Assembly (NCBI GenBank): GCA_010084195.1
Contig: RGPS01000019.1
Span: 1-47,099 of the forward strand
Direction: 5' to 3'
DNA from: Terriglobia bacterium
GTDB taxonomy: Bacteria; Acidobacteriota; Terriglobia; Bryobacterales; Bryobacteraceae
Length of the DNA stretch: 47,099 nt
The notes below the pieces were generated by a model. The model did no database searches and was not told where the DNA came from. It saw only the letters and a program-made list of their open reading frames with translations. The translations under genes were made by a program, and so were the position numbers. This document shows positions 1 through 47,099 of the stretch, one piece after another. How positions within the stretch are numbered: position 1 is the first letter of the stretch; each line of letters begins with the position of its first letter.

Positions 1-285
1 ATCCGGGTCGGTGGCAATGTGCAGCAGGCGAACCTGATCCGTCAGCCGAAGCCCGTATATCCCCCGCTGGCGAAAGCCGCCCGCGTTCAGGGAACGGTTA
101 AGTTCGAGGCCGAAATCGGTAAGGACGGAACCATTCAGAATCTCAAAATGATCAGCGGCCCGCCCCTTCTGGTGCAGGCGGCCATGCAGGCTGTACAACA
201 GTGGCAGTACAAGCCCACCCTCCTCAACGGGGAGCCGGTGGTTGTCATCACCACAATCGACGTCAACTTCACGCTTAGCCAGTAG
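1..285 (+). CDS. tonB: TonB C-terminal domain, 5'-truncated by window edge
   Basis: This is the C-terminal end of an energy transducer of the TonB family; the N-terminal membrane anchor and proline-rich spacer lie outside the window. The open frame runs in from base 1 with no start needed. The visible 94 residues are one TonB_C domain: the segment with PVYPPLAKAARVQG, the GKDGTIQNL turn and the terminal strand with VITTIDVNFTLSQ are typical of acidobacterial TonB proteins. It would sit in the inner membrane, span the periplasm and pass proton-motive-force energy from ExbB/ExbD to outer-membrane receptors. ExbB and two ExbD genes follow on the same strand, which supports the call. Confidence 0.9.
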   Translation: MRVGGNVQQANLIRQPKPVYPPLAKAARVQGTVKFEAEIGKDGTIQNLKMISGPPLLVQAAMQAVQQWQYKPTLLNGEPVVVITTIDVNFTLSQ

Positions 286-367
286 TTCCGAGGTTGGCTG
301 GTTTTATTCCAGTAACACAAGACTGCAGTACCACTAACTTAAATCAACTCGCAGGAGAATAAACACA

Positions 368-1108
368 ATGCTTTTACAGATGCAGATTTGGGCACTCATG
401 CTATTGCAGGAATCCGGAGCACCCGGTTGGGACTTCCGTCACCTCTGGATGCAGATGGGTGGCCTGGCCAAAGGTGTCGTTATCATCATGTTCCTTATGT
501 CAGCCTGGTCGATTGGTGTCATGATCGATCGTCTGATGGCGTTCAACGCGGCGCGTAAGCAGAGCCGCCAGTTCGCCCCCGCCGTCGCCGGCGCTCTCCG
601 TGAAGGAAAGCTCGACGAGGCCATTAAGATTGCTGATCGTTTCAAGAAGAGCCACCTCGCCAAGGTCGTTGTTGCAGGCCTCCAGGAATTCAACGCCCAC
701 CAGGGTAGTGCAGAAATCTCGGGCGAAGAAATCGAAGCCTCCAAGCGTGCCCTCGAACGCGCCGAAGCCATCGTCCACGCTGAACTCAAGCGCGGCGTCA
801 GTGCTCTGGCCACCATCGGTTCCACTGCTCCCTTCGTCGGCCTGTTCGGTACGGTCGTCGGTATCATCAATGCTTTCAAAACGATGGCTGCGGAAAAGAC
901 CCCCGGTATCGGCGCGATCGCCGGTGGTATTTCGGAAGCGCTCGTCACCACCGCTATCGGTCTGTTCGTCGCCGTTCCCGCCGTCTGGATGTTCAACTAC
1001 TTCACGGGCCGTTGCGATGCCTTCGACGTGGAAATGGGCAACTCCAGTTCCGAACTCGTTGATTACTTCCTGAAGCGCGCGCAGGCCCGTTCGGCCTCAC
1101 GCAAGTAA
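368..1108 (+). CDS. exbB: MotA/TolQ/ExbB proton channel protein
   Basis: Inner-membrane channel subunit of the TonB motor, 246 aa. Three hydrophobic segments are visible at about residues 34-56, 142-165 and 180-205, with the large cytoplasmic domain between the first two, as in the ExbB/TolQ family. The segment around STAPFVGLFGTVVGIINAF (about 150-168) is the conserved MotA_ExbB signature. The ATG at 368 has a good AGGAG ribosome site about 10 nt upstream. It lies 82 nt after the tonB end and before two exbD genes, so it is probably one operon. TolQ is the alternative, but no tolB/pal genes are next to it. Confidence 0.93.
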   Translation: MLLQMQIWALMLLQESGAPGWDFRHLWMQMGGLAKGVVIIMFLMSAWSIGVMIDRLMAFNAARKQSRQFAPAVAGALREGKLDEAIKIADRFKKSHLAKVVVAGLQEFNAHQGSAEISGEEIEASKRALERAEAIVHAELKRGVSALATIGSTAPFVGLFGTVVGIINAFKTMAAEKTPGIGAIAGGISEALVTTAIGLFVAVPAVWMFNYFTGRCDAFDVEMGNSSSELVDYFLKRAQARSASRK

Positions 1109-1146
1109 GTAACGCGGAGCTTTTCGCGAGTTGATTTCGAACCTGT

Positions 1147-1197
1147 CGCAGCGCACAACTGGCGTGCGCTGCGGCAAGAGTTCGGCCCCGGACTCTT
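1147..1197 (+). other. Two consecutive RNA hairpins between exbB and exbD
   Basis: The 124-nt gap holds a perfect 10-bp stem (1147-1156 with 1164-1173, 7-nt loop) and right after it a 9-bp stem with one G-U pair (1176-1184 with 1189-1197, 4-nt loop). No U-tract follows, so neither is a classical terminator. Such structures could protect the 3' end of a processed exbB mRNA or slow transcription before exbD. This role is inferred. Confidence 0.6.
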
Positions 1198-1232
1198 AAG
1201 GTCCCGGGCAAAATAATCAGGAGAAACCGGAA

Positions 1233-1682
1233 ATGGAAAAAAAGAAAGCGGCACCACCCGTAGCCGACATCAACGTAACCCCGATGGTCGACGTCATGCT
1301 CGTCGTGCTGATCATCTTCATGGTCATCACGCCCATGCTCTCAAAGAGTATCCCGGTGGATCTGGCCCTCACCCGCAATCCTGTTACCATGCCGGACGCG
1401 GATAAGGAAGACTCCATCATCGTGGCAATCACCCGTGATGGCCAGACCTTCCTCAGCCCCGGCTTAAAGAAAATGGAGCCAAGTGATCTGGCTCCGGCTG
1501 TGAAAGAACTGCTGTCCGGTCGCCCCAGCAAAATGGTCTATATTAAGGCGGACGCACGGTCCAAGTACGAAAGAGTTGAAGAAGTCGTCGACAACCTGCG
1601 TGCAGGTAGTGTCGATGAAGTTGGTTTGCTGACTGAACAGGTGCTCGACACACGACGCCTCGACAAGATGCAGACCAAGTAG
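1233..1682 (+). CDS. exbD: ExbD/TolR biopolymer transport protein, first copy
   Basis: 149-aa ExbD/TolR-family protein. A short cytoplasmic N-terminus precedes a single membrane helix at about residues 14-36 containing the essential aspartate in the VTPMVDVMLVVLIIFM stretch, followed by a periplasmic domain of about 110 residues. It partners ExbB to couple proton flow to TonB. The ATG at 1233 is preceded by AGGAGA about 9 nt away. Two different ExbD proteins in series are common in Acidobacteriota and Bacteroidota. This copy has the longer, lysine-rich periplasmic part. Confidence 0.92.
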   Translation: MEKKKAAPPVADINVTPMVDVMLVVLIIFMVITPMLSKSIPVDLALTRNPVTMPDADKEDSIIVAITRDGQTFLSPGLKKMEPSDLAPAVKELLSGRPSKMVYIKADARSKYERVEEVVDNLRAGSVDEVGLLTEQVLDTRRLDKMQTK

Positions 1683-1703
1683 TCGCCCCAGTTCTGATAG
1701 AGG

Positions 1704-1721
1704 CCTGCGCCGACGCGCAGG
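1704..1721 (+). other. RNA hairpin between the two exbD genes
   Basis: Perfect 7-bp stem (1704-1710 with 1715-1721) closed by a CGAC loop. It is followed by AU-rich sequence and the AGGAG ribosome site of the next gene. No U-tract, so it is probably an mRNA stability or processing element rather than a terminator. Confidence 0.5.
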
Positions 1722-1755
1722 TGAACCCGAGAAATTTTTAAGGAGCTTTTGACCT

Positions 1756-2181
1756 ATGTCCATGGCAGTTGGCGGTGGTGGTGGAGTAAAGAGCGACGTC
1801 AACATGACGCCGATGATCGACATTCTGCTGGTGCTGCTTATCATTTTTATGGCGATTTCGCCGGTGTCTCCGCATGGTCTGGACGCTCTCGCGCCCCAGC
1901 CCCCGCCGCCGAATGCGCCGCAGAATCAGGCTGATGATCGCACAGTTGTGATCGTCATTGATAAGCTGGGTGGTCTGAAGATCAACCAGGAAGACAGCGA
2001 CTGGAACAGGCTGGAAGAGCGTCTTATTGACATCTTCAAGACCCGTGCCGAGAAAGTTGTCTTCGTGAAAGGCGATCCGGAACTGGAGTTTCAGGTTGTG
2101 GCGCGAGCCATCGACACGGCGCACTCCGCCGGCATCGACAAGGTTGGTCTTATGACCCCGAAAGTGGAGGAAGGCAAGTAA
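1756..2181 (+). CDS. exbD: ExbD/TolR biopolymer transport protein, second copy
   Basis: 141-aa ExbD/TolR-family protein. A glycine-rich N-terminus (MSMAVGGGGG) precedes the membrane helix with the conserved aspartate in MTPMIDILLVLLIIFMA (about residues 16-33), then a proline-rich linker (QPPPPNAPQ) and a periplasmic domain. The proline linker distinguishes it from the first ExbD and may let it reach a different partner (inference). The start has AAGGAG about 10 nt upstream. The stop TAA shares its last A with the ATG of the following TPR gene, so translation of the two is probably coupled. Confidence 0.92.
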   Translation: MSMAVGGGGGVKSDVNMTPMIDILLVLLIIFMAISPVSPHGLDALAPQPPPPNAPQNQADDRTVVIVIDKLGGLKINQEDSDWNRLEERLIDIFKTRAEKVVFVKGDPELEFQVVARAIDTAHSAGIDKVGLMTPKVEEGK

Positions 2182-3026
2182 TGACTGGCATCAATTCAAG
2201 CCGCCTTGCGTTCAGCCGCACTACCCTAAGCAAGTTGCGCAGAGCCACTGCGGTCATCATGATCGCCGGCTTCGCCATCTTCGCCTCTGGTTGCGACAAG
2301 CTGAAGGCCCGCGACAACATCAATTCCGGCACCGCAGCCTTCAAAGCCGGACGTTTCCCGGAAGCGGCCGATCACTTCAAGTTGGCAGTGGAGCTTGACC
2401 CCAGTATCCCCAACATCCGCATCTACCTCGCGACTGCTTACATTCAGCAGTACATTCCCGGCACCGAAACGGCTGAGAACAAGAAGTATGCAGATGCTGC
2501 GATGGCGGAACTCAACAAGACGCTCGAAGGGGACCCGAAGAACTCTCTCGCCACAGCCTACATCGCGAACCTCTACTACCAGATGAAGGACTTCCCCAAG
2601 GCCCAGGAATGGAACCGCAAGGCAGTCGAACTGGATCCCAAAGATAAGGGTGCTCTTTACACCCTCGGTGTGATTCCGTGGACGCAGTTTGTCGGTCCAG
2701 ACCGCGAAGCGCGTAACAACTCCAAGATGAAACCGGAAGATCCCGGCCCCATCAAGGACCCCAAGGAACGTGCCGCTCTGAAGGAAAAGTACTGGGCCTC
2801 TCTGACCGAGGGCATTGAGTTCGAAAAACGAGCTCTGGCCGTTGATCCCGAGTATGAGAACGCCATGGCCTACATGAACCTCCTCATTCGCTATCGTGCC
2901 GATCTCCAGGACACCAAGGAACAGTATCAGGCTGACGTCAAGGAAGCCGACGACTGGGTTCAGAAGACTTTGGAAACCACCAAGATCAAGGCAGAACGCA
3001 AAGCCGCCAATCCGAACGCCAAGTAG
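2181..3026 (+). CDS. TPR-repeat lipoprotein
   Basis: 281-aa exported protein. The N-terminus is basic, followed by a hydrophobic stretch ending in FASGC (about residues 28-39), a lipobox, so it is probably a lipoprotein. Tetratricopeptide repeats fill the mature part, for example the motifs AAFKAGRFPEAADHFKLAVELDP and MKDFPKAQEWNRKAVELDP read in separate repeats. It overlaps the second exbD by one base and is therefore a likely operon member. A scaffold or receptor-assembly role beside the TonB motor is inferred. It is paralogous to the next gene: both carry an ADPGP/EDPGP-like insert, a GIEFE motif and a closing RADL motif. Confidence 0.85.
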   Translation: MTGINSSRLAFSRTTLSKLRRATAVIMIAGFAIFASGCDKLKARDNINSGTAAFKAGRFPEAADHFKLAVELDPSIPNIRIYLATAYIQQYIPGTETAENKKYADAAMAELNKTLEGDPKNSLATAYIANLYYQMKDFPKAQEWNRKAVELDPKDKGALYTLGVIPWTQFVGPDREARNNSKMKPEDPGPIKDPKERAALKEKYWASLTEGIEFEKRALAVDPEYENAMAYMNLLIRYRADLQDTKEQYQADVKEADDWVQKTLETTKIKAERKAANPNAK

Positions 3027-3060
3027 TTTCGGGTTCAGGTCTTTTCAAGTTGATGTTTTC

Positions 3061-3094
3061 AAAAGGGACGTCCGGTTCGCCGGGCGTCCCTTTT
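3061..3094 (+). terminator. Rho-independent terminator after the TonB-ExbBD-TPR operon
   Basis: A 15-bp stem (3061-3075 with 3080-3094, one G-T pair) closed by a TTCG tetraloop. The 5' arm begins with AAAA and the 3' arm ends in TTTT, so it can also act on the opposite strand. It lies 35 nt after the TPR lipoprotein stop. Confidence 0.9.
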
Positions 3095-3108
3095 GTATTG
3101 GTATCCGC

Positions 3109-3114
3109 TATCCT
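3109..3114 (+). promoter_or_regulatory. Putative -10 box TATCCT before the second TPR gene
   Basis: TATCCT ends 11 nt before the ATG at 3126 and lies just after the terminator. No ribosome site is visible, so the transcript would be almost leaderless. The same hexamer recurs at 11918, 15034, 21863 and 23290. Confidence 0.45.
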
Positions 3115-3125
3115 GAAGCTCTTAG

Positions 3126-3899
3126 ATGCACCCGATCGCCTTCCACCTTCGATTGATTCTGCTTGCAGTGATCGCCTCCCTCGCGGCCCTCGCTCAACCC
3201 CTTTCCATTGCCGCCCGTGATGCCTTCAACGTTGGTGTTCGCGAATTTCAGGCCGGGCAGTACCAGTCGTCAGCCAAGTCTTTCCAGAAGGCGGTGGAAA
3301 GGGCCCCCACTCTCCTGACTGCCCGGGTTTACCTCGCCACCGCGCTGGTCCACGCCTATGTCCCCGATGACACTTCCACCGAGAACGCGGAAGTGGGCAA
3401 AGCCGCTCTGGCCGCCTGCCAGGAGGTTCTGAATCGGGACGCAGCAAATGTTCCGGCCACTGACTCAATGGCGACCATCTACTTTCAAATGCGCGAGTTC
3501 GTCCGGTCCAGAGAGTGGAACCTGAAAGTCGTCGCGCTGGACCCCGGCAGCAAAAGCTCCCTCTACATGTTGGGTGCCATCTACCTGAGTGAGGTGGGAA
3601 ATGTCATCAGAGACGCCCGCAATTCGCTTGGTATGACAACGGCAGACCCCGGGCCCCTTCGCGACCTCGAGCTGCGCGAACAACTCCGGGTAAAACATCT
3701 GAAGAACATTAATGACGGGATCGAGTTTGAGCGAGCCTGTCTGGCCCTGGACGGCGAATATGCCCGCGCCATGATCACGCTTGCTGATCTCTTGCGGGTT
3801 CGTGCCGATCTGGGAGATGCCTCGGCCTACGCCTCCGATATGACCGAAGTGGCCGACCTGCTCACCCGCGCGGAAAAGGCTGTTGCCGCCGGGAAATAG
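3126..3899 (+). CDS. Secreted TPR-repeat protein, paralogue of the preceding gene
   Basis: 257-aa protein with a signal peptide (hydrophobic LRLILLAVIASLAALA, cleavage about residue 23) but no lipobox cysteine, so probably periplasmic. TPR-like helices follow (AFNVGVREFQAGQYQSSAKS; MREFVRSREWNLKVVALDP). It aligns over its whole length with the lipoprotein at 2181, suggesting a tandem duplication in which one copy lost lipidation. It is separated from the upstream operon by the terminator at 3061 and probably has its own promoter. Function unknown beyond protein interaction. Confidence 0.82.
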   Translation: MHPIAFHLRLILLAVIASLAALAQPLSIAARDAFNVGVREFQAGQYQSSAKSFQKAVERAPTLLTARVYLATALVHAYVPDDTSTENAEVGKAALAACQEVLNRDAANVPATDSMATIYFQMREFVRSREWNLKVVALDPGSKSSLYMLGAIYLSEVGNVIRDARNSLGMTTADPGPLRDLELREQLRVKHLKNINDGIEFERACLALDGEYARAMITLADLLRVRADLGDASAYASDMTEVADLLTRAEKAVAAGK

Positions 3900-3929
3900 C
3901 CAATAGCCGAACCGGCAACTGCAGTTTCC

Positions 3930-3935
3930 TAGAAT
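3930..3935 (+). promoter_or_regulatory. Putative -10 box TAGAAT before rel
   Basis: TAGAAT ends 6 nt before the GTG start at 3942, so transcription would begin at about the start codon. The same hexamer lies 5 nt before the DUF1844 gene on the other strand (36329-36334). Confidence 0.4.
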
Positions 3936-3941
3936 GAAAGG

Positions 3942-6203
3942 GTGGAGCCGACGGCAATACATTCGGAACCCTCACTCGACGGTATCGATGTCGCTGACCT
4001 GCCAGCGGTCTACGAAGGCCTTGCGCCGCCGCCGCCCGAACCCTCCACGCTGGCCGAATTGATTACTATCTTTCGCGAAGCTCGTCCGAAAGATGATTTT
4101 GCCGTCATCGAAAAAGCCTACGCTTTTGCCGAACGCTGCCACGCCGGGCAACTTCGCGCCTCGGGCGAACCCTACATCCTCCATCCTCTGGCCGTAGCCT
4201 GCATCCTCGCAGGTATGAGAATGGACGCCGTCAGCGTGGTCACCGGCCTGCTGCACGACGTCGTGGAAGATACCTCCGCCACCAGCGCTGAGGTCCAGAA
4301 AGCCTTCGGTGATGAAGTCGCGCGCTGTGTCGATGGCGTGACCAAACTGAGCAAGATCGAATTCTCATCTGCCGAGGAGCGGCAGGCCGAAAACTATCGC
4401 AAGATGCTCCTCGCGATGGTCAATGATGTCCGAGTCATCATCGTCAAACTGGCAGATCGACTCCACAACATGCGGACACTGGCCGCTCTCAGCCCCGAAC
4501 GCAGGGAGCGGATTTCCAAAGAGACGCTGGAGATCTTTGCTCCTATCGCCCACCGCCTCGGCATGGGCAAAGTCCGTGGAGAACTGGAGGACCTCGCGTT
4601 CCGGCACCGTGACTCCGAGGCCTTTGCGGAAGTCTCCCGAACGATCGACACGCAGCAAGCCGCCAATGAACGCTACATCGACAACATGCGAAAGACCGTC
4701 GAAGCGGAGTTGCGGCGTGAAGGCATTCCGGCGCGTGTCGAGGGGCGGGTTAAGCGCGCGTTCTCGGTCTACCAAAAGCTGATCCGGCAGAAGATATCCC
4801 TCGACCAGGTCTACGACATTCTTGCCCTCCGGATCATTACGGATTCCGTAAAAAACTGCTATGGTGCGCTCGGCGTCATCCACCACGAGTGGCGCCCGGT
4901 GCCCGGTCGGATCAAAGACTTCATCGCGATGCCGCGCCCGAACCTCTATCAGTCGCTGCACACGTCGGTGGTCGGGCCGGAGGGCAAGCACTGCGAGATC
5001 CAGATCCGGACGGAGGAAATGCACCGCATCGCAGAAGAAGGCATTGCGGCTCACTGGAAGTACAAAGAGGGGACCCGCGGTGCGCAGGATGACCAGCGTA
5101 TCGCCTGGTTGCGCCAGCTTGTCGAGTGGCAGCGCGACATGCAGGACTCCAACGACTTCACCTCCACCCTCAAGCTGGACCTTTTCCCCGAGGAAGTCTA
5201 CTGCTTCACACCTAAGGGCCGTGTCATCGTCCTTCCCACCGGCTCCAGCCCCATCGATTTTGCGTATGCGGTGCACTCTGAAGTCGGCAATACCTGTATC
5301 GGGGCCCGTATCAACGCCCGTATCGTGCCGCTGCGCAGTACGCTTCACAACGGTGATGTGGTCGATATCATCACCCAGCCCGGCCATCTGCCAGGCAAGG
5401 ACTGGCTGGGTTTTGCCAAGACCTCACGCGCCCGCAACAAAATCAAGCACATTATCAATACCAATGAGCGTGAGCGGGCAATCGAGATTGGCGAGAAGTT
5501 CCTCGAAAAAGAAGCCCGCCGCCTGGGTGTGTCACTGTCCCGTATTCCCAAGGCCGCTTTTGAAGCGGTTGCTGCCGAATATGGGATGAGCAAGCTGGAG
5601 GATCTCCATGCAGCTCTCGGCTACGGCAAGTTCTCCGCTCGCCAGGTCCTGCAGAAGTGTGTACCCGACCTGGCCCCGGAGCCTGCGCCCGCCCCCGTCG
5701 TCCCGGAGAATCCCCAGTCTCCCGCCCGCACCAGTGCCGCAGCAGATGACGCCGTTATCCGCGTCACGGGTATTGATGATGTGATGGTCTACCGGGCCAA
5801 ATGCTGCAACCCCATCAAGGGCGACTCCATCGTCGGCTATGTCACCCGGGGGAAGGGCATTGCGGTGCATTCCCGCGCCTGCAGCAATGTGCAGAACCTG
5901 ATGTACGAGTCCGAGCGCCGCATCGAAGTGGAATGGGAGCGCGCCGCCACCGAGGACTTCGCCGTGCATCTCGTCGTGAAGACGGATGACCGCCCGGGGC
6001 TCCTGCACCAGATCACCAGTATTCTCCACAACGAAAACAGCAATGTCCGCAGTCTGGAAGCCCGCACCGATTACTCTTCCAGTGGCGATTCTGCCTCCAT
6101 CGAAATGACTATCGACGTCCGCGACAAAAAACAGCTGGAAAAGCTGTGCGGCGCCATTCGCCGAATCTCCGGCGTTCGCGATGTCGAGCGAACCCACCAG
6201 TAA
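3942..6203 (+). CDS. rel: Bifunctional (p)ppGpp synthetase/hydrolase (Rel/SpoT)
   Basis: 753-aa long RSH enzyme that makes and degrades (p)ppGpp in the stringent response. Domains in order: HD hydrolase (about 55-200) with H105-D106 in LLHDVVEDT and the ADRLHNMRTL motif; synthetase (about 245-365) with RIKD at 323-326, the basic motif of bifunctional Rel rather than the acidic motif of RelA; TGS (about 405-465); a zinc-finger-like part with AKCCNPIKGD (about 620-650); and a C-terminal ACT domain (about 675-745). Hydrolase and synthetase residues both look intact. The start is GTG; an ATG 8 nt upstream is out of frame. As no second RSH gene is in view, it may be the only long RSH. Confidence 0.96.
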   Translation: MEPTAIHSEPSLDGIDVADLPAVYEGLAPPPPEPSTLAELITIFREARPKDDFAVIEKAYAFAERCHAGQLRASGEPYILHPLAVACILAGMRMDAVSVVTGLLHDVVEDTSATSAEVQKAFGDEVARCVDGVTKLSKIEFSSAEERQAENYRKMLLAMVNDVRVIIVKLADRLHNMRTLAALSPERRERISKETLEIFAPIAHRLGMGKVRGELEDLAFRHRDSEAFAEVSRTIDTQQAANERYIDNMRKTVEAELRREGIPARVEGRVKRAFSVYQKLIRQKISLDQVYDILALRIITDSVKNCYGALGVIHHEWRPVPGRIKDFIAMPRPNLYQSLHTSVVGPEGKHCEIQIRTEEMHRIAEEGIAAHWKYKEGTRGAQDDQRIAWLRQLVEWQRDMQDSNDFTSTLKLDLFPEEVYCFTPKGRVIVLPTGSSPIDFAYAVHSEVGNTCIGARINARIVPLRSTLHNGDVVDIITQPGHLPGKDWLGFAKTSRARNKIKHIINTNERERAIEIGEKFLEKEARRLGVSLSRIPKAAFEAVAAEYGMSKLEDLHAALGYGKFSARQVLQKCVPDLAPEPAPAPVVPENPQSPARTSAAADDAVIRVTGIDDVMVYRAKCCNPIKGDSIVGYVTRGKGIAVHSRACSNVQNLMYESERRIEVEWERAATEDFAVHLVVKTDDRPGLLHQITSILHNENSNVRSLEARTDYSSSGDSASIEMTIDVRDKKQLEKLCGAIRRISGVRDVERTHQ

Positions 6204-6226
6204 CCAGCCTGATCACAAACCTCCCT

Positions 6227-6595
6227 ATGTCTGATACCCGCGCCGCAATTCACGAAGCCACCCCCGAACACATCGCCATTTCGAAATCAAAGGGCATCAT
6301 CATCGACTGGAAAGGTGGGCACCAAAGTTCCTTCGATGTTGTCTACCTTCGTGACTGGTGCCCCTGTGCCGGCTGCACAGGGTCGCATGGCACCACGCCC
6401 CGGCCCAAAGCTTCCGCGTCCGCCCCCAACCCATTTCAGATGTTCCAGCCACGGCTGAAAATGCTTGCCGTGGAACCGGTTGGGAACTACGCGGTTCGGA
6501 TAGAATGGAGCGACGGGCACAACACCGGGATCTATTCGTGGACGCACCTCCGGACTGTTTGCCCCTGCGAGAGCTGTCAATCGGGAAAGGCCTGA
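6227..6595 (+). CDS. DUF971 (GBBH-like N-terminal domain) protein
   Basis: 122-aa protein matching the DUF971 family, whose fold is the N-terminal domain of gamma-butyrobetaine hydroxylase. Two cysteine pairs stand out: CPCAGC near residue 46 and CPCESC near the C-terminus, plus the paired motif WKGGHQSSFDVVYLRDWCP. These could bind zinc or an Fe-S cluster. The ATG at 6227 was chosen because upstream sequence in this frame lies inside rel and is not conserved-looking. It ends 5 nt before the response regulator. DUF971 proteins are often near Fe-S cluster or Mrp-type genes, but none is visible here, so its job is open. Confidence 0.85.
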   Translation: MSDTRAAIHEATPEHIAISKSKGIIIDWKGGHQSSFDVVYLRDWCPCAGCTGSHGTTPRPKASASAPNPFQMFQPRLKMLAVEPVGNYAVRIEWSDGHNTGIYSWTHLRTVCPCESCQSGKA

Positions 6596-6600
6596 CACAT

Positions 6601-7299
6601 ATGCCCAGCCGTATCGCCATCGTGGAGGACGAAGTGGAACTCGCCTCCCTCATTGAGTACAACCTCACCCGCGGTGGGTTTCAGACGCGCGTTTTTCCCG
6701 GTTCGGAAGGCACCATTAAAGAGCTGGAAGCCTGGCGCCCGGACCTGATTGTCCTCGATGTCATGCTGCCCGGCCAGGACGGTTTCGAAATTTGTCGGAA
6801 ACTGCGCCAGACCGGGCCACTCAGCATCACCCCCATCCTGTTTCTTACCGCCCGCTCCGACGAGGTAGATCGTGTTCTGGGCCTCGAAATCGGGGGCGAC
6901 GACTACATCACGAAACCCTTTAGCCCCCGTGAATTGCTCGCCCGGATCAAGGCCCATCTCCGCAGAATCGAAGGTGGTGCTCCCGCTAAATCCACAGAAC
7001 TGCTGGTCGGGCCGTTCCGCGTCGATACAGCTGCGCGTCGCGTCTTCCGCAACTCCGTCGAGCTGGAGCTGACGTCAACCGAGTACCGCCTTCTTGAGTT
7101 CTTTCTTGCTCATCCGGCTCATGCCTGGTCTCGGGAGGACCTGCTGCGCGAGGTCTGGGGCGAACAGCATTTCGTTACCCCTCGCACGGTGGATGTCCAT
7201 ATTCGGCGCCTGCGTGAACAAATTGAAACCCAGCCCGATGAACCCGTCTACCTCGTTACCGTACGCGGTTTCGGCTACCGTTTCGAGTTGGCCGTCTAG
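6601..7299 (+). CDS. OmpR/PhoB-family response regulator
   Basis: 232-aa DNA-binding response regulator. The receiver domain (about 3-120) has the acidic pair in IVEDE, the phosphoacceptor D53 in VLDVMLPG and the lysine in GDDYITKPFS. The C-terminal winged helix (about 135-230) carries LTSTEYRLLEFF and RTVDVHIRRLREQIE, with the final GFGYRF strand. The frame is open upstream to 6358, but that part lies inside the DUF971 gene; the ATG at 6601 gives the family's normal length. It overlaps the sensor kinase by one base. It resembles PhoB, but no pst/phoU genes are seen, so a phosphate role is unproven. Confidence 0.93.
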   Translation: MPSRIAIVEDEVELASLIEYNLTRGGFQTRVFPGSEGTIKELEAWRPDLIVLDVMLPGQDGFEICRKLRQTGPLSITPILFLTARSDEVDRVLGLEIGGDDYITKPFSPRELLARIKAHLRRIEGGAPAKSTELLVGPFRVDTAARRVFRNSVELELTSTEYRLLEFFLAHPAHAWSREDLLREVWGEQHFVTPRTVDVHIRRLREQIETQPDEPVYLVTVRGFGYRFELAV

Positions 7300-8801
7300 T
7301 GACTACTTCCAGAATGACCGCCCGAATCTTCCTCAAGCTGATTGCCGTAGTCGTATTTCTGGGCGGTATTGCCCTGGTTACCGCCGATGTGTTGGCCTCC
7401 GGGGTGGCCGAGCGCTACCTTCTGGCCCACCTGACCTCCGCGCTTGAAGGCAAAGGCCGCGTGATTGTGCAGGAGCATCTGACCGCCCCGCTGGAACAGG
7501 AGGAGATCCGCCAGCTCGCCCAGGCCGCCGAGGCTCGTCTCACGGTAGCTGCCTCCGACGGTCGCGTGCTCGCCGAATCAGAGATCGACCCCGCAGGCAT
7601 GGAAAATCACCTGTCGCGCCCCGAATTCCAGGCGGCGTTTCAGGGCAGGGTCGGGTCCGATACGAGGAGCAGCAGGACCATCGGGATCGACTTTCTGTAC
7701 GTCGCGGTTCCCATGGAGCCCGGCCCCAGGCCGCGTTTGGCGCTGCGTCTCGCCATGCCCCGCAAGGCTGTCAATGACGATATCCACACCATTCGAACCC
7801 GGATTCTGCAGAGCGTTGCCCTGGCCTTTCTGCCGGCCGTAATGATCGCGGCATTTTTGGCTCGTCGAATTGCGGGGCGTCTGAGCAGTGTGATCGCTTA
7901 CGCGGGCGAACTGGCCAACGGAAACTTCCAGGCCCGCCTGCCCGCCATCACCGGCGGCGATCTTGGCGTCCTCAGCCAAAAACTCAATGAGACCGGCGTT
8001 AAACTCGAACGCACTGTGCAGCAGTTGCAAACGGAGCATGCGGAACTGGATCGCCTCGAACGCGTTCGCCGCGACTTCGTCATCAACGTGTCCCACGAGC
8101 TTCGCACCCCGCTGGCTTCTATTCAGGGCTATGCAGAAACGCTCATCGACGGGGCGCTTTACGACGAGAAGAACAATCTTCGCTTCCTCAATATCATTCG
8201 CCATAATGCGGAACGGCTCACCGGGCTGACGGCTGACCTCCTCACCCTCTCGCGGCTGGAACTCCGCACCAAAGAATTCCGCTTTGCGTCGTTCCATACA
8301 GCCGAATTGCTGGGCGGTGTGGTGGACACCTTTCGCCCCATCGCGGACCGCAAACACGTCACGATCCTGCAGGATTTGGGCGAGGACGGCAGCGAAGTCT
8401 TCTGCGATTCCGAAGCGTTCTACCAGGTGGTCAGCAACCTCCTCGACAACGCCGTTAAATATACTCCCGAAAACAGCACCATCACGGTTGGGTTTCGCCC
8501 CGTCACCAAACCCGACGGTGCCTCCACCATCGAGTTCTACGTTCGTGATTCCGGCATGGGCATCCCGGCAGAGGATCAGTCCAGGCTGTTTGAGCGGTTC
8601 TATCGCGTTGACAAAGCGCGTAGCCGCGACCTCGGGGGCACTGGGCTCGGTCTGGCCATCGTCAAGCATCTGGTCCGCGCCCACGGCGGCGACGTTCGGG
8701 TGGAAAGCGAGATCGGTCAGGGGGCCACGTTCTTCTTCACTCTTCCGGTGGATGATGTGGGGATTCCTGAACAGGCCCCGGCTTCGGCCGCCATCTTATA
8801 G
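7299..8801 (+). CDS. PhoR-type sensor histidine kinase
   Basis: 500-aa membrane kinase. TM1 at about residues 10-30, an extracytoplasmic sensor of about 135 residues, TM2 at about 165-185, a HAMP linker (about 186-240), HisKA with H266 in NVSHELRTPL, and HATPase_c with the N-box NLLDNAVKYTPE, G1 DSGMGIP and GGTGLGLAIV. The start is GTG overlapping the regulator's TAG by one base; an in-frame ATG at 7314 is an alternative. All catalytic boxes look intact. It ends inside the first unit of the 15-bp tandem repeat, whose first three units place TAG codons in its frame. Confidence 0.92.
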   Translation: MTTSRMTARIFLKLIAVVVFLGGIALVTADVLASGVAERYLLAHLTSALEGKGRVIVQEHLTAPLEQEEIRQLAQAAEARLTVAASDGRVLAESEIDPAGMENHLSRPEFQAAFQGRVGSDTRSSRTIGIDFLYVAVPMEPGPRPRLALRLAMPRKAVNDDIHTIRTRILQSVALAFLPAVMIAAFLARRIAGRLSSVIAYAGELANGNFQARLPAITGGDLGVLSQKLNETGVKLERTVQQLQTEHAELDRLERVRRDFVINVSHELRTPLASIQGYAETLIDGALYDEKNNLRFLNIIRHNAERLTGLTADLLTLSRLELRTKEFRFASFHTAELLGGVVDTFRPIADRKHVTILQDLGEDGSEVFCDSEAFYQVVSNLLDNAVKYTPENSTITVGFRPVTKPDGASTIEFYVRDSGMGIPAEDQSRLFERFYRVDKARSRDLGGTGLGLAIVKHLVRAHGGDVRVESEIGQGATFFFTLPVDDVGIPEQAPASAAIL

Positions 8802-8880
8802 CCTGACCATGAATAGCCTGACCATGAATAGCCTGACCATGAAAAGCCTGACCATGAAAAGCCTGACCATGAAAAGGCTG
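8800..8880 (+). repeat. 15-bp tandem repeat, five full units plus a partial
   Basis: Units start at 8800, 8815, 8830, 8845 and 8860, with a degenerate 6-nt start of a sixth at 8875. The consensus is AGCCTGACCATGAAW. The first two units end in T and the next three in A. The array begins on the kinase stop codon. In the frame of the downstream TPR gene every unit encodes five residues (for example MNSLT or MKSLT) and supplies an ATG. As the unit is a multiple of three, copy-number change would not shift the frame. Confidence 0.95.
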
Positions 8881-8946
8881 CCCATTACCACCTTACTCAT
8901 GATTTCGAAACCCAAACCGTTCCCGGCCCGTTGCAGAATATTAGTG

Positions 8947-9771
8947 ATGCGAAAACTGGTTGGAACAACTCTCGGTGCGCTTTGTCTTGTTTCCAGCTTC
9001 TCCGTTTCCAGCCTTAGCGCCGGCACGCTCCTCGAAGATGGCTATCGGCACATGTACAACCTGCAGTTTGCCGAGGCCCACAAGACCCTGGCTGAGTACA
9101 TGCGCCAGCAGCCCGAAGACCCGATGGGGCCTGTCGCAGATGGGGCGGCCTATCTCTACTCCGAATTTGACCGCCTTCGCATCCTCCAGTCCGAACTGTT
9201 TACGCAGACTGACCAGTATCTGGACTTCAGTAAACCCGTAGCCGACCCGAAAATTAAGGCCAGCTTCATGGCCTCCCTCGAAAAAGGCAAGCAGCTTATC
9301 GACAAGACGCTCCAGCAAAAGCCTGGCGACGGCAATGCCCTGTTCGCCGCCACACTCCGCCTGGGCCTCCGTGCCGACTACCTGGCCATGATCGAGCGCA
9401 AAGATCTGGCGGCGCTGGACGAAGTGAAGCAAAGTCGGCTCATTTCCGAGCAGCTTCTGAAACGGTATCCCGACTACTACGATGCCTACATCGCGGTGGG
9501 CGTGGAAAATTATGTGTTGAGTCTCCGGGCCGCCCCGGTGCGCTGGCTCCTGAAGTTCGGCGGGGCCCAGACCGACAGGCAAACCGGGCTGGATAAACTC
9601 CGCCTCACGGCAGAAAAAGGTCACTATCTGTTGCCGTATGCCAAGCTCATCCTGGCAGTCGCGGATATCCGGGCCAAAGCCCCGGCCCAGGCTCGCCAGA
9701 AGCTGGAATGGCTCTCGAAGGAGTTCCCGCTAAACCGGCTATACCGCGAGGAACTGGCGAAGCTCCGTTGA
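8947..9771 (+). CDS. Secreted TPR-like protein
   Basis: 274-aa protein with a signal peptide (MRKLVGTTLGALCLVSSFSV, cleavage near LSAG). The rest is helical with TPR-like pairs, for example MYNLQFAEAHKTLAEYMRQQP near the start and KAPAQARQKLEWLSKEFP near the end; it resembles acidobacterial TPR proteins of unknown role. The ATG at 8947 was chosen because it starts the signal peptide. However, the same frame is open back through the 15-bp repeat, with ATGs at 8809, 8824, 8839, 8854 and 8869, which would add a 31- to 51-residue head. It follows the two-component pair and precedes the polyketide synthase by 21 nt. Confidence 0.78.
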   Translation: MRKLVGTTLGALCLVSSFSVSSLSAGTLLEDGYRHMYNLQFAEAHKTLAEYMRQQPEDPMGPVADGAAYLYSEFDRLRILQSELFTQTDQYLDFSKPVADPKIKASFMASLEKGKQLIDKTLQQKPGDGNALFAATLRLGLRADYLAMIERKDLAALDEVKQSRLISEQLLKRYPDYYDAYIAVGVENYVLSLRAAPVRWLLKFGGAQTDRQTGLDKLRLTAEKGHYLLPYAKLILAVADIRAKAPAQARQKLEWLSKEFPLNRLYREELAKLR

Positions 9772-9792
9772 CCGGAGCCGCATCCATCCTAC

Positions 9793-10839
9793 ATGAGAAT
9801 TCTCTCGGCTGCCTCAGCTTTTCCCGAATACCACTACACCCAGCGCCAGCTGATTGATGCCTTCCTGCAACACTGGGGCCCCCTGGTTTCAGACGTTCGC
9901 AAGCTGGAACTGCTGCACCACAATGTTGGCGTGGATGGCCGCTACCTTGCTCGCCCCATCGAACAATACGTCAATATGACGTTTGGCCAGGCGAACAACG
10001 TCTGGATTGAAACGGCCCAGAGGCTGGGCGCGGAAGCGGTTTCTAAGGCGCTCGCCCTCGCAGGTATCCCGCCCGACCGGCCCGGTGCCATTATTTTTGT
10101 CTCCGTCACCGGGATCTCCAGCCCGTCCATTGATGCCCTGCTTGTTAACCGTCTTGGGCTCTCGCCGCACATCCGCCGCACGCCGATTTTTGGCCTGGGC
10201 TGCGTGGCAGGTGCTGCCGGCCTCGCTCGTGCGGCCGACTATGTCCGGGCTTATCCGGACCAATACGTCATCCTGCTCTCGGTGGAGCTTTGCAGCCTGA
10301 CCCTGCAGAGGGACGACGTCTCGCCTGCCAATCTCATCTCCACCGGCTTGTTTGGCGACGGTGCCGCCGCCGTGATTGTGGCAGGCCGCGATTGCCCCCA
10401 GTCCGGCATCGAAATTGTTGATACCTGCCCCACCTTCTACCCGGATACCGAGGACGTTATGGGCTGGGCCATCTCGGAAAAAGGCTTCCGCATCGTTCTT
10501 TCCCCCTCGGTGCCTGAAGTGATTGCGGCCAATGTCGGCAGAGATTTGGATTTCCTTCTTGCCCGCAACCAACTCACCCGCGCCGATATCCAAAGCTGGA
10601 TTCTGCACACAGGCGGCCCCAAAATCCTCCGCGGCACGCAGCAGGCCCTCGGAATCACGGAAGTGGATCTGGCCGCCTCCTGGGCCTGCCTGCGACGCAT
10701 GGGGAACCTTTCCTCCACATCCGTTCTCATCGTCCTCGAAGAAACCATGCTGAACCGCCGTCCGCCCACAGGCACCTGGAGCATACTGGGAGCCATGGGC
10801 CCCGGCTTCTGCTCCGAACTCCTGCTGCTGAAGTGGTAA
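9793..10839 (+). CDS. Type III polyketide synthase (chalcone/stilbene synthase family)
   Basis: 348-aa homodimeric thiolase-fold enzyme expected to extend an acyl-CoA with malonyl-CoA and cyclise it to a resorcinol, pyrone or similar phenol. The catalytic triad is complete: Cys137 in LGCVAGAAG, His272 in ILHTGG and Asn305 in GNLSSTSV. The GLFGDGAAA and GPGFCSEL motifs are near their usual places. Length is normal for bacterial members. It sits 7 nt before an FAD oxidoreductase, so the pair is probably co-transcribed. The starter unit cannot be read from sequence; bacterial homologues often use long-chain acyl-CoA to make alkylresorcinols or alkylpyrones. Confidence 0.93.
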   Translation: MRILSAASAFPEYHYTQRQLIDAFLQHWGPLVSDVRKLELLHHNVGVDGRYLARPIEQYVNMTFGQANNVWIETAQRLGAEAVSKALALAGIPPDRPGAIIFVSVTGISSPSIDALLVNRLGLSPHIRRTPIFGLGCVAGAAGLARAADYVRAYPDQYVILLSVELCSLTLQRDDVSPANLISTGLFGDGAAAVIVAGRDCPQSGIEIVDTCPTFYPDTEDVMGWAISEKGFRIVLSPSVPEVIAANVGRDLDFLLARNQLTRADIQSWILHTGGPKILRGTQQALGITEVDLAASWACLRRMGNLSSTSVLIVLEETMLNRRPPTGTWSILGAMGPGFCSELLLLKW

Positions 10840-10846
10840 TTTCTGT

Positions 10847-11884
10847 ATGCTTGCCGATGCCGCGATAGTTGGTGGGGGGCCTTCCGGGCTGGCCGCTGCC
10901 ATTGCACTCCGCTTGCGGGGCCTGGCCGTGACTGTCTACGAGGCGCGTCGCCCTCCCATCGACAAACCCTGTGGCGAAGGTTTCCTTCCCGGAACAGCCT
11001 CCGTCCTCAGTGAACTGGGCCTCCAGCTCGACTCCCTCCCTGGTGCGCCTCTGCGCGGGATCCGGTTTTCCGCACCCCGTGCCTCCGTTTACGCTGCTTT
11101 TCCAGGTGCCGCAGGTCGCGGAGTCCGCCGCCTCCACCTGCACGCCGCGCTGGTGGACCGCGCGCAGGAGCTTGGAGTCAGACTCACCTGGAACCACCCG
11201 ATTTCCTCGCTGGCCGAAATCAAAGAGCGCTGGGTCATTGGTGCCGATGGTATCCAGTCCCGCGTACGCCAATGGGCGGGCCTCGGCTGCACCGAGTATG
11301 ATTCTGTTCGCTTCGGGTTTCAACGACATCTGACCCTGGAACCCTGGTCAAACGATGTGGAAGTCTACTGGGGCGCTCTGGGCCAGGCCTACATAACCCC
11401 GGTCGGGGACCGGGAGATTGGGTTGGCGGTTCTTACCCATCGCCCCGAAACTCGTCTGCCGGAAGTTCTTGCTGACCTCCCGGAACTGCGCGCCCGTCTC
11501 GGCTCCGCTCCCGCCACCTCCGACCGCGGTGCCATCACGGCCCGTCGCCGGTTGCGCTGTGTCACTCATGGCAACGTGGCTCTGGTGGGCGACGCGTCCG
11601 GTTCTGTGGATGCAATCACCGGGGAGGGGCTGGCGCTCAGTTTTCGTCAGGCTCTTCTGCTGGCCCGCGCCGTCGAGGGCAATAGCCTGGAACTTTATGC
11701 CGCGGGTCACCCCAGGCTGGCCCGCCGTCCTCAACTTATGGGCGCGCTGATGCTGCTCCTCGATGGTTCGTCCACGCTTCGGGATGCCGCCGTGGCCACC
11801 CTGCAGGCAGCTCCGCCAATTTTTTCGGCTCTGGTAAGGATGCACATCGGCGGTCCCTATTCACCGCTGCACACCCGGTATTAG
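10847..11884 (+). CDS. FAD-dependent oxidoreductase (geranylgeranyl-reductase/hydroxylase-like)
   Basis: 345-aa flavoprotein. The N-terminal Rossmann motif is GGGPSG at residues 9-14, followed by the DKPCGEGFLP motif and, near residue 245, the second FAD motif GDASGSVDAITGEG. This pattern fits the geranylgeranyl-reductase and phenol-hydroxylase families. Placed 7 nt after the type III polyketide synthase, it probably oxidises the phenolic product, as in alkylresorcinol cassettes that pair synthase, methyltransferase and flavin hydroxylase. No methyltransferase is present here. No signal peptide is seen, so it should be cytoplasmic or peripheral to the membrane. Confidence 0.85.
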   Translation: MLADAAIVGGGPSGLAAAIALRLRGLAVTVYEARRPPIDKPCGEGFLPGTASVLSELGLQLDSLPGAPLRGIRFSAPRASVYAAFPGAAGRGVRRLHLHAALVDRAQELGVRLTWNHPISSLAEIKERWVIGADGIQSRVRQWAGLGCTEYDSVRFGFQRHLTLEPWSNDVEVYWGALGQAYITPVGDREIGLAVLTHRPETRLPEVLADLPELRARLGSAPATSDRGAITARRRLRCVTHGNVALVGDASGSVDAITGEGLALSFRQALLLARAVEGNSLELYAAGHPRLARRPQLMGALMLLLDGSSTLRDAAVATLQAAPPIFSALVRMHIGGPYSPLHTRY

Positions 11885-11914
11885 TTGTTTCCCACAATTC
11901 TCCCCCCTTTGCCG

Positions 11915-11923
11915 TGTTATCCT
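11915..11923 (+). promoter_or_regulatory. Putative extended -10 box (TGTTATCCT) before the NHL gene
   Basis: The hexamer TATCCT (11918-11923) has a TG one base upstream. It ends 9 nt before the likely TTG start at 11933, so the message would be nearly leaderless. No convincing -35 is seen. Confidence 0.45.
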
Positions 11924-11932
11924 CGACTTGGA

Positions 11933-14900
11933 TTGACTGCCCGGCCACGCTTCGCTTATCTTGCTCTGTTCCTGGCTTTTCAGAACGTTGCCTCGCCGCA
12001 GGCTCTGTTCCGTAAGCCCGTTAAAGTACTGGGAGATCCCCAATACGTCGGAACTGCTTCTAACCCTTTCCTGATTACCAATAACGGTCCCAACTGGACC
12101 GAAGGCCGGGAATTCAGTTTCCCCCTGGGCATCGCGATCGACAACTCGGTGTCTCCTCCCAATATTTACATCGCTGATGCCGGAAATAGCCGTGTCCTGG
12201 GTTTTCGCTATGGCACCCAGCTAAAAGCCGGCGCAACAGCCGATATCGTCCTTGGACAAGTTGATGTGTTCGCCAATCTGGCCCAGGGCGGCAGCAATCG
12301 CGCTACCGGCATGAACCAGCCCACCGGCCTCGCCTGTGACAGCCAGGGCAACTTGTATGTCGCCGACACCGGCAACAACCGGGTGCTCCGTTACCCGAAG
12401 CCCCTGTCACAGCCCTCCGGCGTCGCCTTCCCTGATCTCGTGCTGGGGCAGACTTCACTGTCCGGTAAGGGCGCAAACTCGGGAGGGGTCAGCGCCACTA
12501 CCCTTGCCCTCGCGGTGAGTACGGTTTCTCATGCCGGCCTGGCCTTCGATTCTTCCGGCAACCTCTGGGTGGCCGACAGCGCCAACAACCGTGTCCTGCG
12601 CTACCCTTTGGCTCTGTTGCAGAAGGGGCAAAACGGCCCCGCTGCCGATCTGGTGATCGGGCAAAACGATTTCGCCAGTCGCGCCGGGGCTACCTCCGTC
12701 ACCAGCAAGACCAATCTCAATACCCCGTTTGGCATCAGCTTTGATTCGGCTGGCCGCCTTCTTGTTACGGATTCCGGGCGCCGCGTCGTGGTCTATCCCG
12801 CCGGTGTTACCACCAACGGCGTTGCCATCCGCATCATGGGACTTGACGCCACGCTCAATGCCTCCTCGCCCGCCTCAGCCGTTTCGCTGAGCACCACTTT
12901 CGGTGTTGCCGGAACCGCTGCCGGCATTGTTGTCGCGGATTCCTCCAACAACCGCCTCCTCGTGTTCCCCTCGGTCGAGGCCTGGCCTGCCGAAGGAACT
13001 CAGTTATCGCCCACTGCTACCGCCGTCATCGGCCAGACCGATTTCACCAGCATCAAGGCGAATCAGGGGCAGGGCGACGCTTCTTCCGGCGCCTTCAATT
13101 TCCCTTCGCAGATCGCATTCTCGGGTTCCGAACTCTTTGTGGCCGATTCCCAGAACAACCGCGTCCTCGTTTTTAACGCCGGACCGTCGGGCATCTCCGC
13201 CACCGCCTCTCGCGTCATCGGCCAACTTGACTTCCCGTACTCGGCCCCGAACCTCGTCGAAGGTCATGAATTTCAGCTTGCCGCCGGTGTCAGCACGACC
13301 ACCGCTTTCGGCAGCGCCATTCTCGATCAATCAGTGAGTCCCCCTCGCCTCTGGGTTGCCGACTCCCTGAACAACCGCATCCTTGGGTTCAAAGACTTCT
13401 CGAAAGCGAAGAATGGCGATAAGGCTGATATCGTCATTGGCCAGCCCGACCTGCTGCGCACCCTCATCAACTATCCGTCGAACGAGGCCTCGCAGCCCAA
13501 TGCACAGGGGCTCCGTTTTCCCACCGGCCTCACCCTGGATTCAGCCGGCAATCTCTTTGTAGCCGACACCGGCAACTCCCGCATCCTGCGCTTCCCGGCA
13601 CCCTTTGATTCCGGCAAAAAGGCCCTGCAGAGCGCCGACCTGGTTCTCGGGCAACGCAACTTTACCTCCACTGTCACCGATCCCTCTGACCGCACTATGA
13701 GCGCGCCCTTTTCGCTGGTCCTTACAGCCGACGCTGCCAATGCGACGGTGCCGGGCAGCGGCTTTCTGATCGCTACCGATAGTGTTCACAACCGGGTTCT
13801 TTTCTTTCCCAAACCCTTCACCAGCGGGATGGCGGCCACCAAACTCCTGGGTTCCCTGAACTTCTTCAATACGACCCCAGGTAGTGCGGACGCGCCCCGC
13901 TTCAACTCGCCCCATGGGGTGGCGGTGGATCCTCAGGATCGCGTTATTCTTGTCGATTCCGGCAATCGCCGTGTTCAGATTTTCAACAAAGCTTCCACCA
14001 TCAACACCTACGATACGCCGCCCATCAGCATCTCGATTCCCGGCGGTCTGCCTCTTGGCGTCACCGCCTCATCCAGTGGCTTTTGGGTCTCCGACAACCA
14101 GACCAACCAAATCCTCCACTACCCGACCGTAGACCAGTTGCCGCTGAAGAGTAATGCAACGGACGGGTTCCTCCAGGTCAACTCGCCCCTCACAGTGTTT
14201 CAGGATTCGTTCAGTAATCTGCTGGTGGCCGATGCCATCCAGCGGGTGGTTTACTACGCACCCCAACTGACCGTGGTGAGCGGCGCCAATTACGCGAATC
14301 GCCCGCTCACCGCCGGTTCCATTGCCGCAGCTTTCCCCACCGTTACCACCAACATGCTGGCTGGCGCCACGGCGGCGGCCACGGCGGTCCCCCTCCCCTC
14401 CACGCTGGCCGATACCCAGGTTCTGGTGAATGGCATCCCCGCTCCGCTCTTCTTCGTCTCGCCTGCCCAGGTGAATCTGGTTTTGTCCAACCTGCTGCCC
14501 TCTGGCGGCACGGCTGACGTTCAGGTCTTTCACCCCTCTACGGGGCAGGTCGCCGGAAGCACCGAACTACAGTTGGCATCGGCCGCTCCCGCGCTGTTCA
14601 CCGCCAATTCGTCCGGCGGGGGCCAGGTGGTGGCCTACAACGCCGCCGATGGCTCCCTCAACTCCAACACGAATGCCGTTGCGCGAGAGCAGTACATCGT
14701 CCTCTACGGCACTGGGTTGGGGCCGGTTCCCAATGCGCCGCCAGACGGTGAGGCCCCCAAAGGGATTACTCAGGCCCCCACCCGCCCCCTGGTTGTTCTC
14801 GGGGCTGCAATCACCGCCCTCCCCGATGAGAATATTCAATACTCGGGACTCGCGCCGGGGCTGGTTGGCGTGTGGCAACTCAACCTCCTCATCCCCTCCA

Positions 14901-15004
14901 ATGCCCAGACCGGAGCCTCTGTGCCGATCCGCATCTTCCAGAACAGCATTACCAGCGTCGATCCGGCTTCCACCGCCGGGGCCACCACTATCGCTATCAA
15001 GTAA
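11933..15004 (+). CDS. Secreted NHL-repeat beta-propeller protein with Solibacter-type C-terminal domain
   Basis: About 1023 aa. A signal peptide (RFAYLALFLAFQNVASPQA) is followed by many NHL blades with recurring motifs such as YVADTGNNRVLRYP and VLGQ-DF. The region is internally doubled: the NWTEGREF block near 12093 matches the NLVEGHEF block near 13250, so there are probably two propellers. The last 230 residues (from about ANYANRP) form the TIGR03437-type domain shared with the kelch protein at 31522. The frame has no ATG; TTG at 11933 gives a clean signal peptide, while TTG at 11885 is possible but lies right after the previous stop. Probably extracellular; ligand unknown. Confidence 0.85.
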   Translation: MTARPRFAYLALFLAFQNVASPQALFRKPVKVLGDPQYVGTASNPFLITNNGPNWTEGREFSFPLGIAIDNSVSPPNIYIADAGNSRVLGFRYGTQLKAGATADIVLGQVDVFANLAQGGSNRATGMNQPTGLACDSQGNLYVADTGNNRVLRYPKPLSQPSGVAFPDLVLGQTSLSGKGANSGGVSATTLALAVSTVSHAGLAFDSSGNLWVADSANNRVLRYPLALLQKGQNGPAADLVIGQNDFASRAGATSVTSKTNLNTPFGISFDSAGRLLVTDSGRRVVVYPAGVTTNGVAIRIMGLDATLNASSPASAVSLSTTFGVAGTAAGIVVADSSNNRLLVFPSVEAWPAEGTQLSPTATAVIGQTDFTSIKANQGQGDASSGAFNFPSQIAFSGSELFVADSQNNRVLVFNAGPSGISATASRVIGQLDFPYSAPNLVEGHEFQLAAGVSTTTAFGSAILDQSVSPPRLWVADSLNNRILGFKDFSKAKNGDKADIVIGQPDLLRTLINYPSNEASQPNAQGLRFPTGLTLDSAGNLFVADTGNSRILRFPAPFDSGKKALQSADLVLGQRNFTSTVTDPSDRTMSAPFSLVLTADAANATVPGSGFLIATDSVHNRVLFFPKPFTSGMAATKLLGSLNFFNTTPGSADAPRFNSPHGVAVDPQDRVILVDSGNRRVQIFNKASTINTYDTPPISISIPGGLPLGVTASSSGFWVSDNQTNQILHYPTVDQLPLKSNATDGFLQVNSPLTVFQDSFSNLLVADAIQRVVYYAPQLTVVSGANYANRPLTAGSIAAAFPTVTTNMLAGATAAATAVPLPSTLADTQVLVNGIPAPLFFVSPAQVNLVLSNLLPSGGTADVQVFHPSTGQVAGSTELQLASAAPALFTANSSGGGQVVAYNAADGSLNSNTNAVAREQYIVLYGTGLGPVPNAPPDGEAPKGITQAPTRPLVVLGAAITALPDENIQYSGLAPGLVGVWQLNLLIPSNAQTGASVPIRIFQNSITSVDPASTAGATTIAIK

Positions 15005-15030
15005 TTCCTGGCACCAGACTTCGGGTAATT

Positions 15031-15039
15031 TGGTATCCT
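15031..15039 (+). promoter_or_regulatory. Putative extended -10 box (TGGTATCCT) before the TonB-dependent receptor
   Basis: TATCCT at 15034-15039 with TG one base upstream. It is 26 nt before the ATG at 15066 and is followed by a GAGGG ribosome site, so this transcript has a leader. Confidence 0.45.
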
Positions 15040-15065
15040 GACTCTCAACGAACGAGGGATACGTG

Positions 15066-18000
15066 ATGAGCTTCACCGGACTTTACCGCTTACTGGCCGG
15101 CCTCTGCCTCGCCACAGCTGCGCTGGCCCAATCGAGCGCCGGGGGCGGGACGCTGCAGGGCAATGTAAAGGACTCCACCGGGGCCGCCATCACCCAGGCT
15201 GCCATTCGCATAAGCCAGCAGGACACAGGGGAGATTTCCCGGTCCGTCACCAATTCTTCCGGGTTCTTCTCCTCGCCCCCTCTCCGCATTGGCCGCTATA
15301 AGGTTCGAGTCGAAGCGCCCGGAATGAAAGCCTGGGAGAGCGACCTCACCCTGGAAACGGGCCAGATCCAAAGTCTGGACGCCATGCTTTCTCCCGGTCA
15401 GGTTTCAGAAACGGTTGAAGTTACCGATACCCTGCCTCTTGTTGTCACCACCGAAGCGACCAACGCCCACACTTTGGATGCCAAACGCATTGAGCAGTTG
15501 CCCATTAATGGCCGTAGCCTAAATTCCCTGATTGAGCAAACCACCCCCGGCGTGGAACAAGTGATTGACGTCAATGGCGGCGTTCGTGCGGGCGGCCTCA
15601 TGGTCTACGGCACCAGCTTTATTCAGGATGGTGCGCCCTCCAACAACCGCGAATTCGGCGGTTCCATGAACCAGCAGGGCCTCGACTCCATCGGCGAAGT
15701 CCGCGTGGAAACCAGCACCTCCTCGGCCCGCTACAACACCCCGACCTCGGTTATCGTCTCCACCAAAAGCGGCACTAACAAACTCCACGGCACTCTCTAT
15801 GAAACCAACCGCAACAATGCTTTCGGCGTCGCGCGTGCCCGGCAGGACGTCAATCTCAACGGCGACCCGTACAAAGTCCCCAAGCTGATTCGTAACGAGT
15901 TCGGCGGCACGCTCGGGGGCCCTGTCTATCTGCCCAGCTTCGGAGCCAACGGTCGAAAGTTCTATGACGGCCACAACCGCACCTTCTTCTTCGTGTCCCG
16001 CGAAGGCACCCAACTTCGCCAGGGGATTACGAAGACCTTCACCGTGCCCACCGTTGCTATGCGTGCAGGCGATTTCAGCGGCATCACCGACACGTCTTTC
16101 CGGCCCATCACCATCTACGATGCCCGCAGTACCCGCCGTGTTCAGGTCGGCGCCCGCCAGATTGCCCAGCGCGACCCCTTTCCGGGTAACCGCATTCCTG
16201 CCAGTCTCCAGAGTCCTCTTTCCAAAACTATTTGGGGCTTCACCCCGTTGCCGTCAGACATCACGGACCCGGTTTTCACTTCCAACCTCAAAGTGGCGGT
16301 GCCCACCAACGGTTTACCCAACCTCAGCGACAACCCCACCACCATCAAGTTCGACCACCGAGTCGGTACCAACGATAATTTCTTCCTGAAGGTCAACGGA
16401 GGGAACCGCCACACCAATTTCCAGGGCACCGGCACCACTACGGGCGCTCCGACGAATGGTCAGGAAGCCAACATTACGTACCTGCCCATGGACTCGGTCA
16501 CGGCAGCTTTTAGCTGGACCCACGTCTTCTCGCCCTCCTTTTTTGTGGAAACCAACATTAGTCGAACATGGCAGGCAACCCAGACCATTACCGGCTCTGA
16601 GCAAAAGGACTGGTCAAAGGACCTTGGCCTGCCAAATCCTCTGGGCGACATCGGTTTCCCGAACATCACCAGCGTCCAGTTCATGAACTATGTGGAGGGT
16701 GACAACCGTCGCGGCCTGCACAGCAAGATCCTCAATTTGCAGCAGAACTACTCGTGGATCAGGAAGACCCACAACATCCAGTTCGGCGGAGGTGCCTATC
16801 GGGAGAATCAGGAACTGCTGCCCGATGCAGGCGCAATCTCGGGGTCAGCCGCCTTTAACAGCCTCGGCACCGCGCTGGAAAGTGCCACCGCCGGAACCGC
16901 CACCAGTCCGGCCGCCGTCCCGCAGACAGGCTTTGATGCAGCTAACTTCTACCTCGGTTACGCTGCATCCTACACCGTGACCCTGAAGCGCGGCATCATG
17001 CGCCTCCACAACCGCAACTATTTCGGCTACGCGCAGGACAGCTTCCAGGTCACCAAACGCCTCTCGTTCTTCCCGGGCGTCCGCTGGGATATCAACCCTG
17101 CCTTTACCGAGCAAAACTACCAGCTCAACTCTTTCGATGTTAAGAACCACGCCATCGTCCTGCCGCAGCCCCTCGACTACTACTACAAGCTCGGCATCAC
17201 CAATCCGAAAATCGTCGATACTTACAAGACCGTCGGCGTCACTTTCAAAACGGCAAAGGAAGTCGGAATCTCGCCCAACATCTTCCCCAATAACTACTTC
17301 GATATCAGCCCCCGTGTCGGCTTCGCCTACAGGATGTTCAGCGGCAACAAGCAGATGGTGATCCGCGGCGGCTACGGTATCTACATCTCCCCCCTGCCCA
17401 TGCGGACCCTTCTCGCTCAGTTCTCCAGCATGGCCCCCTTCCGCGCTACCTTCCAGTACAATCCCAACAATGCGACCTTCAGCCCGGATGGCATCCCCAA
17501 CTACCTCTTGCGGAACACCCCAAGCCTCGTCGCCGGCGTCAACACTTCCAACATCATTGACCTGAACAACCCCACCCAGGTCGGTCGTGGCCAAACCGTC
17601 GTCGGCTTGTCCCCCAAAATGCCCAGCGCCAAAGTTCACGAGTGGAACATTGTCATCGAGAAACAGCTCCGCCCTACGCTTGTGGTGCGCCTGACCTACG
17701 ACGGCAAGCATGGCGTCAATATGGACCAGTTGGCTGAGATCAATCCGGCTCCCACAACATATTCCTGGGTATCGCAGACCCGGACCGTAGTTCCAACCGG
17801 AGCCTTTGCCAGTGTCGCCACGCGACCCTACGATCAAAACGCCTACGCTTCCGTTCGGATTCTCCAGAAGACCGGCTACATCAACACCCACCAGTTCACC
17901 GCCCAAATCGAACGCCGCTTCAGTAAGGGGCTCGCCTTCCAGGGTTTCTACACCCTCACCAACACCCTCCGCGCCGCCGGGAATTCTTTTCGTGACGGCA

Positions 18001-18857
18001 TCTACCAACCCCCCTCCGCCTATCTGCCGGGTGCCCTGCCGTCGACTGACTTCAAAACCATCAACCGCTTCGAAAACTATGCACGGGATACCGGCAGCCC
18101 CCAACACCGTTTCCGCTGGAACTGGCTCTACGACATCCCGTTCGGTCGCAACCTGAAGTTCGGCGGCAAAATGTCCCGTGGCCTCGACGCCCTCATCGGC
18201 AACTGGCATTTTTCCGGCTCCGGGACCGTCGTCAGCTCCTGGTTTGCGCTTCCAACGGACAACTGGGGCTACCTTGGTGACGTCGAAGTCTACGGCAAAA
18301 GCCGCAAAATTCTCGATTGCCGGGGGACGCCGGCCAACGGCACGAAGATCGCCGACGAGCGCTGTATCGAAGGCTATCACTATTTCAATGGCTACATTTC
18401 AAATCGCGTCATCAATAGCCGGAACGCCGCTGGTCTCAGAAACGGAGTGTTTGGCCTGCCCGCCGATTACAAACCAGCCATTCGCCCCATTACCCCCTAC
18501 CCTGTGGGCGGAGCACCCAGCGATCCGAATGCGACCAATTACGACACCAACGTTGTCTATATCCCGCTGCTGGACGGGACTACCTCCCGCGTCGCCTACG
18601 ACAACGGAGGTCTTCACCCCTGGCGGAATCAGTACATGTTGGGCCCGTTTAACTCCAATCTGGATGCCTCTCTCCAGAAACACATCGTCCTGACAGAGAA
18701 GTTTCGCCTCCAGCTCTCGGTGGACCTGTTCAACGTCCTGAACTTCCAGGGTACACTCACCCCCAACAGTGAAGGTATCTCAACCCTGGGTAGTTCTTAT
18801 GCCGGTTTCGGCATGCGACCCCGCCAGCTTCAGCTCACCGCCCGGCTCAAGTGGTAG
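15066..18857 (+). CDS. Oar-like TonB-dependent outer-membrane receptor with carboxypeptidase-regulatory-like domain
   Basis: 1263-aa outer-membrane protein. Signal peptide (YRLLAGLCLATAALAQS, cleavage near residue 22), then a carboxypeptidase-regulatory-like/Cna-B domain (about 32-115, with LQGNVKDSTGAAITQA), a plug domain with the NGRSLNSLIEQTTPGV segment (about 145-250), and a long beta-barrel that ends in QLTARLKW with the terminal aromatic residue needed for barrel insertion. The architecture is that of the OmpA-related/Oar receptors abundant in Acidobacteriota. It would use the TonB-ExbBD motor. The ATG at 15066 is spaced well from GAGGG; GTG at 15063 is the alternative. It follows the NHL protein by 61 nt; shared substrate handling is a guess. 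Confidence 0.92.
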   Translation: MSFTGLYRLLAGLCLATAALAQSSAGGGTLQGNVKDSTGAAITQAAIRISQQDTGEISRSVTNSSGFFSSPPLRIGRYKVRVEAPGMKAWESDLTLETGQIQSLDAMLSPGQVSETVEVTDTLPLVVTTEATNAHTLDAKRIEQLPINGRSLNSLIEQTTPGVEQVIDVNGGVRAGGLMVYGTSFIQDGAPSNNREFGGSMNQQGLDSIGEVRVETSTSSARYNTPTSVIVSTKSGTNKLHGTLYETNRNNAFGVARARQDVNLNGDPYKVPKLIRNEFGGTLGGPVYLPSFGANGRKFYDGHNRTFFFVSREGTQLRQGITKTFTVPTVAMRAGDFSGITDTSFRPITIYDARSTRRVQVGARQIAQRDPFPGNRIPASLQSPLSKTIWGFTPLPSDITDPVFTSNLKVAVPTNGLPNLSDNPTTIKFDHRVGTNDNFFLKVNGGNRHTNFQGTGTTTGAPTNGQEANITYLPMDSVTAAFSWTHVFSPSFFVETNISRTWQATQTITGSEQKDWSKDLGLPNPLGDIGFPNITSVQFMNYVEGDNRRGLHSKILNLQQNYSWIRKTHNIQFGGGAYRENQELLPDAGAISGSAAFNSLGTALESATAGTATSPAAVPQTGFDAANFYLGYAASYTVTLKRGIMRLHNRNYFGYAQDSFQVTKRLSFFPGVRWDINPAFTEQNYQLNSFDVKNHAIVLPQPLDYYYKLGITNPKIVDTYKTVGVTFKTAKEVGISPNIFPNNYFDISPRVGFAYRMFSGNKQMVIRGGYGIYISPLPMRTLLAQFSSMAPFRATFQYNPNNATFSPDGIPNYLLRNTPSLVAGVNTSNIIDLNNPTQVGRGQTVVGLSPKMPSAKVHEWNIVIEKQLRPTLVVRLTYDGKHGVNMDQLAEINPAPTTYSWVSQTRTVVPTGAFASVATRPYDQNAYASVRILQKTGYINTHQFTAQIERRFSKGLAFQGFYTLTNTLRAAGNSFRDGIYQPPSAYLPGALPSTDFKTINRFENYARDTGSPQHRFRWNWLYDIPFGRNLKFGGKMSRGLDALIGNWHFSGSGTVVSSWFALPTDNWGYLGDVEVYGKSRKILDCRGTPANGTKIADERCIEGYHYFNGYISNRVINSRNAAGLRNGVFGLPADYKPAIRPITPYPVGGAPSDPNATNYDTNVVYIPLLDGTTSRVAYDNGGLHPWRNQYMLGPFNSNLDASLQKHIVLTEKFRLQLSVDLFNVLNFQGTLTPNSEGISTLGSSYAGFGMRPRQLQLTARLKW

Positions 18858-18955
18858 TTTGTCCCAACCCGACAATCTGAGCAAGGTACTTGCTTTCCCG
18901 TATTGTCATTTCAGATAATAGTGGGTGAGAGGCGTGCCTCGTTTATGGCACCCCG

Positions 18956-19309
18956 ATGGAGCTACCTTTGGCCGTTGCAGCTGCTACACGCTCTTCCCTG
19001 GTGGGTTCACTCCTTCGCACCGCGTTTTCCTCGCATCGGCAAACTGCCGTGACTTTCCTTCGGGGCCTGTCTTGCAGCGAACTGGAGTGCCTGGCCGAAT
19101 TCGAGGGTTCCTGCGCCATTGAATCTCAGGAAGTAGTGGCACTAAATGCATATCGGCTGCTGGAGGACTTTTTTGAGCCCTCAGTCTCAGAAAGATGGTG
19201 TAATTCTGAGGATCGTGCCCACAAGACCGTCCTTGTCCTTACCTGGCTGGAGTACTCCCGCAGCGCCGTAGACTACCCCTCCCCCGTTTCCGCTCGGGCT
19301 TCTGTCTAA
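18956..19309 (+). CDS. Small hypothetical protein
   Basis: 117 aa, not recognised. It lies in a 500-nt gap between the receptor and comEC. Codon use is GC-rich at third positions like its neighbours and the frame is free of stops. The N-terminus has ARSSLV-like and AFSSHRQTAVTFLRGLS segments and an acidic middle (ELECLAEFEGSCAIESQE). It contains four cysteines and no signal peptide or membrane helix. The ribosome site is weak. A short 5-bp palindrome (18929-18940) lies just upstream. It may be a real lineage-specific gene or a chance frame. Confidence 0.5.
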   Translation: MELPLAVAAATRSSLVGSLLRTAFSSHRQTAVTFLRGLSCSELECLAEFEGSCAIESQEVVALNAYRLLEDFFEPSVSERWCNSEDRAHKTVLVLTWLEYSRSAVDYPSPVSARASV

Positions 19310-19358
19310 AAAAGACAACTAAACTGAGAAAATTCTCCCCGCCACCAACTATGTAGGT

Positions 19359-21836
19359 GTGCGCCTGAGCGAACCCTTACTTCTGCCCCTTGCTGCCGTC
19401 TGCAGTGGCATACTCGCAGCGCACTTTACCCCTTTCACCTGGCAGGAGATACTCCCGTTCGCTCTCGGCGCCGCTCTCCTGGCAGCCGCTTCCTGTCGAG
19501 CCGCTCCATTCTCTTCCCCCCTGGCCGCCCTCTGTTCCCTGGCACTTGTCGCCGCAGCTTTTGGCACCCCTCATCCGCCAAAGCCCCCCCGGCTGACCGT
19601 CGATGATGGCCAACTCGCCATCTTTGAAGGCTGTGTGGTGAATCCCGCCCTCCCCTCCGGCGGCCGCGAACGCTTTGACCTGGAGTTGGCTCCTGCCATT
19701 CGTGCTCAGGTAGTCCTTTTTACCCGGAAAAACCTGCAGATTCCAGCCCTCCCCTATGGGACCCGCATCGAATTCACCGGTCGCATGCGCCCCATCCACA
19801 ACTTCAACAATCCAGGCTCCTTCGACGCCCTCCGCTACTTCGCTCGCCGTCAGGTCTACTGGACTGCCTCCGGAGATGTCGCGACGCTGAAGACTCTCCC
19901 CGGTTTCTGTGGCGTTTCCTGGGAGCGGCCCATCTTTGCTCTTCGGGCTGCCGCCCTCCAGCGTCTGGAGTCGCTCTACCCCGACGACCCCTACACTGCC
20001 GGCATGCTGGCGGCTGTGCTTCTCGGCGAAACCTCCCGGATGGAGCGTCTCTGGACCGAAGACTACCGTTCTACCGGCACCTACCATGCCCTGGTCATCT
20101 CCGGCAGCCATGTCGCGGTTCTCGCGGCTGTGCTGTTGCTCTTCCTGCGTTTGCTGTGGGTCCCCCAATGGGCCGCCCTGAGCGCGACAATCAGCGTGGC
20201 CTGGCTCTACGCAGGCGTTACGGGCTGGCAGGCTCCTGTGGTCCGTTCCGCAGTCGGTATGAGCCTCTACGGCGTCGCGCGGATCTTTTATAGGGAGGGG
20301 CGCCTTCTCAACCTGCTGGCCGGAATCGCCCTCCTCTTTCTCGTTGTTGACCCCTCGCAACTCTTCGAAGCCAGTTTTCAACTCACCTTCCTGGCCGTCG
20401 CCGCTATCGGAGCCTTTGCCATCCCTGCCCTCGAAGCTACCTCGGCACCTCTGGCTGCCGGCTGCCGCGCTCTGGCCGAAGTCCGGCGTGATATCCGCCT
20501 CCCGCCCAGAACGGCCCAGTTTCGTATCGAACTCCGGCTTCTGGCTCTCACCCTGCAGCTCCTTGTCCGACTCCCCCTCCGCGTCGGAAACGCCCTGGTT
20601 GTGGTCTCCGCCCGGCTGGTCCTTTATCTCTGGGAGATAGTCGTCACCTCCTTCATCATTCAGGTGGCGCTCGCCCTGCCCATGATCTGGTATTTCCACC
20701 GACTCTCTTTTTCCGGCCTCACCGCCAACGTCATGGTGCTGCCCGCACTCACGGCTGTTGTTCCCCTCGGCTTTCTCGCCATCACCCTCAACTCCCACCC
20801 TCTCGCCGTCACCTGTCGCCTCCTGCTCGGGCTTTCCAAATGGGCTGCCGCCGTTAATGCCCGTTGGGAACCAGAGTGGCGAATTCCCCCACCCCCGCTC
20901 TGGCTGGCCCTGCTTTTCGCTGCCCTTCTGCTCTTTGCTGCGTGGCGGCGAGTACCCCGGTTGGGCAAGCTCTCGGCGTGGGTCGCGATTCTGGGCGTCC
21001 TTGCTGCCATCGCGCTGCACACCTTCCCCCCAAAGGTCCAGCCCGGACGTTTTGAACTCGACGCCCTTGATGTCGGCCAGGGAGACAGCCTGCTGGCCAC
21101 TTTCCCGTCCGGCCAGCTCATGCTCATCGACGCCGGTGGCATTCCCGCCTTCGGGCTCGGACGAAAGTCCGCCCTTGATGTGGGGGAAGATGTCGTCGCG
21201 CCTTACCTGTGGTCCCGCGCGATCCGCCACCTCGATGTTGTCGTCATGAGTCACGCGCACGAGGATCACATGGGCGGCATGCCTGCCATCCTGCGGAACT
21301 TCCACCCCGCCGAACTCTGGACCGGGGCTGTCGCCGAAAGTCCGGAATGGCAGAAGGTCCGCACTGCTGCCCTCCGTTATGGTGTGCGGATCCGGCAGAT
21401 GCGAAGGCACCAGGCTTTCGCGTTTGGGGGCACCTCCATCACCATCCTCGCCCCCGGGCCCGACTATGTCGCCGATATCAAACCCAAAAATGACGACTCC
21501 CTGGTGCTGCGAATCGACCATCAGGCCACCTCCTTCCTGCTGGCGGGTGACATGGAGAAACGCACCGAGCGCGAGCTGATATCCGCTGACCTGCTCCAGC
21601 CCGCCACGGTCCTGAAAGTCGGCCACCACGGCAGTAAAACCTCATCCACCCCCGAGTTTCTCGACCTCGTCCAGCCCTCTTTCGCCCTGATTTCCGCAGG
21701 GTTTGAGAATAGCTATGGCCACCCTCACCCCACCACCCTGGAATCTCTGAATGCGCACCACACCCGCACCCTCCGTACCGACCAGCTCGGGCTCCTGCGC
21801 GTCTCGAGCGACGGTCGGCGCATCCGCCTCGACTAA
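19359..21836 (+). CDS. comEC: ComEC/Rec2 DNA-uptake channel with C-terminal metallo-beta-lactamase domain
   Basis: 825-aa polytopic membrane protein for transport of single-stranded DNA during natural transformation. It has two N-terminal helices, an OB-like extracytoplasmic domain (about 75-190), the Competence membrane core (about 225-530, with YHALVISGSHVAVLAA and FQLTFLAVAA), and a C-terminal MBL-fold domain starting at LDVGQGDS (about 569). Its metal motif is H632-A-H634-E-D636-H637, with KVGHHGSKTSS later. Thus all three usual ComEC domains are present. The start is GTG at 19359. No other competence gene is adjacent. Confidence 0.93.
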   Translation: MRLSEPLLLPLAAVCSGILAAHFTPFTWQEILPFALGAALLAAASCRAAPFSSPLAALCSLALVAAAFGTPHPPKPPRLTVDDGQLAIFEGCVVNPALPSGGRERFDLELAPAIRAQVVLFTRKNLQIPALPYGTRIEFTGRMRPIHNFNNPGSFDALRYFARRQVYWTASGDVATLKTLPGFCGVSWERPIFALRAAALQRLESLYPDDPYTAGMLAAVLLGETSRMERLWTEDYRSTGTYHALVISGSHVAVLAAVLLLFLRLLWVPQWAALSATISVAWLYAGVTGWQAPVVRSAVGMSLYGVARIFYREGRLLNLLAGIALLFLVVDPSQLFEASFQLTFLAVAAIGAFAIPALEATSAPLAAGCRALAEVRRDIRLPPRTAQFRIELRLLALTLQLLVRLPLRVGNALVVVSARLVLYLWEIVVTSFIIQVALALPMIWYFHRLSFSGLTANVMVLPALTAVVPLGFLAITLNSHPLAVTCRLLLGLSKWAAAVNARWEPEWRIPPPPLWLALLFAALLLFAAWRRVPRLGKLSAWVAILGVLAAIALHTFPPKVQPGRFELDALDVGQGDSLLATFPSGQLMLIDAGGIPAFGLGRKSALDVGEDVVAPYLWSRAIRHLDVVVMSHAHEDHMGGMPAILRNFHPAELWTGAVAESPEWQKVRTAALRYGVRIRQMRRHQAFAFGGTSITILAPGPDYVADIKPKNDDSLVLRIDHQATSFLLAGDMEKRTERELISADLLQPATVLKVGHHGSKTSSTPEFLDLVQPSFALISAGFENSYGHPHPTTLESLNAHHTRTLRTDQLGLLRVSSDGRRIRLD

Positions 21837-21862
21837 CCCACGGCAACCGGCGCGATTCGCGA

Positions 21863-21868
21863 TATCCT
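21863..21868 (+). promoter_or_regulatory. Putative -10 box TATCCT before the DUF2809 gene
   Basis: TATCCT ends 8 nt before the GTG start at 21877. No ribosome site lies between, which again suggests a leaderless message. Confidence 0.4.
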
Positions 21869-21876
21869 TGGCTCCA

Positions 21877-22305
21877 GTGCCCCCCCGCACCCCCACAACC
21901 AGCCAGCGGACCCGAGCCGCCTGGGCTATCTGCCTCGCGGCCATCATCGCGATGGGCCTGCTCTCCAGGTTTGTACACACAGGGTTTATCGTCTTTGACA
22001 AGTACCTGGGCGATGCGTTGTACGCCGCGATGGTCTATGCCATGTTCAGGCCGTTCGTCGGAACTGCCATGTCCGCCACCGTTGCCATGGTCGCCATGAC
22101 TGCGATTGAGCTGTTCCAGCTAACCCTCATCCCGGCCCACATGCTGGCGAGCGACCACCTGATCGTCAGGATCACAGCCCGGCTGCTCGGGACATCGTTC
22201 AGTTTCCCCGACCTGCTCGCCTATGCCATCGGCATCGCTGCCATCGGGCTGGCTGACCGAGGGTCTCGGCCACGAAGCCCGCGCTCGCTACAATGTCCCC
22301 CATGA
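21877..22305 (+). CDS. DUF2809-family membrane protein
   Basis: 142-aa protein with about four hydrophobic helices. The order of motifs (FVHTGFIVFDKYLGDALYAAMVY, read as two short blocks; IELFQLTLIP; ARLLGTSFSFPDLLAYAIGI) matches the DUF2809 family of small inner-membrane proteins of unknown function. The frame is open further upstream into comEC, but GTG at 21877 gives the family length. Its stop overlaps the next gene in an ATGA, so the reductase is probably translationally coupled. Confidence 0.75.
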   Translation: MPPRTPTTSQRTRAAWAICLAAIIAMGLLSRFVHTGFIVFDKYLGDALYAAMVYAMFRPFVGTAMSATVAMVAMTAIELFQLTLIPAHMLASDHLIVRITARLLGTSFSFPDLLAYAIGIAAIGLADRGSRPRSPRSLQCPP

Positions 22306-23033
22306 ACGCAATTGTTACCGGTGCCAGCCGCGGCATCGGGCGGGGCATCGCCAAAGACCTCTCAAAGACCCACAAAGTCATCGCTACCTACCTGGGAAGC
22401 CTGGAACAGGCGGAGAGCCTGAAAGCCGAAACCGGCTGTGAGATCTTCCGCTGCGACATTGGCAACCCGACCGACCGCGCCGCGCTCATCAACTTTGCCC
22501 GCGGTGTCTTCCCGGAGGGCCTCGACCTCCTCGTGAACAACGCCGGCATCGCGCCCCGTGAGCGTCTCGACATTCTTCAGGCCACCGAGCAGAGCTTCGA
22601 CGAACTCATCAATACCAACCTGAAAGGGCCGCACTTCCTCACCCAGCTCGCCGCCAACTGGATGCTCGAAAAAGGCTCCGGGAGGATCGTCTTCGTCTCC
22701 TCTATTTCAGCCTTCACGGCTTCCATTAACCGCGCGGAATATTGTGTCTCCAAAGCAGGCGTCAGCATGTCGCGCCTGGTTTACGCCCAGCGCCTGGCCC
22801 CGGAAGGCATTCAGGTTTTCGAAATCCAGCCCGGCATCATCCGTACCGACATGATTTCCAAAGTGGAAAAGGTTTACGACGAAAAAATCGCCGGCGGACT
22901 CCTCCCGCAACGCCGCATGGGAGAGCCCTCCGACATCGCCAACGTCGTCCGGTCCATTGCCGATGGCCACCTCGACTACTGCGCCGGACAGGTCATCCAC
23001 GCCGATGGCGGCTTCCACATCCGTAGTCTGTAG
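22302..23033 (+). CDS. Short-chain dehydrogenase/reductase (FabG-like)
   Basis: 243-aa NAD(P)-dependent oxidoreductase. The nucleotide motif is TGASRGIG near the N-terminus, the structural motif LVNNAGIAP follows near residue 80, and the catalytic pair is Y147 and K151 in YCVSK with the upstream serine in VSSISAF. The C-terminal HADGGFHI strand is typical. It is often annotated as a 3-ketoacyl-ACP reductase, but no fatty-acid genes are adjacent and the substrate is unknown. The ATG at 22302 forms an ATGA overlap with the DUF2809 stop; an ATG at 22293 is the alternative. Confidence 0.87.
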   Translation: MNAIVTGASRGIGRGIAKDLSKTHKVIATYLGSLEQAESLKAETGCEIFRCDIGNPTDRAALINFARGVFPEGLDLLVNNAGIAPRERLDILQATEQSFDELINTNLKGPHFLTQLAANWMLEKGSGRIVFVSSISAFTASINRAEYCVSKAGVSMSRLVYAQRLAPEGIQVFEIQPGIIRTDMISKVEKVYDEKIAGGLLPQRRMGEPSDIANVVRSIADGHLDYCAGQVIHADGGFHIRSL

Positions 23034-23349
23034 TGTCAGTGTCTGCGAACCAGCTACGAGGTAAATGGCCCGTCTTTTGGTAATAAGTGACCTCCGGCAG
23101 GCCATCCCCCCGATGCGCAGACCACGCTCCCTCGCGGACCCAGGCGGGCACCGCGGCTCGGAGAACGCTGCTTTGTGCGTCTCGTTAAGGTATCGATTTT
23201 ACGGGGCCGCGACCGCGAGAGAGTCCGTACCGCGAAGCCCGGTTTCCCTGAGCGGACTGTTACCATGGGTTGCTCCAAACCGCTTTTGTTATCCTGATAG
23301 TTTCCATCCTGGATTAGTTTTACTCTGAAGATTCCCGAGGACCTCGATT
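23034..23349 (+). other. Intergenic region before tig
   Basis: 316 nt with no supported gene. It holds the putative extended -10 box at 23287, a 6-bp inverted repeat (AGTCCG near 23222 and CGGACT about 30 nt later) that could form part of a leader structure or terminator of the SDR gene, and the GAGG ribosome site at 23337. Short frames on both strands look like chance. Confidence 0.5.
23287..23295 (+). promoter_or_regulatory. Putative extended -10 box (TGTTATCCT) before tig
   Basis: TATCCT at 23290-23295 with TG one base upstream, identical over nine bases to the box before the NHL gene at 11915. It gives a leader of about 50 nt for tig. Confidence 0.45.
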
Positions 23350-24612
23350 TTGGCGTTAGTAGAAGGTTGCAAGCACGAGCTTGAATTACTCATCCCTGCT
23401 CAGGCGGTTGAGGAAGAAACAACGAAAGTTACCGAGCAGTATCAGAAAAAGGCACAGCTGAAGGGCTTCCGCGCAGGTAAAGCTCCCCTGTCGCTGATCC
23501 GCAGCAGCTACCGTGGCGATATCCGCCAAAAGGTGCTGGAAACTCTCCTGCCGCGTTTCTTTGACGCCAAAGTGCAGGAAGATGGCCTCCGCGTGGTCGG
23601 TCAGCCCAACATTAAAGACGTCCATTTTCACGATGGCGCCGACGTCCACTTCAAAGCGGAATTCGAAGTCTTCCCGGAATTTGAACTCGCGGAGTACAAA
23701 GGTGTCGAAGTTGCCTATGTAGATCCCGAAGTTCCCGAAGAAGACCTGGACAAGCGCATCGAAGAGATTCGCGACACCAAGGCAACCTACGCCAATGTGG
23801 ATGCACGTCCCCTCGAAGACGGTGACTACGCCGTTGTTTCGCTGGAGAGCATCGCCGGTACCGACGAACCCATCAAGTCTGACGAAGTTCAGGTCCTGAT
23901 TGGTGGCGCCGAAACCATGCCTGGTTTCACCGAAAACCTCACCGGTGCTTCTCCCGGCGACGTGAAGGAAATCGCGGTTACCTACCCGGAAGATTACGGC
24001 GCGCCCAAGCTGGCCGGTAAGTCGGTCACCTTCAGCGTCACGGTCAACGGCCTCCGCCGCAAGGAACTCCCCGAACTCAACGACGAATTCGCTCAGGATC
24101 TGGGCGACTTCCGGACTGTGGATGAACTCAAAGACGCGGTGAAGAAGTCCATTTTCGCGCAGCGTCAGGGAGAAGCCGTCCGCATCGCCCGCGATAAAAT
24201 TGTCGACAAGCTGGTCGACCTGCACGATTTCCCGGTCCCCGGTGTGTTCGTTGACCGCCAGATCGAAAATCGCGTTGAACAGCGCCTCCGCGCCCTCTCT
24301 CAGGAAGGTGTCGATCCCCGCTCCTTCAATCTGGATTGGGACAAGATCCGCGAAGCCCAGCGCGATCAGGCAATCCGCGAGGTTCGCGCCTCCCTGATCC
24401 TCGGTCGGGTTTCGGAACGTGAAGCCATCGTTGCCCTCAACGAAGAAGTCGACAAGGAAGTGGATCGCATCGCTCGCCAGGAGCGGGAAATGGTGGCAGT
24501 TGTCCGCAAGAAGATGCAGGAAGACGGCAGCCTCGATCGTATTGCTTCGCACATCCAGACCGAGAAGACCCTCAACTTCCTGTTTGAAAACGCAACTAAA
24601 ACTGCTGAATAG
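23350..24612 (+). CDS. tig: Trigger factor, ribosome-associated chaperone and PPIase
   Basis: 420-aa chaperone that binds the ribosome exit tunnel and folds nascent chains. The N-terminal ribosome-binding domain has the signature GFRAGKAP at residues 39-46. The FKBP-like PPIase domain spans about 150-240 (DYAVVSLES, ETMPGFTENLTG, YPEDYGAPKLAGK), then the long helical chaperone arms. The start is TTG, 9 nt after GAGG; no ATG or GTG in frame lies nearby. tig is more often followed by clpP-clpX; here it precedes accB and accC instead. Confidence 0.95.
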   Translation: MALVEGCKHELELLIPAQAVEEETTKVTEQYQKKAQLKGFRAGKAPLSLIRSSYRGDIRQKVLETLLPRFFDAKVQEDGLRVVGQPNIKDVHFHDGADVHFKAEFEVFPEFELAEYKGVEVAYVDPEVPEEDLDKRIEEIRDTKATYANVDARPLEDGDYAVVSLESIAGTDEPIKSDEVQVLIGGAETMPGFTENLTGASPGDVKEIAVTYPEDYGAPKLAGKSVTFSVTVNGLRRKELPELNDEFAQDLGDFRTVDELKDAVKKSIFAQRQGEAVRIARDKIVDKLVDLHDFPVPGVFVDRQIENRVEQRLRALSQEGVDPRSFNLDWDKIREAQRDQAIREVRASLILGRVSEREAIVALNEEVDKEVDRIARQEREMVAVVRKKMQEDGSLDRIASHIQTEKTLNFLFENATKTAE

Positions 24613-24636
24613 CCGCTGCTACAATAAGAGAACTGC

Positions 24637-25083
24637 ATGACAACTGAAGAAATACGGGAATTGATTCAACTCGTCTCCGACACCGGAATCACCGAGCTGG
24701 AAGTTCAACGCGGGGAGAATCGGGTTCGGATTTCGGTGGCCACAACCACCAATGTTGTGGTTCCGCAGGCGGTCGCCCACATGCCCGGTGCTGTTTCCGC
24801 GCCGAAGGCTGATTCCCCCCCCTCGGTGAAGACACCGGATTCCCTGGTGTACGCTAAGTCCCCGATTGTGGGTACGTTCTATGGCTCGGCCTCCCCGGAA
24901 TCGGAACCTTTCGTCAAAATCGGCGAACATGTCACCCCGGGCAAAGTTCTCTGCATCATCGAATCGATGAAGCTGATGAACGAAATTGAAGCCGACGTTG
25001 CGGGCATTGTGGAAAGCAAGCTCGTTCAGAACGGCCAGGCTGTCGAGTACGGAGAGTCCCTCTTTGGCATCCGGCCTCTTTAG
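24637..25083 (+). CDS. accB: Biotin carboxyl carrier protein of acetyl-CoA carboxylase
   Basis: 148-aa carrier that holds the biotin cofactor for malonyl-CoA synthesis. The C-terminal biotinyl domain has [12 protein letters not shown], with the biotinylated lysine at K112, and the methionines on either side of it that the ligase recognises. The middle is a proline/alanine linker. The N-terminal helix binds AccC. It starts 24 nt after tig and overlaps accC by 20 nt. AccA and AccD are not in the window. Confidence 0.95.
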
Positions 25084-26413
25084 AAAAGTCCTGATCGCCA
25101 ACCGCGGTGAGATCGCCCTCCGGGTCATCTGCGCGTGTCGTGATCTGGGCATCCCCACTGTAGCCGTCTACTCGGAAGCCGACCGCAACAGCCTTCCCGT
25201 GCGTTTTGCCGACCAGGCCATTTGTATCGGTCCGGCCCGCAGTGCGCGTAGCTACCTCGACATTCCCTCCATCATCAGCGCAGCCGAAATCACCAATGTG
25301 GACGCTATCCACCCTGGTTACGGCTTCCTCAGTGAGAACGCGGGCTTCGCGGAAGTTTGCCGCGATTCGGGCATCAAGTTCATTGGTCCAAAGCCGGAAG
25401 TGATCTCGTCCATGGGCATTAAAGAACGTGCCCGGGCCATCATGAAGGATTACGGCGTTCCCATCCTGCCCGGCTCTCCTGGCGTGCTCTCCGGTCCGGA
25501 AGAAGCCGAGGAACTGGCCGAAAAAATCGGCTACCCGATCATCCTCAAGGCCTCGGCCGGCGGTGGCGGACGCGGTATGCGCATCGTCAACGAACGCTCC
25601 GAACTCGCCAACATGCTTTCGCAGGCGCAGCAGGAAGCGGGTGCGTCATTCACCAGTGCTGACGTTTACCTCGAAAAATACATCGGCGCTCCCCGCCACA
25701 TCGAATTCCAGTTGCTGGCCGATGAGCATGGCAACGTGGAAATTCTCGGTGAGCGCGAGTGCAGTATCCAGCGCCGCCACCAGAAGCTGCTCGAAGAGAG
25801 CCCGTCCCCCGCGTTACGCCCCGAAGTGCGCGAACGTGTTTCGGCCAAACTGAAGGAAGCCATCAAGGCCATCGGCTACAGCAATGCCGGTACCGTTGAA
25901 TTCCTGATGGATGAAAAGGGCGATCTGTACTTTATCGAAGTCAACGCCCGCATTCAGGTGGAACACCCGGTTACCGAAGCCGTCACTGGTGTCGATCTGG
26001 TGAAGGCGCAGATTCTGATTGCTGCGGGCCAGACGCTCCCCGAAATTCTGGGTGGACCCATTGTGCCGCGCGGCCATGCAATCGAGTGCCGTATCAACGC
26101 GGAACACCCGGTGACCTTCGCCCCCAGCCCCGGTCGCATTACCGGCCTGAGTCTCCCCGGCGGTATCGGTATCCGTGTCGATACGCACGCCTATCAGGAC
26201 GGCATCATCCCGCCGTACTACGATTCGCTGGTTGCCAAGCTGATCGCCCATGGCCGGGACCGGACGGAAGCGATTCAGCGCATGAAGCGTGCTTTGGACC
26301 TGTTCGTCATCGAAGGCATCCACACCTCCATCCCCCTGCACAAACGGATCCTCAACGAACAGGATTTCGTAGACGGAAACTTCGACACCAACTTCATTAA
26401 ACGCTGGATGTAG
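25064..26413 (+). CDS. accC: Biotin carboxylase subunit of acetyl-CoA carboxylase
   Basis: 449 aa, the typical length of AccC. It carboxylates the biotin on AccB using ATP and bicarbonate. Seen are the N-terminal [16 protein letters not shown], the glycine-rich ATP-grasp loop [14 protein letters not shown] and the catalytic [14 protein letters not shown]. The start is TTG at 25064, inside the accB reading frame; a GGAGAG ribosome site (25051-25056) is 7 nt upstream and no other start fits the family N-terminus. Synthesis of the two subunits is therefore likely coupled. A terminator follows at 26456. Confidence 0.95.
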
Positions 26414-26455
26414 CTGTCCACCGTTCCAATCTGAACCGTCAGCCCCAACTTGAAA

Positions 26456-26490
26456 CGCCTCTCTGGAACATTCCACGGGAGGTGTTTTTT
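26456..26490 (+). terminator. Rho-independent terminator after accC
   Basis: Stem 26456-26463 with 26477-26484 (two G-T pairs), capped by a second 4-bp stem (26464-26467 with 26472-26475, ACAT loop, one bulged C), then six T. It ends the tig-accB-accC transcription unit. Confidence 0.8.
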
Positions 26491-26671
26491 CATGTTGTTG
26501 ATTCTAAAGCTCCGGAAGTTTGGCGCGACAAGTGCCTTAAGAGAGTCGTGCCGAGCACAAAATATAGGCTCAGACAGCGGCGAGAAAACAACCTTCAACT
26601 CTCCTCCTTCCAGTTCTAACCTCCCAAATCAAACCTCAGTCACCCTCCCCAAATCCTCCTCTCGCCGCTCT

Positions 26672-26699
26672 CTGAGCCTGGAATTACCTCCAGGCTCAG
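26672..26699 (-). terminator. Strong hairpin just after the permease-like gene
   Basis: A perfect 11-bp stem (26672-26682 with 26689-26699, loop of six) starts 2 nt past the stop of the minus-strand membrane gene. No U-tract follows on either strand, so it may be a weak or bidirectional terminator, or an mRNA 3' stabiliser. Confidence 0.5.
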
Positions 26700-26701
26700 T
26701 C

Positions 26702-27460
26702 CTATTTCAATCGCGCCAAACTCGCCTGCCGGAACAGCAGCCCTGACGCAGTGAATAGTGCCACAAAAATACCGTGCAGCACTGCCACACTCCGCATCGG
26801 CCCCGAAGGTGCGTCCCACGGCAGCGTCACGGCAACCACTCCCACCAAAGCCAGCGCTGCAGCCATCGCGAACAACGTTCGAGCCATCCCCCGCGCTTCC
26901 AGTCGCACCAGCCACGCCCCCACGCCCCCCACAGCGAGCACCCCGAAATAGACGAAGTTCACCGGATTGTCCGACTCCGAGAGATGGACCATGCTCCCCC
27001 ATCCCAGCACGAATCCAGCCACCAGCGCCAATCCCACACCTGCCTTGTACGCCCACGCACCCATATGTCTCGCGATCAGTGCATATGCCAGCGCCGTTCC
27101 GAAGAACATAATATACGCGAAGACAAAGCCCCCCACACCCCAGTGCCAATCGTCCACCATCTGCGATGCCACCAGCGGCACCATCAAAAGGCCCAGCGCC
27201 ACCAGAGCCGCCCGCAGCAACGTGTTTCCCGTTTGTGACATATGACTCACGTTCTCCCTGACAATTCCCACCGACGTCTCAAAAAAGATCCGCAGCGAGA
27301 GCCCGAATACGTCCCGCCCGGCGTCCCGGTATTCCCGGCACAGATCGTGAAATGTCTGCACCATCCCCTCGCCGAACCGCTCCCGGAACGGCTGTGGATA
27401 CAACCGCAGCAGCCGCGAATACCACGTCCGGTAGCGCTGGCCCGCCCCGTTAGTGGCCAT
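26702..27460 (-). CDS. PadR-linked multi-pass membrane protein (permease-prefix-like N-terminus)
   Basis: 252 aa. The first 50 residues (YRTWYSRLLRLYPQPFRERF, then GEGMVQTFHDLC) match the cytoplasmic prefix found on acidobacterial permeases encoded next to PadR regulators. About six hydrophobic helices follow, with no MacB-like periplasmic domain and no ATPase partner. It starts at the ATG complementary to 27458-27460, overlapping the padR end by 11 nt, so the two are co-transcribed. Role unknown; an exporter fragment or stress sensor is possible. The upstream extension of this frame is inside padR and is not used. Confidence 0.75.
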   Translation of the reverse strand: MATNGAGQRYRTWYSRLLRLYPQPFRERFGEGMVQTFHDLCREYRDAGRDVFGLSLRIFFETSVGIVRENVSHMSQTGNTLLRAALVALGLLMVPLVASQMVDDWHWGVGGFVFAYIMFFGTALAYALIARHMGAWAYKAGVGLALVAGFVLGWGSMVHLSESDNPVNFVYFGVLAVGGVGAWLVRLEARGMARTLFAMAAALALVGVVAVTLPWDAPSGPMRSVAVLHGIFVALFTASGLLFRQASLARLK

Positions 27461-27797
27461 ACGACAAACGTCCTTCCGCCACAGCCACCACCCCGCGATA
27501 ACGTCCCAGCTCCGCTTCCAGCGCCGCACGCCCCGCACCTGTAAGCGCGTAGTAGATTCGCCGCTCGTCGTCCATCTCCGGATCAACCCGCTTATCGCTC
27601 TCCCGAATCAGCCCGGCCTCCATCATCCGTCCCATTGACCCATACAGAGTCCCCGGGCCCATCTTCGTCTTGCCCTGCGAGTCCGCTTCTACCTGTTTCA
27701 TGATTCGGTACCCGTGCAGATCCCCTGCTGAAAGCGCCAGCAGGATGTGCAGCACTGCGGGAGTCAGCGGAGCCTGGACTGTGTTCATCAGCGCCAT
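27450..27797 (-). CDS. PadR-family transcriptional regulator
   Basis: 115-aa winged-helix repressor. The PadR core is clear: LTPAVLHILLALSAGDLHGYRIMK, seen as two adjacent blocks, then GPGTLYGSMGRMMEAGLI and RRIYYALTGAGRAALE. Starts at 27797 or, nine bases later, at 27788 are both possible. A perfect palindrome with a strong promoter lies just upstream, so it very likely represses itself and the overlapping membrane gene. The PadR ligand cannot be told. Confidence 0.92.
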   Translation of the reverse strand: MALMNTVQAPLTPAVLHILLALSAGDLHGYRIMKQVEADSQGKTKMGPGTLYGSMGRMMEAGLIRESDKRVDPEMDDERRIYYALTGAGRAALEAELGRYRGVVAVAEGRLSYGH

Positions 27798-27804
27798 GAT
27801 TAAA

Positions 27805-27832
27805 AATATATCCGTAACGGATACATTGTCAA
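27805..27832 (-). promoter_or_regulatory. padR promoter with embedded 15-bp operator
   Basis: On the minus strand, -35 TTGACA (27832-27827), 16-nt spacer and -10 TATATT (27810-27805). The palindrome TATCCGTAACGGATA (27809-27823, central A) fills the spacer. Transcription should start about at the ATG of 27797, giving a leaderless message or a short leader for 27788. The palindrome also lies 63 nt before the divergent gene at 27886. Confidence 0.8.
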
Positions 27833-27885
27833 GGCCCGCCGCCTGGCACGCTGAACCGGAACAGCTGCCGCTATATGATGTCCAC

Positions 27886-28683
27886 GTGGCTCAGTCTTTC
27901 CGAACACGCTGGCGTTTACCCTTGGAACACGGTGCGTGGGGGATGCTCTACATCCCCATGCTCCTCGGTTTCCTCGTAGGGCGGACCTGGTCCTGGAACA
28001 TCCTCACCCTCTTCCTGGCGGCGACTGGTTGTTTCCTCGGTCGCAGCCCTCTGCTCGCCTGGGCCCGCGCCGTTCGCTGGCAGAAGCCCATTGGTGACGC
28101 CCGCCAACTCAGCCTCATCTACCTGGGAGTCGGCGGCGCAGCCGGCCTCTACCTCCTCGTCGCCAGAGAGATGTGGTTTCTCGCGCCCATGGCCGGGATC
28201 GCTGCCATCGTCCTCGGCCTCAACACCTGGCAAGGGATGCTCCGCGAGGACCGCACCATCCTCGGCGAAGTCACCGCGATTCTGGGCATGACCATGACGG
28301 CGCCCGCTGCCCTATACGCGACCACCGACCGCTTCGATTCTCTCCTCGCCATCCTTTGGCTGGAGTGTATTCTCTACTTCGCCAGCAGCGTCTTTTACGT
28401 GAAAATGCGCGTTCTGGCCGCCCACGAAAAAGTCCCCGGTTCGGCTGCCCGGGCTCGAACAACCTGCCTCCAATACCATGCTTTTCTGCTGATTACAGTC
28501 GCGATCCTCGCCGTCCTCCGCCTCGTGCCCCCACCCGCTGCGCTTGGCTTCCTTCCCGTCATCGGTCGAGCGTTCTGGTTCGCCGCCCGCCCCCGGAAAA
28601 TCCTGAATCTCAAACAAATCGGCTGGGCCGAAGTCGCCTTCTCGGTCATCTTTCTCGCAACCGTCGGTGGCTTTACGCACTAA
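27886..28683 (+). CDS. YwiC-like multi-pass membrane protein
   Basis: 265-aa integral membrane protein with about eight hydrophobic segments. The N-terminal LPLEHGAWGMLYIPMLLG motif and the following RSPLLAWARA stretch are characteristic of the YwiC-like family, whose function is not known. The frame is open upstream through the padR region, but GTG at 27886 gives the usual N-terminus; two ATGs just upstream are out of frame. It is divergent from padR and could share its operator. Confidence 0.82.
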   Translation: MAQSFRTRWRLPLEHGAWGMLYIPMLLGFLVGRTWSWNILTLFLAATGCFLGRSPLLAWARAVRWQKPIGDARQLSLIYLGVGGAAGLYLLVAREMWFLAPMAGIAAIVLGLNTWQGMLREDRTILGEVTAILGMTMTAPAALYATTDRFDSLLAILWLECILYFASSVFYVKMRVLAAHEKVPGSAARARTTCLQYHAFLLITVAILAVLRLVPPPAALGFLPVIGRAFWFAARPRKILNLKQIGWAEVAFSVIFLATVGGFTH

Positions 28684-28702
28684 CCCCGCCCCGCGCCTGA
28701 TC

Positions 28703-28708
28703 TATACT
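28703..28708 (+). promoter_or_regulatory. Putative -10 box TATACT before the small exported-protein gene
   Basis: TATACT ends 8 nt before the GTG at 28717, with no ribosome site between. It is another near-leaderless arrangement. Confidence 0.4.
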
Positions 28709-28716
28709 GAATTCCA

Positions 28717-29025
28717 GTGCGCCCCCGCCGTCTGCTTTCGAAAGTTGTAGCCGCCGCCTTCCTCCTGATGGCGATGCAGCAACTCGTCGCCGTCCCCGTC
28801 GTTCGGGAGTCGGCACGTATCGAACAGCGGCTCGCCCGCACCTCCACCCGTCTCAAGTGGCGCGAGGTCGTTCCTGCACCAGCCGTCGCCGAACTGCCCG
28901 AACTCGCCGCCGTACTCCCCCTCCTCCACCCCCCGTCTGGCAGCCGTAATCCAGCGGGATGCAACTGGTCTGCCCGTAATATGCCCATACCCCTGGGCCA
29001 GAGGACACATGAACCGTTTTTTTAA
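28717..29025 (+). CDS. Small exported hypothetical protein upstream of the secA-like gene
   Basis: 102 aa, not recognised. The N-terminus is basic then hydrophobic (RRLLSKVVAAAFLLMAMQQLV), an uncleaved anchor or signal peptide. The rest is rich in proline, alanine and arginine, with AELPELAAVLPLLHPP. Third positions are strongly G/C, as in a real gene. It overlaps the start of the SecA-like ATPase by 17 nt, so translation may be coupled; it might be a partner or substrate of that ATPase. This link is inference from position only. Confidence 0.55.
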   Translation: MRPRRLLSKVVAAAFLLMAMQQLVAVPVVRESARIEQRLARTSTRLKWREVVPAPAVAELPELAAVLPLLHPPSGSRNPAGCNWSARNMPIPLGQRTHEPFF

Positions 29026-31159
29026 AGCTCTTTTTCCGCGCCGTGACGCGGATGGTATTTCCCTGACCCGCATCAATCAGATGCGCGCCGAATGCACCAA
29101 TCTCTCCAATCCGGACCTCCGGCAGGCCTATAACACCGCCCCCGACGTTGAAACTGTCATCGCCCTGGCCGCCGTTGCGGCCGAACGCACACTGGGCCAG
29201 CGAATGTTCGATGTCCAGCTCCGCGGCGCTCTCGCCCTCTGCCGCGGCAGTATTGCAGAGATGCAAACCGGCGAGGGCAAGACCCTTACAGCTGTCCCCG
29301 CTGTCCTCTGGCTCGCCCGATCCAGACAGGGTTTACACGTGATGACCGTCAACGACTATCTCGCCACCCGAGATGCCGAATGGATGGGCCCCGTCTACCG
29401 CCTCCTCGGCCTCACTTGCGGTAGCATTCGCCAGGGTCTCTCCCCCGAAGCCCGCCGCGCCGCCTACGCCTGCGACATCACCTACGCCACTGCCAACGAA
29501 ATCGGCTTCGACCATCTCCGCGACCAGGTCGCGCTCCATCCTGACGACCGTGTCCAGCGTGGTTTCGCCGCAGCTCTCGTCGACGAGGCCGATTCCATCC
29601 TCATCGATGAAGCCCGCATCCCCCTCGTCATCGCCGGAGGTGAAGAAACCGAAGGCGACCTCGTTCTCCGCGCCGACCGTCTGGTCCGCGAATTCGCCAA
29701 AGGTCTCGACTACCGAATCGAGGAGCACGGGCGCAACGTCACCCTCACCGACGACGGCATTCACCACGCCGAAACCCGTCTCGGCTGCGGCAACCTTTTC
29801 GCCGAAGAAAACCTCGAAGCCCTCACCACCGTGCAGGACGCCCTCCATGCCCACGCTCTCCTGCATCGCGACATCGACTACCTCATCAAAGACGGCCAAA
29901 TCGAATCTGTGGATGAATTCAAAGGCCGCATCGCGCAGGACCGTCGCTGGCCCGCCGGCCTCCACACTGCCGTGGAAGTAAAGGAAGCCGCCGCCGTCAA
30001 ATCACAGGGCCGCATCTTCGGCTCCATTACCCTCGAAAACCTCCTCGCCCTCTACTCACATCTCTGCGGCATGACCGGCACCGCAGCCACCCAGGCGAGC
30101 GAATTCGCCGAGATCTTCAACCTGGCCGTCGAGGTCATCCCGCCCAATCGGCCCATGATCCGCGTCGACTATCCCGACTCGGTCTACCGCACCAAAAACG
30201 AGAAACACTACGCCCTCCTCGAAGAAATCCGAACCGTGCATGCCACCGGTCGTCCCATCCTCGTCGGTACCGCTTCCGTTGCCGAATCCGAACACCTCAG
30301 CTGGCTGTTAGGGTGCATATCTGGTAATGACGTGCCCCACAACGTCCTCAACGCCCGCGACGAAGAGCGCGAAGCCACGCTGATTGCTAACGCCGGAGAG
30401 CGCGGGGCCGTCACCATCTCCACCAACATGGCCGGACGGGGCACCGACATCTGCCTCGGCCCTGGAGTCGCCGAACTCGGCGGACTCCACGTTATCGGCA
30501 CCAACCGCCACGAAGCCCGTCGCATCGATTTTCAGCTCCGGGGCAGGGCCGGCCGACAGGGCGACCCTGGCACCTCCCGCTTCTTCGTCTCGCTCGAAGA
30601 TGACATCGTGCAGCGCTACGGCCAGGCCCTCAGCGGCGGCGAGCACTTCATTCCGGCGGACCAGATGCAGGCTCTCGCCACGCCCGAAGGCGTCCAGCGA
30701 GTCGTCGAGGGTAAGAACCTCGAAATCCGCCTCTTCCTCCGCAAATACGAAAGTTCCGTCGAAGGCCAGCGCCAAATGCTTGCCACCCGCCGCGAAGAGA
30801 TCCTGCATTCCGACCTCCCACCCTTCGAACGAATGGTCTCTCTCCGCACCATCGACGACGAATGGTCGAACCACCTCAGCGAAGTCACCGAACTCCGCTC
30901 GGGAATCCAGTGGGTAGCCTGGGGCGGTCGCGATCCGCTCCACGAATACCTCCGCCTCGTCCACCGCATGTATGAGGAGATGATGGCTGGCCTCGACGCC
31001 GAGATCGAACGCCGCATCGAGGAAGCCCGCGAAACAGGCCTCGACCCGTCTCAGCGGGGCTCCACCTGGACCTACCTCACCACCGATAATCCCTTCGGCA
31101 GCCTGACCGACCGAATCCGTAAAGGCCTGGTGGCGAAGGCAAAATCCCTGTTCTCCTGA
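29009..31159 (+). CDS. SecA-like preprotein translocase ATPase, short C-terminus (possible SecA2)
   Basis: 716 aa, shorter than the usual 840-950 of housekeeping SecA. NBD1 has the Walker A motif GEGKT at 88-92 and D192-E-A-D195 followed by DEARIPLVIAG. A preprotein cross-linking domain follows (about 220-350), then NBD2 with TNMAGRGTDI and the arginine-rich RGRAGRQGDPG. Helical scaffold parts end near residue 670. The usual C-terminal linker and zinc-binding CxCxxxxxC/H motif are absent; instead the protein ends in a tail rich in G, T, K and aromatic residues (WTYLTTDNPFGSLTDRI, then KGLVAKAKSLFS). It may be an accessory SecA2 or the sole SecA in reduced form. Two extra copies of this tail follow downstream. 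Confidence 0.88.
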   Translation: MNRFFKALFPRRDADGISLTRINQMRAECTNLSNPDLRQAYNTAPDVETVIALAAVAAERTLGQRMFDVQLRGALALCRGSIAEMQTGEGKTLTAVPAVLWLARSRQGLHVMTVNDYLATRDAEWMGPVYRLLGLTCGSIRQGLSPEARRAAYACDITYATANEIGFDHLRDQVALHPDDRVQRGFAAALVDEADSILIDEARIPLVIAGGEETEGDLVLRADRLVREFAKGLDYRIEEHGRNVTLTDDGIHHAETRLGCGNLFAEENLEALTTVQDALHAHALLHRDIDYLIKDGQIESVDEFKGRIAQDRRWPAGLHTAVEVKEAAAVKSQGRIFGSITLENLLALYSHLCGMTGTAATQASEFAEIFNLAVEVIPPNRPMIRVDYPDSVYRTKNEKHYALLEEIRTVHATGRPILVGTASVAESEHLSWLLGCISGNDVPHNVLNARDEEREATLIANAGERGAVTISTNMAGRGTDICLGPGVAELGGLHVIGTNRHEARRIDFQLRGRAGRQGDPGTSRFFVSLEDDIVQRYGQALSGGEHFIPADQMQALATPEGVQRVVEGKNLEIRLFLRKYESSVEGQRQMLATRREEILHSDLPPFERMVSLRTIDDEWSNHLSEVTELRSGIQWVAWGGRDPLHEYLRLVHRMYEEMMAGLDAEIERRIEEARETGLDPSQRGSTWTYLTTDNPFGSLTDRIRKGLVAKAKSLFS

Positions 31160-31184
31160 ACCATGAAATACGGAGTGCGAATAC

Positions 31185-31313
31185 GTGACAGGCCTCGATC
31201 CATCGCGGCGCGGCTCCACATGGACGTACCTCACCACCGACAACCCCTTCGGCAGCCTCACCGACCGCATCCCCAAAGGCTTGGTAGCCAAGGCCAAATC
31301 CCTCTTCTCCTGA
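31185..31313 (+). pseudogene. Second copy of the secA-like 3' end
   Basis: From 31188 the DNA encodes the same final 41 residues as the SecA-like protein, ending in its own TGA at 31311. Only two residues differ (Q to R and R to P), while about 15 codons differ silently. The reading frame differs from that of the gene itself, and a GTG at 31185 could start a 42-residue peptide. It is probably the remnant of a former second gene copy, but a translated micro-ORF is possible. Confidence 0.8.
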
Positions 31314-31322
31314 ATCGCGAGA

Positions 31323-31481
31323 CGCGACGCCGAGATCGAACGGCGCGTCAACGAAACCGGCATCGCTCCGTCACAACGTGGCTCCACCCGGACCTATCTG
31401 ACCATCGACAATCCCTTCCGAAGCCTGACCGACCGCATCAGCAAAGGCCTGGTGGCGAAGGCAAAATCATTATTCGCTTAA
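31323..31481 (+). pseudogene. Third, more diverged copy of the secA-like 3' end
   Basis: Encodes RDAEIERRVNETG and then the same tail as the SecA-like protein, ending in TAA at 31479. It extends further 5' than the second copy, lacks two or three codons there and carries about nine amino-acid changes, including the loss of tryptophan in the WTYL motif. A stretch of 26 nt in the AKAK region (about 31443-31468) is identical to the first copy, unlike the second. No start codon with a ribosome site is seen. Confidence 0.78.
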
Positions 31482-31521
31482 GGCGGGAATAATAGCCGGG
31501 GCGTGGGGATGTATATGCCGT

Positions 31522-33174
31522 ATGCTCATCCGCGCCAGCTTCCTCCTGACCTTCGCCTGCTGCCTCGTCGCGCAGACGCCTCAACTCTCGCTCAGTAAAG
31601 TTCCGGTCAACTCCGGCCCAACCGGCCGCGTTGACTCGCCCCTGGCCTTCGACCCAATCGGCAACCAGTTGCTGGCCTTCGGCGGCCAGGATTCCAGCGG
31701 AGATCGCAATGATCTTTGGAGCTTCAGCCTTACCAATCAGCAGTGGACTCAACTCCAGCCCACGGGAACCGCTCCCGCACCTCGCCATGGCCACACCCTT
31801 GTCTTCGATCCTGTCCGCCGCCGCGTTGTCACCTTTGCCGGCGAGGCCAGAGGCTTCTTTTCCGACGTCTGGGCCTACGACATCGCCACCAACGCCTGGA
31901 TCAGACTAGCCGCCGACGGTGCCGGACCCTCCTCTCGTTACGGCCACTCTGCCGTCTACGACCCAAAAACAGAGCGTATGGTCATCTCTCACGGCTTCAC
32001 CACGCAGGGCCGTTTCGACGACACCTGGGCCTTCAGTCTGAAATCAAATTCGTGGCAGGACCTGAATCCGCGAGGCAGTCGCCCCCTCAAGCGCTGTCTC
32101 CAGCACGCAGCCATTGATGAAACCGGCGGCATCATGTACCTCTTCGGCGGCTGCGCCAGCGGCTTTGGCCCCTGCCCTCTCGATGACCTCTGGGCCCTCG
32201 ATCTCACCACCAACGTCTGGCAGGAAATGGGCGGTTTTCCACGTCCTGCCGGTCGCACCCATAATGGCCTCGCCTTCGATGCAGCCCGTCGTCGCCTTGT
32301 GGTCTATGGCGGAGCCGGCAGCGCCGGCCTTCTCAACGATTACTGGGAGTTTGACCCCGCCACCAGAAACTGGAGCAGTCCGGCCATCTCAAACATGGCC
32401 ACCGCACGGTCCCGACACCAAGGTGTCTATGCCGCAGGAGATATCTACTTTTTTGGCGGCAGTAACCTGCCCGACCTGCTCCGCCTGCGAACCCTCGGCC
32501 CCCGAATTTCCTCCGTCCGCAACGCCTTTAGTGCCGCCGAAGGTCCAGTTGCACCCGGCGCAGTCATCGCCCTCTATGGTGAGGATCTGGGTCCCGCCAC
32601 GGGTGTCGCCGCATCTCTCTCGGAAGGCCGCCTCCCCACCACCCTCGGCAGTATCTCCGTCACAGTCAATGGCCTCGCCGCCCCCCTGTTCTACACCCAA
32701 AGCGGCCAAATTAACCTACAGATTCCCTATGAGGTGCAAGGCACTACAGCCACCCTGCAGGTCCGCTCCGGCACCGCGCTGATGGCCTCCACAACGCTCC
32801 CGCTCGCCCCAACCGCCCCAGGCCTTTTCACCGGAGTCTTTGGGCCCACATTTGTTCCCAACAGCAACGATGCCCCCGTAAGTCCCGGTTCCGTCATCGT
32901 GCTCTTCGCCACCGGGCACGGCCAGACCATGCTCCCGCAAAGGACCGGCCAGGTCGCGGATTCCTCGCTCTCCACCGTACCTGCAGCTACGGTTCAGCTC
33001 AACGTGGGCAGTGCCGCAGCGGCTCTGCTCTACGCAGGGCCCCTCCCCGGAGCCGTGGGCGTGATGCAAATCAACGCCCAACTGCCCGCAGGCGTGGAAA
33101 AAGGAAATGCCGTGCCGGTGACACTAAGTGTCGGCGGCACGGCATCTTCCTCAGTTCCGATTGTTATTCGTTAG
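31522..33174 (+). CDS. Secreted kelch-repeat protein with Solibacter-type C-terminal domain
   Basis: 550 aa. Signal peptide (MLIRASFLLTFACCLVAQ), then six kelch-like blades marked by LLAFGGQD, VVTFAGEA, MVISHGFT, MYLFGGCA, LVVYGGAG and IYFFGGSN, forming a six-bladed propeller (about 30-325). The last 215 residues (from VRNAFSAAEGPVAPGAV) are the same TIGR03437-type domain as in the NHL protein at 11933. It is probably secreted and may bind surface or extracellular ligands. A weak TATATG box is 4 nt from the ATG. Its stop is one base from the stop of the convergent aldolase gene. Confidence 0.85.
   Translation: MLIRASFLLTFACCLVAQTPQLSLSKVPVNSGPTGRVDSPLAFDPIGNQLLAFGGQDSSGDRNDLWSFSLTNQQWTQLQPTGTAPAPRHGHTLVFDPVRRRVVTFAGEARGFFSDVWAYDIATNAWIRLAADGAGPSSRYGHSAVYDPKTERMVISHGFTTQGRFDDTWAFSLKSNSWQDLNPRGSRPLKRCLQHAAIDETGGIMYLFGGCASGFGPCPLDDLWALDLTTNVWQEMGGFPRPAGRTHNGLAFDAARRRLVVYGGAGSAGLLNDYWEFDPATRNWSSPAISNMATARSRHQGVYAAGDIYFFGGSNLPDLLRLRTLGPRISSVRNAFSAAEGPVAPGAVIALYGEDLGPATGVAASLSEGRLPTTLGSISVTVNGLAAPLFYTQSGQINLQIPYEVQGTTATLQVRSGTALMASTTLPLAPTAPGLFTGVFGPTFVPNSNDAPVSPGSVIVLFATGHGQTMLPQRTGQVADSSLSTVPAATVQLNVGSAAAALLYAGPLPGAVGVMQINAQLPAGVEKGNAVPVTLSVGGTASSSVPIVIR
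33107..33145 (-). terminator. Terminator of the aldolase gene inside the kelch coding region
   Basis: A perfect 10-bp stem (33107-33116 with 33136-33145) and an inner 5-bp stem (33120-33124 with 33128-33132, TAA loop). On the minus strand it is followed by a T-rich run (33106-33098, TTCCTTTTT) and lies 31 nt past the aldolase stop. The same bases encode the last part of the kelch protein on the plus strand. Confidence 0.65.
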
Positions 33175-33175
33175 C

Positions 33176-34177
33176 TTACGCGCCGACCTTCGGACGCCAG
33201 CTCTTCGCACCCTGGATCGCTTCGTTCACGGCAGCAATGTTCTTCACGCCCTGATCCAGCATCCAGGCTTCCAGCGCTTCCGCACCCTGCGAGCCGAAGA
33301 TCTTCACACCATCCAGCCACGTCGCGCGCCCACACAGAACGCCCGAGTAGTCCGTGCCGCTTTCGGCTGCATACTTCAGGTTTTCAATGAAGACTTCGTT
33401 CGTCACACCGGCGCTCAAATAAATGAACGGCAACGTGGTCACCGAGGCCGCATCCCGGAAGAGGGCCAGGGCTTCATCCTTCGTGTAAGCGAACTCGCCG
33501 CCCTTAAACGCCGCGCTGCCTTCCACGTACGCGGGGTTGATCGGCACTTCCACTTTCAGAACGTCCACCTTGTACTGGGGCTTGGAGAATTCAGCCATCG
33601 AACCCTTCACCACAGACGGCTTCTTCTTCGCGTAATCCAGGCTCTTTTCACCCTTGCCGTTTTCGTCGTAACCGATAAATTCCAGGAAGAACGGAATGTC
33701 ATACGCTTCACACTCAGCGCCAATCCGCTCAATGAAGGCGTGCTTGATGTCATTCACATCCGCCGGGGAGAACGGGGTGTAATACAGCAGAATCTTCACA
33801 GCGTCCGCGCCCATTTCCTTGATCCGCTTCACGGAAAGGTGGGGCAGCAGATCCGGCATGCGGTGCTCGTCGGTGGCATCGTAGCCGGTTTCTTCATAGG
33901 CCAGCAACAGGCCGGCGTTTGCCGAACGGGCGGCGGCTGCGGGCAGACCAAATTCCGGATCCAGCAGGATTGCGCTGGCATGCGGCGTCAGCACGCGCGA
34001 CACAACAATCTTGAAGTCTTCCATTTCCTTCGGCGTGACTTCAGACTCCGGGATGCCCTTAGCGGCGGCAATGCCCTTCTGTAGGCTGCCACGCTGATCC
34101 ATCGCCGCGGCGGCGATCACGCCGGCCTCGTTCGAGAGGGCGTTCATATGCTTCAGTTTGCCTGGGGAAAGGCTCAT
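33176..34177 (-). CDS. lacD: Class I aldolase of the LacD (tagatose 1,6-bisphosphate aldolase) family
   Basis: 333-aa TIM-barrel Schiff-base aldolase. Motifs include the N-terminal AAAAMDQRGSLQKGI, AVKILLYYTPF and VLKVEVPINPAYVEG, the last holding the likely catalytic lysine, with LPFIYLSAGV and GRATWLDGV near the C-terminus. LacD cleaves tagatose or fructose bisphosphate to triose phosphates; as no lac or sugar operon is near, a general glycolytic or gluconeogenic role is plausible. The ATG complementary to 34175-34177 follows AGGAGAAC; the long upstream extension of the frame lacks a ribosome site. Its terminator lies inside the opposite gene. Confidence 0.85.
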   Translation of the reverse strand: MSLSPGKLKHMNALSNEAGVIAAAAMDQRGSLQKGIAAAKGIPESEVTPKEMEDFKIVVSRVLTPHASAILLDPEFGLPAAAARSANAGLLLAYEETGYDATDEHRMPDLLPHLSVKRIKEMGADAVKILLYYTPFSPADVNDIKHAFIERIGAECEAYDIPFFLEFIGYDENGKGEKSLDYAKKKPSVVKGSMAEFSKPQYKVDVLKVEVPINPAYVEGSAAFKGGEFAYTKDEALALFRDAASVTTLPFIYLSAGVTNEVFIENLKYAAESGTDYSGVLCGRATWLDGVKIFGSQGAEALEAWMLDQGVKNIAAVNEAIQGAKSWRPKVGA

Positions 34178-34257
34178 GTAGGTTCTCCTGTGACTAAAAT
34201 TAATGACTGCTGGATTTGGAATACGAGGGATGAAACTCCAATTATCCCACGCGCATT

Positions 34258-35211
34258 TTATGCAGACGCAGCAAAGCGGCGGTGGAAGCGTCGCGCGCTG
34301 CCCACATCCCGCAAAATCTGACTCCGCAGCGCCTCCGGCGAAGCGAACTTGCGCTCCGCCCGAACCCACGAAAGGAACTCCACTTCGAGCCGCGTCGGGG
34401 CCGCTGCCGGAGCCTCTCCCAGCAAAAATGTCTCTACCGTAACAGCAGCGCCCTCGAATGTCGGCCGCATTCCCACATTCGTAATCGAGGGCACAGAAGG
34501 TCCGGTTCCATTCGCCCGCGTGCGCGTCACATAGACCCCGTGGCGTGGCAACAATTCGTTTTCTGCCGCCAGATTCAAAGTCGGCACGGTCTGCTTTGAG
34601 CCAATCCCGAAGCCCGTTACCACCCGACCCTCTAACGCAAATGGCGCACCCATCAGGCGGCAGGCCTGCGAAACCTTACCTTCGCCAAGCAGCGTTCGAA
34701 TCCCCGTACTGCTGATGCGCTGTCCTGTCGAGCGCATGCCCGCATCAATATCGGCGATGGCGTCCACTGCGAACCCCAGCTGCACCCCTAATTCCCGCAG
34801 CTTCGCAATGTCGCCCGACTGCCGATGCCCAAAGCGGAAATCCTCGCCCGTCATCACCACCTTCGCGTTCAGAGTTTGCCGCAACACCCGCTCAGCAAAC
34901 TCCTCCGGACTCAACCCGGCAAACTCCGCAGAAAATGGAAACAGCAGAACTTCTTCCACCCCCGCCTGCTCCAGGCGCCGCAGTTTCTGCGCCGTCGTGT
35001 TGATCAACAGCGGCGCCTTTGCCGGTGCCAGAACCTTCGCCGGGTGCGGATCAAAGGTCAGCACCGCAGGCACAAGTCCCAATTCCCGCGACCGCGCAAT
35101 CACCCGTCGCAGAATCGCCTGATGCCCCAAATGTACGCCATCAAAGTTGCCGATGGTGACCACCGTCCCCGCACTTTGCGGGACGGCTGTCAGAGAACGA
35201 GTTACCTTCAT
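34258..35211 (-). CDS. ribF: Bifunctional riboflavin kinase/FAD synthetase
   Basis: 317-aa enzyme that makes FMN and FAD. The N-terminal adenylyltransferase domain has TIGNFDGVHLGHQAIL and VLTFDPHPAKVL (about 15-60) and GEDFRFGH (about 121). The C-terminal kinase domain has GIGSKQTVPTLNL (about 200) and the NVGMRPTF motif. The usual kinase motif is PTANL; here it reads PTLNL, keeping the metal-binding threonine. It overlaps the upstream MBL-fold gene by four bases (ATGA), so the two are coupled. Confidence 0.93.
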   Translation of the reverse strand: MKVTRSLTAVPQSAGTVVTIGNFDGVHLGHQAILRRVIARSRELGLVPAVLTFDPHPAKVLAPAKAPLLINTTAQKLRRLEQAGVEEVLLFPFSAEFAGLSPEEFAERVLRQTLNAKVVMTGEDFRFGHRQSGDIAKLRELGVQLGFAVDAIADIDAGMRSTGQRISSTGIRTLLGEGKVSQACRLMGAPFALEGRVVTGFGIGSKQTVPTLNLAAENELLPRHGVYVTRTRANGTGPSVPSITNVGMRPTFEGAAVTVETFLLGEAPAAAPTRLEVEFLSWVRAERKFASPEALRSQILRDVGSARRFHRRFAASA

Positions 35212-35993
35212 GCGGCGCTATGGTCCTCTACTTCAACGACCAGGCCGTCGTACGCCAGAAACACACCCGCAGGCAGCGCAGCTTCCGTTTCCGCGTGGGG
35301 CAAATCGTGGCACATATGGGTAAAGTAAGTTCGTTTCGCGCCCAGCCTGCGCGCCGTCTCTACCGAAGCCTCAACCGTGGAGTGTGTTGGATGTGGCTTG
35401 TGCCGTAAGGCGTCCAGGAACAGCAGATCCAGACCCTGCAACATCGCAAGTGAGGTCTCCGGCAACTCGCTGTGATCCGTCAGATAAGCCATTTTCCCGA
35501 TCCGAAATCCATAAACCAGCATCCTGCCGTGAATCACCGGAATCGGAATGAACGGCAGTCCCAACACATCAAACGGTGCCTCGTCAATAATGTTCACGGC
35601 CAGTCGGGGAACGGCCGAAGGCTGCGGCTTCTCAGAAAACGCGTATTCAAATATCCGGCTGATCACCTCAAAGGTCGGGGCTGACACGTACATCGGAATA
35701 TGTGCGCCCTGCCGGTAGTTGAATGGCCGTACGTCATCCAGCCCCAGTATGTGGTCGGCATGTGCATGCGTATAGACCAGCGCGTCCAGATGGTCAATCC
35801 CCGCACGCAAAACCTGTGTGCGGAAATCCGGAGTCGTATCAATCACAATGTTGTGCTTGCCGTGCTGAAGCAAAATCGATGGGCGAAGACGATTGTCCCG
35901 AGGGTCTGTTGAATGACACACTGCACACGAACACCCCACAGTGGGCACACCCGAGCTGGTTCCTGACCCCAGGACGGTAACTTTCAGCTTCAT
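35208..35993 (-). CDS. PhnP-like metallo-beta-lactamase-fold hydrolase
   Basis: 261 aa. The MBL motif is THAHADHILGL, with a further aspartate in YLTDHSELP and a late histidine in FTHMCHDLP. The N-terminal GSGTSSGVPTVGCSCAVC and the TDPRDNRLRPSILL block are those of the PhnP/phosphoribosyl cyclic phosphodiesterase group, where the cysteines bind a structural zinc. No phosphonate genes are nearby, so a general nucleotide or cyclic phosphodiester role is more likely. It starts 12 nt after DUF1844 and overlaps ribF by four bases. Confidence 0.87.
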   Translation of the reverse strand: MKLKVTVLGSGTSSGVPTVGCSCAVCHSTDPRDNRLRPSILLQHGKHNIVIDTTPDFRTQVLRAGIDHLDALVYTHAHADHILGLDDVRPFNYRQGAHIPMYVSAPTFEVISRIFEYAFSEKPQPSAVPRLAVNIIDEAPFDVLGLPFIPIPVIHGRMLVYGFRIGKMAYLTDHSELPETSLAMLQGLDLLFLDALRHKPHPTHSTVEASVETARRLGAKRTYFTHMCHDLPHAETEAALPAGVFLAYDGLVVEVEDHSAA

Positions 35994-36005
35994 CGCCGAA
36001 ACGGA

Positions 36006-36323
36006 CTATTCCGCTTTCGCTTGCTGGGCATGCTGCACGAACCGGAAGCGCAGTTCAGCCACCGAATTATCCAGCGCCTGCTGTTCGTCCAGCGTCAGAT
36101 TGCCCTTCGTCTTTTCCTGCAACATGGCGAGAAGGTCGATGTTATGCCGGGCCAGGTCGAAATCCGGCTCCTGCCGGTCTTCCATGGGAATGAGGCCAAG
36201 GTTCAGTTCCGCCTGAAGCCGCAGCGAGTAAACCAGAAAGTCGAAATCTGCGGGCGGCAGTTCGGGCTGGAAATCGTCCTCATCGCCCTCAACTGGCTTA
36301 TTCTCAAACAGGTCCGTCATCAT
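36006..36323 (-). CDS. DUF1844-family small acidic protein
   Basis: 105-aa cytoplasmic protein, acidic at the N-terminus and helical after FDFLVYSLRLQAELNLGL, the DUF1844 signature, followed by DLARHNIDLLAMLQEKTKGNLT. Function of the family is not known. It heads the minus-strand operon with the MBL-fold hydrolase and ribF. A TAGAAT box ends 5 nt before the first ATG, with a second ATG directly after it. Confidence 0.9.
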   Translation of the reverse strand: MMTDLFENKPVEGDEDDFQPELPPADFDFLVYSLRLQAELNLGLIPMEDRQEPDFDLARHNIDLLAMLQEKTKGNLTLDEQQALDNSVAELRFRFVQHAQQAKAE

Positions 36324-36328
36324 TCACA

Positions 36329-36334
36329 ATTCTA
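36329..36334 (-). promoter_or_regulatory. Putative -10 box TAGAAT before the DUF1844 operon
   Basis: On the minus strand TAGAAT ends 5 nt before the ATG complementary to 36321-36323. It is the same hexamer and nearly the same spacing as before rel, and again suggests leaderless transcription. Confidence 0.4.
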
Positions 36335-36410
36335 CATCTCTCGAACGGGGCCGTGGGCCAGGGCCGCCGCTTCGTGACAAGCCCCCGCGTTTCCTCTGTG
36401 CTGGAATGGC

Positions 36411-36671
36411 GTGCGGTTGACCGTAGACATCCCTGATGAAGTTGCCAGTCATCTAACCGAGGTGGGGGGCAATTTGCCCCGCCGCGCGCTGGAAGGCTTT
36501 GCGCTGGAGGAACTCCGCGCCGGTCACATCACCGAACCGCAACTGCGCACGATGCTCGGGCTGGCAAGGGTTGAACTCGATGCTTTCCTCAAAGCTCACG
36601 GTATCTTTCAGGACTACACGCTGGAAGACTTTGAGCGGGAACGCCAGGCCCTGAGAAACCAGGGGTTGTGA
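36411..36671 (+). CDS. UPF0175-family protein (likely antitoxin)
   Basis: 86 aa. It begins with a ribbon-helix-helix-like strand (LTVDIPDEVASHL) and continues with ALEELRAGHITEPQLRTMLG and DAFLKAHGIFQDYTLEDFE, the UPF0175 signature. These proteins are normally encoded just before a DUF3368/PIN-like toxin, as here (4 nt gap). It would bind the toxin and probably its own promoter. The start is GTG with no clear ribosome site. Confidence 0.85.
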   Translation: MRLTVDIPDEVASHLTEVGGNLPRRALEGFALEELRAGHITEPQLRTMLGLARVELDAFLKAHGIFQDYTLEDFERERQALRNQGL

Positions 36672-36675
36672 TTGC

Positions 36676-37146
36676 GTGCGGCTGGTCATCGCCGATACGG
36701 GCCCACTCAATTATTTAATCCAGATCGGACGCGTCGACATTCTTCCCCGTCTGTTCGAAAGAGTAGTGATTCCGAACGCGGTAAGAATCGAACTCTCACA
36801 CCCTCTTGCGCCGCCCTCGGTTAGGGCATGGATGCAGGCGCCTCCTGCATGGCTGGAAATCCACGAGACGCCCGACATTTTACCGGTAGCTGGCCTCGAT
36901 GAAGGCGAAGCTGCCGCGATTTCATTGGCGCTATCAATACATGCAGACATGTTGTTGATCGATGAGCGGACCAGATCTCGGGTGGTCCAAACGCGCGGCC
37001 TTCGCGTTACCGGTACGCTCGGAGTCCTCGATCTCGCCGCCGAGCGCGGCCTGATTGACTTCGCAGACGCGATCCGGGCACTGGAACTCACGAGCTTTCG
37101 AAGACCAGCGGCCCTCCTCGAACTGCTTCTCGAGAAGCACCCGTAA
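36676..37146 (+). CDS. DUF3368 PIN-like protein (likely toxin)
   Basis: 156-aa PIN-domain-like protein. Acidic residues expected for the nuclease site are present: the aspartate in IADTGPLNYL, the glutamates in GLDEGEAAAISLA and the aspartate in MLLIDERTRSR. The RVTGTLGVLDLAAERGLI motif is the DUF3368 hallmark. It probably cleaves RNA and is restrained by the UPF0175 protein encoded 4 nt upstream. It starts at GTG. The pair sits between housekeeping operons without visible mobile-element remnants. Confidence 0.85.
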   Translation: MRLVIADTGPLNYLIQIGRVDILPRLFERVVIPNAVRIELSHPLAPPSVRAWMQAPPAWLEIHETPDILPVAGLDEGEAAAISLALSIHADMLLIDERTRSRVVQTRGLRVTGTLGVLDLAAERGLIDFADAIRALELTSFRRPAALLELLLEKHP

Positions 37147-37223
37147 TCGGATCGGTCCAGGCCACTACCTTAAGGGCGACCCAACGCCAGAATGATAACC
37201 TTGAAATTATCCCCCCAATAAGT

Positions 37224-38057
37224 ATGGAATCCGACTCAAACTCTGCAGGCCAACGGTTTCAGCGGCTGGTTGACATCATGGCCCGCCTCCGCGCCCCGGA
37301 CGGCTGCCCCTGGGATCGCGAACAAACCTTCGAATCCATCAAAAAATACACTCTCGAAGAAACCTACGAAGTCCTCGACGCCGTTGACCGCAAAGACTTC
37401 GCCGACCTCCGTGAAGAACTGGGCGACTTCATCCTCCAGGCCGTCTTCTATGCCGAAATGGCCAAAGACCTGCCCGAAGACCAGCGCTTTGAAATCGGTG
37501 ACTCCCTCGACTTCATCAACGAAAAACTGATTCGCAGGCACCCCCATATCTTTGCCCGAGTTGAATCAGAAAAAGAAACGGCGACAACTGGCGAAGCCGT
37601 CCTCAAACGCTGGAACGAGATCAAAGCCGAAGAGCGAAAAAACAAACCCGCCGAACGCAAAGGTCTGCTCTCCCCCGTACCCCGCGCCCTGCCGTCTCTC
37701 GCCGAAGCCCAACAGATCACCTCCCGCGCCGCCGGCGTCGGCTTCGACTGGACCGGCCCCGAGCAGGTCCTCGACAAACTCCGCGAAGAACTCGCCGAAT
37801 TTGACGTCGCCCGAGCCGGTGGCGACAAATCTGAAATCGAAGACGAACTGGGCGACCTGCTCTTCGTCATCGTCAACCTTGCCCGCTTCGTGAAAGTGGA
37901 TCCCGAGCAGGCGCTCCGCCGCACCAACACCAAGTTCCGCGCCCGCTTCGGCTACATCGAAGACAAACTCACCGAACAGGGCAGGGAACTCAAAGGCACC
38001 TCAATCGACGAAATGGAGGCGTTATGGCAGGAAGCCAAGCAGACCCTTCCAAAATAG
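37224..38057 (+). CDS. mazG: Nucleoside triphosphate pyrophosphohydrolase MazG
   Basis: 277-aa enzyme that hydrolyses NTPs and dNTPs, limiting misincorporation and possibly (p)ppGpp levels. Two MazG domains are visible: the first (about 30-105) with CPWDREQT, LEETYEV and LREELGD, and the second (about 165-235) with LREELAEFD and IEDELGDLLF. Both E-x-x-E/D metal motifs are intact. It overlaps the following GNAT-like gene by 34 nt. Confidence 0.94.
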   Translation: MESDSNSAGQRFQRLVDIMARLRAPDGCPWDREQTFESIKKYTLEETYEVLDAVDRKDFADLREELGDFILQAVFYAEMAKDLPEDQRFEIGDSLDFINEKLIRRHPHIFARVESEKETATTGEAVLKRWNEIKAEERKNKPAERKGLLSPVPRALPSLAEAQQITSRAAGVGFDWTGPEQVLDKLREELAEFDVARAGGDKSEIEDELGDLLFVIVNLARFVKVDPEQALRRTNTKFRARFGYIEDKLTEQGRELKGTSIDEMEALWQEAKQTLPK

Positions 38058-38797
38058 TCCTGGCATCACTGACAACAGAAGCCGAATTCCGCGAAGCAGT
38101 CGCCCTCCAGAAAACCATCTGGGGCTTCGGCGACGCAGACCTGCTCCCCTTCCGTCTCTTCGTCGTCGCCGTGAAGGTCGGAGGCCAACTCTTCGGTGCC
38201 TTTGACGGCAATCGCATGGTCGCGTTCTGCCTCGCCATCCCCGGCCTGAAGCCCTGCGCCGAACCCGGCGTCTCACTGCCCTACCTCCACAGCCACATGC
38301 TCGGCGTCCTCTCCGGCTATCGCGATTACGGCATCGGTCGCCGCCTCAAACTCCACCAACGCGAAGATGCTCTCACCCGAGGCATCAATCTCATCGAATG
38401 GACCTTCGATCCCCTCGAACTCAAGAACGCCTGGTTCAACATCGAAAAACTCGGAGCCGTCGTCCGCCGCCATGTGCGCAACCAGTACGGGTCCACCACC
38501 AGCCACCTGCAGGCCGGTCTGCCCACCGACCGCTGCACCGCCGAATGGTGGCTCGACTCCCCCCGCGTCCACGCCAAAACTCGTGGCGGCTACATTGAAC
38601 GCCCCCCTGTCGTCGGTCGCATCGAGTACCCCGACAACATCGGCGAGATCAAACACCACGACCCCTCTCGCGCCCGCGACATTCAGGCAGCCAACGCGGA
38701 ACGTTTTGAAGAAGCTTTCCGCAACGATCTCGTCGTCACCGGAATCGAGCGCACGCCCGGTATCACTGCCTACCTGCTTTCGGAGACTGCGGAATGA
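38024..38797 (+). CDS. GNAT-like acyltransferase (COG3375 type), possible amino-acid N-succinyltransferase
   Basis: 257 aa. It has a GNAT-like core with QKTIWGFGDADLLPFRL and, near residue 95, the acyl-CoA-loop-like LGVLSGYRDYGIGRRLKLHQR, followed by WTFDPLELKNAWFNIEKLGA. This is the uncharacterised COG3375 group, which tends to be encoded beside MenC/NSAR homologues. The start codon is ATG after GGAGG, inside the mazG frame. It overlaps the next gene by four bases (ATGA), pointing to a shared pathway: it could succinylate an amino acid for the racemase. That substrate is inference. Confidence 0.8.
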   Translation: MAGSQADPSKIVLASLTTEAEFREAVALQKTIWGFGDADLLPFRLFVVAVKVGGQLFGAFDGNRMVAFCLAIPGLKPCAEPGVSLPYLHSHMLGVLSGYRDYGIGRRLKLHQREDALTRGINLIEWTFDPLELKNAWFNIEKLGAVVRRHVRNQYGSTTSHLQAGLPTDRCTAEWWLDSPRVHAKTRGGYIERPPVVGRIEYPDNIGEIKHHDPSRARDIQAANAERFEEAFRNDLVVTGIERTPGITAYLLSETAE

Positions 38798-39918
38798 AAA
38801 TTGAACGTATCACCCTTCGCCAGCTGAAAATGCCCCTGGTCCACTTCTTTGAGACCAGCTTCAGCCGCACCTATGCACGTGACATCGTTATCGTCGAAGT
38901 CGAGAGCGAAGGCCTTTCCGGCTGGGGCGAAATCACCGCCGGTGAAAACCCCTTCTACAACGAAGAGTGGACCCAATCCGCCTGGATGATCGCCCGCGAC
39001 TACGTCGCCCCGCGCCTCGTCGGCAAAACCCTCGCCGCAGCCACTGACGTCGATCCTCTCACCCGCCACATTCGCGGCCACAACATGGCCCGCGGCGGCG
39101 TGGAAGCTGCTGTCTGGGACCTCCAGGCGCGCCGCAACAACAACCCCCTCTGGAAAGAAATCGGCGGCGGCGCCCGCGAAGAAATTCCTTGCGGCGTCTC
39201 CATCGGCATTCAGGACACGGTCGAGCAACTCCTCGGCAAGATCGAACTGGAACTCAACGCCGGTTACCAGCGCATCAAAATGAAGATCAAGCCGGGCTGG
39301 GACGTCGATGTCATCCGCCAGGTCCGAGAGCGGTTTCCCAACATCCGCCTCATGGCCGACGCCAATTCCGCCTACACTCTGGCCGACGTCGCCCGCCTGA
39401 AAGCCCTCGATCAGTTCTATCTGATGATGATCGAGCAGCCGCTCTCTCACGACGACATCATTGACCACGCGCAGCTCCAGCCGAAGCTCGATACCCCCAT
39501 CTGTCTTGACGAGTGCATTCGCTCCGCCCACCATGCCGAGCAGGCTCTCCGCCTCGGTGCCGGACGCATCATCAATATCAAATTGGGCCGCGTCGGAGGC
39601 TTCTCCGAAGCCATCAAACTCCACAATGTTTGCCAGGCCGCCAAGATCCCCGTCTGGTGCGGCGGCATGCTGGAGGCCGGTATCGGTCGTGCCCACAACA
39701 TTGCGCTTGCCACCCTGCCCAACTTCACCCTCCCTGGCGACGTATCCGCCAGCAAGCGCTATTGGTCGCGCGACATCATTGCGCCGGAAGTCGAAATCAC
39801 TCCCAACGGAACCATTGCCAAAAGCGACGAGCCTGGCTTCGGCTACGCCATCGACCATGACTTCATGAATCACGTCACGATACGTACTGAAACCACGCGC
39901 ACGGAAACAATCGGTTGA
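38794..39918 (+). CDS. menC: o-Succinylbenzoate synthase / N-succinylamino-acid racemase (enolase superfamily)
   Basis: 374 aa. The catalytic set of the muconate-lactonising subgroup is complete: K162-M-K164, metal ligands D189, E214 and D239, and K263. R266, three residues after the second lysine, matches the arginine I recall as important for racemase activity in NSAR/OSBS enzymes. WCGGMLEAGIGRAHN and LPNFTLPGD are also NSAR/OSBS-type. It could serve menaquinone synthesis or racemise N-succinyl amino acids; coupling to a GNAT gene favours the second. The C-terminus has a short RTETTRTET run. It overlaps the next gene by four bases. Confidence 0.88.
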   Translation: MKIERITLRQLKMPLVHFFETSFSRTYARDIVIVEVESEGLSGWGEITAGENPFYNEEWTQSAWMIARDYVAPRLVGKTLAAATDVDPLTRHIRGHNMARGGVEAAVWDLQARRNNNPLWKEIGGGAREEIPCGVSIGIQDTVEQLLGKIELELNAGYQRIKMKIKPGWDVDVIRQVRERFPNIRLMADANSAYTLADVARLKALDQFYLMMIEQPLSHDDIIDHAQLQPKLDTPICLDECIRSAHHAEQALRLGAGRIINIKLGRVGGFSEAIKLHNVCQAAKIPVWCGGMLEAGIGRAHNIALATLPNFTLPGDVSASKRYWSRDIIAPEVEITPNGTIAKSDEPGFGYAIDHDFMNHVTIRTETTRTETIG

Positions 39919-40826
39919 ATCCACAGTCGGCCAAAACATCTGGTGTTGTCTACTACCTCGTCGTGCTGATGCTGCTCATCTGGGGCGGCAATTACATCGC
40001 GGCCAAAATGGTCTTTCGGGAAATCCCGGCCAATCTGGTCATTTGCCTTCGGACCATGATCGCGGGCCTGCTCATCATCCCCATCTATTGGGTGGAAGCT
40101 CGCAAACGTCCCCCCGTCCTGACCTGGGCCGAATTTCGCCTCCTCGCCACGCTCGGCCTCGGCGGCATCACCGTCAATCAGGTCTTCTGGACCCTCGGCA
40201 TGTCGCGCACCACCGTCGTCCACTCTTCCATGATCATGGCGACCACACCCCTCTGGGTCCTCCTTATCGCAGCCCTGATGGGTATGGAAAAAATTACAGT
40301 TTTCAAAGCGACCGGCATGGGCATCGCGATGACAGGCGTTGTCCTGCTCCAGGGCCTGCGCGCCCGGGGTTCTGCCACCACTTCCAACGCTGAAGCCACC
40401 TTGCTCGGTGATTTCTACGTTCTGATCTGCGCTCTCGCTCTCGCCGGCATGACCGCATGGGGTAAGCGCTACAAGCCGCTCTCGGGAGGCATCGCCGTCA
40501 ACCTCGTCGGCTACGTCGGAGGAGCCATCGTTCTTTCCCCCCTCCTCCCCTTCGCCGCCAATGGCTTCGTTTTTTCAAAAGTCTCCACCACCGCCTGGCT
40601 CTGCCTGCTCTATATGGGTGCGATGTCCTCCGTCGCCGGTTACCTCATCTACCTCTACGCGCTGGCCCGCATGCCGGCCTCGCGCATCGCCACCTTCCAG
40701 TACCTGCAACCCGTCTTCGCCAGCGGTCTCGCCGTCCTCCTGCTCAATGAACACCTCGGAGCCGGAGCCCTGGCCGCCGGAGCCGTCATCTTCACCGGAG
40801 TCTTCATAACGGAGCGCTTCGGATGA
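39915..40826 (+). CDS. EamA/DMT-family transporter
   Basis: 303-aa protein with ten predicted membrane helices in two EamA repeats (about 12-145 and 160-300). The LLIWGGNYIAAKM and MSSVAGYLIYLYALA segments are typical. The start is TTG overlapping the menC-like stop (TTGA). The family exports amino acids or other metabolites; the coupling to the racemase-like gene suggests a linked small molecule. Confidence 0.87.
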   Translation: MNPQSAKTSGVVYYLVVLMLLIWGGNYIAAKMVFREIPANLVICLRTMIAGLLIIPIYWVEARKRPPVLTWAEFRLLATLGLGGITVNQVFWTLGMSRTTVVHSSMIMATTPLWVLLIAALMGMEKITVFKATGMGIAMTGVVLLQGLRARGSATTSNAEATLLGDFYVLICALALAGMTAWGKRYKPLSGGIAVNLVGYVGGAIVLSPLLPFAANGFVFSKVSTTAWLCLLYMGAMSSVAGYLIYLYALARMPASRIATFQYLQPVFASGLAVLLLNEHLGAGALAAGAVIFTGVFITERFG

Positions 40827-40862
40827 CCGCATCGTTCCCCTCTTCGCCTCAGCCGTACCGAA

Positions 40863-40882
40863 CCCCGACCGTAAGGAAGGGG
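40863..40882 (+). repeat. REP-like palindromic hairpin in the EamA-MFS gap
   Basis: CCCC, a two-base mismatch, CC, GTAA loop, GG, a two-base mismatch, GGGG. On the minus strand the sequence reads like the common intergenic element that yields LPYGRGS in mis-called frames of Acidobacteriota and Proteobacteria. Only one copy was found in this window. Confidence 0.55.
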
Positions 40883-40920
40883 CCAACTCACCTACCCGCT
40901 TCTGCGAAGGCCCATCCCCG

Positions 40921-42192
40921 ATGACCGCCTTCGGCCGCCTCCTCCGCGACAACCGCAACTACCGAGCCGTCTGGACCGGGCAAATCATCAGTGAAATCGG
41001 CGACCACTTCAACAACATCGCCGTCATGAGCCTCGCCATGGAACATGACCACCCCGGCCTCGTCGTCACCGGAGTCTTCCTGGCGCGCGCCGTCCCGATG
41101 CTCATCGCCGGTCCCGTCGCCGGTGTCCTGCTCGACCGCATGGACCGCCGCAAAGTCATGATCGCCAGCGACCTCGTCCGCGCCGTCATCGCCCTCTGCT
41201 TCATCTTCTGCCTCACCCATCGCGACAACTGGCTGCTCTTCGCCCTCAGCGCGATGCTCATGTTTGCCTCGCCCTTCTTCACCAGCGGACGCTCCTCCAT
41301 CCTCCCGTCCATCGCCACGCCCGGAGAACTCCACACCGCCAACACCATGACCCAGACCACCGCCTGGGCCAGTCTCACCCTCGGCGCTTTTCTGGGTGCC
41401 GTCGGCGTCCAGTCCGGCTACCGGATCGCGTTCACCTGCAACGCGCTCTCGTTCCTCGTCTCCGCCTGGTTCGTCTCCCGCCTCAGCCGCCCCGAAGGCT
41501 TCCGCCCCGTCGCCTCCCTGAAAAAGGCCGTGGGCGGGGTGCGCGAATACCTCGACGGTCTCCGCTACCTCAAGTCCGTCCCGCTCTTCGCCGCCATCGC
41601 CATGATCAGCGTCGGCTGGGCCAGCGGCGGCGGTGCCGCCCAGATCCTCTTCAGCCTCTTCGGTGAAAAGGTCTTTTTCTCCGGTGCCATGGGCATCGGG
41701 ATCATCTGGGGTTGCGCTGGCATCGGCCTGCTCATCGGCGGCGCTATCGCCTACTGGTTAGGCCCCCGCCTCAGTTTCCGCCAGTACAAAACCACGGTAG
41801 CCATCGTCTACGTCATCCACGGAGGCGCGTACATCCTCTTCAGCCAGATGCCGACCATGGCCTGGGCCTGCGTCTTCATCGCCATCTCCCGCGCGGCGGT
41901 GGCCATCAGTTCCGTCCTGAATGTCTCCCAGCTCATGCACCACGTCGAAGATCGTTTCCGGGGCCGCATCTTCGCCACCCTCGAATCCCTCACCTGGTCC
42001 ACTATGATGCTCTCCATGATGGCCGCCGGTGCCGCCTCCACCGTCTATAGCCCCCGAACCATCGGGGCCTGGGCCGGTGCCATCTCATCCACCACTGCCA
42101 TATTCTGGACATGGATGAACCTGAGCGGAAAAATCCCGGAACCACCCGTCACGCAAGAAGACGATTCCGAAGCCGTCACCCACGCCATATGA
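40921..42192 (+). CDS. MFS transporter
   Basis: 423-aa protein with twelve likely membrane helices. The loop motif GPVAGVLLDRMDRRKVM between helices 2 and 3 is the MFS signature, and the protein resembles enterobactin- or macrolide-efflux-like DHA3 members (ISEIGDHFNNIAVMSLA). Substrate unknown. It starts at ATG 95 nt after the EamA stop and overlaps the SDR gene by four bases (ATGA). Confidence 0.88.
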   Translation: MTAFGRLLRDNRNYRAVWTGQIISEIGDHFNNIAVMSLAMEHDHPGLVVTGVFLARAVPMLIAGPVAGVLLDRMDRRKVMIASDLVRAVIALCFIFCLTHRDNWLLFALSAMLMFASPFFTSGRSSILPSIATPGELHTANTMTQTTAWASLTLGAFLGAVGVQSGYRIAFTCNALSFLVSAWFVSRLSRPEGFRPVASLKKAVGGVREYLDGLRYLKSVPLFAAIAMISVGWASGGGAAQILFSLFGEKVFFSGAMGIGIIWGCAGIGLLIGGAIAYWLGPRLSFRQYKTTVAIVYVIHGGAYILFSQMPTMAWACVFIAISRAAVAISSVLNVSQLMHHVEDRFRGRIFATLESLTWSTMMLSMMAAGAASTVYSPRTIGAWAGAISSTTAIFWTWMNLSGKIPEPPVTQEDDSEAVTHAI

Positions 42193-42905
42193 CTCTTGAA
42201 GGAAAAGTTGTCCTCGTTACCGGTGGAGCCCGTCGCATCGGGCGGTCTATCGCCCTTGCCCTCGCCGCCGAAGGCGCAAAAGTAGCGATCCACTACGGAT
42301 GCTCGGAAGCGGAAGCCCGCCAAACCGCCGACGAATGCGGGGGCGCGCCCCTTTTCCGGGCCAATCTCGAAAGCATCCCCGAAATCCGCGCCATGTTCGA
42401 CCAGGTCGCCACCCATTTCGGAACTCTGGACGCCCTCGTCAACAACGCGGCCCGCTTCACCCAATTCGATCCGCTAACCATAGAAGAAGCCGATTGGGAT
42501 CACATCCACTCTGTCAACCTGAAAGCGACCTTCTTCTGCGCCCAGGCCGCCGCCCGCATCATGCTGTCCCGCGAAGGCGGCCACATCGTGAACATCAGTT
42601 CGTTAGGCGGTCTCCGCCCCTGGGCACGCCACGCCCACTATTGCGCTTCCAAGGCCGGAGTCATTATGCTCACCAAAGCCCTGGCGAAGGCTTGGGCCCC
42701 GCACATAGCCGTGAACTCCGTAGCTCCCGGCGTCATCCCCTTCGATAAATCCGACGCCCGCATCGAGCGCCTTATCAAAGCCACGCCCGCCCGCCGCGAA
42801 GGTACCGGCGAAGAGGTCGCCGAAGCCGTCCTGTTCTTCCTGAAATCCACCCGCTTCACAACCGGACAACTGGTGGCCGTCGATGGAGGCCTTAGCCAGC
42901 TGTAA
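42189..42905 (+). CDS. SDR oxidoreductase, pteridine-reductase-like
   Basis: 238 aa. The cofactor motif TGGARRIGRSIA is that of pteridine reductases and FolM-like dihydromonapterin reductases. NNAARF and the catalytic Y151 and K155 (YCASK) follow, ending in DGGLSQL. It may reduce a pterin or another keto/imine substrate. The ATG at 42189 is inside the MFS stop (ATGA); upstream residues in this frame belong to the MFS gene. It overlaps the convergent small gene by 14 nt. Confidence 0.85.
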   Translation: MTLEGKVVLVTGGARRIGRSIALALAAEGAKVAIHYGCSEAEARQTADECGGAPLFRANLESIPEIRAMFDQVATHFGTLDALVNNAARFTQFDPLTIEEADWDHIHSVNLKATFFCAQAAARIMLSREGGHIVNISSLGGLRPWARHAHYCASKAGVIMLTKALAKAWAPHIAVNSVAPGVIPFDKSDARIERLIKATPARREGTGEEVAEAVLFFLKSTRFTTGQLVAVDGGLSQL

Positions 42906-43254
42906 CTGCTGTTACAGCTTCCAAATGCAGTACGATCCGCACCTTCGGGTCGTCCCCCGCACTCGCTTCCGCCACCCGGAAATCACCCATATACTCCCAG
43001 CTGTTCGGCTGCCGCTTCAGAAACAGCGGCACTGCCTGCTTCACCGCAGCCCACTGCCGAGCCGCCGGATACTGATGCGCAAAATCACCAATCATCAGCT
43101 TCGGCGTATCCTCTTTCCCGGGGTCGCGCGTCACGCAGCAGCAAACGACCTTCCCTTCCACCGTCGGCAGCATTCCCTGCAACGGGCCGCCAACTCTGTC
43201 GTGAATTTCCTGCCGTGTATAGCCCTGGCCAAGGTTGAAACTTATTTCTGACAT
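42892..43254 (-). CDS. Hypothetical protein with YTRxEIHxxxGG motif
   Basis: 120 aa, no signal peptide. The N-terminal GQGYTRQEIHDRVGG resembles a module found at the N-terminus of some HNH-nuclease and restriction-associated proteins (EYTR-EIH---GG). A second block (FLKRQPNSWEYMGDFRVAE) matches the remainder of that module. There is no catalytic motif. It could be a stand-alone DNA- or ligand-reading domain. It is the last of three minus-strand genes (htrA, peptidoglycan-binding, this), 24 nt after the second. Confidence 0.65.
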   Translation of the reverse strand: MSEISFNLGQGYTRQEIHDRVGGPLQGMLPTVEGKVVCCCVTRDPGKEDTPKLMIGDFAHQYPAARQWAAVKQAVPLFLKRQPNSWEYMGDFRVAEASAGDDPKVRIVLHLEAVTAVTAG

Positions 43255-43278
43255 GTGATTTGTAATTTGAGGTCTTGC

Positions 43279-43782
43279 CTATTGTGGACGAACGGATGAT
43301 GGCTCGGGCGGGGGCAACACCAGCGGTCCGGCGGTTTTCGGCCCCAGGCCCAGCCCAATAATCGAACGGGAGTTCAGCTTCCCTGAAACCGAAATATTCT
43401 GCGCGCCCTGAAACTCCTTCAGTGCGTCAATCGACTCAGGCCCCCAAATCCCCGTCGGTTCGGATTTCAAAAAACCCTTCTCCGCCAGAGCCTGCTGGAT
43501 TTCCCGATACCGGTCCTGCGTGGGTTGCAACTGCCTGCTGCGGAACGGAGCGGGTTTCACCGGAGCCTTGCCACCCTTGCGCGCCGCAACTTTCTCCGTA
43601 CCTGACTTTGTTGATTTTGGCGTGGCCTTTCCCGCCACCACCTTCGCCGCGGTTTTCGTAGAAGCAGCTTTCTCCGGCGCAGGCTTTTTTGTCTGCGGCA
43701 CGGCACCAAAGCCGCTCCCCGCCAGACTAAAAAACGTCAGCGTGAAAGCCATCAGAAAAATCAGCACGTGTTGAGGTTTCAT
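43279..43782 (-). CDS. Secreted peptidoglycan-binding-domain protein
   Basis: 167 aa. Signal peptide (VLIFLMAFTLTFFSLAGSG), then a long lysine/alanine-rich disordered stretch (KKPAPEKAASTKTAAKVV and on), and a C-terminal peptidoglycan_binding_1 domain (IQQALAEKGF, TGIWGPESIDALKEFQ). It probably binds the cell wall beside the HtrA protease. The ATG at 43782 is preferred because the signal peptide starts there, but the frame is open to an ATG at 43824, and the terminator of htrA lies between the two. Confidence 0.82.
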   Translation of the reverse strand: MKPQHVLIFLMAFTLTFFSLAGSGFGAVPQTKKPAPEKAASTKTAAKVVAGKATPKSTKSGTEKVAARKGGKAPVKPAPFRSRQLQPTQDRYREIQQALAEKGFLKSEPTGIWGPESIDALKEFQGAQNISVSGKLNSRSIIGLGLGPKTAGPLVLPPPEPSSVRPQ

Positions 43783-43788
43783 GCGCAC

Positions 43789-43821
43789 AAAAAAAGACGG
43801 GGACAGTTGCCTGTCCCCGTC
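43789..43821 (-). terminator. Rho-independent terminator after htrA
   Basis: A perfect 11-bp stem (43796-43806 with 43811-43821), 4-nt loop, and seven T on the minus strand (43795-43789). The T run ends 6 nt before the ATG of the downstream gene. Confidence 0.88.
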
Positions 43822-43845
43822 CATTGTATCGTCTGACTACCAGGT

Positions 43846-45468
43846 CTACTGATTACCTTCCGGAACCTTACCCGAAAGGAACAGTGTCTGCGGCTCACCC
43901 GCACCCCGCGCGCCACGGACCGGTCGAATCACCTGGAACGCCACCGGATCACCCGGCTTCAGCCCCGTCTGGATCTTCTTCACATCCTCAGGAGCAATCA
44001 CCGCCTGCCGGTTCAGCTTCACAATGATGTCGTTCTTCGCCAGACCAATGTCATCGGCAAACGAACCTTGCTCCACATCCTGGATCAGCACGCCATCGCC
44101 CTTATAGTTCGCCCGGTCGCGATCTGTCGGTCGCAACGGCTGGATCGAGATTCCGAAGCGAACCGAAGTCGCCTCCGCTGCCGAATCCCCCTCAGGCGTC
44201 GCCTTCTTGCCGCCATAGAGCGAAGCAAAAATCTGCGCACGATCTCCCACCGTCACGTTCAGGGTTCTGGCCGCCTTGTCGCGAATGATCCCGACCTTCA
44301 GCGAAGTTCCCACCGGCGTTTCCGCCACAATATCAATCAGGTCCTGACCCTTCCGGATCTGCTTCCCGCTGATATCCGTGATGATGTCCTCAACCTTAAT
44401 ACCAGCCTTCTCCGCCGGTCCGCCCGCTTCCAGCTGGCGAACGAACACCCCGTGATCCGCACCGTATACCTTCAACAGATCCCCATTATTCGGGTTCGCA
44501 TCGAAGTGAATGCCAATCGAACCCCGCGTCACATGGCCCTGCTTGATGATGTCGTTGTAGACCTTAACCGCCGTGTTAATCGGCAACGCAAACCCGATAC
44601 CCTGGTTGCCGCCGCTGCGGCTGGCGATCATGGTATTGATCCCCACTACATCGCCATTGATGTTCAACAGCGGACCGCCGCTGTTCCCGGGGTTAATCGC
44701 CGCATCCGTCTGGATGAAATGCTGGAACGAAGTCGCGTCGCCCGGAATATCCCGTGCCAGAGCGCTCACAATACCCGCAGTAACGGTCGCTTGGAAACCA
44801 AACGGCGAACCAATCGCCACCGCCCAGTCACCCACCTGAATCGCATCCGAGTTGCCAATCTTCGCATACGGCAGACCCTTGCGGTCCACGTGGATCACCG
44901 CAAGGTCCGTGTCCTTATCGGTGCCAATCACGGTAGCAATATAGTCCGTCGGATCATTCATGAAGCGAACCTTCAGCTTCGTCGACTTCTCCACCACATG
45001 GTTATTCGTAATGATGTAGCCATTCGGATCCACCACTACGCCTGAACCGACGCCCGAACTCGGAACGTCCTGTTCCGGCATCTGGAACCCACCGCCACCG
45101 CCACCATTGCCGAAGAAGCGCTGCAGGAACTGCGGCATATTCTGCTCGTCTTCATCGTCCGGCTGAACCTGCTGCCGGCGTCCGCCGCGCGGAATCGCTT
45201 TCTCGGCCCGCGCCGCAGCCTTCGGAATGTACTCGGTCGAGATGTTCACAACCGCCGGTTCCAGCTTCCGCGCAATCTTCGTAAATTCGTTTTGCATCTG
45301 CACCGGACTCGGAATCGTCAGCGGTGTCGCACCTGGCGCGGCCGCCTGGCCTGCCGCCCGCGTCCCCGTCTGGATCACAGTCCCAATCAGGACCCCGATC
45401 GTCAGCGTAAGAAGGATCAGAGAAAAGGACAGGAGCTTCTGTCCACGCATCTTTTCGAAGAAACTCAT
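43846..45468 (-). CDS. htrA: DegP/HtrA-type periplasmic serine protease with two PDZ domains
   Basis: 540-aa protease for misfolded envelope proteins. The N-terminus has a single hydrophobic anchor (SFSLILLTLTIGVLIGTVI), then a charged linker with a glycine run. Catalytic triad: H157 in TNNHVV, D188 in DTDLAVI and S263 in GNSGGP. Two PDZ domains follow (about 335-425 and 440-530). The ATG is preceded by AAGGAG. A strong terminator follows at 43789. Confidence 0.95.
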   Translation of the reverse strand: MSFFEKMRGQKLLSFSLILLTLTIGVLIGTVIQTGTRAAGQAAAPGATPLTIPSPVQMQNEFTKIARKLEPAVVNISTEYIPKAAARAEKAIPRGGRRQQVQPDDEDEQNMPQFLQRFFGNGGGGGGFQMPEQDVPSSGVGSGVVVDPNGYIITNNHVVEKSTKLKVRFMNDPTDYIATVIGTDKDTDLAVIHVDRKGLPYAKIGNSDAIQVGDWAVAIGSPFGFQATVTAGIVSALARDIPGDATSFQHFIQTDAAINPGNSGGPLLNINGDVVGINTMIASRSGGNQGIGFALPINTAVKVYNDIIKQGHVTRGSIGIHFDANPNNGDLLKVYGADHGVFVRQLEAGGPAEKAGIKVEDIITDISGKQIRKGQDLIDIVAETPVGTSLKVGIIRDKAARTLNVTVGDRAQIFASLYGGKKATPEGDSAAEATSVRFGISIQPLRPTDRDRANYKGDGVLIQDVEQGSFADDIGLAKNDIIVKLNRQAVIAPEDVKKIQTGLKPGDPVAFQVIRPVRGARGAGEPQTLFLSGKVPEGNQ

Positions 45469-45539
45469 TTTGTTTTGTCTAACTCCTTGAATCAGGCTCC
45501 GGCTGCTTCTGATGATACAACGCAGGCGGACCCTCTAAT

Positions 45540-46436
45540 TTACATTGATGTTGCTGCTTCGCCGCCGGTTTCGGAACTCACCGGGCGCTTCAATTCCACC
45601 AGTACTATGCCGCCAAGAATCAGCCCGGCTCCAAGCTGGCCCCGAACCGGCATGGTCTCTCCCGTTAACCACCAGGACATTAGCCACGCCACCACCGGTT
45701 CCAGAGCGCAAATCAGCGCCGTCCTTGTAGCTGTCGTATACTGCTGGGCCCAGGTCATGGTTGTAAAGGCAAACGCTGTGGCGAAAAGTCCCGTCACCGC
45801 CACCGCTGCTACTACCGCCATGTTCGGGTGAAAAACTGCCCTCTCCGCTACCGGAAACACCATCAGGCCCAACCCCGCCGCCACCACAACCTGCAATACG
45901 GAAACCGATTCGAATCCGATTATCGGCGTGTAGTGACTCACCACTACCAGATGCAAAGCAAACGTCACCGCACACAAAAGACTCAAAACGTCGCCCAGGT
46001 TGATCCCCAATCCAGCCGCCGGTAACGTCATCAACCCCATCCCGAACGACGCGATCAGAATCCCCACCACTTCCATCAGGCGCGGCTTAACCCTGTAGAC
46101 GAGCGAACTCGCCAAAGGTACCATCGGGATCGATAGCCCCGTAATGAACGCCGATTTCGAGGGCGTCGTTAACTTCAGGCCCGCCGTCTGGAACGCATAT
46201 GCGGAAAAAAGCAGCACCCCCGTCAGCGCTCCTGGTCCCAGTGTCTTCCACCCCGCAGACCTCGTCCTGACCGCTTTTTGATAGATGAACCACAGCACAA
46301 TTGCAGCCAAAGAAAACCGCAACGCCAGAAACAGGATCGTCGAAATGTCCGCCAGCGCTTCCTTAATAAGCACGAATGTCGAACCCCAGACAATCGTCAC
46401 CGCGACCATTGCCAGCTCTGCCCTTCGCTGTTTCAT
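45540..46436 (-). CDS. EamA/DMT-family transporter (second copy type)
   Basis: 298-aa protein with ten membrane helices and two EamA repeats; VTIVWGSTFVLIKEAL and TTMTWAQQYTTATRTALI are typical. The ATG complementary to 46434-46436 overlaps the stop of the M20 peptidase (ATGA), so the two are coupled. It could export the peptidase product. It is a different subfamily from the EamA gene at 39915. Confidence 0.87.
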   Translation of the reverse strand: MKQRRAELAMVAVTIVWGSTFVLIKEALADISTILFLALRFSLAAIVLWFIYQKAVRTRSAGWKTLGPGALTGVLLFSAYAFQTAGLKLTTPSKSAFITGLSIPMVPLASSLVYRVKPRLMEVVGILIASFGMGLMTLPAAGLGINLGDVLSLLCAVTFALHLVVVSHYTPIIGFESVSVLQVVVAAGLGLMVFPVAERAVFHPNMAVVAAVAVTGLFATAFAFTTMTWAQQYTTATRTALICALEPVVAWLMSWWLTGETMPVRGQLGAGLILGGIVLVELKRPVSSETGGEAATSM

Positions 46437-47099
46437 ACCTCTTCTGACTCCCGCAACATCATCGCCGCCGTCAGCAGAATCCTCTTCAGGCCCAAATCCC
46501 GGCCATCCGGGTTGTACCATTCCGACGTCGTATGCGCCCCGCCGCCTTGCCCGCCTGCGCCAATCGAAAGCGCCTCCATCCCCATCGAAAGCGGAATATT
46601 CGCATCCGTGGACGAGCAGTCCAGCCTGGCCCGAATCCCCAAATGTGCATCCGCAGCCCGAACCGCAGCCAGCAGGGTGGCCGACTCCGGCAGCCGGGCC
46701 GCCGGGCGGTTCCCAATCTCCCGAATCTTCGCTGTTACCCGAGACCCGCCCAGCGCCCGCACATTCTCCACATCCTCCGCCTTCAGCACCGCAATGCGGA
46801 GGGCCGTAATCTGCTCCTCCATCAGCTCGTTACTCTCTGACCGGATGTCCACCTTCGCCCGCGCCCCGGCCGGAATGGCGTTTATCCCCGTCCCGCCCTC
46901 CAGGATCCCCACATTAATGGATACCTTCGGCACCGCGCGAGGGTCCGGTGCTCGGGTGTCTACGAATGCCGCCATCGCCCGAGCCAGCGCGTGCACCGGA
47001 TTCCCGGCACCATAATCACTCCAGCTATGGCCGCCCGCGCCCGAAAACGTCACCTCAAACCGCCGGCTTCCCAGCGCCTGCGTCGTGATCCGGTCCAGA
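46433..47099 (-). CDS. M20-family metallopeptidase, C-terminal part (truncated by window edge)
   Basis: About 222 residues are visible and the frame continues past the window end. The dimerisation domain starts with RRFEVTFSGAGGHSWSDYG and continues ARAMAAFVD to INAIPAGARAKVDIRSE; the catalytic C-terminus has DANIPLSMGMEALSIGAGG and GAHTTSEW, with the metal-binding histidine. M20 enzymes include peptidase T, DapE, ArgE and desuccinylases. It could therefore hydrolyse N-acyl amino acids, such as products of the racemase module at 38794. The N-terminal metal ligands are not visible. Confidence 0.88.
   Translation of the reverse strand, partial: LDRITTQALGSRRFEVTFSGAGGHSWSDYGAGNPVHALARAMAAFVDTRAPDPRAVPKVSINVGILEGGTGINAIPAGARAKVDIRSESNELMEEQITALRIAVLKAEDVENVRALGGSRVTAKIREIGNRPAARLPESATLLAAVRAADAHLGIRARLDCSSTDANIPLSMGMEALSIGAGGQGGGAHTTSEWYNPDGRDLGLKRILLTAAMMLRESEEV

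Follow-up and report, generated by a model that had tools for sequence, protein, structure and literature searches.

Two diverged, body-less copies of a gene's 3' end behind an intact SecA2-like gene in a Bryobacteraceae genome, possibly relics of replaced alleles

We analysed a stretch of 47,099 nucleotides from a Terriglobia bacterium (an uncultured soil member of the Acidobacteriota, family Bryobacteraceae; contig RGPS01000019.1 of assembly GCA_010084195.1), here called the window, which contains an intact gene for a SecA2-like (accessory SecA) protein followed by two further copies of its 3' end (Table 1). Eight NCBIfam models matched the gene, all of them SecA or SecA2 models and every one below its cut-off. 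A repeat search of the window returned the end of the gene at 31034-31160, 31188-31314 (86%) and 31356-31482 (81%), and no other direct repeat of the window is longer; the 47-kb stretch has three direct-repeat families of at least 50 nt in all. A triplication of the 3' end had been claimed from the DNA letters and their open reading frames (the sequence-only reading), and its coordinates and counts are borne out by the repeat search and by a codon comparison. Copies 1 and 2 indeed differ mostly silently: 17 codons are changed, 15 of them silently and two with replacement of the residue, which corresponds to 18 nucleotide changes (16 silent). Between copies 1 and 3, 18 codons differ, 11 silently (the stop codon among these) and seven with replacement. 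All three copies keep a stop codon (TGA, TGA and TAA, in order). Copies 2 and 3 measure 126-168 nt, have diverged from copy 1 by 14-18%, and are set apart by gaps of 28 nt and then at most ~12 nt.

Table 1. Positions of the SecA2-like gene, the copies of its 3' end and the genes downstream in the window
Feature	Position	Strand	Remarks
SecA2-like (accessory SecA) gene, intact, 716 aa	29009..31159	+	Pfam SecA_DEAD, P-loop_SecA, SecA_PP_bind, SecA_SW
Copy 1, final 126 nt of the SecA2-like gene	31034-31159	+	
Spacer between copies 1 and 2, 28 nt	31160..31187		GGAG at 31172-31175; GTG at 31185 in frame with copy 2
Copy 2, residues 676-716 and TGA of a secA allele, without body	31188..31313	+	Q682R and R704P relative to copy 1
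Copy 3, decayed 3' end of a secA allele	31314..31481 (sure from ~31325, perhaps from 31314)	+	W687R, T692I, G697R and others
Kelch-repeat protein with Soli_cterm (TIGR03437) C-terminal domain	31522..33174	+	Between secA and aldolase; not there in G003, G015 and G016
Tagatose-bisphosphate-type aldolase	33176..34369	-	Downstream neighbour of secA in G003, G015 and G016

Copy 3 is longer at its 5' side, as had been noted, with similarity from about 31314/31325 to 31481. In the repeat search its upstream extension begins at 31314 (77% over 48 nt), and 5' of the shared 126 nt it holds 14 codons versus 17 in copy 1. The stop codon of copy 2 falls in the reading frame of copy 3, and the similarity of copy 3 may start directly after that stop (I-A-R-R-D-A-E versus M-A-G-L-D-A-E); taken alone, the first 12 nt show no significant similarity (P 0.86). 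The 28-nt spacer in turn does not significantly resemble the native sequence upstream (P 0.89). Copies 1 and 2 have common edge states, ACAGGCCTC at the start and TCC TGA at the end, and given these copy 2 may derive from a close allele or paralogue. A 26-nt stretch is identical in copies 1 and 3, which had been taken to suggest gene conversion. The run exists, but conversion is not needed to explain it: a shuffle test gave P 0.06, and most of the states that copies 1 and 3 have in common within the run are also found in relatives, so that they look ancestral and copy 2 appears to have changed.

The C-terminal tail of these SecA2-like proteins (window 31034-31156, loci L112-L141) carries a strongly conserved motif, RG[AS]TWTYLTTDxPFG, which falls outside the matched SecA_SW stretch; residues W687, T688 and D693 are invariant in an alignment of 21 proteins extending to Clostridium and Sporomusa. 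No chain was matched when solved structures were searched with the tail profile. In the structure predicted with AlphaFold2, a helix (643-676) is followed by a short strand (687-689) and a second helix (699-715); the tail has pLDDT <60 from residue 681, with no docking site readable, and the predicted terminal helix, in which R704P lies, has a pLDDT of about 43.

The nearest relatives among the genomes searched, G003 and G015, belong to the same genus as the window genome, and their SecA2-like proteins are 87-88% identical to that of the window at the amino acid level. In both, the gene order is carboxylase, ywiC, secA, aldolase (reverse strand) and ribF (reverse strand); the stop codons of secA and aldolase lie 61 and 66 nt apart, with no second tail, and this gap contains a G+C-rich inverted repeat and a T run. 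A third relative, G016, has one secA end followed by aldolase and ribF, as far as its contig shows. In the window the interval between secA and aldolase is instead occupied by the two tails and the kelch gene, the stop codon of which directly adjoins that of the aldolase gene. DNA similarity to the relatives picks up again at about 33173, and the outer parts of the locus are syntenic with theirs. The inverted repeat of the relatives is absent from both ends of the window insert, and a simple consensus scan of 31000-31650 found neither a promoter, sigma-70-like ones included, nor a terminator. Of 101 family genomes searched for the kelch protein, 13 (its own included) gave a match at E 1e-40 or better, with 43-50% identity outside its own genome, and at none of the 12 foreign loci fetched does a secA gene lie within about 1.5 kb of the kelch gene. 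The Soli_cterm (TIGR03437) domain ends two proteins of the window, those encoded at 11885-15004 and at 31522-33174. A second non-shared stretch near secA, of ~1.1 kb in the carboxylase/ywiC interval (about 26710-27870), is without DNA match in G003 or G015.

The silent distance of copies 2 and 3 from copy 1 is like that of orthologues of neighbouring species. Over the same 41 codons, dS from copy 1 amounts to 0.79 for copy 2 and 0.69 for copy 3, and to 0.66, 0.87 and 1.24 for G003, G015 and G016, respectively; dN is 0.023 between copies 1 and 2 and 0.082 between copies 1 and 3. The sequence-only reading had taken the silent divergence as a sign of past selection as protein, and for copy 2 this stands. 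In a codon model with its own omega, copy 2 received a value of 0.01-0.02, and omega 1 was rejected on all three topologies tried (P 9.5e-5, 1.3e-3 and 4.2e-5), these P values being rough as the branch length of copy 2 hit the upper bound. When changes on the copy 2 branch were assigned by eye with the relatives and copy 3 as outgroups, seven of nine were silent (with transition weights from 1 to 4, the binomial P under neutrality is 0.002-0.005). Of these nine states, four are also present in one other row of the codon table. A strict count of the changes unique to copy 2 (n=5; three silent, two replacing) allows neutrality (P 0.13-0.18). Because the codon model rejects neutrality on its branch, we consider copy 2 to have been part of a translated sequence during most of its separate history. 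For copy 3, the omega of 0.10-0.17 is indistinguishable from 1 on two of three topologies and differs on one. Residues L678, D679, W687, T692, G697, R704 and S716 are changed in copy 3, of which W687 is invariant in both the tail alignment and the 21-protein alignment, and G697 in the tail alignment. Thus copy 3, having no body and having lost conserved residues, bears the marks of a gene relic and is best seen as one, once constrained and now decayed; copy 2 is likewise without body but has only two replacements.

Trees of the tail resolve little, being built on 126 nt with bootstrap values of 48-72%. In the best maximum likelihood tree (123 nt of tail), copies 1 and 2 form a pair (48%) and copy 3 groups with G015 (72%), and the KH, SH and AU tests rejected none of six topologies tried; the RELL bootstrap set alone omits one. 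Quartet counts in the tail (5:3 versus 7:3) do not separate copies 1 and 3 by affinity. Over the whole secA gene, quartet sites favour G015 by 32:11 before residue 311 and G003 by 22:41 after it (permutation P 0.0012). This mosaic fits a replacement of the gene's 3' part in the window genome; recombination in G015, which is the outlier in secA residues 541-660, could also produce the signal. Among the neighbouring genes, ywiC, ribF, a metallo-hydrolase gene and the trigger factor gene are closer to G015 by DNA identity (quartet sites of ribF favour G015 by 39:18), the carboxylase gene is slightly nearer to G003 (86.0 versus 84.6% for G015), and the aldolase gene is equivocal. A search of 19 genomes of the genus revealed no donor whose tail matches; leaving aside the genome of the window itself, 31160-31521 is matched best in this set by the secA ends of G015 and G003 (85 and 84%).

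The SecA2-like gene is patchily distributed in the family. Searched with a tail profile at E 0.01, 90 of 237 family genomes gave a match, in some cases to a fragment only; in the order as a whole, 93 of 257 genomes did so at E 0.001. Two tail matches on one contig were found only on the contig of the window among the 237 family genomes, many of which are fragmented assemblies in which a split tandem could be missed; even at E 0.1, in a set of 93 sequences with a tail match (the window and 92 loci, several overlapping in place), no second match was found outside the window and the loci of its own genome. Searching the same 237 genomes, most of them in fragmented assemblies, for tandem full-length secA paralogues returned none. 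In three genomes (G127, G159 and G074) there are two SecA2-like genes or tails, each on a contig of its own, so the gene can occur twice without a visible tandem.

The search for the tail alone gave body-less tails in three other genomes (G226, G196 and G254), none of them at a contig end; a tail of G179 that does lie at a contig end was left out of this count. The orphan tail of G226 (L174, G226:C56, about 6118-6308; 192 nt) has a broken frame and is 81% identical to the secA end of the same genome. It lies directly behind a pair of genes for a ribbon-helix-helix (CopG-type) and a PIN-domain protein, a toxin-antitoxin pair of the VapBC type according to a Pfam scan of the two ORFs; its contig has no genes in common with the secA neighbourhoods of six related loci. 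In G196 (L171, G196:C30, about 3527-3997) the tail sits beside inverted, shortened secA pieces of a shattered pseudogene, with residues 218-309 and 492-522 on one strand and the tail on the other. The match in G254:C148 covers 15 residues (E 4.7e-5). As controls we used the 55 residues adjoining the tail. This segment gave no body-less fragment among the matches listed, whether it was used as a single sequence (E 1e-9; matches in 69 of 237 genomes) or as a profile (E 1e-4; matches in 224 of 237, mostly to ordinary SecA genes); the rows with short open frames were at contig ends or within a longer secA match. G196 and G254 had one match each in the profile control, the number expected from ordinary SecA, and G214 and G164 one extra match each in the body-segment control. 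As the profile matches listed end at about 1e-11, the comparison is fair only above that level, where three tails (two in the window, one in G226) stand against no body fragment among the matches listed.

Considering all of this, the reading we favour, with about even confidence, is that copies 2 and 3 represent the fossilised 3' ends of further alleles of this SecA2-like gene, left by recombinational replacement, and do not go back to a standing tandem array. Allele replacement is the simplest account because of the ortholog-like distance, the translated past of copy 2, the decay of copy 3 and the lack of a tandem stage in the relatives. The following course of events is inferred, as are the origin of the alleles and the mechanism of joining. 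DNA with the secA allele of a related species would have entered the cell and undergone homologous recombination upstream of or inside secA, its far end being joined illegitimately, slightly inside the 3' end of the resident gene. The incoming gene with its stop codon and a few bases would then have become the new working copy, and the last codons of the former resident would have remained behind. Two such rounds would give the order seen here, with the working gene followed by a younger relic (copy 2) and an older one (copy 3). The kelch gene would have arrived at the same spot, in the same or a separate event, and displaced the intergenic terminator-like sequence. Our estimate includes the variant that the tails were imported as the edge of a kelch-bearing fragment. 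In either case the relics would be inactive and the intact SecA2-like gene would do the work.

The steps proposed resemble known processes. In in situ (xenologous) gene displacement, a term used in PMC3087516 with reference to Omelchenko et al. (2003), the allele of a relative replaces the resident gene while the surrounding order is kept. The orders carboxylase-ywiC-secA and aldolase-ribF are common to the window, G003 and G015; as to an ancestry different from that of the neighbours, secA is mosaic, the neighbours themselves not being uniform. What differs is that here the end of a gene that would have been replaced seems to have been left behind. In homology-facilitated illegitimate recombination, one homologous anchor is combined with an illegitimate join at the other end; De Vries and Wackernagel are said to have described it in 2002 for natural transformation. 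It would yield a junction like that of the window, although here neither a donor nor microhomology at the junctions was found. Merodiploids made by transformation, as presented in PMC3784515, are partial tandem duplications of about 100-900 kb that let one copy change freely, whereas the tails of the window are shorter by orders of magnitude and already diverged.

The sequence-only reading had preferred a different history, in which three tandem full-length paralogues arose in the lineage and diverged under selection before the bodies of the second and third were deleted. This would explain the silent divergence and the kept stop codons equally well, and the two accessory secA genes or ends in G127, G159 and G074 speak for it, although these lie on different contigs. 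Nevertheless, two independent body deletions would be needed, each stopping within the last 41 to 58 codons, and all tandem stages would have to be unsampled: no second tail shares a contig in any other of the 237 family genomes, many of them fragmented, G003 and G015 have a single gene beside the aldolase gene, and G016 has a single secA end. We therefore regard this history as unlikely; the body-less tails do look like relics, as had been supposed, but an origin from tandem paralogues is unsupported. Absence of the copies from close relatives was one of two observations named beforehand as speaking against old paralogues, and it was made; the other, a lack of excess silent change, was not, since the excess is real.

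A bolder version of the favoured reading would make the secA 3' end a preferred breakpoint, at which each gain, loss or replacement leaves a tail, so that tails form a layered record of successive alleles; copy 2 might then be reused as a free C-terminal peptide. Body-less tails occur in four of the 237 family genomes, versus none of the adjacent body segment among the matches listed, and we consider this version rather improbable.

A contig that joins the tails of related species co-occurring in a metagenome is a little more doubtful still. The genome consists of 628 contigs and is presumably a metagenome bin, and copies 2 and 3 resemble alleles of other species. Such a chimera fits poorly with the separate spacer between copies 1 and 2, the changes of its own that every copy has, the synteny of the outer locus and the body-less tails in three other assemblies. 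A scan of genome contigs, from which very near records may be missing, found no independent record of the tail arrangement.

That the tail is translated as a micro-ORF had been offered as an alternative. Copy 2 might encode a peptide of 42 amino acids (GTG start with GGAG nine bases upstream), a SecA2 C-terminal module acting separately, e.g. by regulating the motor or serving as a leader of the kelch gene. Its start and ribosome site are plausible, it is constrained, and it spans the part of the predicted SecA structure that follows the last long helix. However, no other intact stand-alone tail ORF turned up among the 237 family genomes, the arrangement is not present in the nearest relatives, the scan of 31000-31650 found no sigma-70-like promoter, and R704P falls within the poorly modelled terminal helix. 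In copy 3, invariant residues are lost, and no in-frame ATG, GTG or TTG precedes residue 708. A translated micro-ORF is thus highly improbable.

Even less credit can be given to a 3' end duplicated twice in place, with extra copies that drifted neutrally. The head-to-tail layout with short spacers is what a gene end duplicated in tandem would look like, the best tree pairs copy 1 with copy 2, which have edge states in common, and neither the strict count for copy 2 nor the codon model for copy 3 on two of three topologies is at odds with near-neutral change. Against this, the codon model rejects neutrality of copy 2 on every topology tried, the wider count on its branch does so too, and the silent distance equals that between species.

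Some genomic islands integrate in the 3' ends of genes and place copies of the host gene's end beside the inserted DNA, and a site-specific element that integrated into the secA 3' end and rebuilt it, as islands do at tRNA genes and some protein genes, would account for diverged gene-end copies adjoining the inserted kelch DNA and for the exact run shared by copies 1 and 3, the size of which we take to be possible for an attachment core; but the two occurrences of this run are separated by nothing more than the remainder of copy 1, all of copy 2 and the beginning of copy 3, which leaves no room for an element, no integrase family was found among 16 window ORFs scanned with Pfam, and the tail is absent from the viral contigs, plasmids and phages searched, so that this explanation is scarcely credible. 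In the search of mobile elements as carriers of the tail, viral contigs gave nine pattern matches, none of which was confirmed, and plasmids and phages gave no match.

Taken together, the tails are most likely what a known process left behind, and not an element of a new kind; nothing new follows for the function of the SecA2-like gene. A literature search found no description of leftover gene tails of this form, which is not proof that none exists. If replacement of alleles is the true origin, short diverged tails behind intact genes would record earlier alleles in their order and mark the points at which the replacing DNA was joined. Gene replacement between species would then be readable from single genomes, those of uncultured bacteria included.
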